Source: Spirosoma oryzae (lineage in GTDB: Bacteria > Bacteroidota > Bacteroidia > Cytophagales > Spirosomataceae). From it: a stretch of 64,000 nucleotides of DNA. Positions 1-64,000 of the stretch are shown here, piece after piece (position 1 is the first letter of the stretch; the number at the start of each line of letters is the position of its first letter). The stretch covers positions 1 through 64,000 of the forward strand of contig NZ_PVTE01000005.1 of NCBI RefSeq assembly GCF_003002825.1. The letters run 5' to 3'. The notes under the pieces were generated by a model that saw only the letters and a list, made by a program, of their open reading frames with translations, was not told the DNA's origin and made no database searches. The translations under genes were made by a program, and so were the position numbers.

Positions 1-261
1 GCAGCGGCCGACCGCCCTTCAGGGGATTTAGGGGTAAAAAAGCTCCTTTGCGAAGTGCTCGGTTTTGAAGGCTCAAAACCCCTACAAGGTTAGCCTTTAG
101 GGGGCGGGGGGTATTGTTAGCCGAAGGAAATTTGGCTTCTGGTAGTATTAAATCAAGAACTTAACAACTCTGCCCTTTAGAGGATTTAGGGGTGGAAGTG
201 GCCTGCAAATTACACGAGCAAGACCCGGAAAAAGCAGTCCCAACGCGCTGCCGTGGGGTTA
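1..261. other. Non-coding region downstream of priA with G-rich direct repeats
   Basis: No gene was recognised between the left window edge and the priA stop codon. The stretch holds two near-identical 22-bp direct repeats (14-35 and 172-193) and a related G-rich run around 95-112. Any gene ending to the left of the window cannot be judged. Confidence 0.5.
14..193. repeat. Pair of 22-bp direct repeats containing GGATTTAGGGGT
   Basis: Positions 14-35 and 172-193 share 20 of 22 bases (GCCCTT, a variable base, AG, a variable base, then GGATTTAGGGGT). Spacing is 158 bp. A related CCCCCTAAATC string lies on the plus strand near 55018. Both copies lie downstream of priA and overlap no recognised gene. 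They look like copies of a dispersed intergenic repeat; function unknown. Confidence 0.6.
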
Positions 262-2787
262 TTACAGACAATCAACATCGGCGACGATACTGACCTGGCG
301 TAAGCCTTTGTCTGTCAGAATGTCGTTGATGCGTTCCTGGATGAAGGCTTTCACCGCTTTGACGTTCACTTTGTCGCGTTCGAGCTTGATCAGAATGTCG
401 TACAGAAACTGGTTTCGGATACGCTCGATCAGTGGCTCTTCCGGGCCTAGTACACGACTACTGCCGAGCGCGTCGGTTAGTTCGGCCGCGAGCCGGTCGG
501 CGGCCTGCTGACTGATGCGCTTGTCGGTATGCCGAATCGTGAGTTTGATTAATCTGGAGAAGGGCGGGTAATTGAAATTCTGTCGCTCCTGAATCTCTTC
601 TTCGTACAGCCCGATGTAGTCGTTCTGAATGATGCGCTGCAGTATCGACTGCTGCGGATTGGCCGTCTGAATCAGTACGGTTCCCTGCCGCCCCGCCCGA
701 CGCCCCGCCCGGCCACTGACCTGCGTGAGCATCTGAAACGAGCGCTCTGTTGCCCGGAAATCGGGGAAACGAATCAGCCGGTCGGCGTCGAAAATACCGA
801 CCAGACTCACGTTGTCGAAGTCGAGTCCTTTGGTAATCATCTGCGTACCGACCAGAATATCGATGCCCCCCGTTTCGAACTCCTGAATGATCTGCTGGTA
901 GGCGTTCTTGGCGCGGGTGGTGTCGAGGTCCATCCGCAGAATTTTTGAGTCGGGAAAGAAAATCTGGAGTTGATCTTCCAGCTTCTCGGTGCCGAACCCA
1001 ATCGTTTTCACCTTCGTAGAGCCGCAGGCCGGGCAGGTGCGCGGTACCTGTTCCTTGTGGCCGCAGTAATGGCACCGCAGTTCGGCGTCGCGTTGGTGGT
1101 AGGTCAGGCTGACGGCACAGTTGTCACATTCGGCGGTCCAGTCGCAGTCTTCGCATTGCATGTAGGGCGAATAACCCCGGCGGTTCTGAAACAGAATACT
1201 CTGCTCCCGACGCTCCATGTTCTGGCCCAGCGATTCCAGCAGCACCGACGAAAACTCCTGTTTCATGCTTTTCTGCTGCTTCTCCCGCTTCGTGTCGACC
1301 AGCCGGATGTCGGGTAGGGTCGCGTTGCCGAAGCGATTGAATAGCTCAACCAGTCCATAGCGCCCCTGTTTGGCCTGGTAGTAGGTTTCCAGCGCGGGCG
1401 TGGCCGAGCCCAGCAGTACCTTGGCCTGTTGCCAGTGCGCCAGCATAATCGCCACGTCGCGGGCGTGGTAGCGGGGGGCGGGGTCGTGCTGCTTGTAGGA
1501 CGTCTCGTGTTCTTCGTCGACGATAAGCAGGCCCAGGTTGTCGAACGGCAGAAACACCGACGACCGAACCCCGACCACAAACTGATAGCGGCCCGATATG
1601 ACACCTTTCCAGACTTCGACGCGTTCGTTGTCGGAAAACTTGGAGTGGTAAATGCCCATCTTGTCGCCGAATACGCGTTGCAACCGCACGACGATCTGCG
1701 TGGTCAGGGCAATTTCGGGCAGGAGGTAGAGTACCTGCGAACCCCCGCTCAGCGCCTGCTGAATGAGGTTGATGTACACCTCTGTTTTACCGCTACCCGT
1801 GATACCATGCAGCAAGACAACATTGCGGCTTTCGAACTGGGCCATGATGTCGTCCGACGCGCGCTGCTGGTATTCCGTCAGGCGGATTTCGGCTTGCGGT
1901 ACGTGGGCGTCGGCGAAGCGCGGCTGGATGACCTCGAACGTTTCGAAGACCTGGTTTTTGACGAGCGTCGCCAGCGATGACTGCGACAGTTCGTCGTCCT
2001 GATTCAGAATCGTTTTGTCGAGTCCTTTCTGGTTCAATTCGGGGCTGCGCTGCATCGGTACGTGGCTGAGGTACCGCATCACTACTTCCTGCTGCTTCGG
2101 CAGTTTTTCGAGCCGTTGCAGCAGTACCAGCAGTTGCTCGCGCTCTTCGTAGTTGCGGTGCAGCCGGATCTTGCGCACCATTTTCGGGATGTACTTTTCC
2201 TTGACTTCCTCGAATACGATCACGGCCTGCTTCCCAACCAGCGACTTGATCAGCGCCGGTACGTTGGTGCCTTCGCCCGCCAGTCGACCCAGTTCGTCGT
2301 AGGAGAGGGCGGGCTGTTTTTTTAGCTCGGCCAGCAACACGGCTTCGAAGTCGGTGAGCAGTTCGGGATAATCGAAATCGGGGTTGTACTGCACCTTCGA
2401 CTGACTCGAAATTTTCAGGCCCGACGGTAGCGCGATGTTCATCACCTCGCCAATCGTGCACATATAGTACTCGGCCATCCACCGAAACAGCTCGAGCTGA
2501 TACCCCGTCACGAGCGGATATTCGTCGAGCACTTCGCTGATGTAGCGGGCCTGATAGGCGGTCGGGGGCGAATTGTGCAGTTTGGCAACGATCGCGGTCA
2601 GGACGCGGCTGTTCTTCTTGCCGAACGGTACGATTACCCGCGCGCCGATGCGGAGCAGGTCGGCCATGCCGCGTGGGACGCGGTAGGTAAACAGCCGGGG
2701 AACGGGTATCGGCAGAATCAGGTCGGCGAAAACCGTGACTTCGTCGGTATCTAGGGTTGAAAAAAGTGAGTAATCGGCGGTTTCCAC
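262..2787 (-). CDS. priA: Primosomal protein N' (replication restart helicase PriA)
   Basis: 841 residues, full length for the family. PriA is a 3'-5' superfamily 2 DNA helicase that rebuilds the replisome at stalled forks in the cytoplasm. An N-terminal DNA-binding domain (about 20-110) precedes the helicase core, with Walker A GSGKT near 331-335 and a DEEH box near 424-427. Eight cysteines of the zinc-binding insert lie at about 545, 548, 554, 557, 572, 575, 585 and 588, with helicase motif regions after them (for example GRAGR). The reading frame opens with GTG at 2787; no ATG fits nearby and the N-terminal protein sequence already matches the family. It is monocistronic and divergent from the reductase gene at 3070. 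Identification is firm. Confidence 0.97.
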   Translation of the reverse strand: METADYSLFSTLDTDEVTVFADLILPIPVPRLFTYRVPRGMADLLRIGARVIVPFGKKNSRVLTAIVAKLHNSPPTAYQARYISEVLDEYPLVTGYQLELFRWMAEYYMCTIGEVMNIALPSGLKISSQSKVQYNPDFDYPELLTDFEAVLLAELKKQPALSYDELGRLAGEGTNVPALIKSLVGKQAVIVFEEVKEKYIPKMVRKIRLHRNYEEREQLLVLLQRLEKLPKQQEVVMRYLSHVPMQRSPELNQKGLDKTILNQDDELSQSSLATLVKNQVFETFEVIQPRFADAHVPQAEIRLTEYQQRASDDIMAQFESRNVVLLHGITGSGKTEVYINLIQQALSGGSQVLYLLPEIALTTQIVVRLQRVFGDKMGIYHSKFSDNERVEVWKGVISGRYQFVVGVRSSVFLPFDNLGLLIVDEEHETSYKQHDPAPRYHARDVAIMLAHWQQAKVLLGSATPALETYYQAKQGRYGLVELFNRFGNATLPDIRLVDTKREKQQKSMKQEFSSVLLESLGQNMERREQSILFQNRRGYSPYMQCEDCDWTAECDNCAVSLTYHQRDAELRCHYCGHKEQVPRTCPACGSTKVKTIGFGTEKLEDQLQIFFPDSKILRMDLDTTRAKNAYQQIIQEFETGGIDILVGTQMITKGLDFDNVSLVGIFDADRLIRFPDFRATERSFQMLTQVSGRAGRRAGRQGTVLIQTANPQQSILQRIIQNDYIGLYEEEIQERQNFNYPPFSRLIKLTIRHTDKRISQQAADRLAAELTDALGSSRVLGPEEPLIERIRNQFLYDILIKLERDKVNVKAVKAFIQERINDILTDKGLRQVSIVADVDCL

Positions 2788-2890
2788 AAGTTGAGTGCGG
2801 GCGGTACGTCAGGTAAATATACAAAACCCCATCCGCCCCCCGCTAATTCCGATCCGTAGAAAAAAGGCGAGGTTGTAGCCCGAACCAGCC

Positions 2891-2989
2891 TGTAGCCCAG
2901 ACGTCCACGTCTGGTAGCCGTTAGGCTAGCTTCTGTATGCGGCAGCTGTGTTGGCCTGACGGCCTCCAGACGTAGACGTCTGGGTTACA
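2891..2989. repeat. Inverted-repeat element, family B copy 1
   Basis: Left arm 2891-2914 and right arm 2966-2989 are inverted copies matching at 22 of 24 positions. The 15-mer GTTGGCCTGACGGCC (2950-2964) sits just before the right arm and is identical to one in the related element at 38064-38167. Outside the arms the complementarity continues weakly (AGCCGTTAGGCT against GGCCTGACGGCC). It lies between the divergent genes priA and the YpdA-like reductase, so it is not a plain terminator. Confidence 0.75.
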
Positions 2990-3069
2990 AAATTTACGCC
3001 TTGAAAAACCTTTGTAAATAGACCGACTGTTATCAGTTTGTAGAATGACGCGAATGCGCTGAATTGACC

Positions 3070-4083
3070 ATGGAAAACGAGCAACTATACGACGTACTAA
3101 TTGTGGGGGGAGGCCCCTGCGGCCTGGCTGCGGGCATCGAAGCGCAGAAGGCAGGCCTGTCGCATCTGATTCTGGAAATGGGTAGCCTGACCGAGTCGAT
3201 TCGGCAGTACCCGCGTCGGATGCGTTTTTTCTCGACGGCCGAAAACATCGAAATCGGTGGATTGCCGTTCCCTATTTCGGGCGTAAAAGCCGGGCGCGAC
3301 GAAGCCCTGCAATACTACCGCAAAGTGGCGGCTTACTATAAACTGAACTTCAAGCTGTTCCAGAAGGTCGACACCGTCACGAAAGAAGGTGATGTTTTTA
3401 CCGTGACGACAGCGATGGGCGACTCGTTTCTTGCCCGTAAGGTCATCATGGCGACGGGCTATTTTACCCGTCCCCGCTGGCTGGGTATTCCCGGCGAAGA
3501 GCAGGACCACGTATCGCATTACTACGACGAGCCGTTTAAATACTCGTTCACAAACGTAGTGATCATTGGCGCGTCGAACTCGGCGGTCGAAGCGGCCCTG
3601 GAGCTGTATCGGCACGACGTCAACATCACGGTTGTACACCGGGGGGAAGACTTCCGTAGCACGGTAAAATACTGGCTGGTACCCGACGTGAAAAACCGAG
3701 TGAAGGAAGGCAAGATCAAGACGATGTTCGACTCGGTCGTGACGGCGATCGGAACGGATACGGTAACGGTTAACAACCTGAAAACGGGCGACGAAACCCA
3801 ACTCCCCGCCGATTTCGTGCTGGTCCTGACGGGGTACATCCCCGACGCAGATCTGTTGCGCCGATGCGGTATCGAACTGGACCCCGACACGCAGGTACCG
3901 GTTTACAACAAAGAAACCTTTGAGACAACCGTGCCGGGGCTGTACGTCTGCGGAACGGTGATGGCGGGAATTCACACGGAGAAGGTGTTTATCGAGAACG
4001 GTCGCGAACATGCGCAGGCCATCATCGACCATATCGTCGGCCGCGAAATTCACCAGGTCAAAGAGCTGATCCAGCGGATTTAA
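3070..4083 (+). CDS. YpdA family bacillithiol disulfide reductase-like flavoprotein
   Basis: About 337 residues, a two-dinucleotide-binding-domain flavoprotein. The FAD Rossmann motif GGGPCGLAAG lies near residues 12-21 and a second NAD(P)H motif GASNSAVEAA near 170. The sequence resembles the YpdA family, proposed to reduce oxidised bacillithiol with NADPH in the cytoplasm. There is no CxxC redox pair of the thioredoxin reductase type, which also favours YpdA. The ATG at 3070 is preferred to the in-frame TTG at 3064. The gene stands alone, with a palindromic element upstream and an inverted-repeat element directly downstream. The family call is good; the exact thiol substrate is inferred from the family. 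Confidence 0.85.
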   Translation: MENEQLYDVLIVGGGPCGLAAGIEAQKAGLSHLILEMGSLTESIRQYPRRMRFFSTAENIEIGGLPFPISGVKAGRDEALQYYRKVAAYYKLNFKLFQKVDTVTKEGDVFTVTTAMGDSFLARKVIMATGYFTRPRWLGIPGEEQDHVSHYYDEPFKYSFTNVVIIGASNSAVEAALELYRHDVNITVVHRGEDFRSTVKYWLVPDVKNRVKEGKIKTMFDSVVTAIGTDTVTVNNLKTGDETQLPADFVLVLTGYIPDADLLRRCGIELDPDTQVPVYNKETFETTVPGLYVCGTVMAGIHTEKVFIENGREHAQAIIDHIVGREIHQVKELIQRI

Positions 4084-4101
4084 TTGTCGACGGGATTATC
4101 A

Positions 4102-4269
4102 TTTTTTTGACAGGATTACAGGATTAGCCTGATTTCGATTGGCTGCACAAACCGATAAGACGGATATTGCAGTGTCAAGCGAGGTTTTGATAGTCGGATC
4201 GAAACGTCAGTTTGATCCGATATAGCGGAAAAGAGAAATCCCGTCAATCCTGTAATCCTGTCAAAAAAA
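4102..4269. repeat. 168-bp inverted-repeat element, family C copy 1
   Basis: Arms 4102-4125 and 4246-4269 are perfect 24-bp inverted repeats, each containing a tandem ACAGGATT octamer and a run of seven T (or A). Similarity of the arms continues inward with mismatches. An internal hairpin (TCGGATC against GATCCGA) lies around 4194-4220. The last base of the right arm is the A of the likely ATG of the next gene, so the element supplies that gene's whole leader. A related element of nearly the same size lies at 52187-52349. Confidence 0.85.
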
Positions 4270-6644
4270 TGCCCATTCGCCTGCTTGTTGCCTGCCTGCT
4301 GCTGTCGCTGACCACGTTTGCTCAAACGCCCGCCAACGACTGGACAAACCGCTACTGGACAGCAAAATGGATTGCCTGTCCGGGGGCACCTGCCAGGCAG
4401 TACGGCGTCTATCACTTTCGCAAGACGATCAGCTTGCCGCAGAAGCCGACACGTTTTCTGGTGCACGTATCGGCCGACAACCGGTATCAGCTATTCGTCA
4501 ACGGCAAACGCGTAGCCCTCGGTCCGGCCCGCAGCGACCCGCAACACTGGTACTATGACAGCATCGATCTGGCTCCCTTCTTACAGGCGGGGTCGAACAC
4601 GCTGGCGGCACTGGTCTGGAACATGGGCGAGGGAATGCCGGTGTCGCAGACAAGCTACCAGACGGGTTTTATCGTGCAGGGCGATACCGATGCGGAGAAG
4701 CTGGTTAACACCGACAACAGTTGGAAAAGCTACCAGAACCGGGCCTACGCACCCATCAAAAACGACATACCCAAACTGCGGACCTATATCGTCGTTGGCG
4801 AGGGTGATCGGGTCGATGCCGTGCAGTATCCGTGGGGCTGGGAACAGGCTACGTACAGCGATGCGGACTGGAAACCGGCGCAGCAACTGTGGTTTCAGGC
4901 TAAACCGCGTGGCTTCGGTACCGACGGTAACTGGCAGTTGATGCCCCGCCCGATTCCGATGATGGCCGAGCGGCCGATTCGTCTGCAAACCGTCCGGCGC
5001 ACAGCGGGCGTAGCGATGACAAACGCTTTTTTACAGGGCAAGGCCCCCGTTACCGTCCCCGCCAGTACGACGGCGACCTTCCTGCTCGATCAGGACCACC
5101 TGACCAACGCCTATCCCGAACTGACGGTCAGCGGTGGGAAAGGCGCTACCGTGACGCTATCGTATGCCGAAGCCCTGATCGATCAGGCGGGTAAGAAAGG
5201 AAATCGCAATGAGGTCGACGGGCGGCATGTGCTGGGTTTCGACGATCAGTTTATCGCCGATGGGTCGGCCCGCCGTATGTTCCGGCCGGTTTGGTTTCGC
5301 ACGTATCGCTATGTGCAGCTAACGGTCGAAACAAAGGAGGAGCCGCTGGTGCTGGAAGACTTGAGCGGCCAGTTTACGGGCTACCCGTTTGTCGAGAACG
5401 CACAGGTGACGACCAGTGATTCGACGCTGAAGACTATCTGGAACGTCGGCTGGCGTACGGCCCAGCTATGTGCCGGCGAAACCTACTACGACTGCCCCTA
5501 CTACGAGCAACTACAATACACCGGTGACACCCGCATTCAGGCGCTGATTTCGCTCTACGTGTCGGGCGACGACCGGCTGATGCGCAAGGCGATTACCGAC
5601 TACGATAACAGCCGGTTTAGCGACGGACTGACGCAGAGTCGCTACCCCTCGTCGGACTTTCAGGTGATTCCGACCTTCTCTCTGTTCTGGGTTTGTATGC
5701 TGCACGACTACTGGATGCACCGCCCCGACGATGCCTTCGTGAAATCGATGCTGCCGGGGATGATGGCCGTGCTGAACTGGCACGAACAGCGGCTGGCGAA
5801 AACCGGTATGAACGGTCCACTGTCCTGGTGGAATTTCGTCGACTGGTCGGACTGGAAGGGAGCTACCAACGAAGCGTCTGGTGGTGTGCCTAACGGTGCG
5901 CGCACAGGCGGATCAAGCATTCTGACCCTGCAACAGGCGTACACCTACCTGCGGGCGGGCGACCTGCTGGCGCATTTCGGGCAAAACGAGCGTGCCGAAC
6001 ACTACCGCGAACTGGCCCGTCGGCTGAACAAAGCCACTGTTGCGCAGTGCTACGACGCGGGCCGGGGGCTGTTTGCCGATACACCCGCCAAAATAAGCTT
6101 TAGTCAGCATGCCAACATCCTGGCCGTATTAACCGATGCCGTACCCGTTGCCCAACAGGCCGCGCTCCTGCAAAAGACAGTCAGCGACACCAGTCTGACC
6201 CAGGCTACATTTTACTTCAAGTTTTACCTGTTCGAAGCACTACGCAAATCAGGTTTGGGCGACCAATTCATTCCCCAACTGAGACCCTGGCGCGATATGC
6301 TGGCGATGGGTCTGACGACGTTCGCCGAAAATCCCGAGCCGACGCGGTCGGACTGTCACGCGTGGAGTGCCTCGCCCCTGTACGAACTGCTGGCGACAAC
6401 CTGCGGTATCCGTCCCGCCGAACCGAACTTCAAAACCGTCCGTATCGAACCCAGCTTCGGCCCGCTGACCAGCATTACGGGGAAAATGCCGCATCCGAAA
6501 GGCGAGATTGCCGTGCAGTTCCAGAAGTCCGCCACGGGCGGCCTGTCGGGTACCGTCACCCTACCCGCCGGCCTGACCGGTACGCTGCGGTGGAAAGGCA
6601 AGTCACTACCCCTGAAAGCCGGTACCCAATCCGTGAGTTTGTAG
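4269..6644 (+). CDS. Secreted GH78-type alpha-L-rhamnosidase-like glycoside hydrolase
   Basis: About 791 residues from the ATG at 4269, which gives a clean signal peptide (MPIRLLVACLLLSLTTFAQ) and so export to the periplasm or outer surface. An N-terminal jelly-roll region (about 25-130) with RYWTAKWI and LFVNGKRV motifs is followed by a six-hairpin catalytic region. The GH78 signature appears as DCPYYEQLQYTGD near residue 407, and a C-terminal beta domain closes the protein. Family members release terminal alpha-L-rhamnose from plant or bacterial glycans by inversion. A 19-codon upstream extension in frame exists but would bury the signal peptide. Substrate specificity cannot be read from sequence. 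Not linked to a SusCD pair here. Confidence 0.85.
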   Translation: MPIRLLVACLLLSLTTFAQTPANDWTNRYWTAKWIACPGAPARQYGVYHFRKTISLPQKPTRFLVHVSADNRYQLFVNGKRVALGPARSDPQHWYYDSIDLAPFLQAGSNTLAALVWNMGEGMPVSQTSYQTGFIVQGDTDAEKLVNTDNSWKSYQNRAYAPIKNDIPKLRTYIVVGEGDRVDAVQYPWGWEQATYSDADWKPAQQLWFQAKPRGFGTDGNWQLMPRPIPMMAERPIRLQTVRRTAGVAMTNAFLQGKAPVTVPASTTATFLLDQDHLTNAYPELTVSGGKGATVTLSYAEALIDQAGKKGNRNEVDGRHVLGFDDQFIADGSARRMFRPVWFRTYRYVQLTVETKEEPLVLEDLSGQFTGYPFVENAQVTTSDSTLKTIWNVGWRTAQLCAGETYYDCPYYEQLQYTGDTRIQALISLYVSGDDRLMRKAITDYDNSRFSDGLTQSRYPSSDFQVIPTFSLFWVCMLHDYWMHRPDDAFVKSMLPGMMAVLNWHEQRLAKTGMNGPLSWWNFVDWSDWKGATNEASGGVPNGARTGGSSILTLQQAYTYLRAGDLLAHFGQNERAEHYRELARRLNKATVAQCYDAGRGLFADTPAKISFSQHANILAVLTDAVPVAQQAALLQKTVSDTSLTQATFYFKFYLFEALRKSGLGDQFIPQLRPWRDMLAMGLTTFAENPEPTRSDCHAWSASPLYELLATTCGIRPAEPNFKTVRIEPSFGPLTSITGKMPHPKGEIAVQFQKSATGGLSGTVTLPAGLTGTLRWKGKSLPLKAGTQSVSL

Positions 6645-7299
6645 ATGCGTAACGGGCAGAATGGGCGATTGATTTGGTCCCGCGCAGCGAATGGTCGGAT
6701 GTGTCGGGGTAACTCGTCTGGTCTTGGCCCGCGCTCAATAGGGTTTGAGCGCGGGCCCACAGCTATGAAGCATCAACGCGTCGTAATTACTGTCAGCGTG
6801 GTTAACTCCGCTGGAAATACGGTTAGCTTCCTGCGAACGGTTTGGAGTGGTGGGATGCATGCTCTTATAAGTGCTTGCAAAAAAGCTATTTGTCGATTTA
6901 GCGCTGGTATTCTTCCAGACGTTTAATTACTACTATCGAACCCTGAAAATCGCCCCTATTTATGCTCGATCTGCTGTAAACGGCTATAGAGTATGTATTC
7001 AATTTTAGAACATTGGTAACGAGACAACGGCAGGTATCGGTGCCTTTCAAAAACAGGATGCTATGAGAAAATGGCATCCTAATCCGGCTCTTCCCACGCC
7101 GGGTACCACACTGGCTGTTCACGATATTGCCGAAGCAACGATGCTGGTTAATCCCAAACCAACCCACAACTACGAAAAAAAGACGCAAGGTAAACGGACT
7201 TTGCCAAAGCTAGAGGTGGCCCACTTCCACACGTGTCTAGCCGTGGGCAAATCGATACAAGGTGATTGCTGTTCGATGCTGGTAGCGGTCTACAACCAG
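6645..7299. other. Gene-poor gap of 655 bp
   Basis: It contains one hairpin at 6726-6757 close to the end of the glycosidase gene. Short open frames exist on both strands (for example 6765-6926 plus and 7063-7323 plus) but none resembles a known protein or has a supporting start signal. Base composition is lower in GC than the flanking genes. It may be decayed coding DNA or a regulatory region. Confidence 0.5.
6726..6757 (+). terminator. Hairpin terminator candidate after the GH78 gene
   Basis: A perfect 13-bp stem (6726-6738 with 6745-6757) closes a 6-base loop 82 bp after the glycosidase stop codon. No T run follows, so it is a candidate rather than a classic intrinsic terminator. Confidence 0.55.
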
Positions 7300-8865
7300 C
7301 TATTTCCTTTTATCAGTTGGTAACTCGGCGGGTTTGTCTGAATAGACAACGTAGTCCCAGGTGCGAAGTTCATAATCAGGGTTGGGGGTTTTCACCACTA
7401 TCCGAACCAAGTGTTTTTTATTCGGCAACTCGTACTTCCAGCATAGATCGTATCGCCGGGTGAGGAAGCTGGTCGGTAACCGGACTGTTTCCTGCTTGAT
7501 ATCATCGATGTAGACATCTGCTTCCAGCGTGGCTTCAGGTAAGTCAGTACGTTTTTTGGCCGCTACCCCGCGCAATGAAAAGCCGGTGCCAGTGAAGTCG
7601 AAGCTAAACTCGGTTTTGCCACTTCCCTGACTAAAAGGCGTTTTGGCAACAGGAAACAGACCTGTAAAGCTCTGTTCGAACCGTACCATTTTAAGGGGAA
7701 CCCGTCTAATTGTCACTCCCTGGTCGTCAACCTGTCCGCCGTTGCGCTTGATCATCTCAAGGGCATGCTTATAACTGATCGTATACACCTTATTGAGTGA
7801 CATGCTCGTATGCTTGAAAGGCATGTCTTCGATAGATGAGAAGCCCATCTTGAAAAACGCAGGGATCTTCCGATAGCCCAGCATTGTCCCCAGAATACCA
7901 CCTGCCGACGACGGATTACAATCAGAGTCCTGACCGGCGCGGGTCGCTATGTCCAGCGTCTTTCTGAAATCGCCCTCGCCGTATAACAGGCCTAGCACGA
8001 TATACGCTGCGTTCAATTTTGCGTCAATATCCAGAGCGGCAAAGGTGCCCTCCGGACAGCCAATGTCTTCGGACCATTTTTTCTGAATCTCCATCCAGGT
8101 CTGCTTCCAATCGGCTGGGTACTTCTTATGCCAGGCAATGACATCGGCAATGCACTGGTAAAACTGGCTTTGGGGCGGAATAGCGCCAAGCGCTTGGCTT
8201 ACTACCGATGGAATATCGGTCGATGTAAAGGCCAGCGAGTACATCGCTCCGACATAGACCCCGCCGTACCAGCCGTCGCCATAGTTCATAATGTGCCCGA
8301 TCTTATCGCCGATCAGGATGGCCGCATTAGGCATCCCCGGTGCCATAAGTCCAGAGAAGTCCGCTTCAATCTGAAAGTCAATATCATCAGCATGGGGGTT
8401 ATTGCGCCAATGGCCCGACAGCGGTGGATTGATGCCGTTGAGGATGTTGTAACGGGCGGCTTGATTGGCGTGCCACAGGTTATACCCTGCCTGCGCAAAA
8501 GCATGGGCAAACGAATCGACTGGCGCATCCAGCCCCACCCGATCAAGTACTTCCACAAACGTGAGGTCCATGTAAGTATCATCGTACAGGTCGGGGTTCG
8601 CGAGCATAGTCTTTTTCAAATAGCCGTCGTACCAGACGATGGGCTGGTAATCCTGGATAAATGTGCCATTGTATCTGAATTCTGTAGGCCCACCAAACGT
8701 AACGCCTATAGTTTGCCCGGCCCACCCTCCTTTTATCTTGTCTTTCAGCGCGTCTGTAGTCAGCCTTATCGTCTGGTTTGCTAATGGCATGCGCTTCTTC
8801 TGGGCGAAGGTGCTGAAGCCCGAAAGCAAAAATAAATAGATGGTCAGCTTTGATAGTAGTGGCAT
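7300..8865 (-). CDS. Secreted ADP-ribosylglycohydrolase family protein
   Basis: 521 residues with a signal peptide (about 1-21, ending FAQ). The ADP-ribosylglycohydrolase (DraG/ARH) fold is indicated by GGWAGQTIG near residue 46, the metal-binding DDTYMDL near 95, and GQDSDCNPSSAGG near 315, which corresponds to the family's second metal site. Family enzymes cleave ADP-ribose from proteins or small molecules using two magnesium ions. An extra C-terminal beta-rich region (about 390-521) without catalytic motifs could bind carbohydrate. Secretion is unusual for the classic intracellular role, so the substrate may be a ribosyl- or glycosyl-containing nutrient. It is monocistronic, flanked by gene-poor DNA on both sides. 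Confidence 0.82.
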   Translation of the reverse strand: MPLLSKLTIYLFLLSGFSTFAQKKRMPLANQTIRLTTDALKDKIKGGWAGQTIGVTFGGPTEFRYNGTFIQDYQPIVWYDGYLKKTMLANPDLYDDTYMDLTFVEVLDRVGLDAPVDSFAHAFAQAGYNLWHANQAARYNILNGINPPLSGHWRNNPHADDIDFQIEADFSGLMAPGMPNAAILIGDKIGHIMNYGDGWYGGVYVGAMYSLAFTSTDIPSVVSQALGAIPPQSQFYQCIADVIAWHKKYPADWKQTWMEIQKKWSEDIGCPEGTFAALDIDAKLNAAYIVLGLLYGEGDFRKTLDIATRAGQDSDCNPSSAGGILGTMLGYRKIPAFFKMGFSSIEDMPFKHTSMSLNKVYTISYKHALEMIKRNGGQVDDQGVTIRRVPLKMVRFEQSFTGLFPVAKTPFSQGSGKTEFSFDFTGTGFSLRGVAAKKRTDLPEATLEADVYIDDIKQETVRLPTSFLTRRYDLCWKYELPNKKHLVRIVVKTPNPDYELRTWDYVVYSDKPAELPTDKRK

Positions 8866-9384
8866 GGATGAGGGCAGTTTAGTAAAAAATGAGCACGCGT
8901 TTTTGGCGAATGAAGCAGACTATTTTAATGGGTCATCAGCCCTGACCTAACCGCATTGTAGGAAAACTGGGTATATATGTTTCGCCACGTTGTAAATGCA
9001 CATACACATCCACGCCAGACTACAGCTGCGATCATGGTCCTGCCCCAGTCTGTGAGCCATGACAGAGCTTGTTTGACTACAGGCAAGGATGCTAGTTCTC
9101 ACTCCTGTAAAGTATACGACATTACACACGGTAGTCATCAGATGAGTACTACCGTGCGTCGACAAACAGGTTGTCAGGCAAAGCAACATGGCCAAAAAAA
9201 ACTACTGAGGCTGTCTGGATACGACAACAGACTTTCGATGAATTATAAGCTGGACCTTTGTTAGATCCGCTAGTTGGCTACAGCCCTGTACGCAAACAAG
9301 TATTTTGCTGTAAAGCATCGTAACGATGTCTTTTTGTGTCAGTCTTCAGCTGTGAACCCTGGCGGCAACCGGCCTGCGCTAAAA
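8866..9384. other. Non-coding gap of 519 bp
   Basis: No gene was recognised. The open frames here (both strands, under 100 codons) have no recognisable motif and look random in composition. The stretch adjoining 8866 should hold the promoter of the ADP-ribosylglycohydrolase-like gene, but no clear TAnnTTTG box was picked out. Confidence 0.5.
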
Positions 9385-10185
9385 CTACAGGCCTACGTAA
9401 TAGTCGTAGCCGCGCTCGGCCCAGAAATCGCGGGGGCGTTCGTCGGAGAAGAAAATCCGGCCGATGCGTTTGAGATTCTTGACGCCGTACTTCACCGGAA
9501 TAATCAGGCGGAGGGGCGCACCGTGTTGTGCGTTGATGGGTTGTCCGTTGTTCTCGTACGCCAGCAGCGTCTGTGGGTGCAGGGCACTCTCAATGTCGAT
9601 ACCTACGTAATAGCCTTTGTCGGGTGTTTCCATGCCGACGTGTTTGAACAGATCGTCGGGCTGATCGGGGTTGGGCGCGTTACCACTACGGGTGCCGAGC
9701 TTGTAAGCGGCCAGAAAATCCGATAGCCGCGCACCAGCCCAGTTCTGCTTCTGACTCCAGCCTTCGATGCATTTGAACTCGTACGTAATCTCGTGTTTTG
9801 GTAACGCCTTGATCGCGTCCATCGACAGGAGCAGCGGTTCGGCATTGGCCCGGTCGACTTGCAGTTGCCAGTCGTCGGTAACGGGTTTTTTGATGCCCTC
9901 GTAGCCGTTGACGCGGGCCGGGCGGGCCGCCTGTTTCGGGTCGAACGTGGGGACAAGGTGTGCGTTGCTGAAATAAGTTTTGGCAACCGTTTCGTTTTCG
10001 TTCAGCACCAGCCGGAGCGGGCGCTTCACACCCATCGCGTTTTTGCTGTCAGCAATATACTTGTACAGTCCTGCTGAACCGGCGGCTGCCAGGGCAAATA
10101 CGCCAAACGAAATCAGCGTTTTCCGGCGTGTAACCGATTCGGGAACGTCTTCTTCGGGAAGTTTAGGCTCAGTTGACTGGCTCAT
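9385..10185 (-). CDS. Molybdopterin-dependent sulfite oxidase/MsrP-like oxidoreductase
   Basis: 266 residues. A twin-arginine-like stretch (TRRKTLISFG, about 20-29) followed by a hydrophobic segment suggests Tat export or membrane anchoring. The body is a sulfite oxidase-type molybdopterin domain; the conserved cysteine that ligates molybdenum is seen in FKCIEGW near residue 138. Relatives include MsrP, which reduces oxidised methionine in periplasmic proteins. Its start codon overlaps the stop of the upstream cytochrome b gene by 4 bp (ATGA), so the two are translationally coupled and probably form one complex. The electron donor would be the cytochrome. True substrate unknown. Confidence 0.83.
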   Translation of the reverse strand: MSQSTEPKLPEEDVPESVTRRKTLISFGVFALAAAGSAGLYKYIADSKNAMGVKRPLRLVLNENETVAKTYFSNAHLVPTFDPKQAARPARVNGYEGIKKPVTDDWQLQVDRANAEPLLLSMDAIKALPKHEITYEFKCIEGWSQKQNWAGARLSDFLAAYKLGTRSGNAPNPDQPDDLFKHVGMETPDKGYYVGIDIESALHPQTLLAYENNGQPINAQHGAPLRLIIPVKYGVKNLKRIGRIFFSDERPRDFWAERGYDYYVGL

Positions 10186-10919
10186 GACAGGGCGGGTTGA
10201 GTAGGGGAAGCTGGATCGGACGGGTGGACGGGCGCAACCGGCTGACTGGCTGGTCGTTCGGGATCGCCGGGTTTAACGACTTCGAATCCCGTTATCATCG
10301 ACTGGAAATTGTGCCAGCCGGCGCGGGCCACCTGAATCACGTGAACAACGAAAAACAGCACGAAGCCTACGGTCAGTGTGAAATGCTCCAGACGGGCGGC
10401 TTCGTAGCCACCCAGCAGTGTTGTCAGCCAGGCAATCTGCACGGGTTTGTAAATGGCGAAGCCCGTCAGTACGGAGCCAATGCCCATCAGCATGACGGTG
10501 AAATACGCAATCTTCTGCGCGCCGTTGTACTTCACGAAAGGCGGTTGGGTTTTGCGCAGGCCGAGGTCATACAACACAACCTGCCCCGCTTCCCGAAACG
10601 AGTTTCGGTCGGGTACCAGATGTCGCCATTCGCCAGAGATGAACGTGTAGGCTACGTACAGGATACCGTTCAGAATGAACACCCACATAAACACCCAGTG
10701 CCAGGCCATGCCTTCAGCCAGTCGGAAGGGCACCTTCAGGGCTTTGTAGAAGCTATCGGGGAAAAACGACAGCAGCACATAGTCGCCGATCTGAATCTTG
10801 TACGGGTCGTAGGCCCAATAGATGAGCAGACCGCTCCAGATCATCACGAACAAGACCGGGAAGTTGATCCAGTGGAACCACCGGATCGCCAGCGGATGCT
10901 TATGCACAATGCGTTTCAT
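10182..10919 (-). CDS. Cytochrome b561/hydrogenase-type membrane cytochrome b subunit
   Basis: About 245 residues from the ATG at 10919 (an 18-codon upstream extension is possible but starts inside a region without supporting features). It has four or five hydrophobic segments with histidines suited to haem b ligation: HKHPLAIRWFHW near the N-terminus, MAWHWVFMW near 90, and EHFTLTVGF and FFVVHVIQVARAGWHNF near the C-terminus. It resembles the cytochrome b of formate dehydrogenase/Ni-Fe hydrogenase complexes. It likely passes electrons from the quinone pool to the coupled molybdopterin protein. The C-terminal tail is Pro-rich and polar. Confidence 0.8.
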   Translation of the reverse strand: MKRIVHKHPLAIRWFHWINFPVLFVMIWSGLLIYWAYDPYKIQIGDYVLLSFFPDSFYKALKVPFRLAEGMAWHWVFMWVFILNGILYVAYTFISGEWRHLVPDRNSFREAGQVVLYDLGLRKTQPPFVKYNGAQKIAYFTVMLMGIGSVLTGFAIYKPVQIAWLTTLLGGYEAARLEHFTLTVGFVLFFVVHVIQVARAGWHNFQSMITGFEVVKPGDPERPASQPVAPVHPSDPASPTQPALS

Positions 10920-11043
10920 ACTAATCGTGTCGATGAAAACTCGTCTACTACCAATACGATAGATTGCGGGCAAAGGTTTGGCCGGGGGAAATTTGTTATA
11001 CTTACAACCGCCCGGTGTATCGGGCCACCTGATTCCTTATCCT

Positions 11044-11889
11044 ATGCAACTCAAAACCATTGACGTCGGACCGTTCAAACTCGACGGGGGCGCCATGTTC
11101 GGCGTCGTGCCGAAAACGATCTGGCAACGAACCAACCCGGCCGACGATCGTAACCTGTGCGAATGGGCGCTGCGCTGCCTGCTGATCGAAGACGATAACC
11201 GACTGATGCTGGTCGATACCGGCACCGGTGATAAACAGAACGATCGCTTTTTTGCTTTTTACGACCTACCCAACGGCAAAACACTGACGAGTGAAATTGA
11301 ACGGGCGGGCTACGCGGCCAGCGACGTGACCGATGTCCTGCTGACGCACCTGCATTTCGACCATGCCGGGGGCGCGGTTCATTACGCCGACACCGACCGA
11401 ACCATACTGGCACCGACCTTCGCCAATGCTACTTATTGGGTGCATGGCGAGCAGTGGCACTGGGCCATGACCCCCAACCCACGTGAGCGGGCAACTTACC
11501 TGCGCGAAAACCTGCTGCCCCTCCAGGAAAGCGGACAGCTTGCGTTTACGAATGAGCGCGATCATGGACTTAGCGGACTGGAACTGCTGTACGTCGACGG
11601 GCATACCGAAAAGATGACGCTGCCGAAAATCCAGTATGCCGGTCGGACGTTGTTATTCTGCGCCGACCTGATTCCGTCGGCTTCGCACGTTCCCATTCCA
11701 TATGTGATGGGCTACGACATCCGGCCGCTGGTAGCGATGAGTGAAAAGGAACACTACCTGGAGCAGGCCGTCGACGGCGACTGGATCCTGGTGTTCGACC
11801 ACGACCCCTACGTCGAAGCGGCTGTGCTGGAGCGAACCGAAAAAGGAATCCGGGTTAAACAGAGCGGTAGGCTGGCCGAGTTGTTATAG
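11044..11889 (+). CDS. Metallo-beta-lactamase fold hydrolase
   Basis: About 281 residues from the ATG at 11044. The metal-binding motif THLHFDHAGG sits at about 101-110, with further ligand candidates in the segments VHGEQWHW, CADLIPSASHV and FDHDP. There is no signal peptide, so it is cytosolic. The arrangement resembles lactonase/AhlD-like members, but the family also includes hydrolases of many esters and thioesters, so substrate cannot be assigned. The next gene begins 42 bp downstream on the same strand, suggesting a short operon with the patatin-like protein. Confidence 0.85.
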   Translation: MQLKTIDVGPFKLDGGAMFGVVPKTIWQRTNPADDRNLCEWALRCLLIEDDNRLMLVDTGTGDKQNDRFFAFYDLPNGKTLTSEIERAGYAASDVTDVLLTHLHFDHAGGAVHYADTDRTILAPTFANATYWVHGEQWHWAMTPNPRERATYLRENLLPLQESGQLAFTNERDHGLSGLELLYVDGHTEKMTLPKIQYAGRTLLFCADLIPSASHVPIPYVMGYDIRPLVAMSEKEHYLEQAVDGDWILVFDHDPYVEAAVLERTEKGIRVKQSGRLAELL

Positions 11890-11931
11890 TCGCGGGCCTG
11901 CTTGTCGGGTGCAGCCACTAGTTTGTTTGTT

Positions 11932-12702
11932 ATGAAAATTGGATTGGTATTGTCGGGGGGCGGTGCCCGTGGTATTGCTCACCTGGGTGTTATCAAGGCG
12001 CTTCAGGAGATGGGACTGACGTTCGATCAGATCTCGGGAACGAGTGCCGGTGCTATCGTGGGGGCCCTGATTGCACAGGGCTACACACCCGACGAAAGCT
12101 TGAAGCTGTTCGAGTCGTCGTCGTTTATGAAGCACCTGCGTCCGGCCTGGAACCGCATGGGTTTACTCCGGCTCGATACCGCCACCGAGCTGTTTCGTAC
12201 CTATATCCCGCACGACTCGTTCGAGGGGTTACACATTCCCTTACACGTCGTCGCTGTTGATCTGCTCGATGGCGTACAGGTGCTGTTCGAGAAGGGCGAA
12301 CTGATTCGGCCGGTGCTGGCGTCCTGCTGCCTGCCGGGTATTTTCGAACCCATGCTCATCAACAAACGGCAATACATCGACGGTGGCGTATTGAACAACC
12401 TGCCTATCGAACCCATTGAGCAGAAGGTCGACCGGGTGATTGCCTCACACTGTAATCCGTTTGGTATGTCGCGGCCGATCCGGTCGGTGCGGGGCGTTAT
12501 CGAACGCAGCCTGATTCTGGCCGTACAGAGCAAAACCCGCGACAAATTCAACCGCTGCAACGTACTCATCGAACCTACCGATCTGGTCGGCTTCGGTCCA
12601 ACTGACATCAGCAAGGCAAGGGACGTATTTCGGATCGGCTATCGACATACAATCGCCATGCGTGCCGACATTGAACAGATGCTTCAGGAAGGGTGCGGCT
12701 GA
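11932..12702 (+). CDS. Patatin-like phospholipase family protein
   Basis: About 256 residues from the ATG at 11932. It has the full patatin signature: oxyanion loop GGGARG at 9-14, nucleophile elbow GTSAG at about 36-40 with the catalytic serine, and the aspartate of the DGG motif near 150. Family enzymes are serine acyl hydrolases of phospholipids or neutral lipids. With no signal peptide or C-terminal outer-membrane domain, it resembles the small RssA/YchK-type members rather than secreted PlpD types. A terminator follows at 12728-12758. Confidence 0.9.
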   Translation: MKIGLVLSGGGARGIAHLGVIKALQEMGLTFDQISGTSAGAIVGALIAQGYTPDESLKLFESSSFMKHLRPAWNRMGLLRLDTATELFRTYIPHDSFEGLHIPLHVVAVDLLDGVQVLFEKGELIRPVLASCCLPGIFEPMLINKRQYIDGGVLNNLPIEPIEQKVDRVIASHCNPFGMSRPIRSVRGVIERSLILAVQSKTRDKFNRCNVLIEPTDLVGFGPTDISKARDVFRIGYRHTIAMRADIEQMLQEGCG

Positions 12703-12727
12703 CCCGTACCACACTCTGTACGATGCA

Positions 12728-12758
12728 AACCGCTGGATATACCGTCCAGCGGTTTTTT
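12728..12758 (+). terminator. Intrinsic terminator after the patatin-like gene
   Basis: A 10-bp stem (12728-12737 with 12745-12754) and a T run. It separates the patatin gene from the SusCD region. Confidence 0.85.
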
Positions 12759-12943
12759 ATTCTATAGGGAAACTACTCAGCGATAATGATTGAAAAATAG
12801 CCGGAAGTAGGCAGTTGTTATTATATGGTACTAATCTAAGTTGAACTATAATCAAAATAAAATTCTGATTTGAAAGTGTGTAGTGGAATTTTGATAACAC
12901 ATTTTATTGTGAAGCAATATTATGTATGGTAACTAATATTTTT

Positions 12944-12951
12944 TAGTTTTG
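12944..12951 (+). promoter_or_regulatory. TAnnTTTG -7 box upstream of the first SusC gene
   Basis: TAGTTTTG fits the Bacteroidota sigma-ABfr -7 consensus and lies 41 bp before the start codon in a very AT-rich stretch (12760-12990). No convincing -33 TTTG was found at the usual spacing. Confidence 0.45.
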
Positions 12952-12991
12952 TTCAAACCGTATTGTAGGTCTAATCTAAACTAACTGATGT

Positions 12992-15900
12992 ATGAGGATA
13001 ATTCTACTGGTGAGTGTGCTGTTCGTGTGCTCATTGGCCGGCCCTGTCTGGGCTCAGGATCGAACCGTCACGGGCAAGGTAACCGCTTCGGAAGACGGTA
13101 GTTCAATACCGGGTGTATCGGTCGTTGTAAAAGGAACCACGCGTGGGGCAAACACCGATGCGAATGGGGCTTACTCGATCAGCGTACCGACCAATGGTGG
13201 CGTTTTGGTGTTTAGTTTCGTCGGCTCTACGTCGCAGGAAGTACAAGTTGGTAACCGGTCGGTTATTGATGTAAAGCTGGCCAATGACTCCAAACAACTG
13301 GGCGAAGTAGTCGTAACGGCGTTAGGTATTCAGCGTGAGAAAAAAGCGCTGGCCTATGCCACAACAAATCTAAAAGGCGACGCGCTGCAGCAGCGGTCGG
13401 AGCCCGATCCACTCCGTGCGCTGTCGGGTAAGGTTCCGGGTGTCAACATCACGTCGGGTGGTGGGGCACCGGGGCAGGGTACCAAGATCAACATTCGGGG
13501 GAATACCTCCTTTACCGGAAACAACCAGCCGCTATTCGTCGTCGATGGTATTCCGTTCGATAACTCGTCGAACAGTGCCGGGTCCAGCTATGCGAATAAC
13601 AGCGTCGTTTCGAACCGGGCTTATGACATCGATCCGAATAACATCGAGACGATGACCGTTCTGAAAGGAGCGGCTGCTTCGGCTCTGTACGGCTCGCGGG
13701 GAGCCAACGGCGTTATCGTTATCACAACGAAATCGGGTAGCAAAAGCGCCAAACGTGGTCTGGAGGTAACCTACAACGGGTCGTATTCAACCGAAAAAAT
13801 TTCGACCATTCCCGACTACCAGAACACGTACTCGCAGGGATCGAACCAAACGTACAATGGTGGCTTTATCGGTAACTGGGGTACGGTGATGCCGTCGGAA
13901 GTCGACCGGATCAATGCCGCCCTCGGCTTTGAGCGCTATTCGAAAACCATCGTCAGTGGCTACCCGGAAGGAACCGTGCCGAACCCGATCGTCGGTGTGC
14001 CGTATACGGCTGCCCGCTACAAATCGGTGTTCCCCGAACTGCTCGACGCCAACGGTAACGCACTGCCCGTTCCGCTACAGTCGTACGACATTATCGGTGG
14101 TTTCTTCAAGACGGGTAACGTTATCGAAAACAGCGTCAATATCAGTTCGACGGGTGACAAGACATCACTGAACGCCGGCGTATCGCGCACGACCAACAAC
14201 GGGATTATTCCCAACTCGTTCTCGAAACGTACGTCGCTGAATTTCGGTGGTAGCGCTACGCTGAACAACGGCCTGCACATTGCCGGTAACGTAAACTACG
14301 TCAATACCGATCAGCAGAGCCCACAATCGGGTGCATCGTTCTTTACTGATTATAGCTCAGGGTCGAGCAGCTCGATTTACGACCGCTTGTTCTACCTGCC
14401 CCGTAACTACAACCTCAACGGCTATCCGTTCGAGAACCCTGTCGATGGCTCGAACGTATTTTATCGGGCACTCGACAACCCGCTCTGGATTGCCAAATAC
14501 AACCTGTACACGTCGGACGTAAACCGCATATTCGGTAATATGACCTTGAATTACGACGTGAAGCCCTGGCTTAATCTGACCGCACGCGGTGGGGTGAATA
14601 CGTACCACGAAACGCGCCACAACAACCTGCGGCCGGGTGGTACGGTTTATCCGCTGGGGCAGGTATCCCGTACGGAGCTGACGAAGACCGAAACTGACTT
14701 CACTTTTCTGGCAACGGCAACCCACGATTTCAGTGAGCGGTTCAACGCGCACCTGCTGGTAGGGTTCAATGCCAACGAGCGGAACTATGCGCAGGCGGTC
14801 ATGATCGGTACGCAGGTCATCGATGCCAACGTGATGAACGTAGGCAGTACGCTGACACAGACAGCGGGCGAATACAACGAGAAGCGTCGGATATATGGCG
14901 TATTCGGCGAACTGGGTCTGTCGTACAACAACTTTGCGTTCCTGACGGCTACGCTCCGCAACGACCATTCATCCACACTGTCGGCGTCGGCCCGTAGCTA
15001 CTACTACCCGGCTGTTTCGGGTTCGTTTGTGTTCACCGATGCATTCCATCTGCCCAAGAATATCCTGAACATGGGTAAGATCCGGGCGAACTACGCGATG
15101 GTGGGTAAAGACGCCGATCCGTACCAGGTGTACACCCAGTACTACCTGAGCCGGCAGTACGTCAATGGTACCGCTATTTCGGTAACGGGACTGCCGTCGA
15201 CGCTGAACAACCTGAACCTGAAGCCGGAGTTCACGACCGAAACAGAGATCGGTACCGAGTTACAGTTTTTCAACAACCGGATCAACCTCGACCTCGCTTA
15301 CTTCTACCGTAAGTCGACGGATCTGATTGTGCCGCGCCGGATCGCTACGTCGACGGGTTTCTACAACGAAATCACCAATGCCGGCCGGATCGACAACAAA
15401 GGATTGGAAATCGGTCTGACACTGGTACCGGTGCGGCTACAGAATGGCTTCGAGTGGTCATCGACGTTTGCCTTCACACGGCTGCGTTCCAACGTAGTTG
15501 ATGCGGGTCCGTCGGGCGAAATTTTTCTTGGCGGTACAGGGCTGTCATCGCTCGGAACGATGCACCGTGTCGGCAACCCGTTCGGTATGATCTATGGTAC
15601 GGTAAACGCGCGTGACGATAATGGCAAGCTGCTCATCAACTCCAGTACGGGGTTGCCGTTTACCCTGCCTCAATCCCAATTGCTGGGTAATCCGGCTCCG
15701 AACTTCACGCTGGGTTGGACGAACTCGATCTCGTTTAAAGGCTTCAATCTGTCGGCGCTGATCGATTACCGTCAGGGGGGCAAAATCTTCTCGGCAACGG
15801 CGGCTTCGCTGCTGCTGCGTGGTCAGCTGAAAGGTACCGAAGACCGGGAAGGTATGCGCGTGATTCCGGGTGTGCTGGGTGATCCGGCTACCTATAAACC

Positions 15901-16279
15901 GATTCTGGACGAGAACGGTAGTGAAATTCGGAATACTATTCCGATGTCGGCTTTCCAGTATCACTTCTCCAGTGGTTTCGGTGCGTACGGTGCCGACGAA
16001 ACCAACGTCTACGACGCTACCGTGATCCGGCTGCGTGAAGTAACGCTGGGCTACAACGTACCCAAAGCGTTCCTGAATCGCTATCTGAGGGTATTCGGTA
16101 GCCTGCGTGCGTCCGTATCGGGCCGTAACCTGTGGTTCAAAGCGCCCAACATGCTGAAAGGACTCAACTTCGATCCGGAAGTGCTGGCCAGTTATCCCGA
16201 CGCCAACATCCAGGGCTTCGACCTGGGCGCAGCGCCGTCGACCCGCCGGTATGGTGTCAACCTGACGGCCACCTTCTAA
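12992..16279 (+). CDS. SusC/RagA family TonB-linked outer membrane transporter (pair 1)
   Basis: 1095 residues with a signal peptide (about 1-22, ending VWAQ). A carboxypeptidase-like regulatory domain (about 25-105, GKVTASEDGSSIPGVSVVVKG) is followed by the plug domain with GKVPGVNI, FVVDGIPF and the hallmark LYGSRGANGVI near 230, then a 22-strand barrel ending in an aromatic residue (TATF). Such proteins import glycans or peptides across the outer membrane with a lid formed by SusD, powered by TonB. The SusD partner starts 38 bp downstream. No sigma/anti-sigma pair or hybrid sensor lies nearby and no enzyme betrays the substrate. Confidence 0.95.
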   Translation: MRIILLVSVLFVCSLAGPVWAQDRTVTGKVTASEDGSSIPGVSVVVKGTTRGANTDANGAYSISVPTNGGVLVFSFVGSTSQEVQVGNRSVIDVKLANDSKQLGEVVVTALGIQREKKALAYATTNLKGDALQQRSEPDPLRALSGKVPGVNITSGGGAPGQGTKINIRGNTSFTGNNQPLFVVDGIPFDNSSNSAGSSYANNSVVSNRAYDIDPNNIETMTVLKGAAASALYGSRGANGVIVITTKSGSKSAKRGLEVTYNGSYSTEKISTIPDYQNTYSQGSNQTYNGGFIGNWGTVMPSEVDRINAALGFERYSKTIVSGYPEGTVPNPIVGVPYTAARYKSVFPELLDANGNALPVPLQSYDIIGGFFKTGNVIENSVNISSTGDKTSLNAGVSRTTNNGIIPNSFSKRTSLNFGGSATLNNGLHIAGNVNYVNTDQQSPQSGASFFTDYSSGSSSSIYDRLFYLPRNYNLNGYPFENPVDGSNVFYRALDNPLWIAKYNLYTSDVNRIFGNMTLNYDVKPWLNLTARGGVNTYHETRHNNLRPGGTVYPLGQVSRTELTKTETDFTFLATATHDFSERFNAHLLVGFNANERNYAQAVMIGTQVIDANVMNVGSTLTQTAGEYNEKRRIYGVFGELGLSYNNFAFLTATLRNDHSSTLSASARSYYYPAVSGSFVFTDAFHLPKNILNMGKIRANYAMVGKDADPYQVYTQYYLSRQYVNGTAISVTGLPSTLNNLNLKPEFTTETEIGTELQFFNNRINLDLAYFYRKSTDLIVPRRIATSTGFYNEITNAGRIDNKGLEIGLTLVPVRLQNGFEWSSTFAFTRLRSNVVDAGPSGEIFLGGTGLSSLGTMHRVGNPFGMIYGTVNARDDNGKLLINSSTGLPFTLPQSQLLGNPAPNFTLGWTNSISFKGFNLSALIDYRQGGKIFSATAASLLLRGQLKGTEDREGMRVIPGVLGDPATYKPILDENGSEIRNTIPMSAFQYHFSSGFGAYGADETNVYDATVIRLREVTLGYNVPKAFLNRYLRVFGSLRASVSGRNLWFKAPNMLKGLNFDPEVLASYPDANIQGFDLGAAPSTRRYGVNLTATF

Positions 16280-16317
16280 TCATTCCGTCCATCTCATTAC
16301 TCTTTCTGATTGGATCA

Positions 16318-18039
16318 ATGAAACGACAATATATACCATTAAAAAAGTGTCTGTTAGCGGGGGCGCTGCTCTGGATGAGTTCGTGCCAGCTGACAAATCT
16401 CGACATCAATACCAACCCTAACCTGCCGGCTTCGGGCTCGCTGAAACTGCTGTTGCCGAACGCCGAACTGGCCGCTGTCAATGCCGCAACGCAGGTGATG
16501 GGTAGCGCTTCGGGTTTTTCCGGCCTGATGAGCAGTTCAGACGACTACGACCTGAACAACAACTCCTTCAACGGTACCTGGGATAATTTTTATCTACAGA
16601 TGCAAAGCGTCGAGCAGATGCTACGGGCAACCGAAGACGGCGCAAATCCGTACTATCGGGGTATCGCCATGGTACTGAAAGCCTACGCCGTAGGCAACAT
16701 GGTCGACACGTTCGGCGATATTCCGTACTTCAACGCTTGGAAAGGTAATGTCGATGGTACCGATCGGTCGGTGAAGTTTGACAAGGACTCGGAGATATAC
16801 GAAGACCTGCTCAAACTGTGTGATCAGGCTGTCGCTGAATTTGCCAAAAATCAGGCGGTAGCCGTGCAGGGTGATTTCATCAACAACGGTAGCGCAACGT
16901 CCTGGATTCGGCTGGCAAAAACGGTAAAGCTGCGTCTGTTGATGAACTCGCGCAAAGGCCGGTCGACGGGTAATGCCGATCTGAAAGCTGCCTTTGCCGC
17001 TGGCGGGTATATCACCAGCTCTAGTCAGGATTTTTATTACCAGTATTCGACCCAGATTTCACCGGTCGACAACCGGCACCCCTGGTTTCGTAGCGCGTAC
17101 CTGTCCGACAACGGTTTTACGTATATCAACCATCAGCTGATGGGCGAAATGATTCTGAATAAAGATCCGCGTATGCCGTTCTATTTCTATCGGCAAACCT
17201 CGCGCGTGCTGAATCAGTCGGACCCGACAGACCGGGGTACTACGCCGTACGGAGGAACCTACATGCCGCTTCGGGCTTCCTTCCTGGCGGAGTACAAGAG
17301 CGTATTCTACAACAATCAGCAGGATCTGACGTCCGACGACATCGCGTATATCGCGGGGATCTTCGGTCGTGACCGGGGCGACAATACCGGTGCTGCGGCC
17401 GATACGCCGTTACGGACAGCACCCGGCGCTTATCCGGCTGGTGGCTTGTATTCGGGTCGCGAAATTGCAGCCAAAGCCCTGACCGGGGGAACGGGCAATG
17501 GTAACGGTATCTGGCCCCTGATTACGAGCTGGAACGTGAAGTTCTACCAGATCGAAGCGATTCTTGACGGAACCGGCGTGTCGGGCGACCCACGGTCGCT
17601 GTTCGAGTCGGCCATGCGCGAACAGATTGCCCTGGTTGTCAATACAGCCCTGAAGGTCGACTCGAAGTCAGTGGCTCCGTCGACGTCTAGCATCACGGAT
17701 TACGTAAATGCCTGGCTGAAACTATACGACGCTGCACCGAGCGATCAAAGTAAGCTGAACGTTGTAGCGAAGCAAATCTGGTTTTCAAGCTGGGGGCAGG
17801 GGCAGGAAATCTGGAACCTGATGCGCCGGACGGGCTACCCGCTACAGGGGCAGTTCAAGCAGTTCTCCACAACGATTGAGGCTCCCATTCTCAAGCCGAA
17901 ACGTCAGTACGCGTTGCGCCTGCCTTATCCGTCGCAGGAAGGTAGCCTGAATGCCAACGCAGCCCCGTACATCCAGAACGTCGTGTTCGATCGTGATCCC
18001 ATTTTCTGGGATAAAACCAAGGTTACGTGGAGCTTCTAA
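16318..18039 (+). CDS. SusD/RagB-like surface lipoprotein, SusD-like_2 type (pair 1)
   Basis: About 573 residues from the ATG at 16318. The upstream 62-codon extension overlaps the SusC gene and is rejected because the lipoprotein signal starts here: MKRQYIPLKK, a hydrophobic stretch, then the lipobox SSC with cysteine near residue 22. The LDINTNPNLP start and the AYAVGNMVDTFGDIPYF segment near 120 are typical of the group with non-glycan or unknown ligands. It forms the lid of the preceding SusC barrel. A strong hairpin lies just after its stop. Confidence 0.93.
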   Translation: MKRQYIPLKKCLLAGALLWMSSCQLTNLDINTNPNLPASGSLKLLLPNAELAAVNAATQVMGSASGFSGLMSSSDDYDLNNNSFNGTWDNFYLQMQSVEQMLRATEDGANPYYRGIAMVLKAYAVGNMVDTFGDIPYFNAWKGNVDGTDRSVKFDKDSEIYEDLLKLCDQAVAEFAKNQAVAVQGDFINNGSATSWIRLAKTVKLRLLMNSRKGRSTGNADLKAAFAAGGYITSSSQDFYYQYSTQISPVDNRHPWFRSAYLSDNGFTYINHQLMGEMILNKDPRMPFYFYRQTSRVLNQSDPTDRGTTPYGGTYMPLRASFLAEYKSVFYNNQQDLTSDDIAYIAGIFGRDRGDNTGAAADTPLRTAPGAYPAGGLYSGREIAAKALTGGTGNGNGIWPLITSWNVKFYQIEAILDGTGVSGDPRSLFESAMREQIALVVNTALKVDSKSVAPSTSSITDYVNAWLKLYDAAPSDQSKLNVVAKQIWFSSWGQGQEIWNLMRRTGYPLQGQFKQFSTTIEAPILKPKRQYALRLPYPSQEGSLNANAAPYIQNVVFDRDPIFWDKTKVTWSF

Positions 18040-18050
18040 ACTAATCGACC

Positions 18051-18081
18051 GGGCCGGCCGGCACGCCCTGCCGGCTGGCCC
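18051..18081 (+). terminator. GC-rich intercistronic hairpin between SusD and the lipoprotein gene
   Basis: A 13-bp stem (18051-18063 with 18069-18081, one G-T wobble) with a 5-base loop lies 11 bp after the SusD stop and ends 17 bp before the next start. No T run follows. It could attenuate transcription or protect the upstream mRNA from 3' decay. Confidence 0.6.
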
Positions 18082-18098
18082 ATCAAGTGAAATTGACC

Positions 18099-18764
18099 AT
18101 GAAAAAATTAGTTACTTACGCACTTTCGTTTAGTCTGCTGGTCCTGCTGGGTTGCCGCGATGAGTCGCTCAACCCGCTACCCGGCTGGGACCCCGGTGTT
18201 CATGCCTTCGGCGTATTCGATGGCGTAGCTGAGTCCGGCAAAGCTAATATCGTCAGCTACGCAAAGAATTTTCCGAAAACCGGTCAGGATCAGTCGTCGG
18301 CTGCCATTCCGTTCAAGATTCGCTGGGTGTCGCTCGACAATAAGCTGACCGTGAACAAGATCGAGATCTACGTTGACATGATCGAGAACTACACCGACGC
18401 CGACGGAAACCCAAAGTCGGTGTCGCTCGGCAACGGTGGCAAGCTGGTGAAAACGATCAGCCCATCGGCTGCTAACCGGGAGTGGAATTCGTTCAGTCTG
18501 GCACCCGTCGACATTTACAACCTGTACAAGGATGCGACGGTGAAGTACGACAAAGTCAACGCGGTAAGCGTGTTCAACAACCCGGCCAATGCTCGCCCTA
18601 CGGGTAAGTGGTTCAACGGAACGGAATACTTTGTCATGGTGTGGCGGCTCTATACGACCGACGGACAGGTATTCAAGACGTGGAATCCCGACAGTATCTG
18701 TGGTGATCCAACGCCCGTTTCGCAGGCCAATGCCAACTGTAGCCTGACCTGGGACGTGAAATAA
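18099..18764 (+). CDS. Small lipoprotein of unknown function in the first SusCD operon
   Basis: About 221 residues from the ATG at 18099 (an in-frame GTG at 18087 is possible). A lipoprotein signal with lipobox LLGC places the cysteine near residue 19. The rest is beta-rich and polar, and two cysteines near the end (CGDPTPVSQANANC) could form a disulfide. No catalytic motif was recognised. Third position after SusC and SusD suggests a surface accessory protein, like SusE/SusF by position though not clearly by sequence. A terminator follows, making this the last gene of the operon. Confidence 0.75.
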   Translation: MKKLVTYALSFSLLVLLGCRDESLNPLPGWDPGVHAFGVFDGVAESGKANIVSYAKNFPKTGQDQSSAAIPFKIRWVSLDNKLTVNKIEIYVDMIENYTDADGNPKSVSLGNGGKLVKTISPSAANREWNSFSLAPVDIYNLYKDATVKYDKVNAVSVFNNPANARPTGKWFNGTEYFVMVWRLYTTDGQVFKTWNPDSICGDPTPVSQANANCSLTWDVK

Positions 18765-18792
18765 TCAACTTGTATCTGACTAAGTAATGCGG

Positions 18793-18823
18793 AACAGCAG
18801 GCCATCTTTGGTCTGCTGTTTTT
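18793..18823 (+). terminator. Intrinsic terminator ending the first SusCD operon
   Basis: An 11-bp stem (18793-18803 with 18810-18820, one G-T pair) is followed by a T run. It lies between the lipoprotein and the copper monooxygenase-like gene. Confidence 0.85.
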
Positions 18824-18844
18824 GTTCGATAAGCGAGGCTGATT

Positions 18845-20098
18845 ATGGCGATGACATCCGTAAAAAAAGCAGTGGCTCTGGCTCTGTGGCTGCTCGTCTG
18901 GCGCAGTCTGGTCAGTTATAGCCAGACACCAACCTACTACGCCGATGTGCAGCCGATCATCAGTCGGCACTGTGTGGCCTGTCACCAGCCGGGTGGGGTG
19001 GGGCCGTTCAGCCTGCTGACATACACTGACGTCAGGAAGCGGGGTACTTTCATCGGTAACGTAACGCAGAGCCGATACATGCCCCCCTTCCCGGCCGACC
19101 GGACGTTTCAGCATTACGCCAACGAACGCGGTCTGTCGGAGCAGGAAATCGGGACGATTCAGCGGTGGGTAACGGCCGGAATGCCCGATGGAAATGCCAA
19201 AACCAGTAACGCCACCGCACAACAACCGACTGCAACTGCCGACGCCCGCAAACCCGACGTAGTGCTCAGGATGAAGCCCTACGCCATCAAAGGCGATGGA
19301 CGCGAAGATTTTCGCTATTTCCACGTACCTATGCAACTGGCCAAAGACATCTGGGTCGAAGCTATCGAGTTTGTGCCGGGTAACCGGAAGCTGTTGCACC
19401 ACAGTCGGCTGATGATTGACTCGACAGGTACTATGGCGGGTATAAATGAGATCAGCGAAGATGATCCCAGACTGCGCGATTTTCAGCGTACGCCGTTGGC
19501 CGACGAGTTCCTGTACGGCTGGGTGCCGGGCAACGACCGGGTTACGTTTCCGGCAGGTACGGCCAAGCGAATCCGGGCAGGTAGTGACCTGATTCTCAAT
19601 ATTCACTATGCGCCTTCTGCCAAACCGGATACCGATCAATCAGAGGTGCGGCTGTACCTGAGTCACGACGCTAACCCCCGGCCGGTTCATACGCTGACAC
19701 TGACCGAACGGACGATTACCAATCAGCCGTTTGTGCTAACCGCCAACACGAAGCCGACCTTCTACATGAATTATGGACCGTTGCCCGATAGTATCCAACT
19801 GTTATCGGTGTTACCGCACCTGCATCGATTAGGCCGCTCGGTGCGGGCATTTGCCGTTACGCCCGACGGTGATGCGATCAATCTGATTTCCATTCCCGAC
19901 TGGGACTACAACTGGCAGTTGTCGTATTTTTTTCGGAACCCCCTGCTGCTGCCAAAAGGAGCGACGCTGATCGCTGAAGCGATGTATGATAACACCGATC
20001 AGAATCCGCTCAACCCGAATCGCCCTGCCCGTGACGTGCGTTACGGCTGGAACGCTACCGATGAAATGATGAACCTTGTCTTTTACTACGTCCGCTAG
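18845..20098 (+). CDS. Exported cytochrome c/copper type II monooxygenase-like protein
   Basis: 417 residues with a signal peptide (about 1-26). The N-terminal part has one haem c motif CVACH at 43-47, with possible distal methionine in YMPPF at 79, typical of small c-type domains. From about 137 on it resembles copper type II ascorbate-dependent monooxygenases (PHM family): HH at 185-186, H254, HLH at 325-327 and the ATDEMMNL methionine motif near 405. PHM enzymes hydroxylate carbon using two copper centres. The haem domain could deliver electrons in place of ascorbate. It starts right after the SusCD operon terminator; co-function with that operon is only positional. Confidence 0.75.
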   Translation: MAMTSVKKAVALALWLLVWRSLVSYSQTPTYYADVQPIISRHCVACHQPGGVGPFSLLTYTDVRKRGTFIGNVTQSRYMPPFPADRTFQHYANERGLSEQEIGTIQRWVTAGMPDGNAKTSNATAQQPTATADARKPDVVLRMKPYAIKGDGREDFRYFHVPMQLAKDIWVEAIEFVPGNRKLLHHSRLMIDSTGTMAGINEISEDDPRLRDFQRTPLADEFLYGWVPGNDRVTFPAGTAKRIRAGSDLILNIHYAPSAKPDTDQSEVRLYLSHDANPRPVHTLTLTERTITNQPFVLTANTKPTFYMNYGPLPDSIQLLSVLPHLHRLGRSVRAFAVTPDGDAINLISIPDWDYNWQLSYFFRNPLLLPKGATLIAEAMYDNTDQNPLNPNRPARDVRYGWNATDEMMNLVFYYVR

Positions 20099-20376
20099 GG
20101 GTACAGTCCCAGCGCGTATAGGGTACTTTCGGAACTAGCCTTTCAGACCAATTTATAGGACAAGTAAGCCACAGCAGCATTTCACGCCTTCTGCCCAGCG
20201 GAGTTTCTACACTTTTTCATAACATAGCCGGTTATCAACGATTTCGCGAAGGTGAATCAGCATTTTTTTTACACATCAACTTGATACTCAAATTGAGCCA
20301 AACGTGAATACTGTATCGGTATGCTATGCTCCAAGCGCAGCCGGAAATTGAATTTAATCGACAATCGATTAACAGT

Positions 20377-20961
20377 ATGCGTAGTATAAAGCAAGGTTTA
20401 TTAGTTGTAGTTGTCGGATTGTGCGTTGCCAGTAGTATTAGCTTCAGCCAACACTACAGCACCCGACTGCAACACGTACAATTCAAGGACAAGATCTTGG
20501 CGACGAACCTTGGCAGCTTCGCCCGGGAATCTGGTGCTAAGGTCGTCCGCGTTCAAATTCGGAAGCAGCCAGATGGGTATTTATACCAACTCGCCCGCGT
20601 CTATTATTTGGATTTTGTTGAAGATCGACTGACTGTAAATTGGGCGCAGTGGAACAACAAACTCATTCTGTTCTACGACGATGGCGCACTACCTGATGTG
20701 TGCACTATAACCGATACCGCCACGATTGCAGACTTGCTCCAGTACGCCAGAACACTGCTACCCAAAATAGCAGTTCCTAAAAGGACTGCGCCTATAACCA
20801 AAGACGCCATACCAGTAAATCTCAAGTCAGTAATGATCGATGGTACAGAGTGGACGTTTAAGGTAGCTAATGGTCGAGAGCTATTTTTTAACAGCAGTAC
20901 GAGCTATGATGGAAGCGATGCGCAGGTTGACTTACCTGCTGTGCCGGAGCAGCATAACTAG
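20377..20961 (+). CDS. Exported hypothetical protein
   Basis: About 194 residues from the ATG at 20377, which starts a signal peptide (MRSIKQGLLVVVVGLC, cleavage near SFSQ). A 17-codon upstream extension would displace it. No family was recognised. The protein has a folded region to about residue 125 (many Tyr, Val, Leu) and a second part with KSVMIDGTEWTFKVANGRELFF. Codon use and composition fit a real gene. It is isolated, with a terminator at 21044-21074 and about 280 bp without a gene before it. Confidence 0.6.
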   Translation: MRSIKQGLLVVVVGLCVASSISFSQHYSTRLQHVQFKDKILATNLGSFARESGAKVVRVQIRKQPDGYLYQLARVYYLDFVEDRLTVNWAQWNNKLILFYDDGALPDVCTITDTATIADLLQYARTLLPKIAVPKRTAPITKDAIPVNLKSVMIDGTEWTFKVANGRELFFNSSTSYDGSDAQVDLPAVPEQHN

Positions 20962-21043
20962 TCATTACAGAGCAGCTTGCTCGGTGCTATAAGAAAAGGC
21001 TTACCTATCTCAGCGCTAATCGACAAATAGAAAATACCAGTGG

Positions 21044-21079
21044 AAAGCCGCCGGATAAGTCATCTGGCGGCTTTTTCAT
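21044..21079 (+). terminator. Intrinsic terminator
   Basis: A stem of about 12 bp (21044-21055 with 21063-21074) followed by T's, 83 bp after the exported hypothetical gene. Confidence 0.8.
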
Positions 21080-21355
21080 AATTCTTCGACACTTGCCACG
21101 TATACGGCGGCTTAGGTCCACAAGTATAGCCTGGAAATCAGCGAACGTATGCACTGCCTGCTTGTCCCGGTCTACTACGCATTGTTTGCTCAATTATAAG
21201 TATAATCCTGTATTGTGATAAGCAGTAGTATAGTCAGTATAGAGCGAAAATTTATGGTATACCGGTAGAATATTCTGCACAAGTTTCTACTGGTAGAATG
21301 AATTATAAATAGGTTAAAATAGATCGGAATATAATACTGCGAGTATGTACACGAA

Positions 21356-21363
21356 TATATTTG
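21356..21363 (+). promoter_or_regulatory. TAnnTTTG -7 box upstream of the second SusC gene
   Basis: TATATTTG matches the Bacteroidota -7 consensus and lies 38 bp before the start codon in AT-rich DNA, about the same distance as the box before the first SusC gene. Confidence 0.5.
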
Positions 21364-21400
21364 TAATTGTACTTATTGCTTACCTAACACAAAATACTTT

Positions 21401-24400
21401 ATGAGAAAAGTTCTATGGCTGAGTATGCTCCTAGTGTGCTCACTATTGCGTGTTGTGCAGGCCCAGGATCGTAGGGTTGTCGGCAAGGTGACAGCAGCCG
21501 AAGATGGGGCTGCCATACCGGGTGTATCGGTCGTGATTAAAGGGACAAGCCGGGGAACAACGACCGATGCGGGTGGTACATACTCGTTGTCGGTACCTCA
21601 GAAGAAGGGTACGGTTTTAATATTTAGCTTCGTAGGTTTTAAAACGCAGGAGCTTACCCTAGAAGGCGATACAGAATTGAATGTCAGCCTGGCATCTGAT
21701 TCTAAACTGCTAACCGAGGTTGTTGTGACGGGTAGTGGTATCGCGACCAGCAAGGCTAAACTCGGTATTTCAGTAGAAAGCATATCGTCGAAAAATCTCC
21801 CCCAGACCCCAACAGCATCTATCGACCAGGCGCTGATTGGTAAAATTCCGGGAGCGCAGATTTCGTCGGTTAGTGGTAACCCCGGTGCGCCTGTCAATAT
21901 TTTATTACGTGGTATCAACTCGGTGCAGGGTAGTACCAGCCCACTAATCATGGTTGATGGTGTACAGGTGGCGGGTACGGACATAAACTCGCTCGACCTG
22001 AGCAACGTCGATCGGGTCGAAGTCGTGCAGGGAGCTGCTTCATCGTCGATTTACGGTGCCCAGGGGGCTAACGGCGTAATCCAGGTCTTTACCAAAAAGG
22101 GTAAGAAAGGTCGTACATCCGTCAGCTTCTCCAGCAGCTACTCGACCAACCAGTTTCTGAACACGGGTAACGTACACAAGGCCGACAAGCACTCCTGGCT
22201 GACTGATGCCAACAACAACATCATCAGCGCAACCACAGGTCAGCCGCTGGCTTACAACGAAAACGGCTCCATCGTTGGGCTGTCGTATCAATACGGGGGT
22301 GCTACGCGCTACGCCATTCAGAACATCAACAACGATAATAACAAAGCGTATGATGCTAATCTGAAATACTACGATCACTTCAAGCAGGTATTCCAGACAG
22401 GTAGCACGAGCAACAACAGCATTACCATTTCGGGTGGTGGCGAAAAGAGTGATTACAGCATTACGGCGTCGAATAACCATACCGTAACGCCGATCCTGAA
22501 AAATGGCTATCTGGACCGTAATAACCTGTCGGCTAATATTGGCACGGAAGTATTCAAAAACTTTACGATCCGCTCCAGTACGCAGCTGATTTATACGAAA
22601 AATACGCTGCATCCGGGTCTGGGTGCTACTTACGCGGTTGGAACAAACGGTAGTACAGGACCGGGTACCGGGGCTGTATACGGCTTCCTGAACACGTCGC
22701 CGTTCTTCGATCTGACCCGTCCGCTGGCTGATGGTACGTACGCGGTTCACCCACTAGCCGACTTCGTCAGTGTAAACTCCAGCAATCCGTATTATGTGCA
22801 GGAGTATACCGACGGGTTGAACAACAAGATTGAAGTACTTCAGAATTTCGACGCGAACTACAAAGTCAACAAATTTGTCGAACTGGACGCTAAGTACGGG
22901 ATCAACTATCGGAATGAAGCTGCCCGCTGGACCTATTATAACCAGTCGGCTAACGTCAGCTCGAACTATTACAACAACTGGTCGGGTAACAACGCGTCGG
23001 ATAACAAGGGAGAAATAGACAACTTCCAGTACACGAATACCTTCCAGAACTTCCTGGGTACGGCTTACATCCGCACGAACTTTCAGGAAGATTTTCGGAG
23101 TAAACTGCCCATCGAAACCAGTACGCAGGTATCGTTCGACTATCGTAAAAATCGGTCGACGGATTACCGTACCTACGGTTTAGGGCTGGGTATGGCTCCG
23201 CCGTACAACATTCAGGCAACATCGTCGCAGGCCGTTTCGTATGATTATGTTACGCCCTTCATCACGTACGGCTATCTGGTCAATCAGAAAATTACGTATG
23301 GCGATCTGTTTGGCGTAACGGGTGGCTTCCGCAGCGACTGGTCATCGGCCTTTGGTGGTGGTTCAAAGCCCTTCACGTTCCCGCATGCCGATGCGTTCAT
23401 CAACCCGCTGTCGTTCTTTAAGAACAGTAGTATCGCCAACGCGCTGCCGTATTTCAAGCTGCGGGCAGCCTACGGTGAAGCGGGTATTCAGCCGGGTGCA
23501 TTCGACCGGTATCCGGTATTGGGTCAGCAGAATTTGGGTTCCGGGCTGGTGTATACGGTGCCAACCACCACCAACAACCCCAATCTACAGGTTGAAGTAT
23601 CGAAAGAACTGGAATTTGGTACGGACTTTACCGTTGGCGGAACGGCTGGTCGGTCGTGGCTGAACTCGATTACGGGGTCGTTTACGTACTGGAAGCGCAA
23701 GAGCGAAAACGTGATCTACTCAGTGAGCGTACCACCTTCGCTGGGATCAACGGGGCAGCTAACCAACGCCATCAATATGTCGTCGAATGGGGTGCAGTTC
23801 TCGCTGACGTTACCCGTATATAACTCACGCGGCCTGAAATGGGATTTCACGACCAACTTCGGTCATCAGCTCTCGATGATCGATAAAATTTCAGGTGGTG
23901 CCGACATTATTCTAAGCACGAGTGCCGGTAGTACTGCGCTGGTACTGACCCCTGGTCAGCCAATTGGTCAGGTATACGGTTACAAGGCACTGACCAGTCT
24001 CGATTACGTCAATCAGGAAGGGCAGCGGTACATTACCCCGGCCAATGAGGGGCAGTACCAGATCGTTGACGGGCGCGTCGTAAACAAATCGACTTACCAG
24101 ATGCAGTTCACCAACGAGACGTACCCGCTGATGAACCCGAATCCGAAATTCAATATGTCGTTCATCAATGGCGTTTCGTTCAAAGATTTTCTGACGCTGA
24201 ATTTCCAGTTCGACTGGGTGTATGGCAGCCATCTGTATAATCAGACGAAAGAGTGGATGTATCGCGACGGCATCAGCGGGGACTTCACCAAACAGGTGAC
24301 TATCGACGGTAAGACGGGGGCTTTCCCGGCCTACTGGTCGAGTGCGTATTATAACCTGTGGGGAAGTCTGCGCGGAGCGGGTAACAACGCTACTAAAGAC

Positions 24401-24661
24401 TTCTTCGTGGAAGATGCTTCGTTTGTACGGCTGCGTAATATCTCGCTGGCTTTCGACATCGCCAAAGTGGTGAAGATTCCGTACCTGAGTCGGGCACAGA
24501 TCGTCTTTACGGGTCGTAATATCCTAACGTTCACGAAGTACACAGGCTACGATCCTGAAATTAGCTCGGGAGCCTCGAACTCCTCGTTCGACCGGGGCGT
24601 CGACCATAGCACGCTGCCCAACATCAAATCGTACCAGGTGGGTCTGAACATTGGCTTCTAA
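21401..24661 (+). CDS. SusC/RagA family TonB-linked outer membrane transporter (pair 2)
   Basis: 1086 residues with signal peptide (about 1-21, ending VQAQ). Carboxypeptidase-like domain at about 25-105, plug with GKIPGAQI, IMVDGVQV and YGAQGANGVIQV near 225, and a C-terminal barrel ending in GLNIGF. The plug motif YGAQGANG departs slightly from the commoner YGSRGANG seen in pairs 1 and 3. It works with the SusD protein that begins 19 bp after its stop codon. Substrate unknown; no enzyme or regulator is linked. Confidence 0.95.
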   Translation: MRKVLWLSMLLVCSLLRVVQAQDRRVVGKVTAAEDGAAIPGVSVVIKGTSRGTTTDAGGTYSLSVPQKKGTVLIFSFVGFKTQELTLEGDTELNVSLASDSKLLTEVVVTGSGIATSKAKLGISVESISSKNLPQTPTASIDQALIGKIPGAQISSVSGNPGAPVNILLRGINSVQGSTSPLIMVDGVQVAGTDINSLDLSNVDRVEVVQGAASSSIYGAQGANGVIQVFTKKGKKGRTSVSFSSSYSTNQFLNTGNVHKADKHSWLTDANNNIISATTGQPLAYNENGSIVGLSYQYGGATRYAIQNINNDNNKAYDANLKYYDHFKQVFQTGSTSNNSITISGGGEKSDYSITASNNHTVTPILKNGYLDRNNLSANIGTEVFKNFTIRSSTQLIYTKNTLHPGLGATYAVGTNGSTGPGTGAVYGFLNTSPFFDLTRPLADGTYAVHPLADFVSVNSSNPYYVQEYTDGLNNKIEVLQNFDANYKVNKFVELDAKYGINYRNEAARWTYYNQSANVSSNYYNNWSGNNASDNKGEIDNFQYTNTFQNFLGTAYIRTNFQEDFRSKLPIETSTQVSFDYRKNRSTDYRTYGLGLGMAPPYNIQATSSQAVSYDYVTPFITYGYLVNQKITYGDLFGVTGGFRSDWSSAFGGGSKPFTFPHADAFINPLSFFKNSSIANALPYFKLRAAYGEAGIQPGAFDRYPVLGQQNLGSGLVYTVPTTTNNPNLQVEVSKELEFGTDFTVGGTAGRSWLNSITGSFTYWKRKSENVIYSVSVPPSLGSTGQLTNAINMSSNGVQFSLTLPVYNSRGLKWDFTTNFGHQLSMIDKISGGADIILSTSAGSTALVLTPGQPIGQVYGYKALTSLDYVNQEGQRYITPANEGQYQIVDGRVVNKSTYQMQFTNETYPLMNPNPKFNMSFINGVSFKDFLTLNFQFDWVYGSHLYNQTKEWMYRDGISGDFTKQVTIDGKTGAFPAYWSSAYYNLWGSLRGAGNNATKDFFVEDASFVRLRNISLAFDIAKVVKIPYLSRAQIVFTGRNILTFTKYTGYDPEISSGASNSSFDRGVDHSTLPNIKSYQVGLNIGF

Positions 24662-24680
24662 TCTTCAAACGTCGTCACAC

Positions 24681-26363
24681 ATGAACTTTATTTCTAAACA
24701 TACATTAGTAGCAACTGCCTGCCTGACTATAGCCTTATTGGCAGGAAGTGGTTGTAAGGACCAACTGGATGTAGGGAACCCCAACGCGCCAACGCTTTCC
24801 GCCAACGTCAATACCGAAGCCGGACTGATTTCGTTTGCACAGGGTGGGGTGTACATCAACGGTTTCGCCAACGGCGATGGCTGGCTGGGCGATAGCTACT
24901 TTTCGCTGCCCTGGGGTTACAGTGCTTTGATGGCTGACATCGTCGGCGCGGACGCGTCGAACAATCAGGTCACGACGATTGGCGTACCTGACTACATCAT
25001 TCTGGATGATGGTACCAAGCAGACTAACCCGGCTCCGCAAATCGGTATCATCCGGGCGTACAACAACCGGGCGTCTTCGGGGGCTGGTAACAACCCACTT
25101 TATTACCAGTGGCTGAATATGTACGCGCTCAACAACGCCTGTAATCAGGTGTTGGCTACCGTCGACAAGATTTCATTCTCGGGCGACGCAAGCTCGAAAA
25201 AGAACACGGTGAAAGCCTGGTGTTACTGGTGGAAGGGCTACGCCTACGCGTCGATTGGATCGATGTACTACGCGGGATTGATCGAAGATCAGGCAGGCGC
25301 AACGAACGGTAATTACGTGTTGCACGATGCCGTCATTACGCAGTCGAACAATTACCTGAACCTGGCCGCGACCACGCTGAGCAGCATCACGAGTACAAGT
25401 GACTATCAGTCGATGCTGGGTCAGCTGATACCGGCGGTGAATCAGGTAGGGCTGGGTGGTGTGCCAACGGTAGAGGTGTGGAAGCGAAACATCAACACGA
25501 TGCTGGCCCGGAACATTATTGCCAACAAACTGGCTCCGTTCGTCAACGGGAATACCAGCGCGACCATCGCCAAATCATCGACCTCGGCCATGACCGCTGC
25601 CGATTGGAACAGCGTGCTGACGCTGGCGACAAATGGTATCCAGAAAAACGACATCGTGTTCACTGGTCGTAGTACGGCACAGAATTACTTTTTCTCGCCC
25701 ACCGGTGGTACCGTATCGGCGCTGACGACAAACCCGAACACGGCGTCGACGTTCAAGATCAGCGAACGCTTCATTCAGTCGTTCAACTCGGGCGATAAGC
25801 GGCTGTCGAACAACTTCGACACAAAAACTATGTACAAGAATAACTACACCTACACCACGCGTTACAGCATGGTAAACGGCGGTAACGGCGCGTCGGGGGT
25901 GTATGTATATGGCAACCGGACGGCTGGTGCCTATGAACTGTACATTGCCGGTAGCTACGAAGAAAACGCACTGATGCTAGCCGAAGCCAACCTGCGACTG
26001 GGTAACATCGAGAAGGGGCTGGCTTATATCGATGACGTTCGTAACTATCAGGGAGCTGGTGTTGCAGCCGTAGCCGGTACGGGCCTGACGCTGGCCAAAG
26101 CCATGACCGAGTTAACGAAAGAACGGCGTGTTGCGCTGTTCAGTCGGGGTCTCTCATACTACGACAGTCGTCGGTGGGGCTGGATTTACGACATTGCCAA
26201 CGGTGGTGGTAGCTACGGTAACACGGTTGTAACGACAGCCGGAGTCGTTAATAAAAACGTGACTATCAGCTACAATTTCCTCGACTATTGGGACGTGCCG
26301 GCTGATGAATCGGTGCTAAACCCATCGACGTCGGGTGTTGCCACACAAAACCCGAACTTCTAG
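24681..26363 (+). CDS. SusD/RagB family nutrient-binding surface lipoprotein (pair 2)
   Basis: About 560 residues from the ATG at 24681; the 10-codon extension overlapping SusC is rejected because the lipoprotein signal begins at MNFISKHTLV and ends in the lipobox AGSGC. The LDVGNPNAPT start is typical. Near the C-terminus, MTELTKERRVALFSRGLSYYDSRRWG is split here by function: the ERR and LSYYD-RRWG parts are the RagB/SusD C-terminal signature. It caps the SusC barrel at 21401. A strong terminator follows at 26392. Confidence 0.93.
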   Translation: MNFISKHTLVATACLTIALLAGSGCKDQLDVGNPNAPTLSANVNTEAGLISFAQGGVYINGFANGDGWLGDSYFSLPWGYSALMADIVGADASNNQVTTIGVPDYIILDDGTKQTNPAPQIGIIRAYNNRASSGAGNNPLYYQWLNMYALNNACNQVLATVDKISFSGDASSKKNTVKAWCYWWKGYAYASIGSMYYAGLIEDQAGATNGNYVLHDAVITQSNNYLNLAATTLSSITSTSDYQSMLGQLIPAVNQVGLGGVPTVEVWKRNINTMLARNIIANKLAPFVNGNTSATIAKSSTSAMTAADWNSVLTLATNGIQKNDIVFTGRSTAQNYFFSPTGGTVSALTTNPNTASTFKISERFIQSFNSGDKRLSNNFDTKTMYKNNYTYTTRYSMVNGGNGASGVYVYGNRTAGAYELYIAGSYEENALMLAEANLRLGNIEKGLAYIDDVRNYQGAGVAAVAGTGLTLAKAMTELTKERRVALFSRGLSYYDSRRWGWIYDIANGGGSYGNTVVTTAGVVNKNVTISYNFLDYWDVPADESVLNPSTSGVATQNPNF

Positions 26364-26391
26364 GTACAGACTACATTTGTAGAATTTAGTC

Positions 26392-26430
26392 AACCGGGGG
26401 GCTACGCTACGTAGCCCCCCGGTTTTTTGT
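26392..26430 (+). terminator. Strong intrinsic terminator after pair 2
   Basis: A perfect 15-bp stem (26392-26406 with 26410-26424), 3-base loop and T run. Confidence 0.92.
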
Positions 26431-26565
26431 TTCGCCAATTCGTAAGTGATAAGTTAAAAATTGACTTTATCCGTATGTGGGATTGTATGATTTTGTGGTT
26501 ATTGCTGTTAACCAAATTTTAAGCCGTACTTTGTTGTATAAACAGACTAATAACGTCGCTCATTT

Positions 26566-29500
26566 ATGAGACTACTTTTATCGAAACTGACAGTCCTGCT
26601 CCTTGTCCTGCTGGCGTTGCCGGCACTGGCGCAGAGTCGGCGCGTAACCGGGCAGGTTACGTCGGCCGAAGACGGAACCCCACTACCGGGCGTCTCGATT
26701 ATTGCGAAAGGTACCAGCCGGGGAACCCAGTCGGATGCCAACGGGAACTACTCGCTTGAATTACCCCCCAACATCAATACGCTGGTCTTTAGCTTCGTCG
26801 GTGTGACCACGCAGGAGATCTCGGTGGGTAACCGGGCAACCGTAAACGTGGCGATGAGCAACGACACCCGTGCGCTGGACGAAGTCGTCGTAACGGGGTA
26901 TGGGGCGCAGTCGAAGCGGAACCTGACTGGTAATATTGCGCAGGTATCGTCTCGCGAGGTGGCAAACATTCCGGTACCCAGTGCTGAACAGGCGCTTGCC
27001 GGGCGCGTTGCCGGGGTGCAGATCACGTCGCTGAACGGTAAAGTGGGGCAGGGCCTGCAAATCCGGGTGCGCGGTGCCGCTTCGCTGACGGCCAGCAGCC
27101 AGCCGCTTTACGTTGTCGACGGTATTCCCGTGACATCGTCGGATCAGTCGTCGACAACGGCACCGACGAACCCCATTGCCGACCTGAACCCGAACGACAT
27201 CGAGTCGATCGAAATTCTGAAAGATGCGTCGGCCGGAGCCATCTACGGATCACGGGCGGCCAACGGTGTCGTGCTGATTACGACCAAGAAAGGAAAAGCT
27301 GGTAAGACTACCTTCGAGGTAGGGGCGCAGTACGGTATCAGCAATCCGACTCACCTACGTACGTGGCTTAACACCAATCAATATGTCGAGTTGCTTCAGG
27401 AAGCCCTGACAAATTCGATCAATCTCGGCTATCTGGCCCCCGGTACATCGTTGAATAACCGGTTTACGCGGTATGCCGCTGGTGATGCGACGGGCTGGCA
27501 GGCACCTAACCCGAAGTACAACACCGACTGGCAAAAGGAGGCCTTCCAGAAAGCACCCACGCAGCAGTACGATTTCAACGCGCGCGGTGGCGATGCCAAA
27601 ACCCGATTCTACGTGTCGGGTCAGTATTTCGACCAGAACGGTATCCTGATCAAAAACCGGTTCCGTCGGTTGAGTGGGCTGGCTAACCTTGACCACACGG
27701 CTTCGGAAAAGCTGACGATCGGCGTTAAACTCAACCTGATTAACTCGATCAACGACCGGGTATCGAACGATAACGCATTCTCGACTCCCATGCAGATTGT
27801 GGCGTTGCCGCCTATGACGCCGGTAATCGACCCCCGGACGAATCAGTTGAGCGGTAACTACACGCTGTACTACAACCCACTGCTCAACCGCGATTTTGCG
27901 GCCTTGCAGACACGCGTGTTTCGGGTGCTGACGAATTCCTACGCCGAGTACAAGATCGTTCCCGGCCTGACGTTTCATACCGACTTCGGTACCGATATCA
28001 TCGGTCAGCAGGAGGAGGAATACTATGGGCAGGAAACCGCCCGGAACACGGGAGCCCCCAATGGCTTAGGGATTAATAGCTTCCGGCAGGTAGTCAACTA
28101 CACGACCAATAACTACCTCTCATTCGGCCGGACGTTCGCTGAAAAGCACGACGTGGATGCTACGCTGGGTATGTCGTATCAACAGTCACGGAGCAACTTT
28201 GCGTCGGTAACGGGACAACAGTTTCCCAGTGATGCGTACAAGCAAATTACGTCGGCAGCTCGTATTACTGGGGGCGCAGGCAACGAAACCGGTTACAGCT
28301 TCCTATCGTACTTCGCTCGTGTAAACTATCGCTTCGATAACAAATACATTCTCGGCGCGTCGGCGCGGGTCGATGGATCGAGCCGATTCGGTGCTAACAA
28401 CCGGTATGGTGTATTCCCTTCGATATCGGCGGGCTGGATCATCTCGGATGAATCGTTCATGCAGTCGGTACCGGTAATCAGCCTGCTTAAACTGCGGGCC
28501 AGCTACGGACTGACGGGTAATGCTGAAATTGGTAATTTCAATTCGCAGGCGTTGTACGGGGCGGCTAGCGCAACAGGCGTATCATACGGCTATGCAGGCG
28601 TACCGGGTCAGGCACCGATTCAAATCGCCAATCCAAACCTGACCTGGGAGAAAACGTTACAGGCTGATTTCGGACTTGAATTTGGCCTGTTCAACAACCG
28701 GCTGTCGGGCGAAATCGACTACTACCAGAAGAACACGACGGCGCTGTTGCTAAACGTCAACGTACCGGGCTCGACAGGCTACCGGACGCAGCTTCGTAAC
28801 GTAGGTAAGCTTGATAACAAAGGCGTTGAGGTTGTGCTGAGTTCGCAGAATCTTACGGGTGCTCTCAAGTGGAACACCTCATTCAATATTGCCTACAACA
28901 CCAACCGTGTAACCGATCTGGGTGGTACGACCATTACGGGTTCGTTCCTGAACCGGGCGCAGGAAGGGCAGCCGTTAGGCGTGTTCTACGGTCCTGAATA
29001 TGCGGGCGTCGATCCGCAGAACGGCGATGCGCTCTACCGGATTACAACGACGAATGCAGACGGTACCACCAATCGTAACGCGACGACCAACGATTACAAC
29101 GTGGCCAGCAGTCCGGAAAATCTGGTGGCGCTGGGTAGCCCAACGCCGAAATTTATCGGTGGTCTGACGAACACGTTCAGTTATGCCGGTGTCGATCTCA
29201 GCGTACTCTTTCAGGGGCAGGCTGGTAACTACATCTACAACGGTGGTGGCAAATTCCAGTCGGCCAACGGCGATTACTTCGATAACCAGTCGGTCGATCA
29301 GCTGAACCGCTGGCGTAAGCCCGGTGATATTACCAACGTACCACAAGCCCGACTGTTGGGGGGCAATGGTACCGGTGAATCATCGCGCTATCTACAGCGG
29401 GGCGATTATGTCCGGCTGCGTACCGTGACACTGGGCTACACGTTGCCTCAGTCGATCGTGAATCGGGTGAAACTGAATAAGGTTCGTGTGTACGTGACGG

Positions 29501-29652
29501 GCTTCAACCTGCTGACATTCACCAACTACACGGGCTGGGACCCAGAAGTTAATTCAGATGCTTATACAGGCAACCCGGTCAATCTGGGTGTTGATTTCTA
29601 CTCGGCTCCGCAGGCGCGTACGATTACGGGCGGCATACAAATCGGTTTCTAA
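26566..29652 (+). CDS. SusC/RagA family TonB-linked outer membrane transporter (pair 3)
   Basis: 1028 residues with signal peptide (about 1-22, ending LAQ). Carboxypeptidase-like domain (about 25-103), plug with GRVAGVQI, YVVDGIPV and YGSRAANGVVLI near 228, and a barrel ending in GGIQIGF. The NLTGNIAQVSSREV segment before the plug is typical of canonical SusC proteins. The intergenic region before it carries a terminator and TACTTTG (26527-26533), a near match to the -7 box. SusD partner starts 21 bp downstream. Substrate unknown. Confidence 0.95.
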   Translation: MRLLLSKLTVLLLVLLALPALAQSRRVTGQVTSAEDGTPLPGVSIIAKGTSRGTQSDANGNYSLELPPNINTLVFSFVGVTTQEISVGNRATVNVAMSNDTRALDEVVVTGYGAQSKRNLTGNIAQVSSREVANIPVPSAEQALAGRVAGVQITSLNGKVGQGLQIRVRGAASLTASSQPLYVVDGIPVTSSDQSSTTAPTNPIADLNPNDIESIEILKDASAGAIYGSRAANGVVLITTKKGKAGKTTFEVGAQYGISNPTHLRTWLNTNQYVELLQEALTNSINLGYLAPGTSLNNRFTRYAAGDATGWQAPNPKYNTDWQKEAFQKAPTQQYDFNARGGDAKTRFYVSGQYFDQNGILIKNRFRRLSGLANLDHTASEKLTIGVKLNLINSINDRVSNDNAFSTPMQIVALPPMTPVIDPRTNQLSGNYTLYYNPLLNRDFAALQTRVFRVLTNSYAEYKIVPGLTFHTDFGTDIIGQQEEEYYGQETARNTGAPNGLGINSFRQVVNYTTNNYLSFGRTFAEKHDVDATLGMSYQQSRSNFASVTGQQFPSDAYKQITSAARITGGAGNETGYSFLSYFARVNYRFDNKYILGASARVDGSSRFGANNRYGVFPSISAGWIISDESFMQSVPVISLLKLRASYGLTGNAEIGNFNSQALYGAASATGVSYGYAGVPGQAPIQIANPNLTWEKTLQADFGLEFGLFNNRLSGEIDYYQKNTTALLLNVNVPGSTGYRTQLRNVGKLDNKGVEVVLSSQNLTGALKWNTSFNIAYNTNRVTDLGGTTITGSFLNRAQEGQPLGVFYGPEYAGVDPQNGDALYRITTTNADGTTNRNATTNDYNVASSPENLVALGSPTPKFIGGLTNTFSYAGVDLSVLFQGQAGNYIYNGGGKFQSANGDYFDNQSVDQLNRWRKPGDITNVPQARLLGGNGTGESSRYLQRGDYVRLRTVTLGYTLPQSIVNRVKLNKVRVYVTGFNLLTFTNYTGWDPEVNSDAYTGNPVNLGVDFYSAPQARTITGGIQIGF

Positions 29653-29673
29653 CGGTATTCTTATCAGACATTC

Positions 29674-31047
29674 ATGAAAACTAATTCTATACTGCTGGCA
29701 TCGGTACTGGCGACGGGGCTTTGGCTTGCGTCCTGTACAGGTAAGCTGGATATTAAGCCGGTAACGAGCATATCGGCCGGACAAGCGCTGACGACGGCTT
29801 CCGATCTGAACGCCCTGCTCGTCGGTGCCTACGACGCTATTGGTAGCGGCAACGTCTACGGGGGGAATCTGCAACGTGATGCCGAATTGCTCGGTGACAA
29901 CGGCGACGTTACCTGGACGGGGACATTCGTGGCTCCGCAGCAGATGTACACCAAGCGTATTCTGGTTAATAACGATCAGATTGATATAACCTGGACTGAC
30001 GCGTACCGGGCTATTAATATTGCCAACACGGTGCTAGCCAACCTGAATTTGGCTGCTTCGTCCGATCAGAGTCGGATCGAGGGCGAAGCTAAATTCATTC
30101 GGGCGTCGATGTATTTCGAACTGGTGCGGGTGTATGGAAAATCATGGGGTGATGGCGATAACAACGCTAATCTCGGTGTGCCTATCGTACTGACGCCTAC
30201 CACAGCTATCGATGCCAGTACGAACGTTCCCCGGAGTACAGTTGCCGCAGTGTATACGCAGGTTATCCAGGACCTGACCGATGCGGAGTCGAAATTGCCA
30301 AGCACTAACGGATTCTTTGCTACGAAAGGAGCGGCAGCTGCCCAGCTGTCGCGGGTCTACCTTCAGAAACTGGATTACACCAACGCTGCTGCTGCCGCTA
30401 ACCGGGTTATTGCGGGCGGTCAGTATTCCCTCGTGGCTATCGAACAGGTATTCGACTTGCGAACGAACATCAGTGGTGTCAATACCAGTGAAACAATCTT
30501 TGCGATTCAGATCACTGATCAGGACGGAACAAATAACCTGAATACGTTCTACGGCGCGTCGGAATACGGCGGTAGGGGCGACATCGAGATCAACGAATCG
30601 TTTCTGTCGAATTTTGAAACGAATGATGTTCGGGGGCAGCTTTTCTACCCGGATGAGATTGGCGCGATACGTACGGCCAAATACATCAATCAGTACGGTA
30701 ATATTCAGGTGCTGCGACTGGCTGAGATGTATCTGACTCGTGCCGAAGCGAACTTCCGGGCGGGTACGTCGGTAGGGGCTACCCCGTTGGAGGATATCAA
30801 CAAGGTTCGGTCGCGGGCCAAAGCAACGGCCTTGACGTCGGCCGATCTGACGCTAGCCACCATTCTACAGGAACGCCGTCGGGAACTGGCCTTTGAAGGG
30901 ACGCTCCTGCATGACGTCAAGCGGACCCGGCAGAGCATCGTTTCGGGGACTACGACCTTGCCCTGGAACAGCACCCGGCTGACTTATCCAATCCCCCTGC
31001 GGGAAATCAACACGAACCCTGCACTGGTACAAAATCAGGGCTATTGA
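29674..31047 (+). CDS. SusD/RagB family nutrient-binding surface lipoprotein (pair 3)
   Basis: 457 residues, shorter than the SusD proteins of the other two pairs. The lipoprotein signal ends in LASC with cysteine near residue 21, followed by KLDIKPVTS. It has TPR-like helical repeats (FIRASMYFELVRVYG near 135) and the C-terminal signature ERRRELAFEGTLLHDVKR near 405. It forms the lid of the preceding SusC barrel. A terminator at 31074-31105 closes the operon. Confidence 0.93.
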   Translation: MKTNSILLASVLATGLWLASCTGKLDIKPVTSISAGQALTTASDLNALLVGAYDAIGSGNVYGGNLQRDAELLGDNGDVTWTGTFVAPQQMYTKRILVNNDQIDITWTDAYRAINIANTVLANLNLAASSDQSRIEGEAKFIRASMYFELVRVYGKSWGDGDNNANLGVPIVLTPTTAIDASTNVPRSTVAAVYTQVIQDLTDAESKLPSTNGFFATKGAAAAQLSRVYLQKLDYTNAAAAANRVIAGGQYSLVAIEQVFDLRTNISGVNTSETIFAIQITDQDGTNNLNTFYGASEYGGRGDIEINESFLSNFETNDVRGQLFYPDEIGAIRTAKYINQYGNIQVLRLAEMYLTRAEANFRAGTSVGATPLEDINKVRSRAKATALTSADLTLATILQERRRELAFEGTLLHDVKRTRQSIVSGTTTLPWNSTRLTYPIPLREINTNPALVQNQGY

Positions 31048-31073
31048 TGCCGATCGATTGTGTTTATTATGCG

Positions 31074-31105
31074 TGCGCCGGGTTTATACCCGGCGCATTT
31101 TTTTT
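31074..31105 (+). terminator. Intrinsic terminator after pair 3
   Basis: A perfect 10-bp stem (31074-31083 with 31088-31097), 4-base loop and eight T's. Confidence 0.92.
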
Positions 31106-31186
31106 GCGGATTCCTACGTTGTTAAACCTGAACCGGGTAGCGCCATCCAACGTTTTGGGGACATAAATCCCTATCCGACAAATACC

Positions 31187-32437
31187 ATGAACCGCCGACT
31201 TCTCTTTATTTTCCTCAGTTGTTTATTGGCTGCTTCTGCCTTGCGTGTACAGGCGCAATACGTAACGGTAGCCCCCCGCGTCGACGATGTAAACGACGAA
31301 GACGTATCCATCCGCCGAGTTGAGTTGACCAGTGAGTACACGATCATTTACATGACCCACATCTCACCGGTTGGTAGCGGCTCGACTAGTCGGCGCAGAA
31401 GTCCGTTACTGGACGAAAATAGTAGCACCATTAGCTTTGTTCCGTCATCACGGTTGTATGTTAATCAGGGTGAGCGATCGTATAAATTCATTCGAGCTGA
31501 AAATATTCCGACTACATCCCGCCGGATCGTTGAGTCGGGCGAGCGGGTTGATTTTGTCGCCTATTTCGAACGAATTGATCCTGGGTACACAGTATTTGAC
31601 CTATTCGAATGCAAGGATAGATTGAGCGAAATATGTTTTAACTTCTGGGGCGTACACATCATCAATCCGAAGAAACAGGTTTACGCCAAACGGAATCCGA
31701 CAAAGCCCGTACCCCCCCGTGTCCAGCCAAAAACGCAGACAAAACCACAATCGGCTCCACCGGTAGTTACCAAACCCGTACCCGAACAGCCTGCCGAAAC
31801 GACGACACCTGAAGCGGTGGCTATTTCCGGTCTGACTCGCGATGCCAAGACGCGCAAACTGATCGGTGCTACGCTAACGTATCAACTGCTGTCAGGCGCA
31901 GAAACAGACGCTAGTTCCGTAGCCGATTCTACGCAAAGTGGCGACCTGACGGGGGCCTATACCATTCCGGTTGATATGCTCGGGCGGTATGTCGTCACAG
32001 CATCGAAGCAGGGCTATCTGAGTCAGACAGATACGCTGAATGCCAGCAGCCGCAGTGTAGCGCGCGACTTTGATCTGGTGCCAATAACGGCCGGTACGAA
32101 GGTGACGCTGAAGAACATCTATTTCAACGCCCAGCGGTTTGAACTTAAAGCTGAATCGTACCCCGAGCTCGATCGGCTGGTAACGCTGATGCAAAGTAAT
32201 CCGACGATGAACATCCGGCTGGAAGGCCATACCGACATTGTCGGCGAGTTCGATGCGAACGTCGAACTGTCGCGCAACCGGGTCAACGAAGTAAAGAAAT
32301 ACCTGGTGTCGAAGGGAATCAGCGCCGGGCGTATCGACACGGTTGGTTACGGCCCATCGCGAGCCATCAACACCAATCGCACGCTGAAAGAACGGCCCGA
32401 AAACCGGCGCGTCGAGATGGTCATTACCAAGGTTTAA
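31187..32437 (+). CDS. OmpA-family protein with carboxypeptidase-like domain
   Basis: About 416 residues from the ATG at 31187, giving a signal peptide ending VQAQ. An N-terminal beta domain (about 25-165) of unknown family is followed by a Pro/Lys/Gln-rich linker (about 170-215), a carboxypeptidase regulatory-like beta sandwich (ISGLTRDAKTRKLIGATL, about 220-300) and a C-terminal OmpA domain with the peptidoglycan-binding pattern LEGHTDIVGEFDANVELSRNR split over about 345-365 and ending near RRVEMVI. It probably anchors a periplasmic or outer membrane structure to the cell wall. The longer frame upstream overlaps a terminator and is rejected. Confidence 0.85.
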   Translation: MNRRLLFIFLSCLLAASALRVQAQYVTVAPRVDDVNDEDVSIRRVELTSEYTIIYMTHISPVGSGSTSRRRSPLLDENSSTISFVPSSRLYVNQGERSYKFIRAENIPTTSRRIVESGERVDFVAYFERIDPGYTVFDLFECKDRLSEICFNFWGVHIINPKKQVYAKRNPTKPVPPRVQPKTQTKPQSAPPVVTKPVPEQPAETTTPEAVAISGLTRDAKTRKLIGATLTYQLLSGAETDASSVADSTQSGDLTGAYTIPVDMLGRYVVTASKQGYLSQTDTLNASSRSVARDFDLVPITAGTKVTLKNIYFNAQRFELKAESYPELDRLVTLMQSNPTMNIRLEGHTDIVGEFDANVELSRNRVNEVKKYLVSKGISAGRIDTVGYGPSRAINTNRTLKERPENRRVEMVITKV

Positions 32438-32482
32438 ACAGTTTGGTTGATCTTGGTGTCAGGCTACCATAGTCTAACACCA

Positions 32483-33145
32483 ATGAAACCCAACTTCGAC
32501 CTTGATGTGGTGCTGGACCGCGTTGCCGACGCCGTTCAGCCCTTTCCGAAAGCAGCCATGTTCGAACTGGCCGAACGTGGTTACAACACGCTGTTCGAGC
32601 AGTTGATCTCCTGCATCGTTTCGATTCGTACGCTCGATGAAACGACGATTCCTGTTTCGCTGCGTCTGTTCGAGAAAGCCCGTACGCCCGAACAACTGCT
32701 CGCGCTCGACATCCCAACGCTGACCGATCTGCTCTACGGTACGACCTATCCCGATCAGAAAGCGTACACCATGCACGGCATAGCCGAACGCATCGTCAAT
32801 GAGTTTGGCGGTGAACTGCCGGCCACCTACGACGTGCTGACTTCGCTGAAAGGTGTCGGGCCGAAGTGTGCCAACCTCTCGCTTGGCGTAGCGACAGGAC
32901 AGGCTGCGATCAGCGTCGATGTGCATGTACACCGGGTTGTCAACCGTTGGGGCTATGTGCAGGCCAGTCAGCCGGAGCGGACGTTGAAAGCCCTGGAAAA
33001 ACAGGTGCCGCAAGCGCGCTGGGTCGACATCAACCGGCTGCTGATGCCGTTCGGGAAGCACATCTGCACCGGCACGTTGCCGCATTGCTCAACCTGCCCC
33101 GTTCTCGGCTTTTGCGAACAGGTCGGCGTTGAAAAGCACCGGTAA
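32483..33145 (+). CDS. nth: Endonuclease III-like DNA glycosylase/AP lyase
   Basis: About 220 residues from the ATG at 32483. It removes oxidised pyrimidines and cleaves abasic sites in base excision repair. The helix-hairpin-helix motif LKGVGPKCANL holds the catalytic lysine (near 126), and the catalytic aspartate is in SVDVHVHRV (near 144). The C-terminus has the iron-sulfur cluster pattern C-x6-C-x2-C-x5-C (CTGTLPHCSTC then FC). It follows the OmpA-family gene by 45 bp, so the two may share a transcript. The symbol reflects family; a specialised paralogue is possible since the motif differs in detail from E. coli Nth. Confidence 0.88.
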   Translation: MKPNFDLDVVLDRVADAVQPFPKAAMFELAERGYNTLFEQLISCIVSIRTLDETTIPVSLRLFEKARTPEQLLALDIPTLTDLLYGTTYPDQKAYTMHGIAERIVNEFGGELPATYDVLTSLKGVGPKCANLSLGVATGQAAISVDVHVHRVVNRWGYVQASQPERTLKALEKQVPQARWVDINRLLMPFGKHICTGTLPHCSTCPVLGFCEQVGVEKHR

Positions 33146-33154
33146 TACTAGCTC

Positions 33155-33370
33155 GTAGCTGTATATCCACAGCCACCTTCGCGTCAGCCAACTTCCTGCC
33201 GGAGAGCGGTGGCTGAGTCTCCACAGCCACGGAAAGATACGCTTGCTTTCGCGTCAGCAATAGTCAATCGGAGAGCGGTGTTTGTGTATCTCCGTAGCTG
33301 TGAAAACACAGCTACGGGGGCGTCGGCAAGAGCTAATCGGCGGTGTGGCTGTGCAGACACAGCTACAGGA
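33155..33370. repeat. Row of four related hairpins between convergent genes
   Basis: Four imperfect palindromes built on GTAGCTGTG/CACAGCTAC or GTGGCTG/CAGCCAC lie near 33155-33176, 33209-33230, 33292-33316 and 33343-33366. Spacers share GCGTCAGC or GCGTCGGC (33181, 33251, 33320) and CGGAGAGCG (33200, 33269). The array sits between convergent nth and the flavin reductase-like gene and may act as a two-way terminator, but the tandem unit structure suggests a repeat element. Confidence 0.7.
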
Positions 33371-33394
33371 AGGGACAGTTGCAGAAATATAGAA

Positions 33395-34276
33395 TTACGC
33401 CTGTAATAGCGTCAGCCAGGCTTCCTCGACTTTGTTCTCGGCAAGGAGTTGTTTCGCCCTTACGTGGAGCAGGTCGGGGAGGTACTGGCAACCATGACGC
33501 GCTTCGGCAAACATGCCGTTCAGTACGCCCGACTGCCGGTAATGCTGCACTGCCTCATTGGACGGCAGGGCTTTGAAACTTCCCAGTTTACCCAGGTCAT
33601 TTCCCGTCAGAATGTTGCTGGTGCGAATGGCGTCCGGGATCTGATCGACGCCGATACCCACCTGCGGACGGGCCAGTGAAAACAGGGCATCCCCGCTGGC
33701 ACGGCAGTACCAGTCGCCCCCCAGTCGGCCAATGAGGTCGACGCAGTGCGGATCAATAACCCCCTTACTGTCGAAGATGTCGTCGCGAAAATGGCCACGG
33801 ACCACCTCGCAGATGAGTAGGTTTCCCGCCCCCGGTTCCGTGCCCGTTTCGATAATCTGCTTCACCACGCACTCAAACGAAGCCGGTGCTTCGGCAACGC
33901 CGGGCGGACGTACCACTTCCGATGGTCGTTCGGTAAAACCCGCTTTCACAAACTCATTGACGCCTTTGTCGAATTCGGCACTCGCCAGCGACATCTGCTC
34001 GACCATGCTGTAGCTGACCACGCTGATCGTAATTTCGGCCACCTCGCGCACATTTTGCAGCGTATGCTTCTGGGTGCCCTGACGGGTTACGGCCGTGGAG
34101 AGAATCAGCGTCGGTGGGTTGGAACCAAAGACATTGAAAAAGCTGAACGGACTCAGGTTTACGCGGCCGGCTGCGTCGACGGTGCTGGCAAAGGCAATGG
34201 GGCGCGGGCCGATCGTGGCCGTCAGCAGTTTGTAGAAGTCGGGGGCCGGTACGTTTGCCGGGTCAATCGTTTTCAT
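33395..34276 (-). CDS. Flavin reductase-like (DIM6/NTAB family) FMN-binding protein
   Basis: 293 residues. The first 200 residues match the FMN-binding split-barrel flavin reductase family: IGPRPIAFASTVDAAGRVNLSPFSFFN is split here as the IGPRP and NLSPFSFFNVF motifs, with ISVVSYSMVEQM near 105. Such proteins reduce flavin for a partner oxygenase or act as flavoprotein oxidoreductases. The extra C-terminal part (about 205-293) is helical. It starts 9 bp after the fumarylacetoacetase stop codon, so it is in the aromatic amino acid degradation operon; its role there is not known. Confidence 0.82.
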   Translation of the reverse strand: MKTIDPANVPAPDFYKLLTATIGPRPIAFASTVDAAGRVNLSPFSFFNVFGSNPPTLILSTAVTRQGTQKHTLQNVREVAEITISVVSYSMVEQMSLASAEFDKGVNEFVKAGFTERPSEVVRPPGVAEAPASFECVVKQIIETGTEPGAGNLLICEVVRGHFRDDIFDSKGVIDPHCVDLIGRLGGDWYCRASGDALFSLARPQVGIGVDQIPDAIRTSNILTGNDLGKLGSFKALPSNEAVQHYRQSGVLNGMFAEARHGCQYLPDLLHVRAKQLLAENKVEEAWLTLLQA

Positions 34277-34285
34277 AAAGAAGCG

Positions 34286-35467
34286 TTAGGTGTTCGGCTG
34301 TATCGTACCGCTGACATCACCCAGTGTTAGCTGATGCCCGTCGGTCTGGCCGAAGCCGCGTAGGGTAATGGTGTCGCCGTCGTGTAAAAACGTCCGGGTC
34401 GAACTGTCGGCCAATGTCAACGGACGGGCACCATTCCAACTCAGTTCGAGTAAGGAACCGTACGAATCGCGTTGCGTGCCGGAAATCGTGCCCGTTGCCA
34501 ATACATCGCCAACACATAGATTACAGCCGCTGATCGTATGATGAGCAATCATCTGAGCGAACGACCAGTACAGGTGCTGCGTATTCGTATGACTGATGCG
34601 CTGCGGAGGCAGGTCGCCGGTTTGCAGCCAGACTTCCAGATTCAGATCGAAATGGCTGGGTTTGCTGGATTGCAAATAAGGCAACAGCGTTGGTTCCTGT
34701 ATTGGGCCGGCAGTGCGGAATGGCTCCAGTTCATCGAACGGAACGACCCAGGCGGCCAAACTCGACGCGAAGTTCTTGCCCAGAAATGGCCCCAGTGGCT
34801 GGTATTCCCACCGCTGAATGTCGCGGGCTGACCAGTCGTTGAACAGTGCCACACCAAAAATGTAGTCTTCGGCTTCCGCGACCGGTACCGGCTCTCCCTG
34901 TCGGTTTGCCTTGCCGATAATCAGCCCGAGTTCCAGTTCCAGATCGAGCGCCTGTGTTGGCCCGAAGACGGGTTGCTGATCGGGCCCCAGAAAGGGCCCT
35001 GCTGGCCGGTGGATGGGTGTTCCCGACACGACAATCGACGAGGCTCGACCGTGGTAGGCAACGGGCAGGTGGCGGTAGTTGGGCAGCAGGGGCTCCGCGT
35101 TGGGTCGGAACAATTTACCGACGTTTTCGGCGTGGTGAATACCCGCGTAGAAGTCGGTGTAGTTCCCGATCTGAACAGGCAGGTGCATCGTTACGCGTTC
35201 CAGCGGCAACAACACCTGATCGTGCACCCGTAACAAAGTTGCTTCACTATCCGCCAGCAAGTCACGGACGCGCTGACCAACCTGCCGGTGCACAGTCCGA
35301 CCGAGAGCCATGAACGCGTTGAGCGATGGCTGGGCAAACACGGACGTGTCGATGTCGAGATCATTGAAGAACCCCAGCAGGGCAACTACTTCGAGATCAA
35401 GCACCGCGTTGTGATGACGATACCCCAGCCGGGGCAATCCAATATCGTAACTGAATATGCCGTACAT
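34286..35467 (-). CDS. fahA: Fumarylacetoacetase (fumarylacetoacetate hydrolase)
   Basis: 393 residues. It hydrolyses fumarylacetoacetate to fumarate and acetoacetate, the last step of tyrosine catabolism. The FAH domain carries YHGRASS near 150, ELGLIIGKAN with metal-binding glutamates near 190, and NDWSARDIQRWEYQPLGPF split as DWSARDIQ and GPFLGKNF near 225-245. A short N-terminal domain (1-110) matches eukaryote-type FAH. It belongs to the minus-strand cluster with hmgA, hppD and phenylalanine hydroxylase. No maleylacetoacetate isomerase gene is present in the window. Confidence 0.95.
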   Translation of the reverse strand: MYGIFSYDIGLPRLGYRHHNAVLDLEVVALLGFFNDLDIDTSVFAQPSLNAFMALGRTVHRQVGQRVRDLLADSEATLLRVHDQVLLPLERVTMHLPVQIGNYTDFYAGIHHAENVGKLFRPNAEPLLPNYRHLPVAYHGRASSIVVSGTPIHRPAGPFLGPDQQPVFGPTQALDLELELGLIIGKANRQGEPVPVAEAEDYIFGVALFNDWSARDIQRWEYQPLGPFLGKNFASSLAAWVVPFDELEPFRTAGPIQEPTLLPYLQSSKPSHFDLNLEVWLQTGDLPPQRISHTNTQHLYWSFAQMIAHHTISGCNLCVGDVLATGTISGTQRDSYGSLLELSWNGARPLTLADSSTRTFLHDGDTITLRGFGQTDGHQLTLGDVSGTIQPNT

Positions 35468-35469
35468 AC

Positions 35470-35577
35470 GGTTTTCGGTTCAACGTTTTCGGTTTACGGA
35501 TAAGCTTGAGAGATGGTAGCGCACGAATGGTCCAAGTCGGCGACAGAACACCGTGAACTGTAAACCGAGAACCGGAA
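35470..35577. repeat. Degenerate inverted repeat of TTTTCGGTTTACGG type
   Basis: The left side (35470-35499) contains two GTTTTCGGTT-like units; the right side (about 35551-35577) carries TAAACCGAGAACCGGAAAC in inverse orientation. It lies between marR and fahA. Matches are imperfect, so confidence is limited. Confidence 0.45.
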
Positions 35578-35587
35578 ACTTGTTCAC

Positions 35588-36025
35588 TCACTCGCTCATA
35601 TTCTGGTAGATCGAGTCCATGATCTTGACGAAATGCTGGTAGTCGTCGTCGCTGAGGTTACCCCAGCCTTTCCGGCGCATCGCCGACACAACGGGCAGTA
35701 CGTCGTTGTACTTGGTCTGCCCGGCGTCGGTCAGAAAAACCAGAAATTTACGTCGGTCGGTATCGGCCATGCGCCGTTCGGCCAGCCCTTTCTGACTGAG
35801 CAGATCGATGATGCGCGTAACCGTCGGCGCATCTTTGGTCGTGATTTCCGACAGCGTATTCTGGCTGATGCCGGGGTTGCGCGCGATATGGTCGAGCACT
35901 ACCCACTGATCGACGGTCAGGTCGAAACCCGCATCGTTGAACTGCTTTTGCAGCGCATTGCGGATCTTCTTGATCGTGGTATCAATCTTGAAAAAATAAG
36001 CCCTTGCGTCCGAAGGATGCGTCAT
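35588..36025 (-). CDS. MarR family transcriptional regulator
   Basis: 145 residues, a winged helix-turn-helix repressor of normal MarR length. Recognition helix region ISQNTLSEITTKDAPTVTRII is seen as SQNTLSEI and PTVTRIIDLL near 55-75, and the wing as ADTDRRKFLVFLT near 88-100. It lies inside the phenylalanine/tyrosine degradation cluster, between phenylalanine hydroxylase and fumarylacetoacetase, and is its likely repressor. A candidate operator is the palindrome at 39418-39435 upstream of hmgA. The inducer may be homogentisate or a related intermediate (inference). Confidence 0.9.
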   Translation of the reverse strand: MTHPSDARAYFFKIDTTIKKIRNALQKQFNDAGFDLTVDQWVVLDHIARNPGISQNTLSEITTKDAPTVTRIIDLLSQKGLAERRMADTDRRKFLVFLTDAGQTKYNDVLPVVSAMRRKGWGNLSDDDYQHFVKIMDSIYQNMSE

Positions 36026-36041
36026 ATACAGAAGGTCAACA

Positions 36042-36055
36042 GCCGGTTAACCGGC
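36042..36055. promoter_or_regulatory. Palindrome GCCGGTTAACCGGC between phenylalanine hydroxylase and marR
   Basis: A perfect 14-bp palindrome lies in the 47-bp gap, 17 bp upstream of the marR start. It could be a dimeric regulator site or a small hairpin. It does not resemble the TAGTTGC palindrome upstream of hmgA. Confidence 0.35.
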
Positions 36056-36072
36056 AAGTTAACGCCTGCCGC

Positions 36073-36813
36073 TCAACTAACCAGCAGGGCATCGAGCCGG
36101 GCTTCGATTTCGGGTACTGATCGGTACAGCTGCTCGTAGGTGTCGACCACGAAATACTGCTCCTGAAACCGGTCGATTACGTACGGTGTCTGTAGCAGCG
36201 TGTCGACGTCGTATGGGCGTCGCTGTACTTGTGTGTCGTACAGGCTATGGCTCGTTTCACCCGCCGAAGAGAGAATACCCCCGCCGTAGATTCGTAGCTG
36301 TGGTTGTCCGGCGTCGTCGGCTTCCCGAATCAACCCAAACTCAACCGTGTACCAGTACAAGCGTGAAATCATGGCAATGGCGTCTTCGCTGTCGATATGG
36401 TTCAGGGCAATGCGACTCAGCGACGCCAGAAAATCACAGAATGCCTGATTCGACAGCAGCGGTACGTGGCCGAACGTGTCGTGAAACATATCGGGCTCGG
36501 GTAGGTAATCGAGTTGGTCGCGCCGACGGAGCCAGGTTGTTGCCGGGAAATTCCGGTTCGCCATCAGTTCGAAGAACTGCCGGTTGTCGATCAACCCTGG
36601 TACAGACACCACCTGCCAGCCCGTCAACGCCCGAAGCCGTGGATTTATGTCCTGCGCAAAGTCGGGAATACGGTCTTCGCGAAAGCCCGTCGCCGGAATG
36701 CCCGCCAGATACGCTTCACTGGCCATACCCGGTAGCTGCGTCATCTGCCGCCGAAACAACATCGTCCACATCGCCTGATCCTCAGCCGTATAGTGGGAAT
36801 AGGATTGATGCAT
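36073..36813 (-). CDS. phhA: Phenylalanine 4-monooxygenase (aromatic amino acid hydroxylase)
   Basis: About 247 residues from the ATG at 36813, the usual bacterial single-domain length. It converts phenylalanine to tyrosine with a pterin cofactor and O2. The iron ligands are visible: HDTFGH gives H111 and H116, and YTVEFG gives E158. A 29-codon upstream extension runs through the GAAAGAGT repeat hairpin and is clearly not coding. It feeds hppD and hmgA, which lie upstream in the same direction. No pterin carbinolamine dehydratase gene is next to it. Confidence 0.93.
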   Translation of the reverse strand: MHQSYSHYTAEDQAMWTMLFRRQMTQLPGMASEAYLAGIPATGFREDRIPDFAQDINPRLRALTGWQVVSVPGLIDNRQFFELMANRNFPATTWLRRRDQLDYLPEPDMFHDTFGHVPLLSNQAFCDFLASLSRIALNHIDSEDAIAMISRLYWYTVEFGLIREADDAGQPQLRIYGGGILSSAGETSHSLYDTQVQRRPYDVDTLLQTPYVIDRFQEQYFVVDTYEQLYRSVPEIEARLDALLVS

Positions 36814-36822
36814 GGGTGAAAA

Positions 36823-36898
36823 GCGAAAGAGTGAAAGAGTGAAAGAGTGAAAGCGTAGTTGGCGCAGGAATCGCTCTTTCGCTCTTTCACTCTTTCGC
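36823..36898. repeat. GAAAGAGT repeat hairpin
   Basis: Three tandem GAAAGAGT octamers and a partial fourth (about 36825-36853) face inverted copies (36872-36898); 27-bp arms pair with two mismatches. It fills the 91-bp gap between hppD and the phenylalanine hydroxylase start, so it lies in the leader of the latter. Confidence 0.75.
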
Positions 36899-36904
36899 AA
36901 TTGA

Positions 36905-38026
36905 TTACAACGTCCCCCGGAGTGCCTGTTCGCGTTCGATGGCTTCGAAGAGTGCTTTGAAATTTCCCTTCCCGAACGAGCGGGCTCCTTTCCGCTGAAT
37001 AATCTCGAAAAACAAGGTCGGGCGGGGACAGACCGGACGGGTGAAGATTTGCAGCAGATACCCTTCCTCGTCGCGGTCGACCAGTACGCCCAGCGAACGC
37101 AGGGTCGTGATTTCCTCGTCGATCTGACCGATGCGATCTGTCAGGGTATCGTAATACGCCGGTGGTACGGTCAGGAATTCGACACCCCGATCGCGTAGGG
37201 CCATCACCGTTTCCACGATGTTGTCGGTCGCGACGGCAATGTGCTGCACGCCGGGCCCGCCGTAGAAGTCGAGGTATTCTTCGATCTGCGATTTTTTCTT
37301 GCCCTCAGCTGGTTCGTTGATCGGAAATTTCACGCGCCCGTTACCGTTGCTCATGACTTTGCTCATCAGTGCCGTGTACTCGGTCGAAATGTCTTTGTCA
37401 TCGAACGAGACCAGTTGCTGAAAACCCATAACGTCGCGGTAGAAGTCCATCCACGGGTTCATTTCGTTCCAGCCAACATTACCGACCATATGGTCGACGT
37501 AGTTCAGGCCGGTATCGGCGGGTTTATAGACCGGATTCCACGGCTTATAACCGGGGAGGAAGACACCCGAATAATCATTCCGCTCCACAAATACGTGTAC
37601 AGTGTCGCCATAGGTATGAATACCCGACCGCCAGACGTAACCGCTGTCGTCGGCTTCGCGAACGGGCTCCATGAATGGTTTCGCCCCCCGACGGGTTGTT
37701 TCGTCAAACGCCCGCCGGGCATCATCAACCCACAGGGCCACCACCCGAACGCCGTCGCCGTGCTGATCGAGGTGTTGCCCAATCGCGGAGCCACCATGCA
37801 GCGGGGATGTCAGCACCAGCCGAATCTTACCCTGTACGACAACGTACGATTCCCGATCCCGCAAACCGGTTTCCAGGCCAGCGTGGGCCAGCGGCTGGAA
37901 GCCAAAGGCCGTCTGGAAATAGTGTGCCGACTGCCGGGCGTTACCCACATATAATTCGAGGTAATCGGTGCCGTTCAGCGGCAGAAAATCAGTGGTCTCA
38001 GTTTGATACCGTTCAAGCGTTTCCAT
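36905..38026 (-). CDS. hppD: 4-hydroxyphenylpyruvate dioxygenase
   Basis: 373 residues. It converts 4-hydroxyphenylpyruvate to homogentisate with O2 and Fe(II). Two vicinal-oxygen-chelate domains are present; the iron ligands are the histidines of NYVDHMVGNV (near 178) and GVQHIAVATD (near 257) and the glutamate of LFFEIIQRKGARSFGKGNF, seen as FFEIIQRKG near 340. The C-terminal gating helix (FKALFEAIE) is intact. It is in line with hmgA upstream and phenylalanine hydroxylase downstream. Very secure. Confidence 0.97.
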   Translation of the reverse strand: METLERYQTETTDFLPLNGTDYLELYVGNARQSAHYFQTAFGFQPLAHAGLETGLRDRESYVVVQGKIRLVLTSPLHGGSAIGQHLDQHGDGVRVVALWVDDARRAFDETTRRGAKPFMEPVREADDSGYVWRSGIHTYGDTVHVFVERNDYSGVFLPGYKPWNPVYKPADTGLNYVDHMVGNVGWNEMNPWMDFYRDVMGFQQLVSFDDKDISTEYTALMSKVMSNGNGRVKFPINEPAEGKKKSQIEEYLDFYGGPGVQHIAVATDNIVETVMALRDRGVEFLTVPPAYYDTLTDRIGQIDEEITTLRSLGVLVDRDEEGYLLQIFTRPVCPRPTLFFEIIQRKGARSFGKGNFKALFEAIEREQALRGTL

Positions 38027-38063
38027 GTTTGTTGCTGTTTTGTAAGCAATTGGAGATGGCCTG

Positions 38064-38167
38064 TGTAGCCTGGACCTCCACGTCCGGGTGGACGCGATAG
38101 CGGCCTAAAAAGCTGCCGCCTTACGTAGTTGGCCTGACGGCCACCCGGACGTGGACGTCCAGGCTAC
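38064..38167. repeat. Inverted-repeat element, family B copy 2
   Basis: Arms of 27-28 bp (38064-38091 and 38141-38167) are inverted copies with about one mismatch. The core 15-mer GTTGGCCTGACGGCC (38128-38142) is identical to that in the element at 2891-2989 and has the same position relative to the right arm. It lies between hmgA and hppD, in the hppD leader. Confidence 0.78.
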
Positions 38168-38177
38168 TTCCAGTCTA

Positions 38178-39353
38178 CTAGTACACATCCAGCCACGATT
38201 GGTAATACACGCCATCGTCCAGTTTCAGGGCCTGTTCCGTCAGCATGAGCGGGCGGAACGTATCGACCATGACCGCATATTCAACGGTTTCTTTCTTGCC
38301 GATGCTGCGCTCCATCGCGCCGGGGGCCGGTCCGTGTGGGATGCCGCCCGGATGCAGCGTAATATGGCCCGGCTTGATGTCGTTGCGACTCATAAAATCA
38401 CCGTCGACGTAGTAGATAACCTCGTCGGAGTCGATGTTCGAGTGGTTGTACGGGGCCGGGATGGCTAGCGGATGATAATCGAACAGCCGGGGGACAAACG
38501 AACAGACGACAAACGATTCGGTCTGAAACGTCTGGTGGACCGGTGGTGGCTGATGCACGCGCCCCGTTATCGGCTCGAAGTCCTGAATATTGAATACGTA
38601 CGGGTAATTGTAACCATCCCAGCCCACCACGTCGAACGGGTGGCTGGCATAGACCAGCGAATGAAGCGCTCCCTGCTTCTTAATCTTGATCAGGAAATCG
38701 CCCGTTTCGTCGTGCGTTTCCAGGTCCTGTGGTCGGCGAAGGTCGCGCTCACAGAAAGGCGACTGTTCCAGCAGTTGCCCGAAGTGATTGCGATACCGTT
38801 TGGGCGTGTAAATCGGCGCGTGTGACTCGACATACAGCAACCGGTTCTCGTCGCCTGGAGCCGGGGTATCAAACTCGATCTGGTAAATTACTCCACGGGG
38901 AATGACGAGGTAGTCGCCGTAGCCAAACGGTAGCGTCCCGAATAGTGTACGCAGGCGTCCTGTACCCCGGTGAACAAACAGCAGTTCGTCGGCGTCGGCA
39001 TTCTTGTAGAAGTAGTCGGCCATCGACTGACGCGGAGACGCCAGTCCAACGATCAGATCATTGTTGACAAGTAAAGGCGTGCGGCTATCGAGAAAATCAT
39101 CGGCGGGTGGTACCTGAAATCCGAGCAGCTTGCGCGACAGCATGTTTTTGTCGACAGCGACGCGGGGAGTCATGTCAACGCTTTCCAGCACGTGCCGGAC
39201 CATCGTTGGTCGATGTACGTGGTACAGCAACGACGACATCCCGTCGAAGCCGATAGTGCCGAACAACTGCTCGTAATACAGCCCCCCACCCGGTTTGGCA
39301 AACTGCGTGTGGCGTTTGTGCGGTAGCTGACCTAACGTGTGGTAGAATGGCAT
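38178..39353 (-). CDS. hmgA: Homogentisate 1,2-dioxygenase
   Basis: 391 residues. It opens the ring of homogentisate to maleylacetoacetate using Fe(II) and O2. The cupin-type C-terminal domain holds the active-site motif region HPGGIPHGPAPGAMERSIG, seen as HPGGIPHGP near 333-341 with metal-ligand histidines, and E near 347. The sequence is of the shorter bacterial type common in Bacteroidota. It is the first gene of the minus-strand cluster, with a MarR-type palindrome and a leader hairpin upstream. Confidence 0.95.
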   Translation of the reverse strand: MPFYHTLGQLPHKRHTQFAKPGGGLYYEQLFGTIGFDGMSSLLYHVHRPTMVRHVLESVDMTPRVAVDKNMLSRKLLGFQVPPADDFLDSRTPLLVNNDLIVGLASPRQSMADYFYKNADADELLFVHRGTGRLRTLFGTLPFGYGDYLVIPRGVIYQIEFDTPAPGDENRLLYVESHAPIYTPKRYRNHFGQLLEQSPFCERDLRRPQDLETHDETGDFLIKIKKQGALHSLVYASHPFDVVGWDGYNYPYVFNIQDFEPITGRVHQPPPVHQTFQTESFVVCSFVPRLFDYHPLAIPAPYNHSNIDSDEVIYYVDGDFMSRNDIKPGHITLHPGGIPHGPAPGAMERSIGKKETVEYAVMVDTFRPLMLTEQALKLDDGVYYQSWLDVY

Positions 39354-39361
39354 ACGCTATG

Positions 39362-39397
39362 CCGCAGCGCCGGAGCCGGTGAGACCCGGCGCTGCGG
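39362..39397 (-). other. GC-rich hairpin in the hmgA leader
   Basis: A perfect 12-bp stem (39362-39373 with 39386-39397) ends 9 bp before the hmgA start codon. On the minus strand it could hide or expose the translation start; on the plus strand it is followed by a T run, so it could also stop transcription coming from the left. Confidence 0.55.
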
Positions 39398-39417
39398 ACT
39401 TTTTGTTGATGAAGTGT

Positions 39418-39435
39418 TAGTTGCTTTAGCAACTA
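39418..39435. promoter_or_regulatory. Candidate MarR-family operator upstream of hmgA
   Basis: An 18-bp palindrome of form TAGTTGC-TTTA-GCAACTA (7-bp arms, perfect). Arms with GTTGC/GCAAC are common in MarR-family operators. It lies just downstream of a plausible minus-strand -7 box (39448-39455), where a bound repressor would block transcription of hmgA and the genes after it. The MarR gene within the same cluster is the obvious partner (inference). Confidence 0.6.
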
Positions 39436-39611
39436 TTGTTTTGCCTACAATTATAAGAACAACAGCTGTAAATAGAATATTGTTGAGAAAATTTTTTTAT
39501 AATCGATGTTAAGTAAGTATCAACTGTGGTATGGCTAGTCTTTACCGGATGGTAAGCTACCCGGTAAGTGGGTATTTTGCGTATGAATAAATGGACGCTA
39601 CCGTTTTTGGC

Positions 39612-39619
39612 TACTTTTG
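39612..39619 (+). promoter_or_regulatory. TAnnTTTG -7 box upstream of the nucleotidyltransferase gene
   Basis: TACTTTTG matches the Bacteroidota -7 consensus and lies 47 bp before the start codon. No clear -33 partner. Confidence 0.45.
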
Positions 39620-39666
39620 GGTGGCTGAACACATCTGTGTAGCGCAGCCCAACCAACTACATTCCT

Positions 39667-40578
39667 ATGAAACCAACACTTCTCCTGCTGGCAGCCGGCA
39701 TGGGTAGCCGATACGGGGGTATTAAGCAACTCGATCAGTTCGGGCCTAACGGCGAGACCATCATGGATTACTCGCTGTTCGACGCCATCCGGGCAGGCTT
39801 TGGCAAAGTCGTTTTCATTATTCGCGAAGAGCTGAAAGCTGATTTCGAAGAAATTTTCGGTGCGAAACTGGCCGGGAAAATCGAAGTCGACTACGCGATA
39901 CAGGCGCTCAATTCATACGTACCAGCCGATATGGGTTCGGTTGAGCGGACAAAGCCGTGGGGAACGGGTCATGCCATGCTTTGTGCGTGGGAACAGACAC
40001 AAACGCCGTTTGCCGTTATCAATGCCGATGACTTTTACGGGCCTGAGTCGTTTCGGGTGCTGGGCGAATTTCTGCAAAACGACCCCAGCCCGGGCCTGCA
40101 CGCGATGGTCGGCTACGAGGTGAAAAATACGCTGTCGGAGTTCGGTTCAGTATCACGCGGGGTGTGTACCGTCGATGAGCAGGAAAACCTGACGTCGGTT
40201 GTGGAGCGCACCAAGATTTACCGGAAAGAAGCCGGACTGACAGGCAGTATAATTGGGTTCGAAGAGGGCGACGTGTTTGAGCCGCTCGATCCCGAAACGC
40301 CGGTGTCGATGAATTTCTGGGGCTTCAAACCCGAGGTGTTCCCGCTGTTGAAAGAGCAGTTTGAAGACTACGCCCGTGCCAATTTCGATAAGCCCAAAGC
40401 GGAGTTCTACATACCGTCGGTCATGGAAAAACTGATTCAGCGCGGACAAGGGCGGTGCCGCGTGTTCCGGAGTCAGTCGGAGTGGTTTGGTGTGACCTAT
40501 CCCGACGATAAACCTACCGTTCAGGCGTCGCTACGTCGACTGCACGAACAGGGTGTGTACCCGGAAAAACTGTGGTAA
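39667..40578 (+). CDS. Sugar-phosphate nucleotidyltransferase family protein
   Basis: 303 residues with the nucleotidyltransferase signature LLAAGMGSRYGGIKQL near 6-21 (G-x-G-x-R for nucleotide phosphate binding) and the metal-binding aspartate in INADDFYG near 120. Such enzymes make NDP-sugars from sugar-1-phosphates. It resembles an undefined group of NDP-sugar pyrophosphorylases rather than RfbA or GalU, so the sugar is unknown. Monocistronic with its own promoter box and a strong terminator. Confidence 0.83.
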   Translation: MKPTLLLLAAGMGSRYGGIKQLDQFGPNGETIMDYSLFDAIRAGFGKVVFIIREELKADFEEIFGAKLAGKIEVDYAIQALNSYVPADMGSVERTKPWGTGHAMLCAWEQTQTPFAVINADDFYGPESFRVLGEFLQNDPSPGLHAMVGYEVKNTLSEFGSVSRGVCTVDEQENLTSVVERTKIYRKEAGLTGSIIGFEEGDVFEPLDPETPVSMNFWGFKPEVFPLLKEQFEDYARANFDKPKAEFYIPSVMEKLIQRGQGRCRVFRSQSEWFGVTYPDDKPTVQASLRRLHEQGVYPEKLW

Positions 40579-40597
40579 CAACGTAATTCACGCATGA

Positions 40598-40633
40598 AAA
40601 AGGGGACGCCGACTCATCAGCGTCCCCTTTTTC
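40598..40633 (+). terminator. Strong bidirectional intrinsic terminator
   Basis: A hairpin with AAAAAGGGGACGC and GCGTCCCCTTTTT arms around a 10-base loop lies 20 bp after the nucleotidyltransferase stop. A and T runs on either side mean it can work in both directions. Confidence 0.9.
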
Positions 40634-40663
40634 ATGGTGTAGTCTCAAGCAGCAGGCTAATGC

Positions 40664-40751
40664 TTTTTGTCATCCCGAGCCTGCGAGGGATCTTCTGAAG
40701 CAGTCATTTGTCCATCTCCGAAGATCCCTCGCAGGCTCGGGATGACAAAAA
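40664..40751. repeat. Perfect 32-bp inverted repeat (GTCATCCCGAGC type)
   Basis: Arms 40664-40695 and 40720-40751 are perfect inverse copies around a 24-base loop, beginning TTTTTGTCATCCCGAGC. It lies between convergent genes, next to a separate terminator, so a terminating role is redundant. Arm perfection suggests recent origin or upkeep. Confidence 0.85.
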
Positions 40752-40772
40752 ACTACCTGTGACTTACACTAC

Positions 40773-41345
40773 CTAGCTATTGCGGTCCGGGAATTTGTCG
40801 ACAATCTCCTGTACCTGCTTGGTAAGCCTGTTGGAGATATTCGCCGGGTTGTTAATCGCGTCCTCAATCGAGCCGCGCCATACCAGCTTTTTCGTATCAG
40901 CATCGACCATGTCTACGACCACCGTTCCCGATTTGTACTGCTCCTGATACTGTTGCTGACCACCCCAGCCCCAGTATCCCGGTCCCCAGCCGCCCCAGCC
41001 CCAGCGACCCCAGCCCATGTACGGACCGTAGAAGGCTGAGTTGGGCGATGTGACCGTGCGGGTCTTGTCTTCCACGAAAAAGTGGTACCCAATCAGCAAA
41101 TCCGGATTTTTGTCGTTTTCCTTCAGGCCTTTTCCTTTCATGACCTGCCCAACCGTGTTCTCCACATTGTCGGTAGCGATCTGATTGTAATACAATGGAT
41201 TCTGACCCGCTTTTATGTCCGAATCCATCCAGGTGAATGTTCGGTACTTGCTATAGTCGATTTTGTTGTTGTAGTCGACGGCTACCCGTGGTGCGCAGGC
41301 GTAGAGCAGCGGAAACAGGGCCATCAAAAGCATCAAGCGTTTCAT
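40773..41345 (-). CDS. DUF4136 family lipoprotein
   Basis: 190 residues with a lipoprotein signal (lipobox LYAC, cysteine near 17). The YSKYRTFTWMD motif near 31-41 and the C-terminal VDMVDADTKKLVWRG motif are typical of DUF4136 proteins, which are of unknown function. A Trp/Gly-rich insert (about 108-128, repeats of GWG and GYWGWGG) sits in the middle. It is probably attached to the outer membrane on the periplasmic side. Confidence 0.85.
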   Translation of the reverse strand: MKRLMLLMALFPLLYACAPRVAVDYNNKIDYSKYRTFTWMDSDIKAGQNPLYYNQIATDNVENTVGQVMKGKGLKENDKNPDLLIGYHFFVEDKTRTVTSPNSAFYGPYMGWGRWGWGGWGPGYWGWGGQQQYQEQYKSGTVVVDMVDADTKKLVWRGSIEDAINNPANISNRLTKQVQEIVDKFPDRNS

Positions 41346-41420
41346 ACCGTAGTTGTTGTTAGTTGTGGCTATAAAACGCGTTGTACGAGCAAAGGTTTGC
41401 GCCGATACAGACCTAACTGG

Positions 41421-43091
41421 TTACAACGATGGATGCTGCTTATGCCACCGTGTCGCCTGTTGGTAAGCCCCCGCGACCGCAAGCACATCGCCCTCCGCGA
41501 ATAACTGCCCCATGAACGTAATGCTCGACGGGGTTTGCTGCGCGTTAAAGCCATTCGGAACGACGACGCAGGGGTGACCCGTCAGGTTGGTCAGTGTCAG
41601 GTTACCGCCGGCGTAGGTCGGGCTGATGTACACGGTCAGGCGCTCTTTTTTCAGCAAAGCAGCCATGTCGTTGATGAGTCGGGTGCGGGCGCGGTTTGCC
41701 TGTACGTATTCGACGGCCGGTACGAAGCGCGACGAGCGAAATTCGTTGGGCCAGGCATTCTTAACCTGCCGGACCATCTCGTCGTCGCGCCCGGAGCGGG
41801 TTAGTTCATCGAAGGCGGCAGCCGCTTCAACACCCAGAATAAAACCGATTCGGCTGGGTGAAATCGTCGTCGGCAAGTCGATGGGTACCAGTTCCGCACC
41901 AAGCGAGCGCAGGGTTTGCAACGTCAGCGAGTCGTTGCTGCGGGTGGGGTAGTTGCTCTCGAACGCTTTCTTTACGTAGCCAATGCGCATGCCTTTGAGC
42001 GAAGCCGTCGGCGTATAACGAAATGGCGCGGCCATCACGGTTGGGTCCAGTCCGTCGGGCCCCTGAATGGCGTTGAAGACCAGTGCGCAATCGTTGACCG
42101 ACCGGGTGATTGGTCCGATTTTATCCATGCTCCAGCTCAACGCCATAGCCCCGTGTCGACTTACCCGCCCGAATGTCGGGCGCAGACCCGTCGTGCCGCA
42201 AACGGTGGATGGCGACACGATAGACCCCAGTGTTTCGGTACCGATGGCGAAGGGCAACAATCCCGCCGAGACGGCCGACGCCGAACCTGCCGATGAGCCA
42301 CTGGAACCTGTTTCGGGCTTCCACGGGTTGCGGGTCATACCACCAAACCAGACGTCGCCCCAGGCCAGTTCACCAACCGACATTTTGGCGCACAGTACGG
42401 CCCCGGCTGCTTCCAGCCTGCGGATTACCGTTGCGTCGTCGGTCAGCGTCTGATTTTTGTAGGGTACCGAACCCCAGGTCGTCTTGTAGCCCCGTTTGGT
42501 AAGCAGGTCTTTAGCGCCGTACGGAATGCCGTGCAATGGCCCCCGGTACTTGCCGGCTTTCAACTCCGCGTCGGCTTGTCGGGCCTGCTGCATGGCCAGG
42601 GAGTCGGTAAACGTGATGACGCAGTGCAGCGTGGTGTTGTGCTGATGCAGGCGGTCGAGAAAGAAATGGGTCAGCTCAACCGAACTGATCTGCCGGGTTC
42701 GAAGCAGCTCGCCCAACTGCGCGACGGTGTAAAACGCAAGATCATTCGACCGGGCCGGACGCTTAAGCCCCGTTGACGCCACCGCAGGCAGCACAGAGGA
42801 ACCCGTAGGTAATTTGAACCCAGTGGGTAGTGGGTTGAAATACAGGGCCGGTGCTACGTCATTGGGCAGGTCGACTTTGCGCAGGGCTTCATAGTCGGGA
42901 CGAAACTCGTTCAGGTTGTCGAGCATGGAATCGCGCTCGGCAGTGGTGAACGATAGCCCAAACACGCGCGATGCCACATCGGCCATATCGCTGGTAATCG
43001 GTTTCTTCGGATCGTCGGGTGCCATAATGAACGCACCCAACAGGAAACTGCCCGCACAGGCCAGTAGCAGACGTGTAGTCGTTTTTTGCAT
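41421..43091 (-). CDS. Exported amidase family protein
   Basis: 556 residues. The N-terminal hydrophobic segment (about 8-24) looks like a signal peptide or anchor. The amidase signature Ser-Ser-Lys triad is visible: lysine in YGAKDLL near 198, serines in GSSGSSAGSASAVSAG near 273 and GTETLGSIVSPS near 295. These enzymes hydrolyse amide bonds of varied substrates; the exported location suggests use of external amides or peptides. It is of the AtzE/GatA-like fold but without any Gat partner genes. Substrate unknown. Confidence 0.88.
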   Translation of the reverse strand: MQKTTTRLLLACAGSFLLGAFIMAPDDPKKPITSDMADVASRVFGLSFTTAERDSMLDNLNEFRPDYEALRKVDLPNDVAPALYFNPLPTGFKLPTGSSVLPAVASTGLKRPARSNDLAFYTVAQLGELLRTRQISSVELTHFFLDRLHQHNTTLHCVITFTDSLAMQQARQADAELKAGKYRGPLHGIPYGAKDLLTKRGYKTTWGSVPYKNQTLTDDATVIRRLEAAGAVLCAKMSVGELAWGDVWFGGMTRNPWKPETGSSGSSAGSASAVSAGLLPFAIGTETLGSIVSPSTVCGTTGLRPTFGRVSRHGAMALSWSMDKIGPITRSVNDCALVFNAIQGPDGLDPTVMAAPFRYTPTASLKGMRIGYVKKAFESNYPTRSNDSLTLQTLRSLGAELVPIDLPTTISPSRIGFILGVEAAAAFDELTRSGRDDEMVRQVKNAWPNEFRSSRFVPAVEYVQANRARTRLINDMAALLKKERLTVYISPTYAGGNLTLTNLTGHPCVVVPNGFNAQQTPSSITFMGQLFAEGDVLAVAGAYQQATRWHKQHPSL

Positions 43092-43194
43092 AGGATCGAT
43101 GAACGTGTAAGCCGATAAAAATACGCGACAAATGCGATTCTACACGATCGATTTCAGGCCGACTGCCCGTTTTGGCTAACGGAATGCCCCCGCT

Positions 43195-43800
43195 TTACCC
43201 CTCCGACTGTACACGCGCCAGAAATTGCTGATGCAGTGACCAGATTTGCGGCAGCAGCAGTTGCGATTCGTCGTTGAGCAGTATGTGATCGGCGAATTGA
43301 CGGCGCTGCTCATCGCTGATCTGATTGGCGATGATACGCTGAATATCGTCGACCGACCGATGCGGATCGCGCTGCCGAATACGCTCGATACGCAGGGCCA
43401 GCGGTGACTCGACAACGACGACCTGATCGATGCCGACTTCCGGGCTGGCAGCTTTCATCAGCGCGGCTTCCTTGATCACATACGGCGTATGCGTTTGCTG
43501 CGCTACCCAGTCGGCTGTGTCGGCCCAGACGCGCGGATGAATAACGGCGTTGAGCCGTTGCAGCAGGTCGGGATTCGAAAACACCTGACTGGCAACCCAA
43601 CTCCGGTTGTAGCGACCCAGCGTGTCGTAGGCCATTGTGCCCAGCACCCGCATGATGTCGGCTTTCAGAATGGGGTCGTTTTCGGTAAGCCACTTGGCAC
43701 GATCGTCGGCCATGTACACCGGTATGCCCAGTGAGGCAAACACCCGGCAAACCAGACTCTTTCCCGACCCGATTCCCCCCGTAACCCCTATGCGCAGCAT
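43195..43800 (-). CDS. coaE: Dephospho-CoA kinase
   Basis: About 201 residues from the ATG at 43800 (MLRIGVTGGIGSGKS; an ATG at 43809 is also possible). It phosphorylates dephospho-CoA in the last step of coenzyme A synthesis. The P-loop GGIGSGKS lies at 8-15; DDRAKWLTE near 33 and IHPRVW near 83 match the family. In many Bacteroidota this gene lies directly after ybbR in the nusB-yajC-ybbR cluster; here it is about 5 kb away with other genes between. Confidence 0.95.
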   Translation of the reverse strand: MLRIGVTGGIGSGKSLVCRVFASLGIPVYMADDRAKWLTENDPILKADIMRVLGTMAYDTLGRYNRSWVASQVFSNPDLLQRLNAVIHPRVWADTADWVAQQTHTPYVIKEAALMKAASPEVGIDQVVVVESPLALRIERIRQRDPHRSVDDIQRIIANQISDEQRRQFADHILLNDESQLLLPQIWSLHQQFLARVQSEG

Positions 43801-43912
43801 TGCTTTCATCTGTAACGTGCTGTCAGTCAACATCGCTTCTGGCATCGACTGACTGACTATGTTAGACCAGTAAAACTAGCGTTTTATCGAATGGTATTTG
43901 GGTAAACGTTCG

Positions 43913-45340
43913 TTAGCGCGTTAGGTCAACCAACAGGGTTTTTGTCCGCTCTTCGCTTGGCCTTGGGCCATCAGTTGCGTAAATGCGATTATTTTTGCTA
44001 ATGACTATGTATGCAGGGATGGTTCCTTTGGTGAGTGACTCAGCAAGTTTACTGTCAGGGTCCAGTCGGTAATGCTGCGCAGCGGCTATCGGCATTTTTA
44101 AGGCTTTCAAGGCCGCTAGCCATTTGGAACGGTCGCTGTCAATTGAGATATACACAAATTTGACCGATTTGCCTTTGAGCTGATTAGACAGGCGAATTGA
44201 ATTTGGCATCTCCTGTCGGCAGGGAACACACCAGCTTGCCCACATATCCAGATAAACTACGTTTGCTTTATTCGCTGCTAAGATCTGCTTCCAGGTTATT
44301 TTCTCGCCAGTTGCCGTTTCTAATTGCTGATTGACAAGCTTGGCAGTAGTGACCAACTCATTTCGCTCCCGTTCCTTGCTGGCGATGGTAGCCTCCAGAT
44401 TTTTTACGTAGGCTTTATCCTGTATATCCTCACTATACTGGTTGAGCAAACTGCTTTTTTCGATCGATGCACCGGTCTCTCTGAGATATAGTTTCACGAT
44501 TGAGAAAAGGGCAAAATCTCTGTGTTTTCCGGTTAGTTGTTGACGTGCTGTTTTATAGTAGCCTTCCTGATTATTTGGTTGCTTACTTTGAAAAGATAAG
44601 TAGTGCACATAGCTGTTTAAGCAGTATCGGTACGCCAACGAACTACCTGTCAATAAGTCGTCATGGGTAAAAAAAGATTTATATCGGCTAAGTGTGTCTA
44701 AATACCATGTGGGTAAGTCATTGACAGTGAATCCGTTCGTGTGAGGTTTAACGAAGGGCAGTAGCAGGGCCTGGATGTAGGCACTCTGGATCTCAGTGGC
44801 TGCCTGCTGATGAAATTTTGCTGATAATTGAGCCACATCGCGTAGACTATCAGCGATAGCCAAGCGCCGATCCCTGAGCCGCTTGAATTCATCAATCAAG
44901 AGATCGAATTTTAGCTTCGGTGTCCAGTCAATCGACCAGAAATCAGGTATTGCCATACTGACCTGTTGCTTTTCCAGGAAGGGGTAGAAGTTTAATTCCT
45001 GGCCCATTCCTCCGATGATACGCCCTTGAAGAGGCTCAATAGTTAAGGTATCATTAGGCTTTATCAGCACGGGTAATTGATCATCATTACCCGAGAATCG
45101 AATCAGCACGGGTTTATCAAGTGGTAAAACGATAGTATGCTTGCTTTTTGTCTTGTCGCTAAGATTAAAGGAAGTATCGCGTTGATCCAGGAAGTCGTCT
45201 TGATAGTATAGAAAATAGGGCGTAGTGCCCGTATAGTGAATAACGGCAGGGCTGCTTGCGCTTTGCGCGATCAGGAAATGGGAGAGCAACGTGGTTAAGC
45301 TTACCAACAATGCCTGCGTAAACAGTATACTACGTTTCAT
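43913..45340 (-). CDS. TlpA-like exported thioredoxin-fold protein
   Basis: 475 residues with signal peptide (about 1-25). The first two thirds form a helical/beta domain of the kind seen ahead of Bacteroidota TlpA proteins. The thioredoxin domain (about 335-475) carries WASWCVPCRQEMPN with the CVPC redox pair near 372-375. It should reduce or exchange disulfides in the periplasm, or act in nutrient or haem maturation contexts. The cis-proline is in GTIPAYIV near 445. Alone in the minus direction; no partner is obvious. Confidence 0.85.
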   Translation of the reverse strand: MKRSILFTQALLVSLTTLLSHFLIAQSASSPAVIHYTGTTPYFLYYQDDFLDQRDTSFNLSDKTKSKHTIVLPLDKPVLIRFSGNDDQLPVLIKPNDTLTIEPLQGRIIGGMGQELNFYPFLEKQQVSMAIPDFWSIDWTPKLKFDLLIDEFKRLRDRRLAIADSLRDVAQLSAKFHQQAATEIQSAYIQALLLPFVKPHTNGFTVNDLPTWYLDTLSRYKSFFTHDDLLTGSSLAYRYCLNSYVHYLSFQSKQPNNQEGYYKTARQQLTGKHRDFALFSIVKLYLRETGASIEKSSLLNQYSEDIQDKAYVKNLEATIASKERERNELVTTAKLVNQQLETATGEKITWKQILAANKANVVYLDMWASWCVPCRQEMPNSIRLSNQLKGKSVKFVYISIDSDRSKWLAALKALKMPIAAAQHYRLDPDSKLAESLTKGTIPAYIVISKNNRIYATDGPRPSEERTKTLLVDLTR

Positions 45341-45846
45341 ACAATGTCATTAAGCGAATAATCGTAGGGTAAATCGTTTGATAGATGTAGGCTGTACAAG
45401 TAATATTTGTGTTAGCAAGAGTATAAAAAATCTCGTATAAATACTATTTGAAAACATATGCATGCAGCGAGAAGCTAGTAACAAACTATCGCAGTCACTA
45501 GCTTACGGCTACGTAGTGTAGTATCGCTGGTTGCTATCCGCTTCGGCAATCGGCCTAAAAGTCAACGGCTTAAATCGGGCTGTGTGGTTGCGTATGATAT
45601 ACAAGTCAACTTACTAATTTTAGTGAGTTGTGCAGACAGGTACCAGTCGTTTATTAGTTTGCATGAGCAGGTGTGAACGACCGGACTAGTTTACGCAAAC
45701 AGCTCGCTTGGTCTGGCATCTACACCGCAGAACCTGTCCGTTGTTCTGCCTGGACCGCAAGTAAACTAGCTATATTGCTTAGCTTCCAGTTTATGGAAAA
45801 GGTAAAAGCAGATCATCCAAGGAGGAACGTTATACGCTGATAATTG
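45341..45846. other. Intergenic region of 506 bp between divergent genes
   Basis: It is AT-rich near the TlpA-like gene and holds a nested inverted-repeat structure at 45686-45769. A 15-codon frame (45793-45840) just before the WG-repeat gene contains an AAGGAGG string, but this is too far from the next start to serve it. No gene is supported. Confidence 0.5.
45686..45769. repeat. Nested inverted repeats (possible cruciform)
   Basis: CTAGTTTAC at 45686-45694 pairs with GTAAACTAG at 45761-45769, enclosing GCAGAAC (45727-45733) with GTTCTGC (45743-45749) and weaker GGTC/GGACC pairing between. The whole could fold as one long branched stem. It lies in the leader side of the WG-repeat gene. Confidence 0.45.
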
Positions 45847-47184
45847 ATGGGTATGGGTTTACCAACTTTTCGAAACATTGTATTACTGTCGTTGCTGCTG
45901 CGATCGGTCTGGACGTTTGCCCAGACGAAGCCCGAACCGTGGCTGAAGGAATACGATGAATGTCGGGAGTATGGGGATGTCTACGTTGTCAAAAAGATCA
46001 ACAAGCCGTGTCGCGCCTACGAAACCTTTCTGACTAACAAACAGGGGCGGAAACTAACGCCTGCCTACCGCGACATTGGCGATTTCGAAGAAGGACTGGC
46101 GGAGTTTGTACCCATGGCGCACAGTCGGGAGGGGCAGGGACTGCACGGGTTTATCGACAAACAGGGTAAGGTTGTCATTGAACCCCGGTATGTCTCAACG
46201 GATCGGTTTTACAACGGTAGAACCTGGGTCATTTATCGGGCCGAGCCACACTACGGGCTTTCCTACATCGATAAGACCGGGAAAGAGCTTTACAGAATCC
46301 CCATCGAGCACTTTGCAAATGATTATCTCATTCGTGACGCAGAAGTCAAACACCAGTGTAATAACGACACGAAGGAAGATGTGCTGTGGTGGCGAAACGG
46401 TGAGCCGCTCGTCCTCAATTTCAATTTTACTCCCTTTGTTGAACGAGAAATTCGGCAAGCAAAAGGCATCGTTCCGTTCAATTACTTGGGTAAGTTTGGT
46501 GTTATCGACCAGAATTTTATCCTGAAAGTGCCGGTTGCGCTTGATGAGATCGACGTCAACTATACCTATTCGGGGCAGGGGCTGACACGCGTACGATACG
46601 GTGATAAATACGGGTACATTAATCCACTGACCGGCGACCTTGTCGTTCCTTGCGATTATACGGACACGCGCAAGCCGACCAACGGTTTATTCTGGGTTAA
46701 GAAGAACGGGAAATGGGGCTGCATCGACAAAACGGGTACGCTGCGTATCCCGCACCTGTATGACGAAGCCACCGGTTTTACCGCCGAAAACCGGTCGGCC
46801 GTTGCGATCAATGGCAAGTTCGGGCATATCGACAGGTCCGGTACCGTACGAACCCCGTTGACCTACGATTTCGCGTCGTATTACAACCACGGCATTTCGA
46901 TGGTGCGTGTCGATGATAAATACGGCTATATCGATACGACTGGTCGCTTCGTTACTCAACTCATCTACGACGAGGCCTTCCCGTTCGATCACCCGACAAC
47001 GCACGTTGAGCGCTCGTGGCTTCGGTTTGAACTCACGCAGGATGGTAAAGAGGAGTTTATCGGCTTCTCGTACAAGCTGAAAGGACTATTCATCATCATT
47101 GGTACGCTGATCTTTATCTGGCTTAACAGTTTATTTTACCGAATACGAGACAAGGTTCGGTGGAATAAACGCCGAATGAGTTAA
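45847..47184 (+). CDS. WG repeat-containing protein with signal peptide and C-terminal membrane segment
   Basis: About 445 residues from the ATG at 45847 (or 45853); the TTG at 45844 is less likely. It has a signal peptide ending TFAQ. From about 65 to 385 it carries degenerate WG-type repeats (GxxGxIDxxGxxxxxPxYD), best seen in GKWGCIDKTGT, GKFGHIDRSGT and DKYGYIDTTGR. A hydrophobic segment near 410-428 followed by Arg/Lys-rich residues suggests a C-terminal membrane anchor. WG proteins form beta-propeller-like folds with unclear functions in binding. Confidence 0.8.
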   Translation: MGMGLPTFRNIVLLSLLLRSVWTFAQTKPEPWLKEYDECREYGDVYVVKKINKPCRAYETFLTNKQGRKLTPAYRDIGDFEEGLAEFVPMAHSREGQGLHGFIDKQGKVVIEPRYVSTDRFYNGRTWVIYRAEPHYGLSYIDKTGKELYRIPIEHFANDYLIRDAEVKHQCNNDTKEDVLWWRNGEPLVLNFNFTPFVEREIRQAKGIVPFNYLGKFGVIDQNFILKVPVALDEIDVNYTYSGQGLTRVRYGDKYGYINPLTGDLVVPCDYTDTRKPTNGLFWVKKNGKWGCIDKTGTLRIPHLYDEATGFTAENRSAVAINGKFGHIDRSGTVRTPLTYDFASYYNHGISMVRVDDKYGYIDTTGRFVTQLIYDEAFPFDHPTTHVERSWLRFELTQDGKEEFIGFSYKLKGLFIIIGTLIFIWLNSLFYRIRDKVRWNKRRMS

Positions 47185-47225
47185 CAGCAACACTGGTAAG
47201 ATCAATAGATTGGTGAGTTTATCTG

Positions 47226-48071
47226 TCAGGGCGATTGATAGAAATACTGTAGGCCTTTTACAAAACTCAGTTGTCCCGTGTCCATGTGCCCTAGCTGGTT
47301 GTAAACGCCCCCTGCTAGCCCGACGTTGCCTGTTTGCCCGATAGCGGTGGTCAGGTTCTGAACAGGCTTGACGTCCCACTGTGCGTTTTCCTGACCGCCA
47401 ACCGTTATGAACAGCCGAACCGAATCGGCTCTGTTAACTGTGTTCAGTTGGGTTGGCAGTTGATTCAGATAGAAGTTGTGGTACCACACCGATGGACTCG
47501 CGGCTACGAAATTCTGGAAGTCGCGGGTTTTGCGGTTCGCCTGATTTAGCAAGGTATACAAGGCAAAATAACCACCGAACGAATGGCCAAGGAGTGTTCT
47601 GTTTTGGGTCGTGGTTCGGTAGGTCGAGTCAATCGAGGGTAGTAACTCCCGGCTTAGAAACTGCCTGAACAACTCCCCACCACCGGTCGCTTTTAATTCG
47701 TCGGAAGGTAAGGCGGCCGGGTACAGATAGTCCCGCACGCGAAGCGAATCCATCGTCGCAAGCGATTTATAGCCAACGCCTATCACGATAAGGGGTGGTA
47801 ATAAACCGGCTTTTTCGTATTGGCGGATGCTGGCTGCCAGCATGGGAAAGTGAAAGTTACCGTCCAGAACAACAACGACCGGATAGCGCTTGCTGCTGCT
47901 GTCGCCATACTCCAGCGGAAGCTGGGTCTGTACATACAGCGAATCCTTAACGGCTTTTGAATAAACGGCTCGTGGAGTCGTGTCCGTCGCGGGATGGTTG
48001 ATGAGACTAGTCTTCGGCTGACAACTGTACAGCGCCAGACCGAACACGTAAATGATTAGTTTCGACTGCAT
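47226..48071 (-). CDS. Alpha/beta hydrolase of esterase (Fes/IroE-like) family, lipoprotein
   Basis: 281 residues. A lipoprotein-type signal ends in LYSC with cysteine near 17. The alpha/beta-hydrolase fold shows PVVVVLDGNFHF near 64, VIGVGY near 97, nucleophile elbow GHSFGG near 168, and a histidine (GHMDTG) near 266. Relatives hydrolyse siderophore esters or other esters in the periplasm. No siderophore receptor is nearby, so the substrate is open. Confidence 0.83.
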   Translation of the reverse strand: MQSKLIIYVFGLALYSCQPKTSLINHPATDTTPRAVYSKAVKDSLYVQTQLPLEYGDSSSKRYPVVVVLDGNFHFPMLAASIRQYEKAGLLPPLIVIGVGYKSLATMDSLRVRDYLYPAALPSDELKATGGGELFRQFLSRELLPSIDSTYRTTTQNRTLLGHSFGGYFALYTLLNQANRKTRDFQNFVAASPSVWYHNFYLNQLPTQLNTVNRADSVRLFITVGGQENAQWDVKPVQNLTTAIGQTGNVGLAGGVYNQLGHMDTGQLSFVKGLQYFYQSP

Positions 48072-48320
48072 ACCGGTGATAAATAAGGTACTAGCTCATT
48101 GATCATCAAAGAAATACCGAGCCGTCGAATAAGGCTGCCTGTACACCGCCGGTTTAAGTTAGTTTAACAGAAATCCATTCCTGAAGTAAAAGCTACGATC
48201 GAACTGGGGTGGCGCGTCTGTAAATAATACCTTGTATTCGGAAAAGCGTTGGTAGGGAAGGCCGTTAACAGGTGCACTAACCAAATGGTGTAGCCACTAC
48301 GAGCCGAAGCGACGCCATCA

Positions 48321-48328
48321 TACCTTTG
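48321..48328 (+). promoter_or_regulatory. TACCTTTG -7 box upstream of the TRIC-family gene
   Basis: A perfect TAnnTTTG match 27 bp before the GTG start at 48355, supporting that start. No obvious -33 partner. Confidence 0.55.
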
Positions 48329-48354
48329 TAGCTGGCTAACGAAACAACGAAAAC

Positions 48355-48966
48355 GTGGTAAACTGGTATTGGATCGACCTGCTTGGTACGGGTGTGTTCG
48401 CCGTGTCAGGGGCACTGTCGGCGCTTGGTAAGAAGATGTACCACGACCTGTTCGGTATTTTCTTCGTCGGCTTCCTCACGGCGGTAGGGGGCGGTACGCT
48501 GCGCGACATCATCATGGGGGCATACCCCATTGCCTGGATACGTGATCCCAACTACTTGCTGACTATTATCGGGTCGGTGGGCATCGCCCTGGCCGGGCGT
48601 CGCTGGTGGTTCGGGCGACTGCGTCGGCCCCTGCTGGTGTTCGACACCATCGGTATTGGCCTGTATACCATTCTGGGGATGCAGAAAGCGCTGTCGTTTG
48701 CTGTCAACGACTGGGCCGCGATGTTGCTGGGGGTAATGTCGGCGATTTTCGGAGGGGTTATCCGTGATACACTGGTCAACGACCTGCCGCTTATTTTCGA
48801 CCGACAAGTTTATGCGACGGCTTGTCTGGCAGGGGCTATTCTTTTCTGGGTCGGCCGCTCGGCGGGTGTTGATCCTACCGTAAACTTCTGGCTGGCAAGC
48901 AGTATCATCACGATCATTCGCCTGGTGGCCATCCGCTACGGCTGGGCATTGCCCCGGATCAATTAA
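48355..48966 (+). CDS. TRIC-type trimeric intracellular cation channel family (UPF0126) protein
   Basis: 203 residues, seven predicted membrane segments in two related halves. The two glycine-rich family motifs are seen as VGGGTLRDII near 47-56 and GGVIRDTL near 134-141. Prokaryotic members are trimeric potassium or sodium channels; YicG is a relative. The start is GTG at 48355, with no ATG nearby and a -7 box 27 bp upstream. It ends 9 bp from the convergent ybbR-like gene. Ion selectivity unknown. Confidence 0.9.
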   Translation: MVNWYWIDLLGTGVFAVSGALSALGKKMYHDLFGIFFVGFLTAVGGGTLRDIIMGAYPIAWIRDPNYLLTIIGSVGIALAGRRWWFGRLRRPLLVFDTIGIGLYTILGMQKALSFAVNDWAAMLLGVMSAIFGGVIRDTLVNDLPLIFDRQVYATACLAGAILFWVGRSAGVDPTVNFWLASSIITIIRLVAIRYGWALPRIN

Positions 48967-48975
48967 GTACTATGC

Positions 48976-49683
48976 TTATTTTGCGGAGGCCGACGCTGGT
49001 ACTGACAGCAATTGACCGACTTCAAAACTGACAAGCGCGCGGTTGGTGGAAAACTGGAGCTGCGGGTGACGAAACTGCGTCAGCGGAAGTTCTTCGTCGT
49101 AATTGTCGGTGATACGCTTACGGGGAATACGGAGTTGGAGCGTATCCGGTAAGCCACGTACAAGCCGCTGTGGGCCTGATACGCTTAAGCTACCTGGCGT
49201 TACGTTGATAACGCTGGAGACTGCGTAGCCGGGTGCCAGATTAAGGCCTGTGCTATCGACCCGTAAGCGAATGGTTTTCGTAATTCGACGATCGAATGCA
49301 ATGTCGAGCGTATCGGCAATCACGTAGTTGATATGCAGTCGCTTCACCTGTTCCTCCAGCGCAGCCGTCAGCGATGTGGTGTTGATTACCGATGCACGGA
49401 GTGGCTGCGGGACAGGATAATCCACCGGGTCTACCTGAAAGGGAAGCCACGAATGGCGCAACAGCCCCCAGCCATCACCCGATACGTTGACCCGCACCGT
49501 GCGGGGCAGCGGTGTAACAGGCACATAGGCCGAATCGTTGTACACGAAGTGAATCGGGTACTCGATATTCAGCGAATAGCCGGTTTTGTTCAGCGCGTTG
49601 AGCAGCCAGAACAAAGCGGCCGCCAGCAGACAAAGCAGCGCTTTGGTCGGCTGAAACGAAGCCGAGTCGGGTGAGTTTGCCAA
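48976..49683 (-). CDS. YbbR-like domain protein
   Basis: 235 residues with one N-terminal membrane segment (about 14-30) and a mostly beta exported part containing YbbR-type repeats. The family includes CdaR, a regulator of c-di-AMP synthesis in Firmicutes, but in Bacteroidota its position is next to yajC and coaE. The start appears to be TTG at 49683; no ATG fits. It is in the nusB-yajC cluster, 23 bp after yajC. Function inferred only from family. Confidence 0.78.
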   Translation of the reverse strand: MANSPDSASFQPTKALLCLLAAALFWLLNALNKTGYSLNIEYPIHFVYNDSAYVPVTPLPRTVRVNVSGDGWGLLRHSWLPFQVDPVDYPVPQPLRASVINTTSLTAALEEQVKRLHINYVIADTLDIAFDRRITKTIRLRVDSTGLNLAPGYAVSSVINVTPGSLSVSGPQRLVRGLPDTLQLRIPRKRITDNYDEELPLTQFRHPQLQFSTNRALVSFEVGQLLSVPASASAK

Positions 49684-49706
49684 GGATGGACGGAGCTAGA
49701 ACAGCC

Positions 49707-50027
49707 TTACTTTTTTTCTTCTTCGACCGGCTTAGCGGTCGCTTCGCGCGAAATAGCCGACTTTTCGAAGGTCAGTTTCAGACCCCGGTCGACGTCGATC
49801 TGGACGGTGGTGCTATCGACAGCTGCGATCCGGCCGTGTAAGCCGCCGATCGTAACGACGTTATCGCCTTTTTTGAGGTTGTCGACAAAGTTCTTCTGGT
49901 CCTTCTGCTTTTTCTGTTGCGGACGAATCATGAAAAAGTAGAAAACGACGATGATACCGCCCCAGAGCAGGACGTTCGCCAGCATCGACGAGTTACCGCC
50001 CGACAATTGTAGTAATAGTGTGTACAT
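49707..50027 (-). CDS. yajC: Preprotein translocase subunit YajC
   Basis: 106 residues. YajC is the small membrane subunit associated with SecDF at the translocon. It has one transmembrane helix (about 17-34), then the motif [11 protein letters not shown] and the domain with [14 protein letters not shown] near 54-67. The charged tail is KPVEEEKK. It lies between the DUF1573 and ybbR-like genes on the same strand. Confidence 0.95.
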
Positions 50028-50041
50028 AGTAAGTGACTGGA

Positions 50042-50491
50042 TTAGTGTTGGGCCGCAACCGCTTTCGGATTAACCAGTGCCTTAAATTGCAGGTCAGTCA
50101 TCGACGGTTCGGTGTTGGCAAATATCGTAACCGTTTTGTTTTGTTCTCCGCTCTTACCCCGGCTGTTGAACCGGACGCGGATCGAGGAACTGGCACCGGG
50201 CGAAATAGGCTCGCGGGGCCACTCGGGCGTCGTACAGCCGCAGGACGCCGTAATGTTATTGATGATGAGCGGAAATTCACCCGTGTTCGTAAACGGGAAC
50301 ACGTGCTCGACGGTATCGCCCTCGGTCAGGGTACCAAAATCAAAAACCCCTTTTTGAGCGAACGAAATTTTGGGCATCTTTCCCGAAACGCTGGCCTGCG
50401 CTTTTTCGGCCTGCTGCCGATTGTCGCAACTGCCCAACCCGAAACCCAGTCCGGCAACGGCCAGTATAAAAACCCAGTTTGGTACGCACAT
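50042..50491 (-). CDS. DUF1573 domain lipoprotein
   Basis: About 149 residues from the ATG at 50491 (an upstream in-frame TTG at 50497 adds two). A lipoprotein signal leads to the lipobox LGSC near residue 22. The DUF1573 domain (about 45-140) contains [20 protein letters not shown], seen as FDFGTL and VFPFTNTG, and the two-cysteine motif [11 protein letters not shown]. The domain has an immunoglobulin-like fold. Members are surface or periplasmic proteins of unknown role. Part of the nusB operon. Confidence 0.88.
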
Positions 50492-50550
50492 TGGCAATGA
50501 TACGGATAGGATGTAAGAGAGCCGGACGCAAACGTCCGGCTCCCGGTCAA

Positions 50551-50853
50551 TCAGGCGTTTTGCTGTTTGATCTGTGCCATCAGCCGGTCGACGTCAGCCA
50601 ACAGGCGCTCGGCTTTTTCGCGGGCATCGGTGACCACCCGCTCGCCTTCGTTGCGCGAATCGTTGGCTGGTTGCTCGCTGGCGTGCAACAGATCGTTGAT
50701 CATCAGTTCAATCTGTTCCCGGTATTTCGACAGCCGGTAGGTCAGTCGATCGCGGGTTACTTTACCCTGGTCTGGAGCGTACAGAAGGCCGACGGCAGTG
50801 CCGACAGCCGCCCCAATGACGAGGAACGTTAAGTCGCGGCTTACTTTGCTCAT
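50551..50853 (-). CDS. YtxH domain-containing protein
   Basis: 100 residues. The N-terminal GAAVGTAVGLLYAPDQG motif and one membrane-like segment (about 8-26) are typical of YtxH proteins; the rest is a coiled-coil helix rich in Glu, Arg and Lys. Members in firmicutes respond to stress, but no function is established here. It lies between nusB and DUF1573 in the same operon. Confidence 0.85.
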   Translation of the reverse strand: MSKVSRDLTFLVIGAAVGTAVGLLYAPDQGKVTRDRLTYRLSKYREQIELMINDLLHASEQPANDSRNEGERVVTDAREKAERLLADVDRLMAQIKQQNA

Positions 50854-50946
50854 TGGTTAAGAGTTTTTGCGGTTATTGATCGCAGTAGCGTTGGATAAAC
50901 GAACGGCCTACCCAAAACTGACACGCCAACCGGCAGAACTAACAAA

Positions 50947-52116
50947 CTATTTATTGTCCAGCAATCCCCGTCCGCTCTTGCGCAGGCGACCCGACGCCAT
51001 GAGCTTTTCGGATAGATTATCCAGAATTCCGTTGACAAACTTACCGCTTTTGGGCGTACTGTACGCTTTGGCCAATTCGATATATTCGTTGATCGTGACC
51101 TTGACGGGAATGTTCGGAAAACTAAGCAGTTCGCAGACAGCCAGTTTCAGGATGATCCGGTCGAGTATCGCTACCCGTTCAACGTCCCAGTTCTGCAATT
51201 GTTCGGCCAATAGCTGCTCGTAGTCGTCGTCGTTTTGCAGCGATTGCTGGTAGAGTGTCGTCAGGAATAGTTCGTCTTCTTCCCAGTCGTCGGTGAGTGG
51301 TTCGAGTTGCAGGCCAGTAACACTCTGCGCTGATTTTAGCGTCCGAATGGCCAGTCCCCGCACTACTTCGCTGTTTTCGGCCCAGCTCAGATCGATTTCG
51401 GCCAGATGGTCGCGGATAATCTCGTGTTTGAAGATCAGCGTCCGCAGCACGTATTGTATCAGAGCCTGATCTTCGTCGGGGGTATGCGTCCGCTGTGCGC
51501 AGTAGGCCCGATAGGTTTCGTCGTTTTTGAAAACTTCCTTCAGCGCCTTCCGAACGAAGGCCATGTCGTCGGTCCACGAAATGCTGTGCCGAACGGCTTC
51601 ATCCTGTAACGGCTGATGCGCGGCCAACGCCTGCACGATGCTGTTCTCGCTAAAGTCTGATTCGAAAGGAAATGGTGCTTCGTCGACGTCGCGGTACCGG
51701 CGATCGCGGTCCGTACGGGACGCCTGCCCCAGGGCCACGAGCAAGGTCATGACGCGCAGGTAATCGTCATAAATGCCGTTTACTTGCCGGATCATAAGCT
51801 GAGCCAGGTGCTGACGGTCTTTTTGCGTACGAATGCGGTAGAAAACAAGGCCGTCGTTGGCGGCTTTCAGCACGGCTGAGGGCGCGTCGTCGTCCCGTGC
51901 CGGCTGATTGGTCTTAATCGCTTCGTCGAAGAGGAGCGTAGCCAGTTGGCGATTTCCTTCGAGCTGCCGCTTATCCTGCGGGAGCATTGAGTTAAGGTCG
52001 GGTAGGAACAAGTCAGCAATACCGTCGTGGGCCAATTGCTGATTGGAAAATTCGGCCTGTCGAAGCGCATACAACGCCTGCATGACCTTGATTCGGAGTA
52101 GTCGCCGATTAAGCAT
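50947..52116 (-). CDS. nusB: Transcription antitermination protein NusB (long Bacteroidota form)
   Basis: 389 residues, far longer than the 140-residue E. coli protein. NusB binds boxA RNA with NusE for antitermination in rRNA transcription. The first residues (MLNRRLLRIKVMQALYALRQ) and the C-terminal NusB domain (about 245-375, with RVAILDRIILKLAVCELL and INEYIELAKAYSTPKSGKFVNGILD seen in part) are typical. The middle part is a helical insertion found in this phylum. It heads the minus-strand cluster. Confidence 0.93.
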   Translation of the reverse strand: MLNRRLLRIKVMQALYALRQAEFSNQQLAHDGIADLFLPDLNSMLPQDKRQLEGNRQLATLLFDEAIKTNQPARDDDAPSAVLKAANDGLVFYRIRTQKDRQHLAQLMIRQVNGIYDDYLRVMTLLVALGQASRTDRDRRYRDVDEAPFPFESDFSENSIVQALAAHQPLQDEAVRHSISWTDDMAFVRKALKEVFKNDETYRAYCAQRTHTPDEDQALIQYVLRTLIFKHEIIRDHLAEIDLSWAENSEVVRGLAIRTLKSAQSVTGLQLEPLTDDWEEDELFLTTLYQQSLQNDDDYEQLLAEQLQNWDVERVAILDRIILKLAVCELLSFPNIPVKVTINEYIELAKAYSTPKSGKFVNGILDNLSEKLMASGRLRKSGRGLLDNK

Positions 52117-52186
52117 ACCGCCAGAAGAGATTAAGCACCAATAAAGTAAAGAACGGCTGTTTCAAACCACAAATTTACGAAATTAT

Positions 52187-52349
52187 GGACAGGATTACAG
52201 GATTGACCGGATTTTAGTCGCAGGTATCATGCCGGTTTACAGCCTGTCAGTATTCGCTATCAATGTCAGCAAGCGGAGAGGGAGTGGTCATTTTAGCGTC
52301 AATCCAGCAACTGGCTACAAAAAATCCTGTCAATCCCGCAATCCTGTCC
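52187..52349. repeat. 163-bp inverted-repeat element, family C copy 2
   Basis: Arms 52187-52215 and 52321-52349 are inverted copies with 3 mismatches in 29, built on the same ACAGGATT tandem octamer as the element at 4102-4269. Interiors differ. It lies between divergent nusB and the ABC exporter gene, 65 bp before the latter. Confidence 0.8.
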
Positions 52350-52413
52350 ATCCCCTTATCTGCAACTTTTCGCCGGGGGGTGGGGTTAAAAACCTGACGC
52401 GAACCGGTTTCCT

Positions 52414-54195
52414 GTGAAAGCTCTTTCTTACCTCAACAAATACCTCCTCAAGTATAAATGGTACCTGATCTGGGGCACGGTCTTTACGGCCATCTCCAAC
52501 CTGTTCGGGATTTTTCCTGCCCAGCTTGTTCGGTATGCCCTCGACCTGGTTCGCGAAACGCTCGACATCTATCACCTCTACGATGGTATGCCGGTGCAGA
52601 CATCGCTCTACAACGTCTTTGCGTTCAGTCTGTTGCTATTCGCGGGTGGTACGCTGGTGCTGGCGCTGCTGAAAGGGTTTTTCCTGTTCCTGGTCCGGCA
52701 GACGCTTATCGTGATGTCGCGGCACATCGAATACGACCTCAAAAACGAGATTTACGACCACTACCAGACGCTACCGCTGAGCTTTTACCGGCAGCACAAT
52801 ACCGGTGATTTGATGGCGCGTATTTCGGAAGACGTTAGCAAAGTGCGGATGTACGTCGGGCCAAGTATCATGTACGGCGTCAACCTGATTGTGCTGTTCA
52901 TACTGGTCATCACATACATGGTCAGCATCAACGCCCGGCTGTCGGCGTATGTGCTCCTGCCGTTGCCGATTCTGTCGGTGCTGATCTACCTGGTCAACAA
53001 CATTATTATTCGTAAATCGGAAGAGATCCAGCGTAGCCTGTCGCAGATGTCGACGTACGTGCAGGAAGCCTTTTCGGGCATCCGGGTACTGAAAGCATTC
53101 GTGCAGGAAAAACAGTCGGCAGCCCGTTTCGAGACGGAAAGCGACCGGTACCGGGAGAAGTCACTGAGCCTGACAAAAGTCGACTCGCTGTTCTTCCCCA
53201 TCGTGGCCATTCTGGTCGGCCTGAGCAACATTCTGGTCGTGTACATCGGTGGACAGGAAATTATCGCCGGTCGACTGACGCCGGGTAACATCACCGAGTT
53301 TATCCTGTATGTCAATATGCTGACCTGGCCGGTGATGGCCTTGGGCTGGACGACAAGTCAGACGCAACGGGCGGCTGCGTCGCAGGCCCGCATCAACGAG
53401 TTTCTGAACATCAAGACGAACATCGTATCGGCGAAAGACGTTAACCGAACGATTCAGGGCGAAATCGAATTCCGCAACGTCCGGTTCGTGTACCCCGATT
53501 CGGGTATCGTCGCGCTGCACGATTTTTCCATGCATGTGAAGGCCGGCGAAACCGTTGCCATCCTGGGTACAACCGGTTCCGGAAAAACGACGCTGGCTAA
53601 CCTGCTGACCCGTATGTACGACGTGTCATCGGGTGAAATTCGGATCGACAACACCCCCATCGTTGATTACAACCTGACCTCGTTACGGAGTCAGATGGGG
53701 TATGTGCCGCAGGATGTTTTCCTGTTCTCGGAAACGATCAGCAACAATGTCCGTTTTGGTCGCCCGGACCTGCCGCAGGCGCGTGTCGAACAGGCCGTGC
53801 GCGACGCTGATCTGTACCAGAACGTGATCGATTTTCCGGAAGGTTTCGATACAGCCGTGGGTGAACGGGGCGTCACGCTGTCGGGTGGACAGAAACAGCG
53901 ACTCAGCATTGCCCGCGCCATCGCCCGTGACCCGCGCATTCTGATTCTGGACGACTGTCTGTCGGCGGTCGATACCAACACGGAGAACATCATTCTGAAC
54001 AACTTGCGCCGGATCATGGCCGATCGCACGTCGGTAATCATCTCGCACCGCGTATCATCGGCCAAACTTGCTGATTACATTATCATGCTCGATGAGGGAA
54101 CAATCGTCGAAGAGGGCACGCAGGCTGAACTGATGGCCCGCAACGGGGCTTTCCGCGAACTCTACGAGAAGCAGTTGCAGACAGAAGAGGTGTAA
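52414..54195 (+). CDS. ABC exporter half-transporter with a variant Walker B (MdlA-like)
   Basis: 593 residues: an N-terminal six-helix transmembrane domain (about 15-320) fused to an ATP-binding domain (about 350-585). Walker A GTTGSGKTT lies near 384, signature LSGGQKQR near 489 and Walker B ILILDDCLSAVD near 509-520. The residue after the Walker B aspartate is Asp, not the usual catalytic Glu, as in the degenerate half of heterodimeric exporters such as MdlA. The start is GTG at 52414 with no ATG alternative. Likely an exporter of lipids or drugs. No second half-transporter lies next to it, so its partner, if any, is elsewhere. Confidence 0.88.
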   Translation: MKALSYLNKYLLKYKWYLIWGTVFTAISNLFGIFPAQLVRYALDLVRETLDIYHLYDGMPVQTSLYNVFAFSLLLFAGGTLVLALLKGFFLFLVRQTLIVMSRHIEYDLKNEIYDHYQTLPLSFYRQHNTGDLMARISEDVSKVRMYVGPSIMYGVNLIVLFILVITYMVSINARLSAYVLLPLPILSVLIYLVNNIIIRKSEEIQRSLSQMSTYVQEAFSGIRVLKAFVQEKQSAARFETESDRYREKSLSLTKVDSLFFPIVAILVGLSNILVVYIGGQEIIAGRLTPGNITEFILYVNMLTWPVMALGWTTSQTQRAAASQARINEFLNIKTNIVSAKDVNRTIQGEIEFRNVRFVYPDSGIVALHDFSMHVKAGETVAILGTTGSGKTTLANLLTRMYDVSSGEIRIDNTPIVDYNLTSLRSQMGYVPQDVFLFSETISNNVRFGRPDLPQARVEQAVRDADLYQNVIDFPEGFDTAVGERGVTLSGGQKQRLSIARAIARDPRILILDDCLSAVDTNTENIILNNLRRIMADRTSVIISHRVSSAKLADYIIMLDEGTIVEEGTQAELMARNGAFRELYEKQLQTEEV

Positions 54196-54235
54196 CTTTT
54201 TATAGACCACCGCATATAACATATAAATGGTGGGA

Positions 54236-54270
54236 AGACCGGATGGTTTTAGTCGAAAACCATCCGGTCT
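54236..54270 (+). terminator. Hairpin after the ABC exporter gene
   Basis: A perfect 15-bp stem (54236-54250 with 54256-54270) lies 41 bp after the stop. No T run follows. Its right half is part of the 45-bp direct repeat that also occurs at 54935-54979. Confidence 0.6.
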
Positions 54271-54300
54271 GTGTAGAGACGCAAGATCTTGCGTCTCTAC
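54256..54300. repeat. REP palindrome and 45-bp direct repeat, left copy
   Basis: A 28-bp perfect palindrome with GTAGAGACGC arms (54273-54300), preceded by AAAACCATCCGGT. The full 45 bp recurs at 54935-54979 with a single mismatch. Confidence 0.9.
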
Positions 54301-54321
54301 TCTACGTCATGCGACAGCCTG

Positions 54322-54861
54322 TTACATAAACAGACCAATCTCATTGATTCGCTCATGGTGCCAATTGGCAGGATTTTGAGCAATGTAATGTCGAATACGG
54401 CTCAATTCGTCTGCATTGCGAACGACTCGGTCATGGTAACGAGATTGCCAACCAAAGTCGATTCCTAACCGGCTGGCAAATGTTGTTACGCCGATTTTGT
54501 AGCCCCGGATGATAGCTGCCAGATTCCTGCTCTGCGGACCAAACGTATTGGGCTGCCAGTCATGATCGTCCGATCGGTCAATGCATAGCAGACCATGAAT
54601 GTGGTTCGGCATAACCTGAAATTCATCAAGCAACATGAACGGATAATGGTGAGGAATCGCCAGCCAGCAATCGATAGCTTGCTGGCCAATAGGTGTCGTT
54701 TGTAGAGACGCGATATCTTGCGTTTCTATAATTTCGCCGAAAAAGCATTCTTTCTGCCGAGTACAGATCGTTACGAAATAGATGCCGTTTGCGCTGTAGT
54801 CGTAGCCCGCAAGTCGAGCCGAGCTAATACGATATTTGTTTCTGTAGTGTGTCTCGCTCAT
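54322..54861 (-). CDS. REP-associated tyrosine transposase (RAYT)
   Basis: 179 residues of the IS200-like Y1 transposase family. The metal-binding HUH motif is HIH at 87-89 in VMPNHIHGLL, and the catalytic tyrosine is Y159 in RIRHYIAQNPANW. RAYTs cut single-stranded REP hairpins and are thought to spread them in genomes. REP-type palindromes flank the gene on both sides (54273-54300 and 54952-54979), and a degenerate one lies in the coding sequence (54702-54729), encoding about residues 45-54 (ETQDIASLQ region). The gene appears intact and might be functional. It sits between an exporter gene and uvrA. Confidence 0.9.
   Translation of the reverse strand: MSETHYRNKYRISSARLAGYDYSANGIYFVTICTRQKECFFGEIIETQDIASLQTTPIGQQAIDCWLAIPHHYPFMLLDEFQVMPNHIHGLLCIDRSDDHDWQPNTFGPQSRNLAAIIRGYKIGVTTFASRLGIDFGWQSRYHDRVVRNADELSRIRHYIAQNPANWHHERINEIGLFM
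54702..54729. repeat. Degenerate REP palindrome inside the RAYT gene
   Basis: 24 of 28 positions match the flanking palindromes, starting GTAGAGACGC. It lies at codons 45-54 of the transposase, a loop region between the FGE motif and the TPIG motif. Confidence 0.85.
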
Positions 54862-54934
54862 TGGTGTGGGGGGTAATCGATAAATAACGAATTACAGTGT
54901 CGAGACGAGATAATAAGCGCTTAGTTACGTATAT

Positions 54935-54979
54935 AAAACCATCCGGTTTGTGTAGAGACGCAAGATCTTGCGTCTCTAC
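54935..54979. repeat. REP palindrome and 45-bp direct repeat, right copy
   Basis: Copy of the left repeat with one difference (T for C at 54948). The palindrome part, 54952-54979, is perfect. Confidence 0.9.
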
Positions 54980-55096
54980 GGGACGCGTCAGCCAGCACGC
55001 GTCAACTATACCTAATACCCCCTAAATCGAGTTGGGTTTGAGGAAACTACGCGGGGGCCGTTTACGTTGTTTTTTAGAATAAGCCAACCCCAACGC

Positions 55097-57958
55097 GTGA
55101 CGACAGAAGAAACGACTCAACTGAACGATATTGACCTGACAGGCTACGAGCAAATCGAAGTGCTGGGGGCTCGCGAACATAACTTAAAGAACATTGACGT
55201 AACGATTCCCCGCAACAAGCTGGTGGTCGTTACGGGGATCAGCGGGAGCGGCAAATCGTCGCTGGCGTTCGATACCATTTACGCCGAAGGCCAACGCCGG
55301 TACATGGAAAGCTTTTCGGCTTACGCCCGCTCATTCATCGGCGATATGGAACGGCCCGATGTCGACAAGATCAACGGCCTGAGTCCGGTGATTTCGATCG
55401 AGCAGAAGACGACTTCGAAAAACCCGCGTTCGACGGTCGGTACGACTACCGAGATATACGATTTCCTGCGACTACTCTACGCCCGCGCTGGCGAAGCGTT
55501 TTCGTACATAACCGGCCGGAAGATGGAGCGGCAGTCGCAGGATCAGATCATCGACACGATTCTGGACCAGTACGCCGGGCAGAAACTCACCCTGCTGGCA
55601 CCGGTCATCAAAGGGCGTAAGGGGCACTACCGCGAACTGTTTGTGCAGATCGCCAAGATGGGGTATACCAAAGTGCGTGTCGACGGAACGGTACAGGACA
55701 TCGTACCGAAAATGCAGCTCGACCGCTACAAAATCCACGACATTGAAATTGTCATCGACCGGATCGTTCCGAAAGCGGAAGACAGGTATCGGCTGAGTCA
55801 GTCGGTGCAGACGGCGCTGAAGCAGGGCAAAGGGGCCATGCAGATGCTCGACGGCAGTGGTCAGCTGGTGTACTTCTCGCAGAACCTGATGGACCCGGAG
55901 TCGGGTATCAGCTACGACGAGCCTTCGCCAAACTCCTTTTCGTTCAACTCGCCCTATGGTGCCTGTCCGGTTTGCAACGGGCTAGGCGTGATCGAAGAAA
56001 TCACGGAAGAGTCGGTTATTCCCGATAAATCACTGAGCGTGAGCCGGGGGGCGATTGCCCCGCTGGGCGAATACCGCGAGCTGTGGATATTCAAGGAAAT
56101 TGAAGCGATTCTGAAGAAGTACAAGTTGAGCCTGAGTACGCCCGTCAGCAAGTACCCCGACGATCTGCTGTATGCGTTGATGTACGGTACGGAAGCGGAC
56201 ACGGTCGACCCATCGAAGAAGAAGTACGAGGCCGATCATTTCAACTTCAAATTCGAGGGCATTGTCAACTTTCTGAAGCGGCAGCAGGAAAACTCCACCG
56301 ACAAGATTCAGGAGTGGATCAAAGATTTCATGGTCGTCAAGACCTGTCCGGAATGCCACGGTGCCCGGCTGAAGAAGGAGTCGCTATTTTTCAAAATCGA
56401 CCAGAAAAACATCTCCGAACTGGCCCGCATGGACATTTCGGAACTGACCGCCTGGTTCGATGGACTGGAAGGTCGCATGAGCGACCGGCAAAACGTCATC
56501 GGCAAAGAGATCCTGAAAGAAATTCGCAAGCGCATCGGCTTTCTGGTCGACATCGGGCTGGATTACCTGACGCTCGACCGGTCGTTGCGTACATTGTCGG
56601 GTGGTGAAGCGCAGCGGATACGACTGGCCACGCAGATCGGTACGCAGCTTGTCGGGGTGTTGTACATCATGGATGAGCCGAGTATTGGTCTGCATCAGCG
56701 CGATAACGTGAAGCTGATCGACTCGCTGAAAAACCTGCGTGATCTGGGCAACACCGTGTTGGTCGTGGAGCACGATAAGGACATGATGCTTGAGTCCGAC
56801 TTTATTCTCGACATCGGCCCCGGAGCCGGTCGACATGGCGGGCAGGTTGTTGGCATCGGTACGCCCGACGAATTTATTCAGAACGGCAGCACAACCGCCG
56901 ACTACCTGAGCGGACGTCGGGCTATTGCTGTGCCGACCGAACGGCGGAAAGGTAACGGCAAGTTTCTGCTGATCAAAAACGCGACGGGGCACAACCTGAA
57001 AAACGTGACGCTGAAGCTGCCGCTTGGCCGGATGATTAGCATTACGGGAGTATCGGGTAGTGGAAAGTCGTCGCTGATTCACGAGACGCTGTTTCCTATT
57101 CTGAACCGTCATTTCTACAAGTCGAAACGGGAGCCCCTGGCGTTCAAAACCGTCGACGGGCTGGAGCATCTGGACAAGGTAATCGAGGTCGATCAGTCGC
57201 CGATCGGTCGGACGCCCCGCTCGAATCCGGCTACGTACACGGGGATGTTCTCTGACATTCGCACGCTGTTTGCCGAGTTACCGGAAGCCAAAATCCGGGG
57301 CTACAAACCCGGTCGGTTCTCGTTCAACGTGAAAGGCGGCCGGTGCGAAGACTGCGAAGGCGCCGGCATGAAGAAAGTCGAGATGGAATTCCTGCCCGAC
57401 GTACACGTGTTGTGCGAAACCTGCAAGGGTAAGCGGTTCAACCGCGAAACGCTGGAGGTACGTTTCAAAGGCAAATCGATCGCCGACGTGCTCGACATGA
57501 CCGTTGAACAAGGATTGGAGTTCTTCGCCAGTCAGCCGAAAATTCTGCGAAAAATTCAGACACTGAACGATGTTGGGTTGGGCTATATTACGCTGGGTCA
57601 ACATGCCACGACGCTGTCAGGTGGCGAAGCGCAGCGGGTGAAACTGGCCGAAGAACTATCGAAGAAAGATACCGGTAAGACCCTGTACATTCTCGACGAA
57701 CCAACGACTGGCCTGCACTTTCAGGACATCGCGCACTTGCTCGACGTGCTGAACAAACTCGCCGACAAAGGCAACACCGTCCTGATCATCGAGCACAATC
57801 TTGACGTAATCAAAGTCTCCGACCACGTCATCGACCTCGGGCCGGAGGGTGGTAATAAAGGTGGCCAAATTATCGCCGAAGGAACACCCGAAAAAGTCGC
57901 CGAAGCGAAAGGTAGCTACACCGGTAAGTTCCTGAAGATGGAGTTACAGGCCAGCTAA
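55097..57958 (+). CDS. uvrA: Excinuclease ABC subunit A
   Basis: About 953 residues from the GTG at 55097; an in-frame TTG at 55067 is less likely since the family start aligns better at the later codon. UvrA is the damage-recognition ATPase of nucleotide excision repair. Two ABC domains are seen: Walker A GISGSGKS near 47-54 and GVSGSGKS near 645, signatures LSGGEAQRI near 495 and LSGGEAQRV near 845. Zinc fingers are seen as CPVCNG, CPECHG and CEDCEG/CETCKG. A terminator follows. No uvrB or uvrC in the window. Confidence 0.97.
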
Positions 57959-57980
57959 TAAAAAGTGATTTTAGGTGTAG

Positions 57981-58014
57981 AAAGCGCCCGATTCGAAAGG
58001 ATTGGGCGTTTTTG
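57981..58014 (+). terminator. Intrinsic terminator after uvrA
   Basis: Stem of about 12 bp (57981-57992 with 58001-58012, two G-T pairs) followed by T's, 23 bp after the uvrA stop. Confidence 0.85.
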
Positions 58015-58087
58015 TTGTTTCTCGTGCATATTGACAGGACACAAAAGCTATCTTCGTTTTGATTAACTAACCTGATTGATACGGTTC

Positions 58088-58495
58088 ATGCGTAGCCCAT
58101 TTTTTTACGTCGTTTTGCTGGTACTGGTCGTTCTGGACGGCTGGCTGTTGGCGCACCCCAACCTGATTGGCCGGGCGGGCGTTTTCTTTTTTGACTATAC
58201 CTATCTCGAAACATTCCCAAAAGCCCTTGGAACGGTTGCCGTTGTGGCCGGACTGGCGCTACTGATCGCGGGCCTGGCCCGGCAACTTGGACAGGCGATT
58301 GGCATTGGTCTGGTCGTAGCCTTGCTGGCCCTGTCCGGGTACTGGCTTATCGACAGTTTCACCACGTATAATGCTGGGGTGTACAAATTAACCGGCGCGG
58401 GTTTCCGGGCGGGGGCAATTCTGTTGCCGGGCATCTGCTTCCTGATTTTTGGCGAGAAACTGCTCACGCTTATTCAGGGTAAGTCCGCGCGCTGA
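58088..58495 (+). CDS. Small membrane protein of unknown function
   Basis: About 135 residues from the ATG at 58088 (TTG at 58076 is an alternative). Four hydrophobic segments are present (about 3-18, 43-62, 70-88, 105-123). No family was recognised. The stop codon overlaps the start of the next gene by one base (TGATG), so it is translationally coupled to the amidohydrolase and may form an operon with it. Confidence 0.65.
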   Translation: MRSPFFYVVLLVLVVLDGWLLAHPNLIGRAGVFFFDYTYLETFPKALGTVAVVAGLALLIAGLARQLGQAIGIGLVVALLALSGYWLIDSFTTYNAGVYKLTGAGFRAGAILLPGICFLIFGEKLLTLIQGKSAR

Positions 58496-59745
58496 TGAAC
58501 TACCTGCTACTTTGCTTCGGGCTGTGGTTCGCTACGGCGGCTAACGCGCAGACGGTTTATCTGCTTAAGCCCGACCGCGTATTCGACGGCGAAACGATGC
58601 ATGACGGGTGGGTTGTGCGGGTCAATGGCGATAAGATTGATGCCGTCGGACCAGCCGCCAACGTGTCGGCGACTGGTGCGGAGGTGGTCGAACTGGCTGG
58701 ACAAACCCTGATGCCGGGACTGATCGAAGGCCATTCACACCTGTTTCTGCATCCGTACAATGAAACGCCCTGGGATGACCAGGTCCTGCGCGAAGCCCGG
58801 TCGCTACGGACGGCGCGGGCGACGAACCACGCCCGAAAGACACTGCTGGCGGGCTTTACAACCGTGCGTGATCTGGGTACGGAAGGGGCTGAGTATGACG
58901 ATGTTGGTCTGAAACAGGCCATCAATCAGGGTATTATTCCGGGACCACGCATGGTGATCGTGACCAAAGCCCTGATCGCGACGGGTAGTTACGGCCCGAA
59001 AAGCCCGAGTCCGGATAGTCAGTTTCCGCAGGGAGCCGAAGAAGCCGACGGGCACGACGCACTGATTCGGGCGGTACGGTCGCAGATCGGTAAGGGAGCC
59101 GATGCCATCAAAATCTACGCTGATTACCGGTGGGGCTTGATGGCCGAAGCCCGCCCGACGTTTACGCTGGATGAGATCAAACTCATTGTTGAGGTAGCCA
59201 AAAGCAGTGGTCGGGCAGTGGTAGCACACGCCAGTACCGCCGAGGGAATGCGCCGGGCTATTCTGGGTGGTTGCGAAACCATTGAACATGGCGACGCCGG
59301 AACGCCAGAGATCTTTGCGTTGATGAAGCAACACGGCACTGCGCTTTGCCCGACACTGGCCGCTGGTGATGCGGTTAGTCAGTATCGGGGCTGGAAAAAA
59401 GGACAGGAGCCTGAACCCAATCGTATTCGGGAAAAGCGGGTGACGTTCAAACAGGCGCTCGACGCGGGCGTCACGATTTGCGCCGGGGGCGACGTAGGCG
59501 TATTCAGCCACGGCGACAACGCCCGCGAACTACTGATGATGGTCGACTACGGGATGAAGCCGCTGGCTGTACTGCGCGCTGCCACATCCATAAATGCGGA
59601 TGTATTCCATTTGGCCGACCGGGGGCGCGTTAAAGCGGGGCTGTTGGCCGACCTTGTCGGCGTACAGGGTAATCCGTTGACGGATATCGGTGCACTGCGG
59701 CAGGTGCAACTCGTAATCAAAGGCGGGACGCGCTACAAGCCGTAA
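58495..59745 (+). CDS. Exported amidohydrolase family protein
   Basis: 416 residues with signal peptide (about 1-19, ending ANAQ). Metal ligands of the amidohydrolase superfamily: HSH in EGHSHLF near 80, lysine in DAIKIYADY near 205 (carbamylated bridging ligand), histidine in VVAHAST near 244, histidine in IEHGDAG near 262, and aspartate in CAGGDVGVFSHGD near 330. It resembles imidazolonepropionase/prolidase-type exported members that split dipeptides or amides. Coupled to the preceding membrane protein gene. Confidence 0.85.
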   Translation: MNYLLLCFGLWFATAANAQTVYLLKPDRVFDGETMHDGWVVRVNGDKIDAVGPAANVSATGAEVVELAGQTLMPGLIEGHSHLFLHPYNETPWDDQVLREARSLRTARATNHARKTLLAGFTTVRDLGTEGAEYDDVGLKQAINQGIIPGPRMVIVTKALIATGSYGPKSPSPDSQFPQGAEEADGHDALIRAVRSQIGKGADAIKIYADYRWGLMAEARPTFTLDEIKLIVEVAKSSGRAVVAHASTAEGMRRAILGGCETIEHGDAGTPEIFALMKQHGTALCPTLAAGDAVSQYRGWKKGQEPEPNRIREKRVTFKQALDAGVTICAGGDVGVFSHGDNARELLMMVDYGMKPLAVLRAATSINADVFHLADRGRVKAGLLADLVGVQGNPLTDIGALRQVQLVIKGGTRYKP

Positions 59746-59901
59746 AAACTTAAATGTGTAACGACCGGTTAGTATCCTGTTAAGGAATCGCTTTTTTATG
59801 ACGATTTCGACTGACGTTTGGGTTTTTGGGCTAATTTCGCCCCGCTACCCCCGTTGGGCCGCTAATCCTTTTCTACTGAATATATTACCCTGATTCTCTG
59901 T

Positions 59902-61182
59902 ATGGCAAACACTGCTGAACTAACCGTCGATGGCAAATCATACTCGTTTCCAACGCTGGAAGGAAGCGAACAGGAAAAAGCGTTCGACATTTCAAATCTG
60001 CGCGATCAAACGGGCTACGTAACGCTGGATCGGGGTTATAAAAATACAGGTGCTACGAAAAGCGCCATTACATTTCTCGACGGTGAAGAGGGTATTTTAC
60101 GCTACCGGGGTTACTCGATCGAAGAGTTGGCATCAAAGGCATCTTTCCTAGAGGTAGCGTATCTGTTGATCTACGGTGAACTGCCTACGAAAGAGCAGTT
60201 TACGCAGTTTGAAAGCGCGATCCGGAGTCATACGATGGTTAACGAAGATATGCGTAAGATCTTCGATGGCTTTCCCGTCAACGCCCACCCCATGTGCGTA
60301 CTGGCGTCGCTGGTCAGTGCCATGAGCGGTTTTTACCCGGAGTCGTACGAAGGCAACGGCGATGAAAATCTGGACATCGTTCGGTTGATGGCCAAGCTGC
60401 CAACCATCGCAACGTGGTCGTACAAGCGGTCGCAGGGGCACCCGCTCAACTACCCAAAGAATAAGCTGGGCTACATCGAGAACTTCCTGCAAATGATGTT
60501 CGCCCTGCCGGTGGAAGACTATACCGTCGATCCGGTAGTCGCTGAAGCCTTGAATATTCTGCTGATTCTTCACGCCGACCACGAGCAAAACTGTTCGACC
60601 TCAACGGTACGACTGGTAGGTTCGTCGCAGGCGAATCTGTACGCGTCGATTTCGGCGGGTATCAGTGCCTTGTGGGGACCGCTGCACGGTGGTGCCAACC
60701 AGGAAGTGATCGAGATGCTCGAAGAGATAAAAGCGGGTGGTGGCGATGTAGCCAAATACGTCGACATGGCAAAGAACGCTAAAACGACGGGTTTCCGCCT
60801 GTTTGGCTTCGGGCACCGCGTTTACAAGAACTTCGACCCACGGGCCAAAATTATCAAGAAAGCAGCCGACGATGTGCTGAGCAAACTCGGTGTCAACGAT
60901 CCCGTTCTGGAAATTGCGAAGGGATTGGAAGAGGCCGCACTGAACGACGAATACTTCGTGTCGCGCAAGCTGTACCCGAACGTCGACTTCTACTCGGGGA
61001 TTATCTACCGGGCGCTGGGTATTCCGACCAACATGTTCACGGTTATGTTCGCCATTGGCCGTTTGCCGGGCTGGATTGCCCAGTGGAAAGAAATGCGCGA
61101 GACGAAGGAGCCAATCGGCCGTCCGCGTCAGATTTACACCGGCTCAACCCTGCGCGAATTCGTGCCGATGGAAAACCGGTAA
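59902..61182 (+). CDS. gltA: Citrate synthase (type II)
   Basis: 426 residues. It condenses acetyl-CoA and oxaloacetate to citrate in the TCA cycle. Catalytic motifs are visible: ILHADHEQNCSTSTVR near 222, GPLHGGANQEV near 256 with catalytic histidine, FGHRVYKNFDPRA near 296 and the aspartate of NVDFYSG near 355. Length and the N-terminal beta domain match the hexameric type II enzyme. A very strong terminator follows. Confidence 0.97.
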   Translation: MANTAELTVDGKSYSFPTLEGSEQEKAFDISNLRDQTGYVTLDRGYKNTGATKSAITFLDGEEGILRYRGYSIEELASKASFLEVAYLLIYGELPTKEQFTQFESAIRSHTMVNEDMRKIFDGFPVNAHPMCVLASLVSAMSGFYPESYEGNGDENLDIVRLMAKLPTIATWSYKRSQGHPLNYPKNKLGYIENFLQMMFALPVEDYTVDPVVAEALNILLILHADHEQNCSTSTVRLVGSSQANLYASISAGISALWGPLHGGANQEVIEMLEEIKAGGGDVAKYVDMAKNAKTTGFRLFGFGHRVYKNFDPRAKIIKKAADDVLSKLGVNDPVLEIAKGLEEAALNDEYFVSRKLYPNVDFYSGIIYRALGIPTNMFTVMFAIGRLPGWIAQWKEMRETKEPIGRPRQIYTGSTLREFVPMENR

Positions 61183-61205
61183 TTAGACCGATACATCAGT
61201 TGAAA

Positions 61206-61250
61206 ACACAACGCCCCCGACCTGCACAGGTCGGGGGCGTTGTGTTTGTT
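61206..61250. terminator. Very strong two-way terminator between gltA and the DUF3667 gene
   Basis: A perfect 18-bp stem (61206-61223 with 61228-61245) closes a 4-base loop, and a T-rich run follows. It lies between the two convergent genes. Confidence 0.93.
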
Positions 61251-62460
61251 AGAAGGTCAGGAAGCCCGCTCCCAGGGCACCTAGCAGAAAGAATATGGCG
61301 GTAAGGCCATACATCATGCTCAGCAGGAAAAACTTCACAATTGTCTTACCCCACGACTGTCCGTAAACGCGCTTGATCGACAGCAGAAAATAAAACCAGC
61401 TAATCCAGAATGTCCAGGCTAAAACAGACGAAATAAGCGTAGGCTTGGCAAAAAACGTGATGCCTATCGCAATCGAAAAAAGCAGGAACAATACCGTGTG
61501 AATATGCACGGAGAAGATCAGGTGCTCGTAGTAGAACCGGCCGCGCCGGAAATAGAAGAGCAGCAACAGTACGGCCACGAACGGCATAAGCACGAACATG
61601 ACGATGGAAAGGTTCTTGGTAACGGCATGTAATAATTCGTGGGTATTCTCGCCGTTACTCAGATGCGAAAACTTGCTTTGCTGCCGGTACAGCTTTCGGG
61701 TAAGCCAACCTGGGTTGCTGCCTTCGGCCCGAATAAGCGAATCGATCTGTTGGTCCGGCATATGACTAAGCTGCTCCTCATACGCTTCCCGCTCCTCACT
61801 CGTCTTGAATTTCCGTTTGCCGAATAGCTGGTCCAAACCCGTCGATACGCGTGGGGTATCCGGTACAAGTTCGATCAGCGCGCGAAGCTTCTGCCGGGTA
61901 GAGTCATTAACGGCAACGTTCGCTTTTGTCAGCATCGAATCTAACTGGGCTGGTTTGAGCCGCTTCAGGCGACTGGATAGGTCAGTCAGGCCCCGCTCAT
62001 TTAGGGGAATCTTGAGGTCGAGCCTGCGCCCTAATTTCCCGGCTTTAAGACTATCCAACGACTGATCGTCGTCAATCAGATCCTGCATATCAATTTTTAC
62101 GATGTCGCTACGCTTCAACTCATGGATAGATTCCTCTAGCTGATGGTCGGCGAACTTGCCAATCAGAAAGAAGAAAATAACGCTGACGAACACGTAAAGC
62201 CGGGCAGGTGGCACGTAGCGGGCGCGTTTCCCCTCCAGAAACTCAGCTGTCATTTTACCGGGGCGCGTGAAAATGGCTTTCAGCGAATTCCAGAGCTTGT
62301 TATCGAAGTGCGTAATGCTCTCGACAAACTCATAGCCAATATGACTAAGTGGTAGTTTAACTTCGTGATTCTCCTGACCGCAGTTGGGGCAAAAGTTAGT
62401 GTCGTGTCCGAGATGGGTACCGCAATTGGGACAAACGTCGAGTTTGTGGTGAGCAGACAT
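61249..62460 (-). CDS. DUF3667 domain membrane protein with zinc ribbon
   Basis: About 403 residues from the ATG at 62460; the 25-codon upstream extension overlaps the recA terminator and is rejected. The N-terminal zinc ribbon CPNCG-x9-CPNCG (residues 9-31 in part) is followed by the DUF3667 motif FDNKLWNSLKAIFTRPG near 63-78 and GKRARYVPPARLYVFVSVIFFF, seen in part near 88-110. A long soluble helical loop (about 120-270) precedes four C-terminal membrane segments. Function unknown; family is common in Bacteroidota. Confidence 0.85.
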   Translation of the reverse strand: MSAHHKLDVCPNCGTHLGHDTNFCPNCGQENHEVKLPLSHIGYEFVESITHFDNKLWNSLKAIFTRPGKMTAEFLEGKRARYVPPARLYVFVSVIFFFLIGKFADHQLEESIHELKRSDIVKIDMQDLIDDDQSLDSLKAGKLGRRLDLKIPLNERGLTDLSSRLKRLKPAQLDSMLTKANVAVNDSTRQKLRALIELVPDTPRVSTGLDQLFGKRKFKTSEEREAYEEQLSHMPDQQIDSLIRAEGSNPGWLTRKLYRQQSKFSHLSNGENTHELLHAVTKNLSIVMFVLMPFVAVLLLLFYFRRGRFYYEHLIFSVHIHTVLFLLFSIAIGITFFAKPTLISSVLAWTFWISWFYFLLSIKRVYGQSWGKTIVKFFLLSMMYGLTAIFFLLGALGAGFLTF

Positions 62461-62503
62461 GCAGTCAGTAGTCGTTAGCAGGCGGGAGCGAAAACACAAA
62501 AAT

Positions 62504-62539
62504 AAAAAAAGAGGTGGCCGGACAATGCCAGCCACCTCT
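62504..62539 (-). terminator. Intrinsic terminator after recA
   Basis: On the minus strand a 9-bp stem (62510-62518 with 62531-62539) and a T run follow the recA stop by about 25 bp. Confidence 0.85.
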
Positions 62540-62563
62540 CAGTATGCAAAAGATAAATAAGGC

Positions 62564-63658
62564 TTAATCGTCGATTTCGCCTTCGTCGTCATCTTCGGTC
62601 GCTGCCAGAACCGGGTCGAGCAGCGCGTTCTGATCTTCCGAAATCTTGGTCCGGATCTTCGTTTCCAGTTCAGCCATCAGTTCCGGATTGTCAAGCAGCA
62701 GTTCCTTCACGGCGTCGCGGCCCTGTGCCAGCCGGCTGGTACCATACGAGAACCACGAGCCTGACTTCTTCACAATCTCCATTTCGACAGCCAGATCAAG
62801 GATCTCACCTACTTTGGAAACCCCCTGACCGTACATGATGTCGAACTCAACGACTTTAAACGGAGCCGCCAGTTTGTTCTTCACCACTTTCACTTTCGTG
62901 CGGTTACCGATCACATTGTCGGCCCCTTCTTTGATCTGCCCGATCCGGCGAATGTCCAGACGAACCGAGGAGTAGAACTTCAGCGCGTTACCACCGGTAG
63001 TCGTTTCGGGGTTACCGAACATGACACCGATTTTCTCGCGAAGCTGGTTGATGAAAATACAGCAGCAGCCCGTTTTGTTGATCGTACCGGTCAGCTTCCG
63101 CAATGCCTGCGACATCAGGCGAGCCTGTAAACCCATTTTGCTCTCACCCATTTCGCCTTCGATTTCGGCTTTCGGTACGAGGGCTGCAACGGAGTCGATA
63201 ACGATAATGTCGATGGCACCCGAGCTGATGAGGTGCTCGGCAATTTCAAGCGCCTGCTCACCATTGTCAGGCTGCGAGATCAGGAGGTTCTTGGTATCAA
63301 TGCCCAGCTTCTCCGCGTATACGCGATCGAATGCGTGTTCGGCGTCGATGAAAGCCGCCAGACCACCGTTTTTCTGTGCTTCCGCAATGCAGTGCATGGT
63401 CAGCGTGGTTTTACCCGACGATTCAGGTCCGTAGATTTCAACGATCCGACCGCGAGGTACACCACCAATACCCAATGCAAGGTCAAGGCCCAGCGAACCT
63501 GTCGAGATTACCGGAACATCGACCACCTTGCTCTCGCTCAACCGCATTACGGTACCTTTACCGAAGGCTTTGTCGAGCTTCTCAATGGTCGTTTGCAGCG
63601 CTTTTAGTTTACTGTCATTAGCAGATGCTGTGGCTTGCGCCGTATCTGATTTCGCCAT
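62564..63658 (-). CDS. recA: Recombinase A
   Basis: 364 residues. RecA forms filaments on single-stranded DNA, promotes strand exchange and stimulates LexA-type cleavage. Walker [10 protein letters not shown] lies near 75-83, the Walker B aspartate in [12 protein letters not shown] near 150, and the L1 and L2 DNA-binding loops near 160 and 205 ([14 protein letters not shown]). The acidic tail ([11 protein letters not shown]) is intact. No obvious SOS box was identified upstream. Downstream is the DUF3667 gene on the same strand. Confidence 0.98.
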
Positions 63659-63856
63659 GTTGGGATGGTTGTTTTTAAACAGATAAAATTAACCAGAAAC
63701 GACCAGAAAATCAAGCCTTTTTTTAAAAGAAAACGGGGGTTTGAGTTCTATTTTCTGTATCGAAAAAATATAACTTAACTGATTGACTAACAGGGTATTG
63801 TTGCTATAAAAATGGGTTGCCTGCAAGTCGTCTGAGAAGTAGCTGACGTTACAACC

Positions 63857-63896
63857 AAAAAAGCGGGCGATTCCACCTAGAGTCGCCCGCTTTTTT
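63857..63896 (-). terminator. Strong terminator after the gene at the right edge
   Basis: A perfect 14-bp stem (63857-63870 with 63883-63896), A- and T-rich at the ends. On the minus strand it follows the partial gene at 63926 by 29 bp. Confidence 0.9.
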
Positions 63897-63925
63897 GCAT
63901 TATTTGGTAGTCCTCCGGCTATCAC

Positions 63926-64000
63926 TTACAGTACCGAATCGGGTACCGTCTGCTGCTGCGTTGGTTGTTGCTGACCCGGCTGCTGCGAATAGTTCTGCTG
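63926..64000 (-). CDS. C-terminal end of a Gln-rich protein (partial)
   Basis: The last 24 codons of a minus-strand frame are in the window, ending at a TAA at 63926-63928. Translation reads QQNYSQQPGQQQPTQQQT followed by VPDSVL. The 5' part lies outside. The Gln-rich end and a terminator at 63857-63896 support a real gene; its family cannot be judged from this tail. Confidence 0.6.
   Translation of the reverse strand, partial: QQNYSQQPGQQQPTQQQTVPDSVL

Follow-up and report, generated by a model that had tools for sequence, protein, structure and literature searches.

A RAYT gene between direct REP repeats upstream of uvrA in Spirosoma oryzae, a probable newcomer of another lineage

The 64,000-bp stretch of the Spirosoma oryzae genome analyzed here (the window; its genome is G000, other G numbers denote compared genomes, and L numbers denote loci or sequences that were read) carries a RAYT gene with its own double-foot REP on each side, directly upstream of uvrA. 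We consider it about 75% probable that this unit is a REPtron of a Rudanella/Fibrella-type lineage, with REPs on both sides, which arrived after the split from the nearest sequenced relative and may be subject to turnover by recombination between direct repeats. It would have landed in a variable space upstream of uvrA where, judging from trees and synteny, RAYTs of a different clade reside in congeners.

REPtrons as a kind are already known. The RAYT/TnpA_REP REPtrons, including E. coli TnpA_REP (PDB 4er8), share with the window the HuH-Y1 fold and a gene bordered by genome-dispersed GTAG palindromes, according to the accessible text of PMC2817692 and PMC6006769. As far as this text goes, features that set the window apart are flanking units in direct repetition that carry an additional box, palindromes with a GTAG at either foot, and a REP within the gene. 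The value of the genus lies in its record of turnover. Two RAYT clades are bound to their sites, one sister pair is filled and empty with an exact direct-repeat junction, one place holds a RAYT in the nearest relative but other DNA beside a REP remnant in the window's genome, and a foreign-lineage RAYT stands at a used type of site. This record makes the rate and mechanism of RAYT turnover testable.

Layout of the locus and identity of the protein

The RAYT (TnpA_REP) gene (54322..54861, minus strand) encodes 179 amino acids with intact HuH and Y motifs, based on open reading frame, alignment, profile and fold analyses. It is located between an ABC exporter gene (52414..54195, plus strand) and its divergent neighbor uvrA (55067..57958, plus strand); the order exporter-X-uvrA is also present in G158, as revealed by blastn synteny. 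The preliminary description of this DNA had reported two 45-bp direct repeats around the gene, and they are indeed found at 54256..54300 and 54935..54979 (both plus strand), with one mismatch, a start-to-start distance of 679 bp and spacers of 21 and 73 bp to the RAYT frame. The repeats cannot be lengthened exactly on either side. Each consists of a CCATCCGG box and a double-foot REP, and each terminates, as had been claimed, in the perfect 28-bp palindrome GTAGAGACGCAAGATCTTGCGTCTCTAC with GTAG at both feet (left REP, 54273..54300; right REP, 54952..54979). Flanking REPs of RAYT genes are given as inverted in the accessible sections of PMC2817692; here the palindromes are perfect, which leaves the REPs with no defined orientation, and the boxes joined to them point the same way. 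The best match of the palindrome in the window outside 54201-55000 equals 17/28, which places the locus far beyond chance. The looser pattern TAGAGACGC shows no overall enrichment when up to one mismatch is allowed (14 matches versus 12.9 expected in the window), and all five of its exact matches in the window fall inside the RAYT locus.

Judged from its sequence and modeled fold, the protein is a divergent RAYT, a Y1 HuH nuclease of the domesticated transposase type. The identification made from the letters alone is supported by 4er8 being the top match by both sequence profile and fold: a profile of 24 relatives finds this E. coli RAYT with an E value of 2.4e-7, and Foldseek places it first (E 1.6e-6). 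The AlphaFold model (mean pLDDT of 81, with residues 1-20 poorly modeled) aligns to 4er8 with a Z score of 12.3 and an rmsd of 3.1 over 127 residues, followed by IS608 chains (Z 10.4-10.9). Fold matches beyond HuH transposases, such as Thg1 and ribosomal S6 (Z 6-7), were taken as a common arrangement. Residues H87, H89, Y159, N163 and P164 are invariant in the 24 aligned sequences, all of which match NF047646 at an E value of <=0.001. The window RAYT itself scores 40.4 bits against NF047646 (E 2.6e-10), below the NCBIfam cutoff of 80 bits, and 15.1 bits against Pfam Y1_Tnp, below the cutoff of 23. A genome search found one close RAYT copy in G000. A second, distant RAYT-like match (31% identity, E 6e-5) lies at 29.3 kb of contig C40 (L032/L219).

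REP-like palindromes also stand beside related RAYTs when these are read by eye, and 55 of 59 RAYT frames have a flanking palindrome within 500 bp, a count without a control of its own. In ten RAYTs (L071, L072, L073, L075, L134, L137, L138, L142, L143 and L144), the TAG stop is directly followed by the REP; the sequence is ATGTAG at nine of these 3' ends and ATATAG at that of L138, which looks as though the stop codon came from the GTAG foot of the 3' REP. In L067 and the window RAYT, the stop is not supplied by the 3' REP in this way.

By analogy to the enzymes of E. coli, Stenotrophomonas and Marinomonas, the REPs are presumed single-stranded DNA hairpin substrates that are cut by the RAYT near GTAG; action on such substrates is known from E. 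coli, S. maltophilia and Marinomonas enzymes in the accessible parts of PMC8266576. The RAYT would bind the folded single-stranded REP, recognize GTAG and cut nearby at CT or CA, and a double-foot REP would offer a cut site on both strands.

Arrival and turnover upstream of uvrA

In blastn comparisons, homology to the two closest relatives, G162 and G158, ends at the exporter stop codon (54195) and restarts at 55018-55019, leaving an 822-bp block without homology to either (54196..55017). The GC content of this block is 46.7%, compared to 54.6% in both neighbor genes, which is weak evidence. Where the window has these 822 bp, the exporter-uvrA gap of G158 holds about 1.9 kb of other genes, and G162 shows the like at contig ends; by eye, the gap genes are HNH-like and PIN-like, and the G162 and G158 stretches read at this place have no GAGACGC. 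A simple empty site in the nearest relatives was set aside, as other genes occupy the gap. In the uvrA tree, G158 is positioned outside G000 and G162. Since both relatives are without the block, arrival in the window's lineage is the simplest course, a direction given by parsimony over two relatives, one of which is an 82%-complete draft.

A RAYT was detected at an E value of <=1e-15 in 16 of the 36 congeneric genomes, and in five of the 36 (the window's, G152, G153, G154 and G159) it stands divergently beside uvrA, in the same orientation. For the latter count, the uvrA loci of 30 genomes were read and G153 was added by coordinates, while G155, G149, G126, G004 and G164, which are outside the uvrA tree, were judged by coordinates or by an absent RAYT match. 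In a tree of 25 RAYTs, with site names assigned by reading the flanks, one clade unites the other four RAYTs of the uvrA site (100/98) and another unites three of the fucP site (93/94); a further group of five (95/94) contains both mfs and tolC sites. Seven of the 14 congeneric near-group rows thus cluster by site, five mix two sites, and two (the window and L133) stand apart. The window RAYT belongs to none of these groups; it falls among rows whose branching is unresolved, namely Rudanella, Fibrella, SUN052, G029 and one row of G156 (L133). Its identity to the Rudanella, Fibrella and SUN052 rows amounts to 67-71%, and that to the 13 congeneric rows of alignment A1 (far L079 excluded) to 52-63%. 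Trees that hold the window RAYT with the uvrA-site four (AU p 0.0036) or with the 12 congeneric members of the three groups above, L133 left out (AU p 0.00014), were rejected; these p values are optimistic because the groups were defined with a first tree already in view. Support for the group that surrounds the window RAYT is weak (86/64). One congener, L133, belongs to it (63% identity, another site), and the newcomer may therefore stem from inside the genus. Its lineage would comprise Rudanella/Fibrella-type relatives and, more distantly, the RAYT at this other site. The 3' neighbor genes of L067 and L133, which belong to two genera, look similar by eye (start about M-AFEP-KLSFSGHESFQ), and another RAYT place may perhaps be common to both genera.

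Could the gene instead have been inherited from a RAYT upstream of uvrA in the genus ancestor, kept in the window's lineage and lost from its closest relatives? Such vertical descent is favored by the common orientation in 5 of 36 genomes and by five of the 26 remaining loci among the 30 read (L106, L118, L124, L128 and L129), which have exact REP arms upstream of uvrA but no RAYT. However, both nearest relatives have other DNA and no REP at the place, and the grouping that descent would predict with the other four uvrA-site RAYTs is the one rejected at p 0.0036, for a group named after the first tree. We therefore regard this course as unlikely. Together, the two nearest relatives, which lack the block and carry other genes there, and the lack of kinship with the other uvrA-site RAYTs agree with the recent mobility proposed earlier, and suggest that the window RAYT is a newcomer: it would belong to another lineage and have entered the genome once the nearest relative had branched off. 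Gene content upstream of uvrA varies between many congeners (30 loci, L103-L132), which may explain the presence of two RAYT lineages at one place. As for a vehicle of transfer, none was shown by a plasmid collection, with two distant matches (45% in Spirosoma sp. KNUC1025 and 32.5% in Leptolinea), or by a phage collection, with one match (29%). RAYTs are described as vertically inherited, single-copy domesticated transposases in the accessible text of PMC8049555, where gain and loss are left open in the REPIN persistence model. In the part of the literature that our search covered, no RAYT of a different lineage was found described at a place that RAYTs already use, which is a weak absence.

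The presence of a RAYT beside uvrA is patchy and requires at least five changes in 31 genomes. In G159, two REPINs border the RAYT at this place, and their left halves form a direct repeat of 40 bp with one mismatch. When this locus is cut in silico between the 40-bp repeats, the resulting 835 bp align without gaps to G146, with 801 of the 835 positions identical. The difference between these sister species fits exact recombination between the direct REP halves, and may represent either a loss in G146 or a gain in G159. The earlier proposal that recombination between the direct repeats could remove the window gene thus stands in part: it is supported by analogy, from a pair at the same chromosomal place with another RAYT, but for the window RAYT itself no empty site with a single 45-bp copy was found; the nearest relatives, G162 and G158, carry other genes there. 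Extrapolating from this one species pair, REPtrons would come and go at a site as if by exact recombination between direct REP halves, and the fate of the gene at a place seems to be set by recombination between its flanking REPs. A filled/empty RAYT pair with an exact direct-repeat junction was not found in the literature within the same limited coverage, again a weak absence. At a seemingly identical TolC-GNAT place in G068, G149 and G156 (L072/L073 and L142), the RAYT of G156 appears by eye to be inverted relative to its neighbors, an orientation that could reflect inversion between flanking REPs.

The dispersed REP family and the repeated box

The locus palindrome is a member of a genome-wide REP family. 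Pattern GTAGAGACGC has 83 matches (42+41) in the 6.57-Mb genome, compared to 3 (0+3) for the reversed control pattern, and hits outside the window locus were grouped into 51 sites. In 31 of these 51 sites, REPs are paired in inverted orientation as REPINs, 45-270 bp across with one mismatch allowed per arm, which corresponds to the inverted REP pairs known as REPINs (PMC3116915; accessible parts of PMC8049555). The exact REP core of the window RAYT, AAGATCTT, has only three copies among the sites examined, the remaining sites having other cores. A REPIN interior with 11 copies of the 14-bp unit CCGGCGGTAGCCCT was observed near 134.2 kb of contig C12 (L043).

The genome search for the palindrome and the 45-bp unit, suggested in the preliminary description, thus returned a dispersed REP family and, on contig C4 at about 8.6 kb, a further copy of the whole unit (43/45) with the same AAGATCTT core and without a close RAYT match there. 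This copy, together with the repeats that bracket the gene, would be expected of a classical transposon that is still moving, with the gene as cargo between two direct repeats. We find this distinctly improbable, given that the genome holds one close RAYT copy and that its dispersed element is the REP. In congeners, moreover, the four uvrA-site RAYTs and the three fucP-site RAYTs each group according to location, a pattern that resident genes would show. IS200/IS605 (class 1) elements, by comparison, have on average several near-identical copies per genome and a Y---Q motif, whereas the window RAYT has one close copy and Y---NP. Least probable of all is a local duplication of a REP site around a pre-existing gene with no functional link, for which the one-base difference between the repeats and a three-REP array elsewhere (L062) can be cited, against the palindromes alongside related RAYTs and within 500 bp of 55 of 59 frames (no own control).

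Returning to the REPtron, the REPINs of G000 are, by sequence comparison, largely older than the arrival of the window RAYT, because for 12 of 20 distinct G162 REP sites, 250 bp or more of the flank is also found at a REP site of G000 (the 20 sites come from 30 loci read out of 67 hits). In G162, a RAYT of another clade adjoins an MFS gene (C475). Where G162 has 762 bp at this place, G000 shows 1.7 kb of other DNA, together with a remnant REP. On this basis, and from the type of flank, the window's lineage probably lost an older RAYT that fits the main REPIN type.

The box in the 45-bp units had been interpreted as half of the terminator hairpin of the exporter gene. A 15-bp inverted repeat of the CCGGATGG/CCATCCGG box with a 5-nt loop is present (54236..54270; arms 54236-54250 and 54256-54270), but a terminator scan of 54150-55120 gave no terminator-like site, and the box is a regular neighbor of REPs. 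The CATCCGG box occurs near 32 of the 51 REP sites of G000 and in 8 of 116 control pieces. The corresponding values for the exact GCGTCAGC box, which stands 3' of the right REP (54985..54992, plus strand) and is matched with one mismatch by GCGACAGC near the left one (54311..54318, plus strand), are 30 of 51 and 9 of 116. The controls were REP-free pieces of 300 bp, and the REP neighborhoods were somewhat longer (280 bp plus the element). On the empty scan and the recurrence of the box at REP sites, the terminator interpretation was rejected. Nor is the view supported that the right unit was copied from the left, as by eye L067 and L097, two related RAYTs, have a similar box next to their 5' REP. 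With the box a recurrent REP neighbor that is also present at these two loci, the right 45-bp copy may be the original as readily as the left.

A third REP inside the RAYT gene

A REP not mentioned in the preliminary description lies within the RAYT gene (54702..54729, minus strand), where similarity and structure indicate a worn, in-frame copy at codons 45-54 (IETQDIASLQ). It matches the flanking REP at 24 of 28 positions. The best match reaches 13-16/28 in 19 relatives without an insert and 18-20 in three whose genes contain a REP in the HuH-Y interval, and 2,000 codon shuffles give 19/28 at most. The arms of the window's in-gene REP have decayed too far to pass the cutoff of the palindrome scan, and this REP was recognized through sequence similarity instead. 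It is located 39 codons before the HuH motif, within a modeled strand-turn-strand (residues 42-55) that would precede the catalytic motifs. The close relatives L067, L068, L069 and L097 have equal length and no REP at this place, so the in-gene REP is not a simple insertion relative to them.

Only two of 59 frames, those of the window and L224, have a REP before HuH within the domain. L224, from G423, is a RAYT of another family; its in-gene REP (ETQSIASLQ) coincides with that of the window in codon position and reading frame and is a true insertion. The two RAYTs are far apart in the tree, and forcing them into one clade, to probe a common origin of their in-gene REPs, gives an AU p of 0.052. 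Because two far-apart RAYTs share the codon position and the open reading frame of such a REP, one may speculate that RAYTs can write their own REP at one fixed place of their own gene upstream of HuH, as a second self-targeting site beside the known HuH-Y site. In the window, the REP would then have taken the place of coding sequence with no change in length relative to close relatives, the palindrome encoding one strand-turn-strand. This idea is doubtful at present; if true, the RAYT could use its internal REP to act on the gene that encodes it, or on the transcript. A REP before HuH was not found described within our limited literature coverage, likewise a weak absence.

Among known systems, TnpA_REP subclass 2.4, as presented in the accessible text of PMC6006769, shares with the window its occurrence in Bacteroidetes, double-foot REPs and in-frame REPs in the gene. 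The in-gene inserts and REPs of this subclass generally lie between HuH and Y (beta3:alphaC) according to this text. The window RAYT, in contrast, has no HuH-Y insert, and its REP lies before HuH without a change in length versus close relatives; its Y motif reads YIAQNP, compared to the YIxNNP given for the subclass. Rickettsial RPE and intragenic REPs are likewise palindromic repeats read in frame in genes, in the accessible part of PMC3733652; they differ from the window's REP, which sits in the REP's own presumed transposase.

Palindromes between HuH and Y were observed in nine genes (L079, L080, L082, L085, L090, L091, L092, L093 and L139), a count taken over 62 frames, three of which are duplicate records. 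Matches at codons -90 to -99 in L085, L087 and L228 were not counted, as they probably lie before the true start. Rows with no complete RAYT frame were dropped (L094, L095, L140, L141, L145, L226 and L241); among them, L094 also has an in-gene palindrome.
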